A stretch of DNA of 5,810 bases from the NCBI GenBank assembly GCA_029861795.1, contig JAOTYS010000305.1, positions 1 to 5,810 on the forward strand, given 5' to 3'. Below the pieces are notes generated by a model. That model was not told the origin of the DNA. It saw only the letters and a program-made list of their open reading frames with translations, and did no database searches. Made by a program: the position numbers and the translations under genes. The stretch is from Gammaproteobacteria bacterium. GTDB lineage: Bacteria > Pseudomonadota > Gammaproteobacteria > Arenicellales > JAOTYS01. Positions 1 to 5,810 of this stretch are shown one piece after another (within the stretch, counting starts at the first letter, position 1; each line of letters begins with the position of its first letter).

Positions 1-1135
1 GCGAGATTTTTTAAAGAAGATGGCCGTGAGTGGTCTCGCAGTGGGCACCGGCGCCGCCAGCACGATGTGGAGCGGCTCGGCGCAGGCGGCTCGTGAGCTT
101 CGAATGCTTACTTGGGATGGTTATGTTGACCCGCGGGTTATCGACACGTTCACTGAGCGGCACGGCATACAGGTGAGCTACGAGCTTCACACCTCGGATC
201 CGGATTCGGTCAACAAGCTACGCGCTGGGCAAACGGAGATTTGGGACATAATCAATCTCAACAATCCGTGGGCGCGGGAGATGATGTGGCCGGAGGACCT
301 GATCGTCGAACTGCCCCGCGATCGGTTCGAACCTTATTTCGATAAAATGTTGCCGATGTTCAAGTCACCGTACCACTGGGCGATGAGTCTTGATGGAGAG
401 CATCTACTTGGCGTGTGCCAACGCATCGATACGTTCGATTTCATCGTTAACACGGACAAGATTTCTGCGGACATGGGTAAGGACCAAGGTTGGGATCTGT
501 TTCACGATCCTGCCATGAAGGGACGTTATGGCATCCTGGCCTACGATAACTGGAATATCATGCACATGTGCATGGGCGCGGGGCTCCATCCATTTAAGGA
601 CAAGTCTGATGACGATGTCGCGAAATTTGAAGAAACCGCGCGCAACTGGATCAACGGCGCCAAAATCATCTCTGACGACTTCACCCAACTTAATCTCGGG
701 CTGCTTAACGACGAGATCGACGCTTATTTTTCCGGTGGTACCTACTCGATCTCTGCGGCTCGCTTTGAGGGCGAGAATCAGCTCTACCATGTGGCGCCCA
801 AGAGTGGTCCGGCGGACGGTAAAGGCGCCATTCTGTGGATAGAGCTAAACTCAGCGGTCAATAATCCGGACTTCCATCCCGCGGCGTTTGATTGGTTGGA
901 GTATATTTTGCAGCCGGACGTTTCTTATTTCGTGGGCACGGCAGGCGGATTCTTTCTACCGGTTGGCCAGCTGGCGGATCCCGAGGTCCTGGCAAAGTTC
1001 TCGAAAGAAGAACTGGACTCCTTCCAGTGGGATGAGTTCGACTACCGCGCGTCAAGTGCAGTCGAATACGATGTGGTTCCAGATTACAACCGGCTGTATG
1101 ACATTTACACAGCGGCGCTACGCGACAAGACATAA
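1..1135 (+). CDS. Tat-exported extracellular solute-binding protein of a polyamine-type (PotD-like) ABC importer, 5' partial
   Basis: Periplasmic binding protein that would capture substrate and deliver it to the permeases encoded downstream. The frame is open to the left edge: codons from position 2 read R-D-F-L-K-K before the Met at 20. This fits the end of a twin-arginine motif (RRDFLKK), so the true start lies upstream and the Met at 20 is probably internal. A hydrophobic stretch (GLAVGTGAAS) and an A-Q-A-A cleavage region at about residues 21-24 (counting the Met at 20 as 1) follow. The mature protein opens with the PotD-like block TWDGYVDP. From remembered E. coli PotD, W32 and Y35 match its ligand-contacting Trp34 and Tyr37, and W273-I-E275 matches Trp255-x-Asp257, so an aromatic and an acidic residue are kept. 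The length is normal for the family. The exact substrate (putrescine, spermidine or another amine) cannot be read from sequence. The stop is TAA at 1133-1135, and a strong hairpin follows. Confidence 0.93.
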   Translation, partial: RDFLKKMAVSGLAVGTGAASTMWSGSAQAARELRMLTWDGYVDPRVIDTFTERHGIQVSYELHTSDPDSVNKLRAGQTEIWDIINLNNPWAREMMWPEDLIVELPRDRFEPYFDKMLPMFKSPYHWAMSLDGEHLLGVCQRIDTFDFIVNTDKISADMGKDQGWDLFHDPAMKGRYGILAYDNWNIMHMCMGAGLHPFKDKSDDDVAKFEETARNWINGAKIISDDFTQLNLGLLNDEIDAYFSGGTYSISAARFEGENQLYHVAPKSGPADGKGAILWIELNSAVNNPDFHPAAFDWLEYILQPDVSYFVGTAGGFFLPVGQLADPEVLAKFSKEELDSFQWDEFDYRASSAVEYDVVPDYNRLYDIYTAALRDKT

Positions 1136-1176
1136 GCAAACCACGCGCAAGCTCGACTCGATGTACGAGGTCTGGA

Positions 1177-1212
1177 CTGGCGGGGCGGCACGTTGGCGTG
1201 ACGCCCCGTCGG
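1177..1212 (+). promoter_or_regulatory. Strong intercistronic hairpin after the binding-protein gene
   Basis: The outer stem pairs 1177-1187 with 1202-1212, centred on CGGGGCG against CGCCCCG with two outer G-U wobbles. A single G/A mismatch (1188/1201) separates it from an inner stem CACG/CGTG (1189-1192 with 1197-1200) closed by a TTGG loop. That is 15 pairs in 36 nt. It starts about 41 nt after the stop of the binding-protein gene. No T-run follows, so it is not a classic intrinsic terminator. Intercistronic hairpins after the first gene are known in binding-protein transport operons such as malE-malF, where they stabilise the upstream message. The same role is inferred here. Confidence 0.7.
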
Positions 1213-1270
1213 CATCCTCAAGCTTGTCCAATCCTTAGCGACAACAGGTCTATACAAGGTTTCAAAATGA

Positions 1271-1289
1271 TTGGAACCGAATCTTCCAA
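1271..1289. promoter_or_regulatory. TTGGAA-N7-TTCCAA dyad upstream of the ATPase gene, possible operator or weak promoter
   Basis: A perfect 6-bp inverted repeat with a 7-bp spacer lies 34 bp before the ATPase start codon. The left arm TTGGAA (1271-1276) could double as a weak -35, with TAGGAT (1293-1298) as a -10 at 16-bp spacing; each hexamer matches the consensus at 4 of 6 positions. A transcript from there would have a leader of only about 20 nt. An internal promoter or a repressor site would both make sense in the 188-bp gap, but neither is proven. A dyad of this size can arise by chance. Confidence 0.25.
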
Positions 1290-1323
1290 GCATAGGATTG
1301 TGCTGCTACGTCACTAACCGCAG

Positions 1324-2409
1324 ATGAGCCAAGCAACCGACCAACAAGGTTCGCAGCCCATTCTTCGGCTAGTAAACCTGACGAAACGCTACGGTGATTT
1401 AGCCGCGGTCGACGATTTAACATTGGAGATTGTTGATGGCGAATTTTTCACTATCGTAGGGCCCTCCGGAAGCGGCAAGAGTACGTTGTTGCGCATGCTC
1501 GCGGGTTTGGACAAACCGACCCAAGGGGATATCTTTCTTCGCGGTGGGAGGATCAATGATGTCCCTGCGAATCGCCGCCCCACGTGCATGGTTTTTCAGT
1601 CGCTCGCGTTGTTTGATCATAAGACAGTGGGGCACAACATAGAGTTCTCGCTGAAGATGCGCGGTGTCGATCCCGTTTCGCGTCGTAAGCGTTGCATGGA
1701 ACTCATGACTACGGTGCGTCTCCCAGAGAACTTTTACACGAAGCCCGTCACCCAGTGCTCCGGTGGCGAACGACAGCGTGTGGCGGTGGCGCGAGCGCTG
1801 GCGTCGGATCCCGATATCTTGTTCTTTGATGAGCCACTTTCGGCAATCGATTACCGACTGCGAAAACTGTTGGAAGTCGAACTAAAGGATTTGCACCGCA
1901 CCACTGGCAAGACATTTGTTTACATCACTCACTCGCTGGAAGAAGCGATGGTGATGAGCGATCGCATTGGGATCATGCGAGAAGGAAAGCTGATACAGAT
2001 CGGTACACCTAACGACATCTATACCAGGCCACAAAATCGATTTGTTTCTGGGTTTATGGGTGAAATCAACACGCTGGAGGTGCGCACCGGCTCAAACGGC
2101 ATGCTCGAATGCCCTGAGTTTGGCAAGACTCTGACCAGTCCCGATAGGGGCGAGGATTTCTCAGCCGGTTTTTTAGTGATCCGGCCGGAGTCAATGCGCT
2201 TTCTTCGTAATCCGAACGATGCCGAAAACCACATCGAAGGAAGTCTATTCAATGAATACGCTCTAGGCTCCCGTGTTCAATATCACGTGCGAGCAGGCGA
2301 GAAGATGTTCATTGTTGAACAACTTCGCGAGGATGCCTACCAAGGTAATCTCAATGACGACGTAATCATCGGGTGGGATGCGGCGGACAGCGTGTTGGTA
2401 ACGGACTAA
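1324..2409 (+). CDS. ABC transporter ATP-binding protein, PotA-like
   Basis: Cytoplasmic ATPase that would power the importer formed with the two permeases that follow. The 361-residue protein has the usual order: Walker A GPSGSGKST (46-54), Q-loop Gln92 (VFQSLALF), signature region CSGGERQRVA (145-154), Walker B ILFFDEP (165-171, catalytic Glu170), D-loop SAID (173-176) and switch His203. Residues from about 240 to 355 form a TOBE-like accessory region typical of PotA/MalK-class ATPases. The signature starts with Cys instead of Leu and has Glu in the fifth position, and the D-loop has Ile for Leu. These are variations, but all catalytic residues are present. The ATG at 1324 is the first start after an in-frame TAA at 1315-1317, yet no clear Shine-Dalgarno precedes it. 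The stop overlaps the next gene's start by one base (TAATG), indicating translational coupling. Substrate class is inferred from neighbours and family. Confidence 0.95.
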   Translation: MSQATDQQGSQPILRLVNLTKRYGDLAAVDDLTLEIVDGEFFTIVGPSGSGKSTLLRMLAGLDKPTQGDIFLRGGRINDVPANRRPTCMVFQSLALFDHKTVGHNIEFSLKMRGVDPVSRRKRCMELMTTVRLPENFYTKPVTQCSGGERQRVAVARALASDPDILFFDEPLSAIDYRLRKLLEVELKDLHRTTGKTFVYITHSLEEAMVMSDRIGIMREGKLIQIGTPNDIYTRPQNRFVSGFMGEINTLEVRTGSNGMLECPEFGKTLTSPDRGEDFSAGFLVIRPESMRFLRNPNDAENHIEGSLFNEYALGSRVQYHVRAGEKMFIVEQLREDAYQGNLNDDVIIGWDAADSVLVTD

Positions 2410-3335
2410 TGGCTATCTCTTCAACACAACAAGCAACAGCTTTAAGTCCGGCCATAAAAGGAAGTTCGTTGCGGTCGTCACTAAGGGATTGGCTCAGCAA
2501 CCCGGGGGTCATCAGCGCGTCTCCGCTGGCAGTCTTCCTTGTCATCGGGTTTTTGGGCCCAATAGCGATTGTGTTCGGTTTCAGTTTTCTTCCCGAGCGT
2601 ACCTTTGGCTTTGGTGGTGAATGGACGCTAGACAACTATGCCCGATTTTTCTCGCACGGTTATTACAAGACTTTTCTGTGGTCGTTTGGGCTAGCGGCCG
2701 CAACCACTGTATGCACGATATTGATCAGCTATCCCGTTGCTTACGGTTTGTGCAGAACGTTTGGTCGTTGGTCAACGATCATCATGTTGCTGTTGGTGAT
2801 TCCGATTTTCGTTTCCGAGAATGTCCGATTGTTCGGTTGGGTGTTGTTCCTGCTCAAGGGGGGCGGGGTTCTGGCAGGCAGCCTCAAAAATTTGTTTGGC
2901 ATAGAGACGGGATCAATGCTCTACACGCCCGAGGTCATTCTAATGGGAATGGTATACGTGTATCTGCCATTCACTCTATTTCCTATGAACTTAGGGCTTT
3001 CGATGGTGCCGCAGGATCAAGTCAATGCCGCGCGTGATCTCGGTGCGAATCGCTGGCAGATATTTCGTGAGGTTGAGTTGCCGCTCGCCATGCCCGGTAT
3101 TCTTGTTGGGGCACTACTTACCTTTGTTTTGGCTATTGGGGCAATTTCAGAGGCCAAGCTCCTCGGGGGCACAACAGTGGTTATGCTCGCCCATGCAATC
3201 CAGCATGAATTCACCTACGCACAGAATTGGCCACTGGGCTCCGCGATTTCCGTGATAACGATATCGGTTACAGGCATCTTGGTATTCTTTGTGATGCGCC
3301 GCATTGATCTTGACCAGTTGTTGCGAAGACGTTGA
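2409..3335 (+). CDS. ABC transporter permease, PotB-like
   Basis: First inner-membrane subunit of the importer, 308 residues from the ATG at 2409. An upstream in-frame ATG at 2373 exists but lies inside the ATPase gene. The start at 2409 is preferred because it forms the TAATG overlap and has a GGA at 2403-2405 as a weak ribosome-binding site. About six membrane segments are visible, near residues 38-60, 89-114, 122-148, 175-198, 228-252 and 276-297. The cytoplasmic EAA loop that docks on the ATPase is clear at about 206-230 (NAARDLGANRWQ, then REVELPLAMPG). The short N-terminal tail of about 35 residues is polar and the C-terminus is basic (LLRRR). Gene order after a PotA-like ATPase and before a PotC-like permease supports the PotB role. 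The stop is TGA at 3333-3335. Confidence 0.94.
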   Translation: MAISSTQQATALSPAIKGSSLRSSLRDWLSNPGVISASPLAVFLVIGFLGPIAIVFGFSFLPERTFGFGGEWTLDNYARFFSHGYYKTFLWSFGLAAATTVCTILISYPVAYGLCRTFGRWSTIIMLLLVIPIFVSENVRLFGWVLFLLKGGGVLAGSLKNLFGIETGSMLYTPEVILMGMVYVYLPFTLFPMNLGLSMVPQDQVNAARDLGANRWQIFREVELPLAMPGILVGALLTFVLAIGAISEAKLLGGTTVVMLAHAIQHEFTYAQNWPLGSAISVITISVTGILVFFVMRRIDLDQLLRRR

Positions 3336-3336
3336 G

Positions 3337-4146
3337 ATGAATTTCGAAACCAAACCTTGGGTGCGACGGTTGATACTGGCCTGGACGGCCACAGTAATCG
3401 TGTTCCTTTATATTCCCATCGTATCCATGGTGATGACCTCTTTCGTGCAGTCCCGTTACTTTCGGTTCCCGGTAAAAGCATGGAGCACGAAGTGGTACCA
3501 AGAGATGCTTGGCGCGAACCTTACTCAGGATCTGCATCTCACCTCTTTGTATGTAGCGATGACTGTGGCGGTTTGTGCGGTGGTGATCGGTTTTTTCGGA
3601 GCACTTGCCTTTGCTCGATATGATTGGAAGGGTCGCAAGACGTTTCAACGATTGCTGATGTTCCCGATTTTCTTTCCTCAGGCGGTGCTAGGACTCGCGT
3701 TGCTACTATGGCTGACGTATGTCGGGGTAACCCCCAGCTGGGAGGCAGCGGTGTTTACCCATTTAGTTTGGATTGTTCCGATTGTCACGTTGGTGATCTC
3801 TATTCAAGTTTATGGCTATGACACGTCTCAAGAGGAAGCGGCTTTTGATCTCGGAGCGAGTCGTTGGCAAGTATTTCGCGAGGTCACGTTGCCGGCACTA
3901 GCACCCGGTTTGTTTTCAGGTGCATTGTTTGCGTTCTTGCTTTCTTGGGTGAATTTTCCGTTATCTACTTATACCACTGGTGCGGACAGCACGGTCACAG
4001 AGTGGTTATACACTAAGATGATCGCGGCCTACACGCCGATGGTGCCGGCGATGGCGGCGCTTTCAGTATATGGCGCAGTGATTATTCTGTTTGCTGGTTA
4101 CGCCATACTGCTGGCGCGTAGACGCAAAGCTGCAAGCGCGAGCTAG
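3337..4146 (+). CDS. ABC transporter permease, PotC-like
   Basis: Second inner-membrane subunit, 269 residues from the ATG at 3337, which sits one base after the stop of the first permease (TGAGATG). An upstream in-frame ATG at 3304 would overlap the previous gene by 32 bases. The 3337 start gives the usual PotC layout, with a short cytoplasmic N-terminus (MNFETKPWVRR) directly before the first membrane helix. About six helices are visible, near residues 12-36, 68-95, 105-127, 137-158, 190-212 and 236-260. The EAA loop lies at about 166-190 (EEAAFDLGASRWQ, then REVTLPALAPG) and closely resembles that of the first permease, so the pair would offer two similar docking sites to an ATPase dimer. 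There is no strong ribosome-binding site, so translation is probably coupled. The protein ends in a basic tail (RRRKAASAS). It is the last gene of the + strand group. Confidence 0.94.
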   Translation: MNFETKPWVRRLILAWTATVIVFLYIPIVSMVMTSFVQSRYFRFPVKAWSTKWYQEMLGANLTQDLHLTSLYVAMTVAVCAVVIGFFGALAFARYDWKGRKTFQRLLMFPIFFPQAVLGLALLLWLTYVGVTPSWEAAVFTHLVWIVPIVTLVISIQVYGYDTSQEEAAFDLGASRWQVFREVTLPALAPGLFSGALFAFLLSWVNFPLSTYTTGADSTVTEWLYTKMIAAYTPMVPAMAALSVYGAVIILFAGYAILLARRRKAASAS

Positions 4147-4269
4147 GCGAGCGTCCGTTCGTTGGTATCTGCTTCACGATAACAGAAGTTGGGCAGGGAC
4201 TGTATCACGTTCAATAACAGCCACGGGACACGCTCGAAGGCTCGCCATTTTGTATGGTTGCAGTCATGT
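4147..4269. other. Convergent intergenic gap, no recognisable terminator
   Basis: This stretch separates the 3' ends of the PotC-like and ProV-like genes. A 7-bp complementary pair (GGCGAGC at 4146-4152 and GCTCGCC at 4240-4246) is 87 nt apart and is followed by only a short T-rich stretch. No compact stem with a U-tract is visible on either strand. Transcription of both units may end by Rho or run into the opposing gene. Confidence 0.5.
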
Positions 4270-5292
4270 CTAGCCTTCGCTCTTAAACAGCACGTCGACT
4301 ACGTCTTGACGGGTTAACGATCCCACCGTAACGCCGTCTGCGTCCACCACACGCACGGGTAACTCGCAGTCCAAGATGTCGTTGACGACTGTCGAGATCT
4401 TGTCGTTTGCGGTCAACACAAGATCTCCATGGGTGTCTTCTGTTGGCGGGGTCATCACGCTCTTTACCGTCAACAATTTACCGCGTGGGGCATCCTTGGT
4501 GAACTCGGCGACATAGTCGCTGGCGGGATTAGTAATAAGTTCCTCGGCGGTCCCAAGTTGTACGATTACGCCCTCGTTCATAATAGCGATGCGGTCCGCC
4601 AAACGGATCGCCTCATCGAAGTCGTGGGTAATGAACACGATGGTCTTCTGTAATAAGTTCTGGAGCCGCAAAAACTCGTTCTGCATCTCGCGGCGGATCA
4701 ACGGGTCCAGCGCTGAAAATGGTTCGTCTAGAAACCATACATCGGGTTCGACGGCGAGCGAGCGTGCGATTCCCACGCGTTGTTGTTGTCCGCCGGAAAG
4801 TTCTCGAGGGTAGTAACTTTCGCGTCCTTTAAGGCCGACAAGTTCTATCATCTCCATGGCGCGATCGTGGCGTTTAGTTTTCTCGATACCCTGGACTTCG
4901 AGTGGAAACGCTACGTTTTGGAGCACCGTTCGATGCGGCAGCAGCGCGAAGTGCTGAAAAACCATCCCCATTTTGTGGCGGCGAAGTTCGATCATTTCTT
5001 TGGCCGACGCCTTTAACAAGTCTGCCCCATCGAAAAAGATTTCACCGCCGGTGGGTTCAATAAGGCGAGACAGACATCGCACCAGGGTCGATTTGCCTGA
5101 TCCACTCAAACCCATAATGACCAAGATTTCCCCTTGCAAGACGTCTAGCGATGCATCTCGAACCGCGGGGATGTATCCGGCTGCGTTGATCGCCTCAATA
5201 GTGGGGTTGCCACCTTGTTTGTGAAGGAATTCAGTTGGATTGGAACCAAAGAGCTTCCAAACTCTCCGGCATGAAATCTTAGATTCCATCAC
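4270..5292 (-). CDS. Glycine betaine/proline-type ABC transporter ATP-binding protein (ProV/OpuAA-like) with short CBS region
   Basis: Cytoplasmic ATPase of the quaternary-amine uptake class that imports compatible solutes such as glycine betaine. In the 340 residues are Walker A GLSGSGKST (61-69), Q-loop Gln113 within MVFQHFALLPHRTVL, signature LSGGQ (165-169), Walker B VWFLDEP (185-191, Glu190) and switch His223. The FALLPHRTVL block and the roughly 45-residue N-terminal lead-in are typical of ProV/OpuAA. Residues about 272-336 look like one CBS motif (VMTPP, then LPVRVVDADG and GSLTRQDVV). E. coli ProV is about 400 residues with two CBS motifs, so the C-terminus is short here. The start is GTG at 5292, with AGGT at 5302-5299 well spaced before it; the ATG one codon in (5289) is an equal alternative. 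No permease or binding-protein partner lies in the window, so it appears as an orphan. ChoV-like or other amine specificity is possible. Confidence 0.93.
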   Translation of the reverse strand: MMESKISCRRVWKLFGSNPTEFLHKQGGNPTIEAINAAGYIPAVRDASLDVLQGEILVIMGLSGSGKSTLVRCLSRLIEPTGGEIFFDGADLLKASAKEMIELRRHKMGMVFQHFALLPHRTVLQNVAFPLEVQGIEKTKRHDRAMEMIELVGLKGRESYYPRELSGGQQQRVGIARSLAVEPDVWFLDEPFSALDPLIRREMQNEFLRLQNLLQKTIVFITHDFDEAIRLADRIAIMNEGVIVQLGTAEELITNPASDYVAEFTKDAPRGKLLTVKSVMTPPTEDTHGDLVLTANDKISTVVNDILDCELPVRVVDADGVTVGSLTRQDVVDVLFKSEG

Positions 5293-5519
5293 TTTGTTAC
5301 CTGTGGTATTGGACGCGCTGCATTGACCGCATCGTCAGTGCTGTGAGGAGTGCCTGCCTGGTATCCAGGGTCGTTTTCACTCGATTCTAACATAGCCGAG
5401 CACTGTGCTTTGCGAAGGAGTTCACCCCGATTTCGGACATCGGCCGTAGCAACCATCAAGCAAATATTGATACATTTTCATCGAACTAGTGAGCACCCTA
5501 AGTTCTGGCTGATTTCTTT
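5293..5519. other. Non-coding region between the ProV-like gene and the repeat array
   Basis: No supported gene lies in these 227 bases. Besides the possible promoter and the small CCTGG dyad, there is an AT-richer stretch around 5461-5490 and an imperfect dyad CCGAT-N7-ATCGG near 5427-5443. One - strand frame is open from the window edge through the repeats down to a TGA at 5424-5422, but its content looks like translated repeat. Confidence 0.5.
5384..5392 (-). promoter_or_regulatory. Possible extended -10 promoter for the ProV-like gene
   Basis: Read on the - strand, TGT-TAGAAT matches the extended -10 pattern TGnTATAAT with one hexamer mismatch. No good -35 is seen at 16-18 bp. A start near 5377 would give a leader of about 85 nt. 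That leader would contain a small perfect dyad CCTGG-TAT-CCAGG (5357-5369). This is based on motif reading only. Confidence 0.3.
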
Positions 5520-5542
5520 GTTCGCCTAAAGGCGAACCTACA
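5520..5542 (-). repeat. REP-like hairpin A with GTAG head, first of three copies
   Basis: A perfect 7-bp stem (5520-5526 with 5531-5537) with loop TAAA, followed by CTACA (5538-5542), which is TGTAG on the - strand. Further copies are at 5619-5641 and 5718-5740, all three identical. The left boundary of the array falls exactly at this stem: the bases before 5520 do not match the outer spacer seen before the later copies. Confidence 0.85.
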
Positions 5543-5572
5543 ACGAGCCTTCGATGCTTGATATGTGACCTG

Positions 5573-5595
5573 TGTAGGTACGTCTTCAGACGTAC
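5573..5595 (+). repeat. REP-like hairpin B with GTAG head, first of three copies
   Basis: TGTAG (5573-5577) followed by an 8-bp stem (5578-5585 with 5588-5595) around TC, or equally 7 bp if the loop is taken as TTCA without the innermost T-A pair. Copies are at 5672-5694 and 5771-5793. The copy in unit 3 has T to C at 5781, which leaves a C/A mismatch on the + strand but a G-U pair on the - strand RNA. It matches the - strand reading of element A at 18 of 23 positions. Confidence 0.85.
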
Positions 5596-5810
5596 ATTGT
5601 GTCGGTTTGCACTACGAAGTTCGCCTAAAGGCGAACCTACAACGAGCCTTCGATGCTTGATATGTGACCTGTGTAGGTACGTCTTCAGACGTACATTGTG
5701 TCGGTTTGCACTACGAAGTTCGCCTAAAGGCGAACCTACAACGAGCCTTCGATGCCTGACATGTGACCTGTGTAGGTACGCCTTCAGACGTACATTGGGC
5801 CAGTTTGCAC

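What the first reader, a model, noticed from the sequence alone, without database searches (positions are those of the whole stretch)
5520..5810. Tandem BIME-like array built from two homologous, inverted GTAG hairpins
Each 99-bp unit holds two 23-nt elements that begin TGTAGGT and end AC when both are read from their GTAG heads. They are identical at 18 of 23 positions. Four of the five differences make two compensatory stem changes (T-A to A-T at element positions 8/21, C-G to T-A at 11/18); the fifth is in the loop. This indicates selection on the folded form and common ancestry of the two hairpins. GTAG-headed REPs in inverted pairs are known substrates of RAYT transposases, but this particular element family and 99-bp tandem form may be undescribed.
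Basis: partly seen in the sequence, partly recalled or inferred. Interest (0 to 1): 0.7.

Follow-up and report, generated by a model that had tools for sequence, protein, structure and literature searches.

The report
Tandem array of transposase-linked DNA hairpins
A short stretch of repeated DNA hairpins beside a transporter gene looks like a local array of a known kind of tiny bacterial mobile repeat (REP elements); relatives of these hairpins are scattered through several uncultured bacterial genomes and, in one of them, flank the enzyme thought to spread them.

Summary
In detail: three 99-bp units (the third cut by the window's end), each with two inverted 23-nt GTAG hairpins differing by two compensatory stem changes and one loop base. 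TGTAGGTNCGNCTTNAGNCGNAC (one mismatch allowed) occurs 211, 168, 53 and 34 times in the four richest of 11 MAGs; the reversed pattern never. Sampled copies avoid ORFs and their stems covary. In MAG S140_26 a REP-associated tyrosine transposase (RAYT) gene is flanked by the family's hairpins. All five intact close RAYTs found have hairpins of this build nearby. One RAYT elsewhere sits between two alternating two-hairpin tandem arrays. MAG Bin47 carries a homologous 117-bp tandem unit. So this is best read as a tandem BIME/REPIN array of GTAG REPs: a known kind; this sequence family was not found in print. Not shown: dispersed copies or a RAYT in the window's own organism, or any movement. Six of the 11 MAGs, including the copy-richest, lack a close RAYT.

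The parts
5520..5542 (-). REP hairpin type 1, unit 1: GTAG head, 8-bp stem, loop centre TTTA
5573..5595 (+). REP hairpin type 2, unit 1: GTAG head, 8-bp stem, loop centre TTCA
5619..5641 (-). REP hairpin type 1, unit 2; with 5573-5595 it forms a GTAG-outside inverted pair (23-nt spacer)
5672..5694 (+). REP hairpin type 2, unit 2
5718..5740 (-). REP hairpin type 1, unit 3; with 5672-5694 it forms the second GTAG-outside pair
5771..5793 (+). REP hairpin type 2, unit 3, with one broken stem pair (positions 11/18)
5520..5810 (.). tandem array, 2.9 copies of a 99-bp unit
   Evidence: homologous 117-bp tandem unit in MAG 21_Jan_SF_Bin47
4270..5292 (-). neighbouring gene, ABC transporter ATPase (some listed relatives are named glycine betaine/proline); its start lies 227 nt from the array

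Best explanation
The array is a tandem BIME/REPIN array of GTAG-headed REP elements. Its basic unit is an inverted pair of two slightly different 23-nt hairpins with the GTAG ends outside and a 23-nt spacer. Shown here: the anatomy; dispersed, mostly extragenic relatives in other genomes; covarying stems; and RAYT genes flanked by hairpins of this family (one MAG) or of the same build (others). Inferred: a RAYT, a single-strand HUH transposase, recognises the folded strand through the GTAG head and the TTNA loop and cuts nearby, and so seeded a pair here; slippage, unequal recombination or repeated RAYT action then duplicated the pair with its 30-nt flank into a tandem array. Any present use by the cell (for example on the neighbouring transcripts) is open.
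For: Copies with at most 1 mismatch in 11 MAGs: 211, 168, 53, 34, 28, 7, 3, 3, 3, 2, 1; reversed-pattern control 0 in each. Midpoint in an ORF for 11 of 133 and 6 of 62 sampled copies, where ORFs cover 84.6% and 87.5%. GTAG-outside pairs are 48 of 53 and 12 of 19 close pairs. Covariation. RAYT in L085: NCBIfam NF047646, 140.3 bits, cut-off 80, with family hairpins on both sides and 8 hairpins in 3.3 kb against 74 in 286 kb of the same MAG. All 5 intact close RAYTs have such hairpins nearby, 4 on both sides. TTNA hairpins within 400 bp of 15 of 34 RAYT loci, 13 on both sides, clustered on the RAYT tree: 3 changes against a shuffled mean of about 11, 0 of 500 as low. L219: a RAYT between tandem arrays of 4.2 x 113 bp and 3.5 x 107 bp of alternating unlike hairpins. 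Bin47: homologous tandem unit.
Against: No copy elsewhere and no RAYT could be looked for in the window's own genome. Close RAYTs are missing in 6 of the 11 MAGs (G001, G004, G006, G007, G010, G011), among them BWSM_42 with 211 copies and Bin47 with the nearest array; a RAYT pair in G005 that is split has no such hairpin. MAG completeness is not given. Bin47 has only 3 matches. Hairpins are common in REP-rich stretches: 396 of 2000 random 1250-bp windows hold one. 19 of 34 RAYT loci have no TTNA hairpin within 400 bp; 11 of those have GTRG hairpins with other loops. No fixed cleavage site was seen beside the heads. The TTNA loop is partly built into the search patterns.
Confidence: 0.87

Rival explanations
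1. A purely local minisatellite: a segment holding two hairpins was duplicated by replication slippage or recombination, with no link to transposition.
For: Units 1 and 2 are identical and unit 3 is 94% identical, as in local duplication; no own-genome copies could be checked.
Against: Both hairpins belong to a family with up to 211 copies in other genomes; one MAG has a homologous tandem unit and a lone pair of the two types occurs in L081. Local duplication may still be how the array grew once the pair was there.
Confidence: 0.06
2. An RNA-level element (attenuator, terminator or mRNA stabiliser of the neighbouring transcripts) kept for its fold; any mobile origin is secondary.
For: Hairpins fold stably; such roles are discussed for REPs in PMC3733652 (abstract, section 14).
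Against: The terminator scan found nothing inside the array, Rfam gave no match, and the pairs recur in many unrelated gene contexts. Not exclusive with the best explanation.
Confidence: 0.04
3. An assembly artefact: copies made up by the assembler at a contig end.
For: The window ends inside unit 3, and the Bin47 contig ends inside its own array.
Against: Unit 3 differs from units 1 and 2 by 6%; a separate assembly shows a diverged unit with the same order of hairpins. A window protein is recorded on a 62,922-bp contig, so the window's end need not be a contig end.
Confidence: 0.03

Closest known systems
GTAG-tagged REP super-family, Di Nocera et al. 2013 (PMC3733652; abstract, sections 5, 14 and 16 and passages read)
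   Same: GTAG end, stem of 6-9 bp, short loop, inverted dimers with GTAG outside, unlike partners in many families, clusters of dimers repeated in tandem with flanking DNA.
   Different: Their 24 consensus sequences are in a figure not held here, so I could not say whether this family is one of them.
Tandem REPIN clusters of Pseudomonas fluorescens SBW25, Bertels and Rainey 2011 (PMC3116915; passages read)
   Same: [quoted passage not shown] clusters beside RAYT genes.
   Different: Other host and other REP sequence; dispersal was counted in a complete genome there, only in relatives here.
Group 3 RAYT/REP duos of Stenotrophomonas (Sm) and Marinomonas (Mb), Corneloup et al. 2021 (PMC8266576; abstract, sections 11, 20 and 29 and passages read)
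   Same: Sm: 23-nt REP with 8-bp perfect palindrome. Mb: loop T-T-N-A needed for cutting with the third base free; the two window hairpins differ in the loop only at that base.
   Different: Mb stems are 5 bp and two bases from GTAG; here 8 bp (or 7 bp with a 4-base loop) directly after GTAG. No biochemistry for this family; I did not assign the RAYTs to a published group.
BIME-2 of Escherichia coli (described in passages of PMC2817692)
   Same: Tandem repetition of a two-REP inverted unit with two kinds of REP.
   Different: Enterobacterial REPs are long with interrupted palindromes; these are short and perfect.

Membership tests
GTAG REP | 20-40 nt palindrome with an unpaired GTAG end | tested here: met
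   23 nt, GTAG then 8-bp stem
GTAG REP | Many dispersed, mainly extragenic copies in the same genome | not testable with these tools
   No own genome is held; met in relatives
BIME / REPIN | Two REPs in inverted orientation forming a unit | tested here: met
   Two GTAG-outside pairs, 23-nt spacer; GTAG-outside is the main close pair in relatives
BIME / REPIN | Unit repeated in tandem (ordered clusters) | tested here: met
   2.9 x 99 bp
RAYT-linked REP (REPtron) | RAYT gene flanked by the same REP type in the same genome | not testable with these tools
   No own genome. Met in S140_26 for hairpins of the same family; a close RAYT was not found in 6 of 11 MAGs
RAYT-linked REP (REPtron) | RAYT binds and cuts the single-stranded REP | not testable with these tools
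   Needs a bench assay
CRISPR array | Short direct repeats separated by unique spacers | tested here: not met
   Whole 99-bp units are repeated, spacers included

The most novel reading that the evidence does not exclude
A GTAG REP class with TTNA-loop hairpins, tied to its own RAYT clade, moves between distantly related bacteria: within Bin47's order only Bin47 of 57 genomes has an exact match, yet Bin47 and the window's distinct lineage share the same two-hairpin tandem unit. Its pairs are often kept as unlike partners through paired stem changes, so that each hairpin folds on its own rather than as one long cruciform.
Probability: 0.3. Interest if true: 0.5.

Novelty: new member of a known kind. 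Interest (0 to 1): 0.3.

Why it matters
It adds RAYT-linked repeats from uncultured lineages, gives natural RAYT/REP pairs with which a loop rule known from one tested enzyme could be checked, and supplies unlike hairpin pairs for the question, called open in PMC3733652, why REP dimers prefer unlike partners. If ordinary, as I think, it is still a sound annotation of a repeat array.

Tried and rejected
Laying or searching the own genome failed because none is held. Rfam gave no match in the window. Plasmid records gave no match to the array; phage and E. coli records were not searched. The promoter and terminator scan found nothing inside the array. Two viral-collection contigs hold the pattern; I did not show either to be a phage. 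Six oligonucleotide strings of the family searched in full texts gave 4 papers, none about REPs by title or start of abstract. In RepRanger (PMC12306157, passages only) RAYT does not occur and GTAG occurs once, in the reference list. A fixed CT cleavage site beside the heads was looked for: C is favoured at -4 and C or T at -1, but no fixed CT stands out, so none is claimed. A general rule of unlike partners was considered and not claimed: 47 of 48 GTAG-outside pairs in the BWSM_42 tiles and 10 of 12 in S140_26 differ by at least one base, but many are copies of one unit, some differ by a single change, and equal pairs occur in N2D-Bin_13 (L045) and G010 (L117). A wider count, 39 of 43 pairs in 16 sources, comes from a scanner that missed pairs in L174 and L175 and may misframe stems, so I do not lean on it. 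A CRISPR array was rejected.

Full report
What is there. Window 5520-5810 is 2.9 copies of a 99-bp unit. Units 1 and 2 are identical; unit 3 is 94% identical over its 93 nt and is cut by the window's end. Each unit has one minus-strand and one plus-strand 23-nt hairpin. As single-stranded DNA the hairpins fold with z-scores of -3.1 and -4.8. The array begins 227 nt from the start of an ABC ATPase gene (4270-5292, minus). Beyond that gene lie a solute-binding protein, an ATPase and two permeases on the plus strand. The first ATPase is recorded on a 62,922-bp contig; of the 120 relatives listed out of 7998, the best other is 79% identical.

Relatives. No own genome is held. A scan of the species-genome collection with a degenerate pattern gave 79 stretches, 61 of them in MAG BWSM_42. 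With one mismatch allowed the eleven MAGs examined hold 211 (BWSM_42), 168 (S140_26), 53, 34, 28, 7, 3, 3, 3, 2 and 1 copies; the reversed pattern gives none. In held stretches of the two richest MAGs, 11 of 133 and 6 of 62 copies (at most 2 mismatches) have their midpoint in an ORF of 100 aa or more, while ORFs cover 84.6% and 87.5%. Those stretches were chosen because they hold the pattern, and the ORF choice is a simple longest-first one. Pairs within 150 nt are mostly inverted with GTAG outside: 48 of 53 and 12 of 19. The pattern leaves two stem pairs free, and 146 and 147 of 155 exact copies pair there.

The nearest array. A BLAST search of the array and its flank against 13 genomes or records gave its best match in MAG 21_Jan_SF_Bin47 (E 6.5e-20; 11 of 13 have some match at E 0.01 or better). 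Bin47 has a tandem 117-bp unit, 2.1 copies, with the same two hairpins in the same order and orientation and partly alignable spacers. It has only 3 pattern matches in 4.5 Mb, and no other of the 57 genomes searched in its order has an exact match. Its best homologues of two window ATPases are 66% and 38-46% identical, so it is not a close relative. A viral-collection contig (L081) has one lone pair of the two stem types.

The transposase. Of 11 MAGs 10 have Y1 transposase matches. One, in L085 of S140_26, is a RAYT by NCBIfam (140.3 bits, cut-off 80) and resembles the solved TnpArep 4er8 (E 1.2e-5; that this is the E. coli protein is recalled). Family hairpins lie on both sides of it. Searching the same MAGs with this protein gave five intact close matches (E below 1e-34), one gene in two pieces, and only distant matches (E 2e-13 and weaker) or none otherwise. 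The five intact ones have hairpins of the same build nearby, four on both sides and one (G002) on the only side that its contig shows well; the split one has none; 4 of 22 other Y1 loci scanned hold such a hairpin anywhere. BWSM_42, Bin47, G006, G007, G010 and G011 have no close RAYT, which is unexplained or due to incomplete MAGs.

A wider draw. In a draw of 369 genomes of S140_26's class, 40 have a match at E 1e-30 or better. Of 34 RAYT loci scanned (30 of the 48 listed matches of that draw, plus four), 15 have a TTNA-loop GTRG hairpin within 400 bp, 13 on both sides. Of the other 19, 11 have GTRG hairpins with other loops and 8 none by that scan. The TTNA label clusters on the RAYT tree: 3 changes against a shuffled mean of about 11, 0 of 500 as low, though 14 of 31 inner branches are open. 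As controls, 396 of 2000 random 1250-bp windows of REP-rich loci hold such a hairpin, and 2 of 25 other Y1 loci do (3 of 26 with L094, which I had left out). L219 has a RAYT between two tandem arrays of alternating unlike hairpins, 4.2 x 113 bp and 3.5 x 107 bp: the closest parallel to the window's form.

Mechanism, inferred. A RAYT recognises the folded single strand by GTAG and loop. In the published Marinomonas Mb duo, T, T and A of a TTNA loop matter and the third base is free (PMC8266576 section 20). Both window hairpins have that loop and differ in it only at the free base; in the relatives the loop is partly imposed by my pattern. The pair seeds a site, and tandem growth with its flank follows by slippage, recombination or repeated RAYT action; nothing here separates these. 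No cleavage site could be named.

Known or new. Inverted REP pairs, unlike partners, tandem units with flanks and RAYT-adjacent clusters are all described (PMC3116915, PMC3733652, PMC2817692; PMC2817692 seen as abstract, sections 6 and 8 and passages). The sequence family was not found in print, but consensus figures are not searchable here. I call it a new member of a known kind.

Noticed in passing
L085:1085-2248: The S140_26 RAYT gene lies between two pairs of direct repeats (156 nt at 90%, 177 nt at 94%, spaced about 826 nt), the second ending in a family hairpin.
   Followed up: partly
BWSM_42 (G001): 211 copies of the family but no close RAYT (best E 8.4e-8): an incomplete MAG, loss of the gene, or another enzyme.
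   Followed up: partly
BWSM_42 tiles L001-L079: GTAG-outside pairs fall mainly into two spacer classes, 1-2 nt and about 46 nt; 47 of 48 have unlike partners by exact sequence.
   Followed up: partly
L081:535-610: A second inverted pair of GTAG-headed hairpins, of another sequence type, lies just before the family pair in this viral-collection contig.
   Followed up: no
L094 (G001:C199): An IS200-like transposase fragment with three family hairpins 150-350 bp away.
   Followed up: no
L219:2375-2437: A 7-bp tandem repeat, 9 perfect copies, right beside the RAYT array.
   Followed up: no
window 2-5292: Binding protein, ATPase and two permeases in a row on the plus strand, convergent with another ABC ATPase gene; the polyamine-type operon name is my inference.
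   Followed up: no
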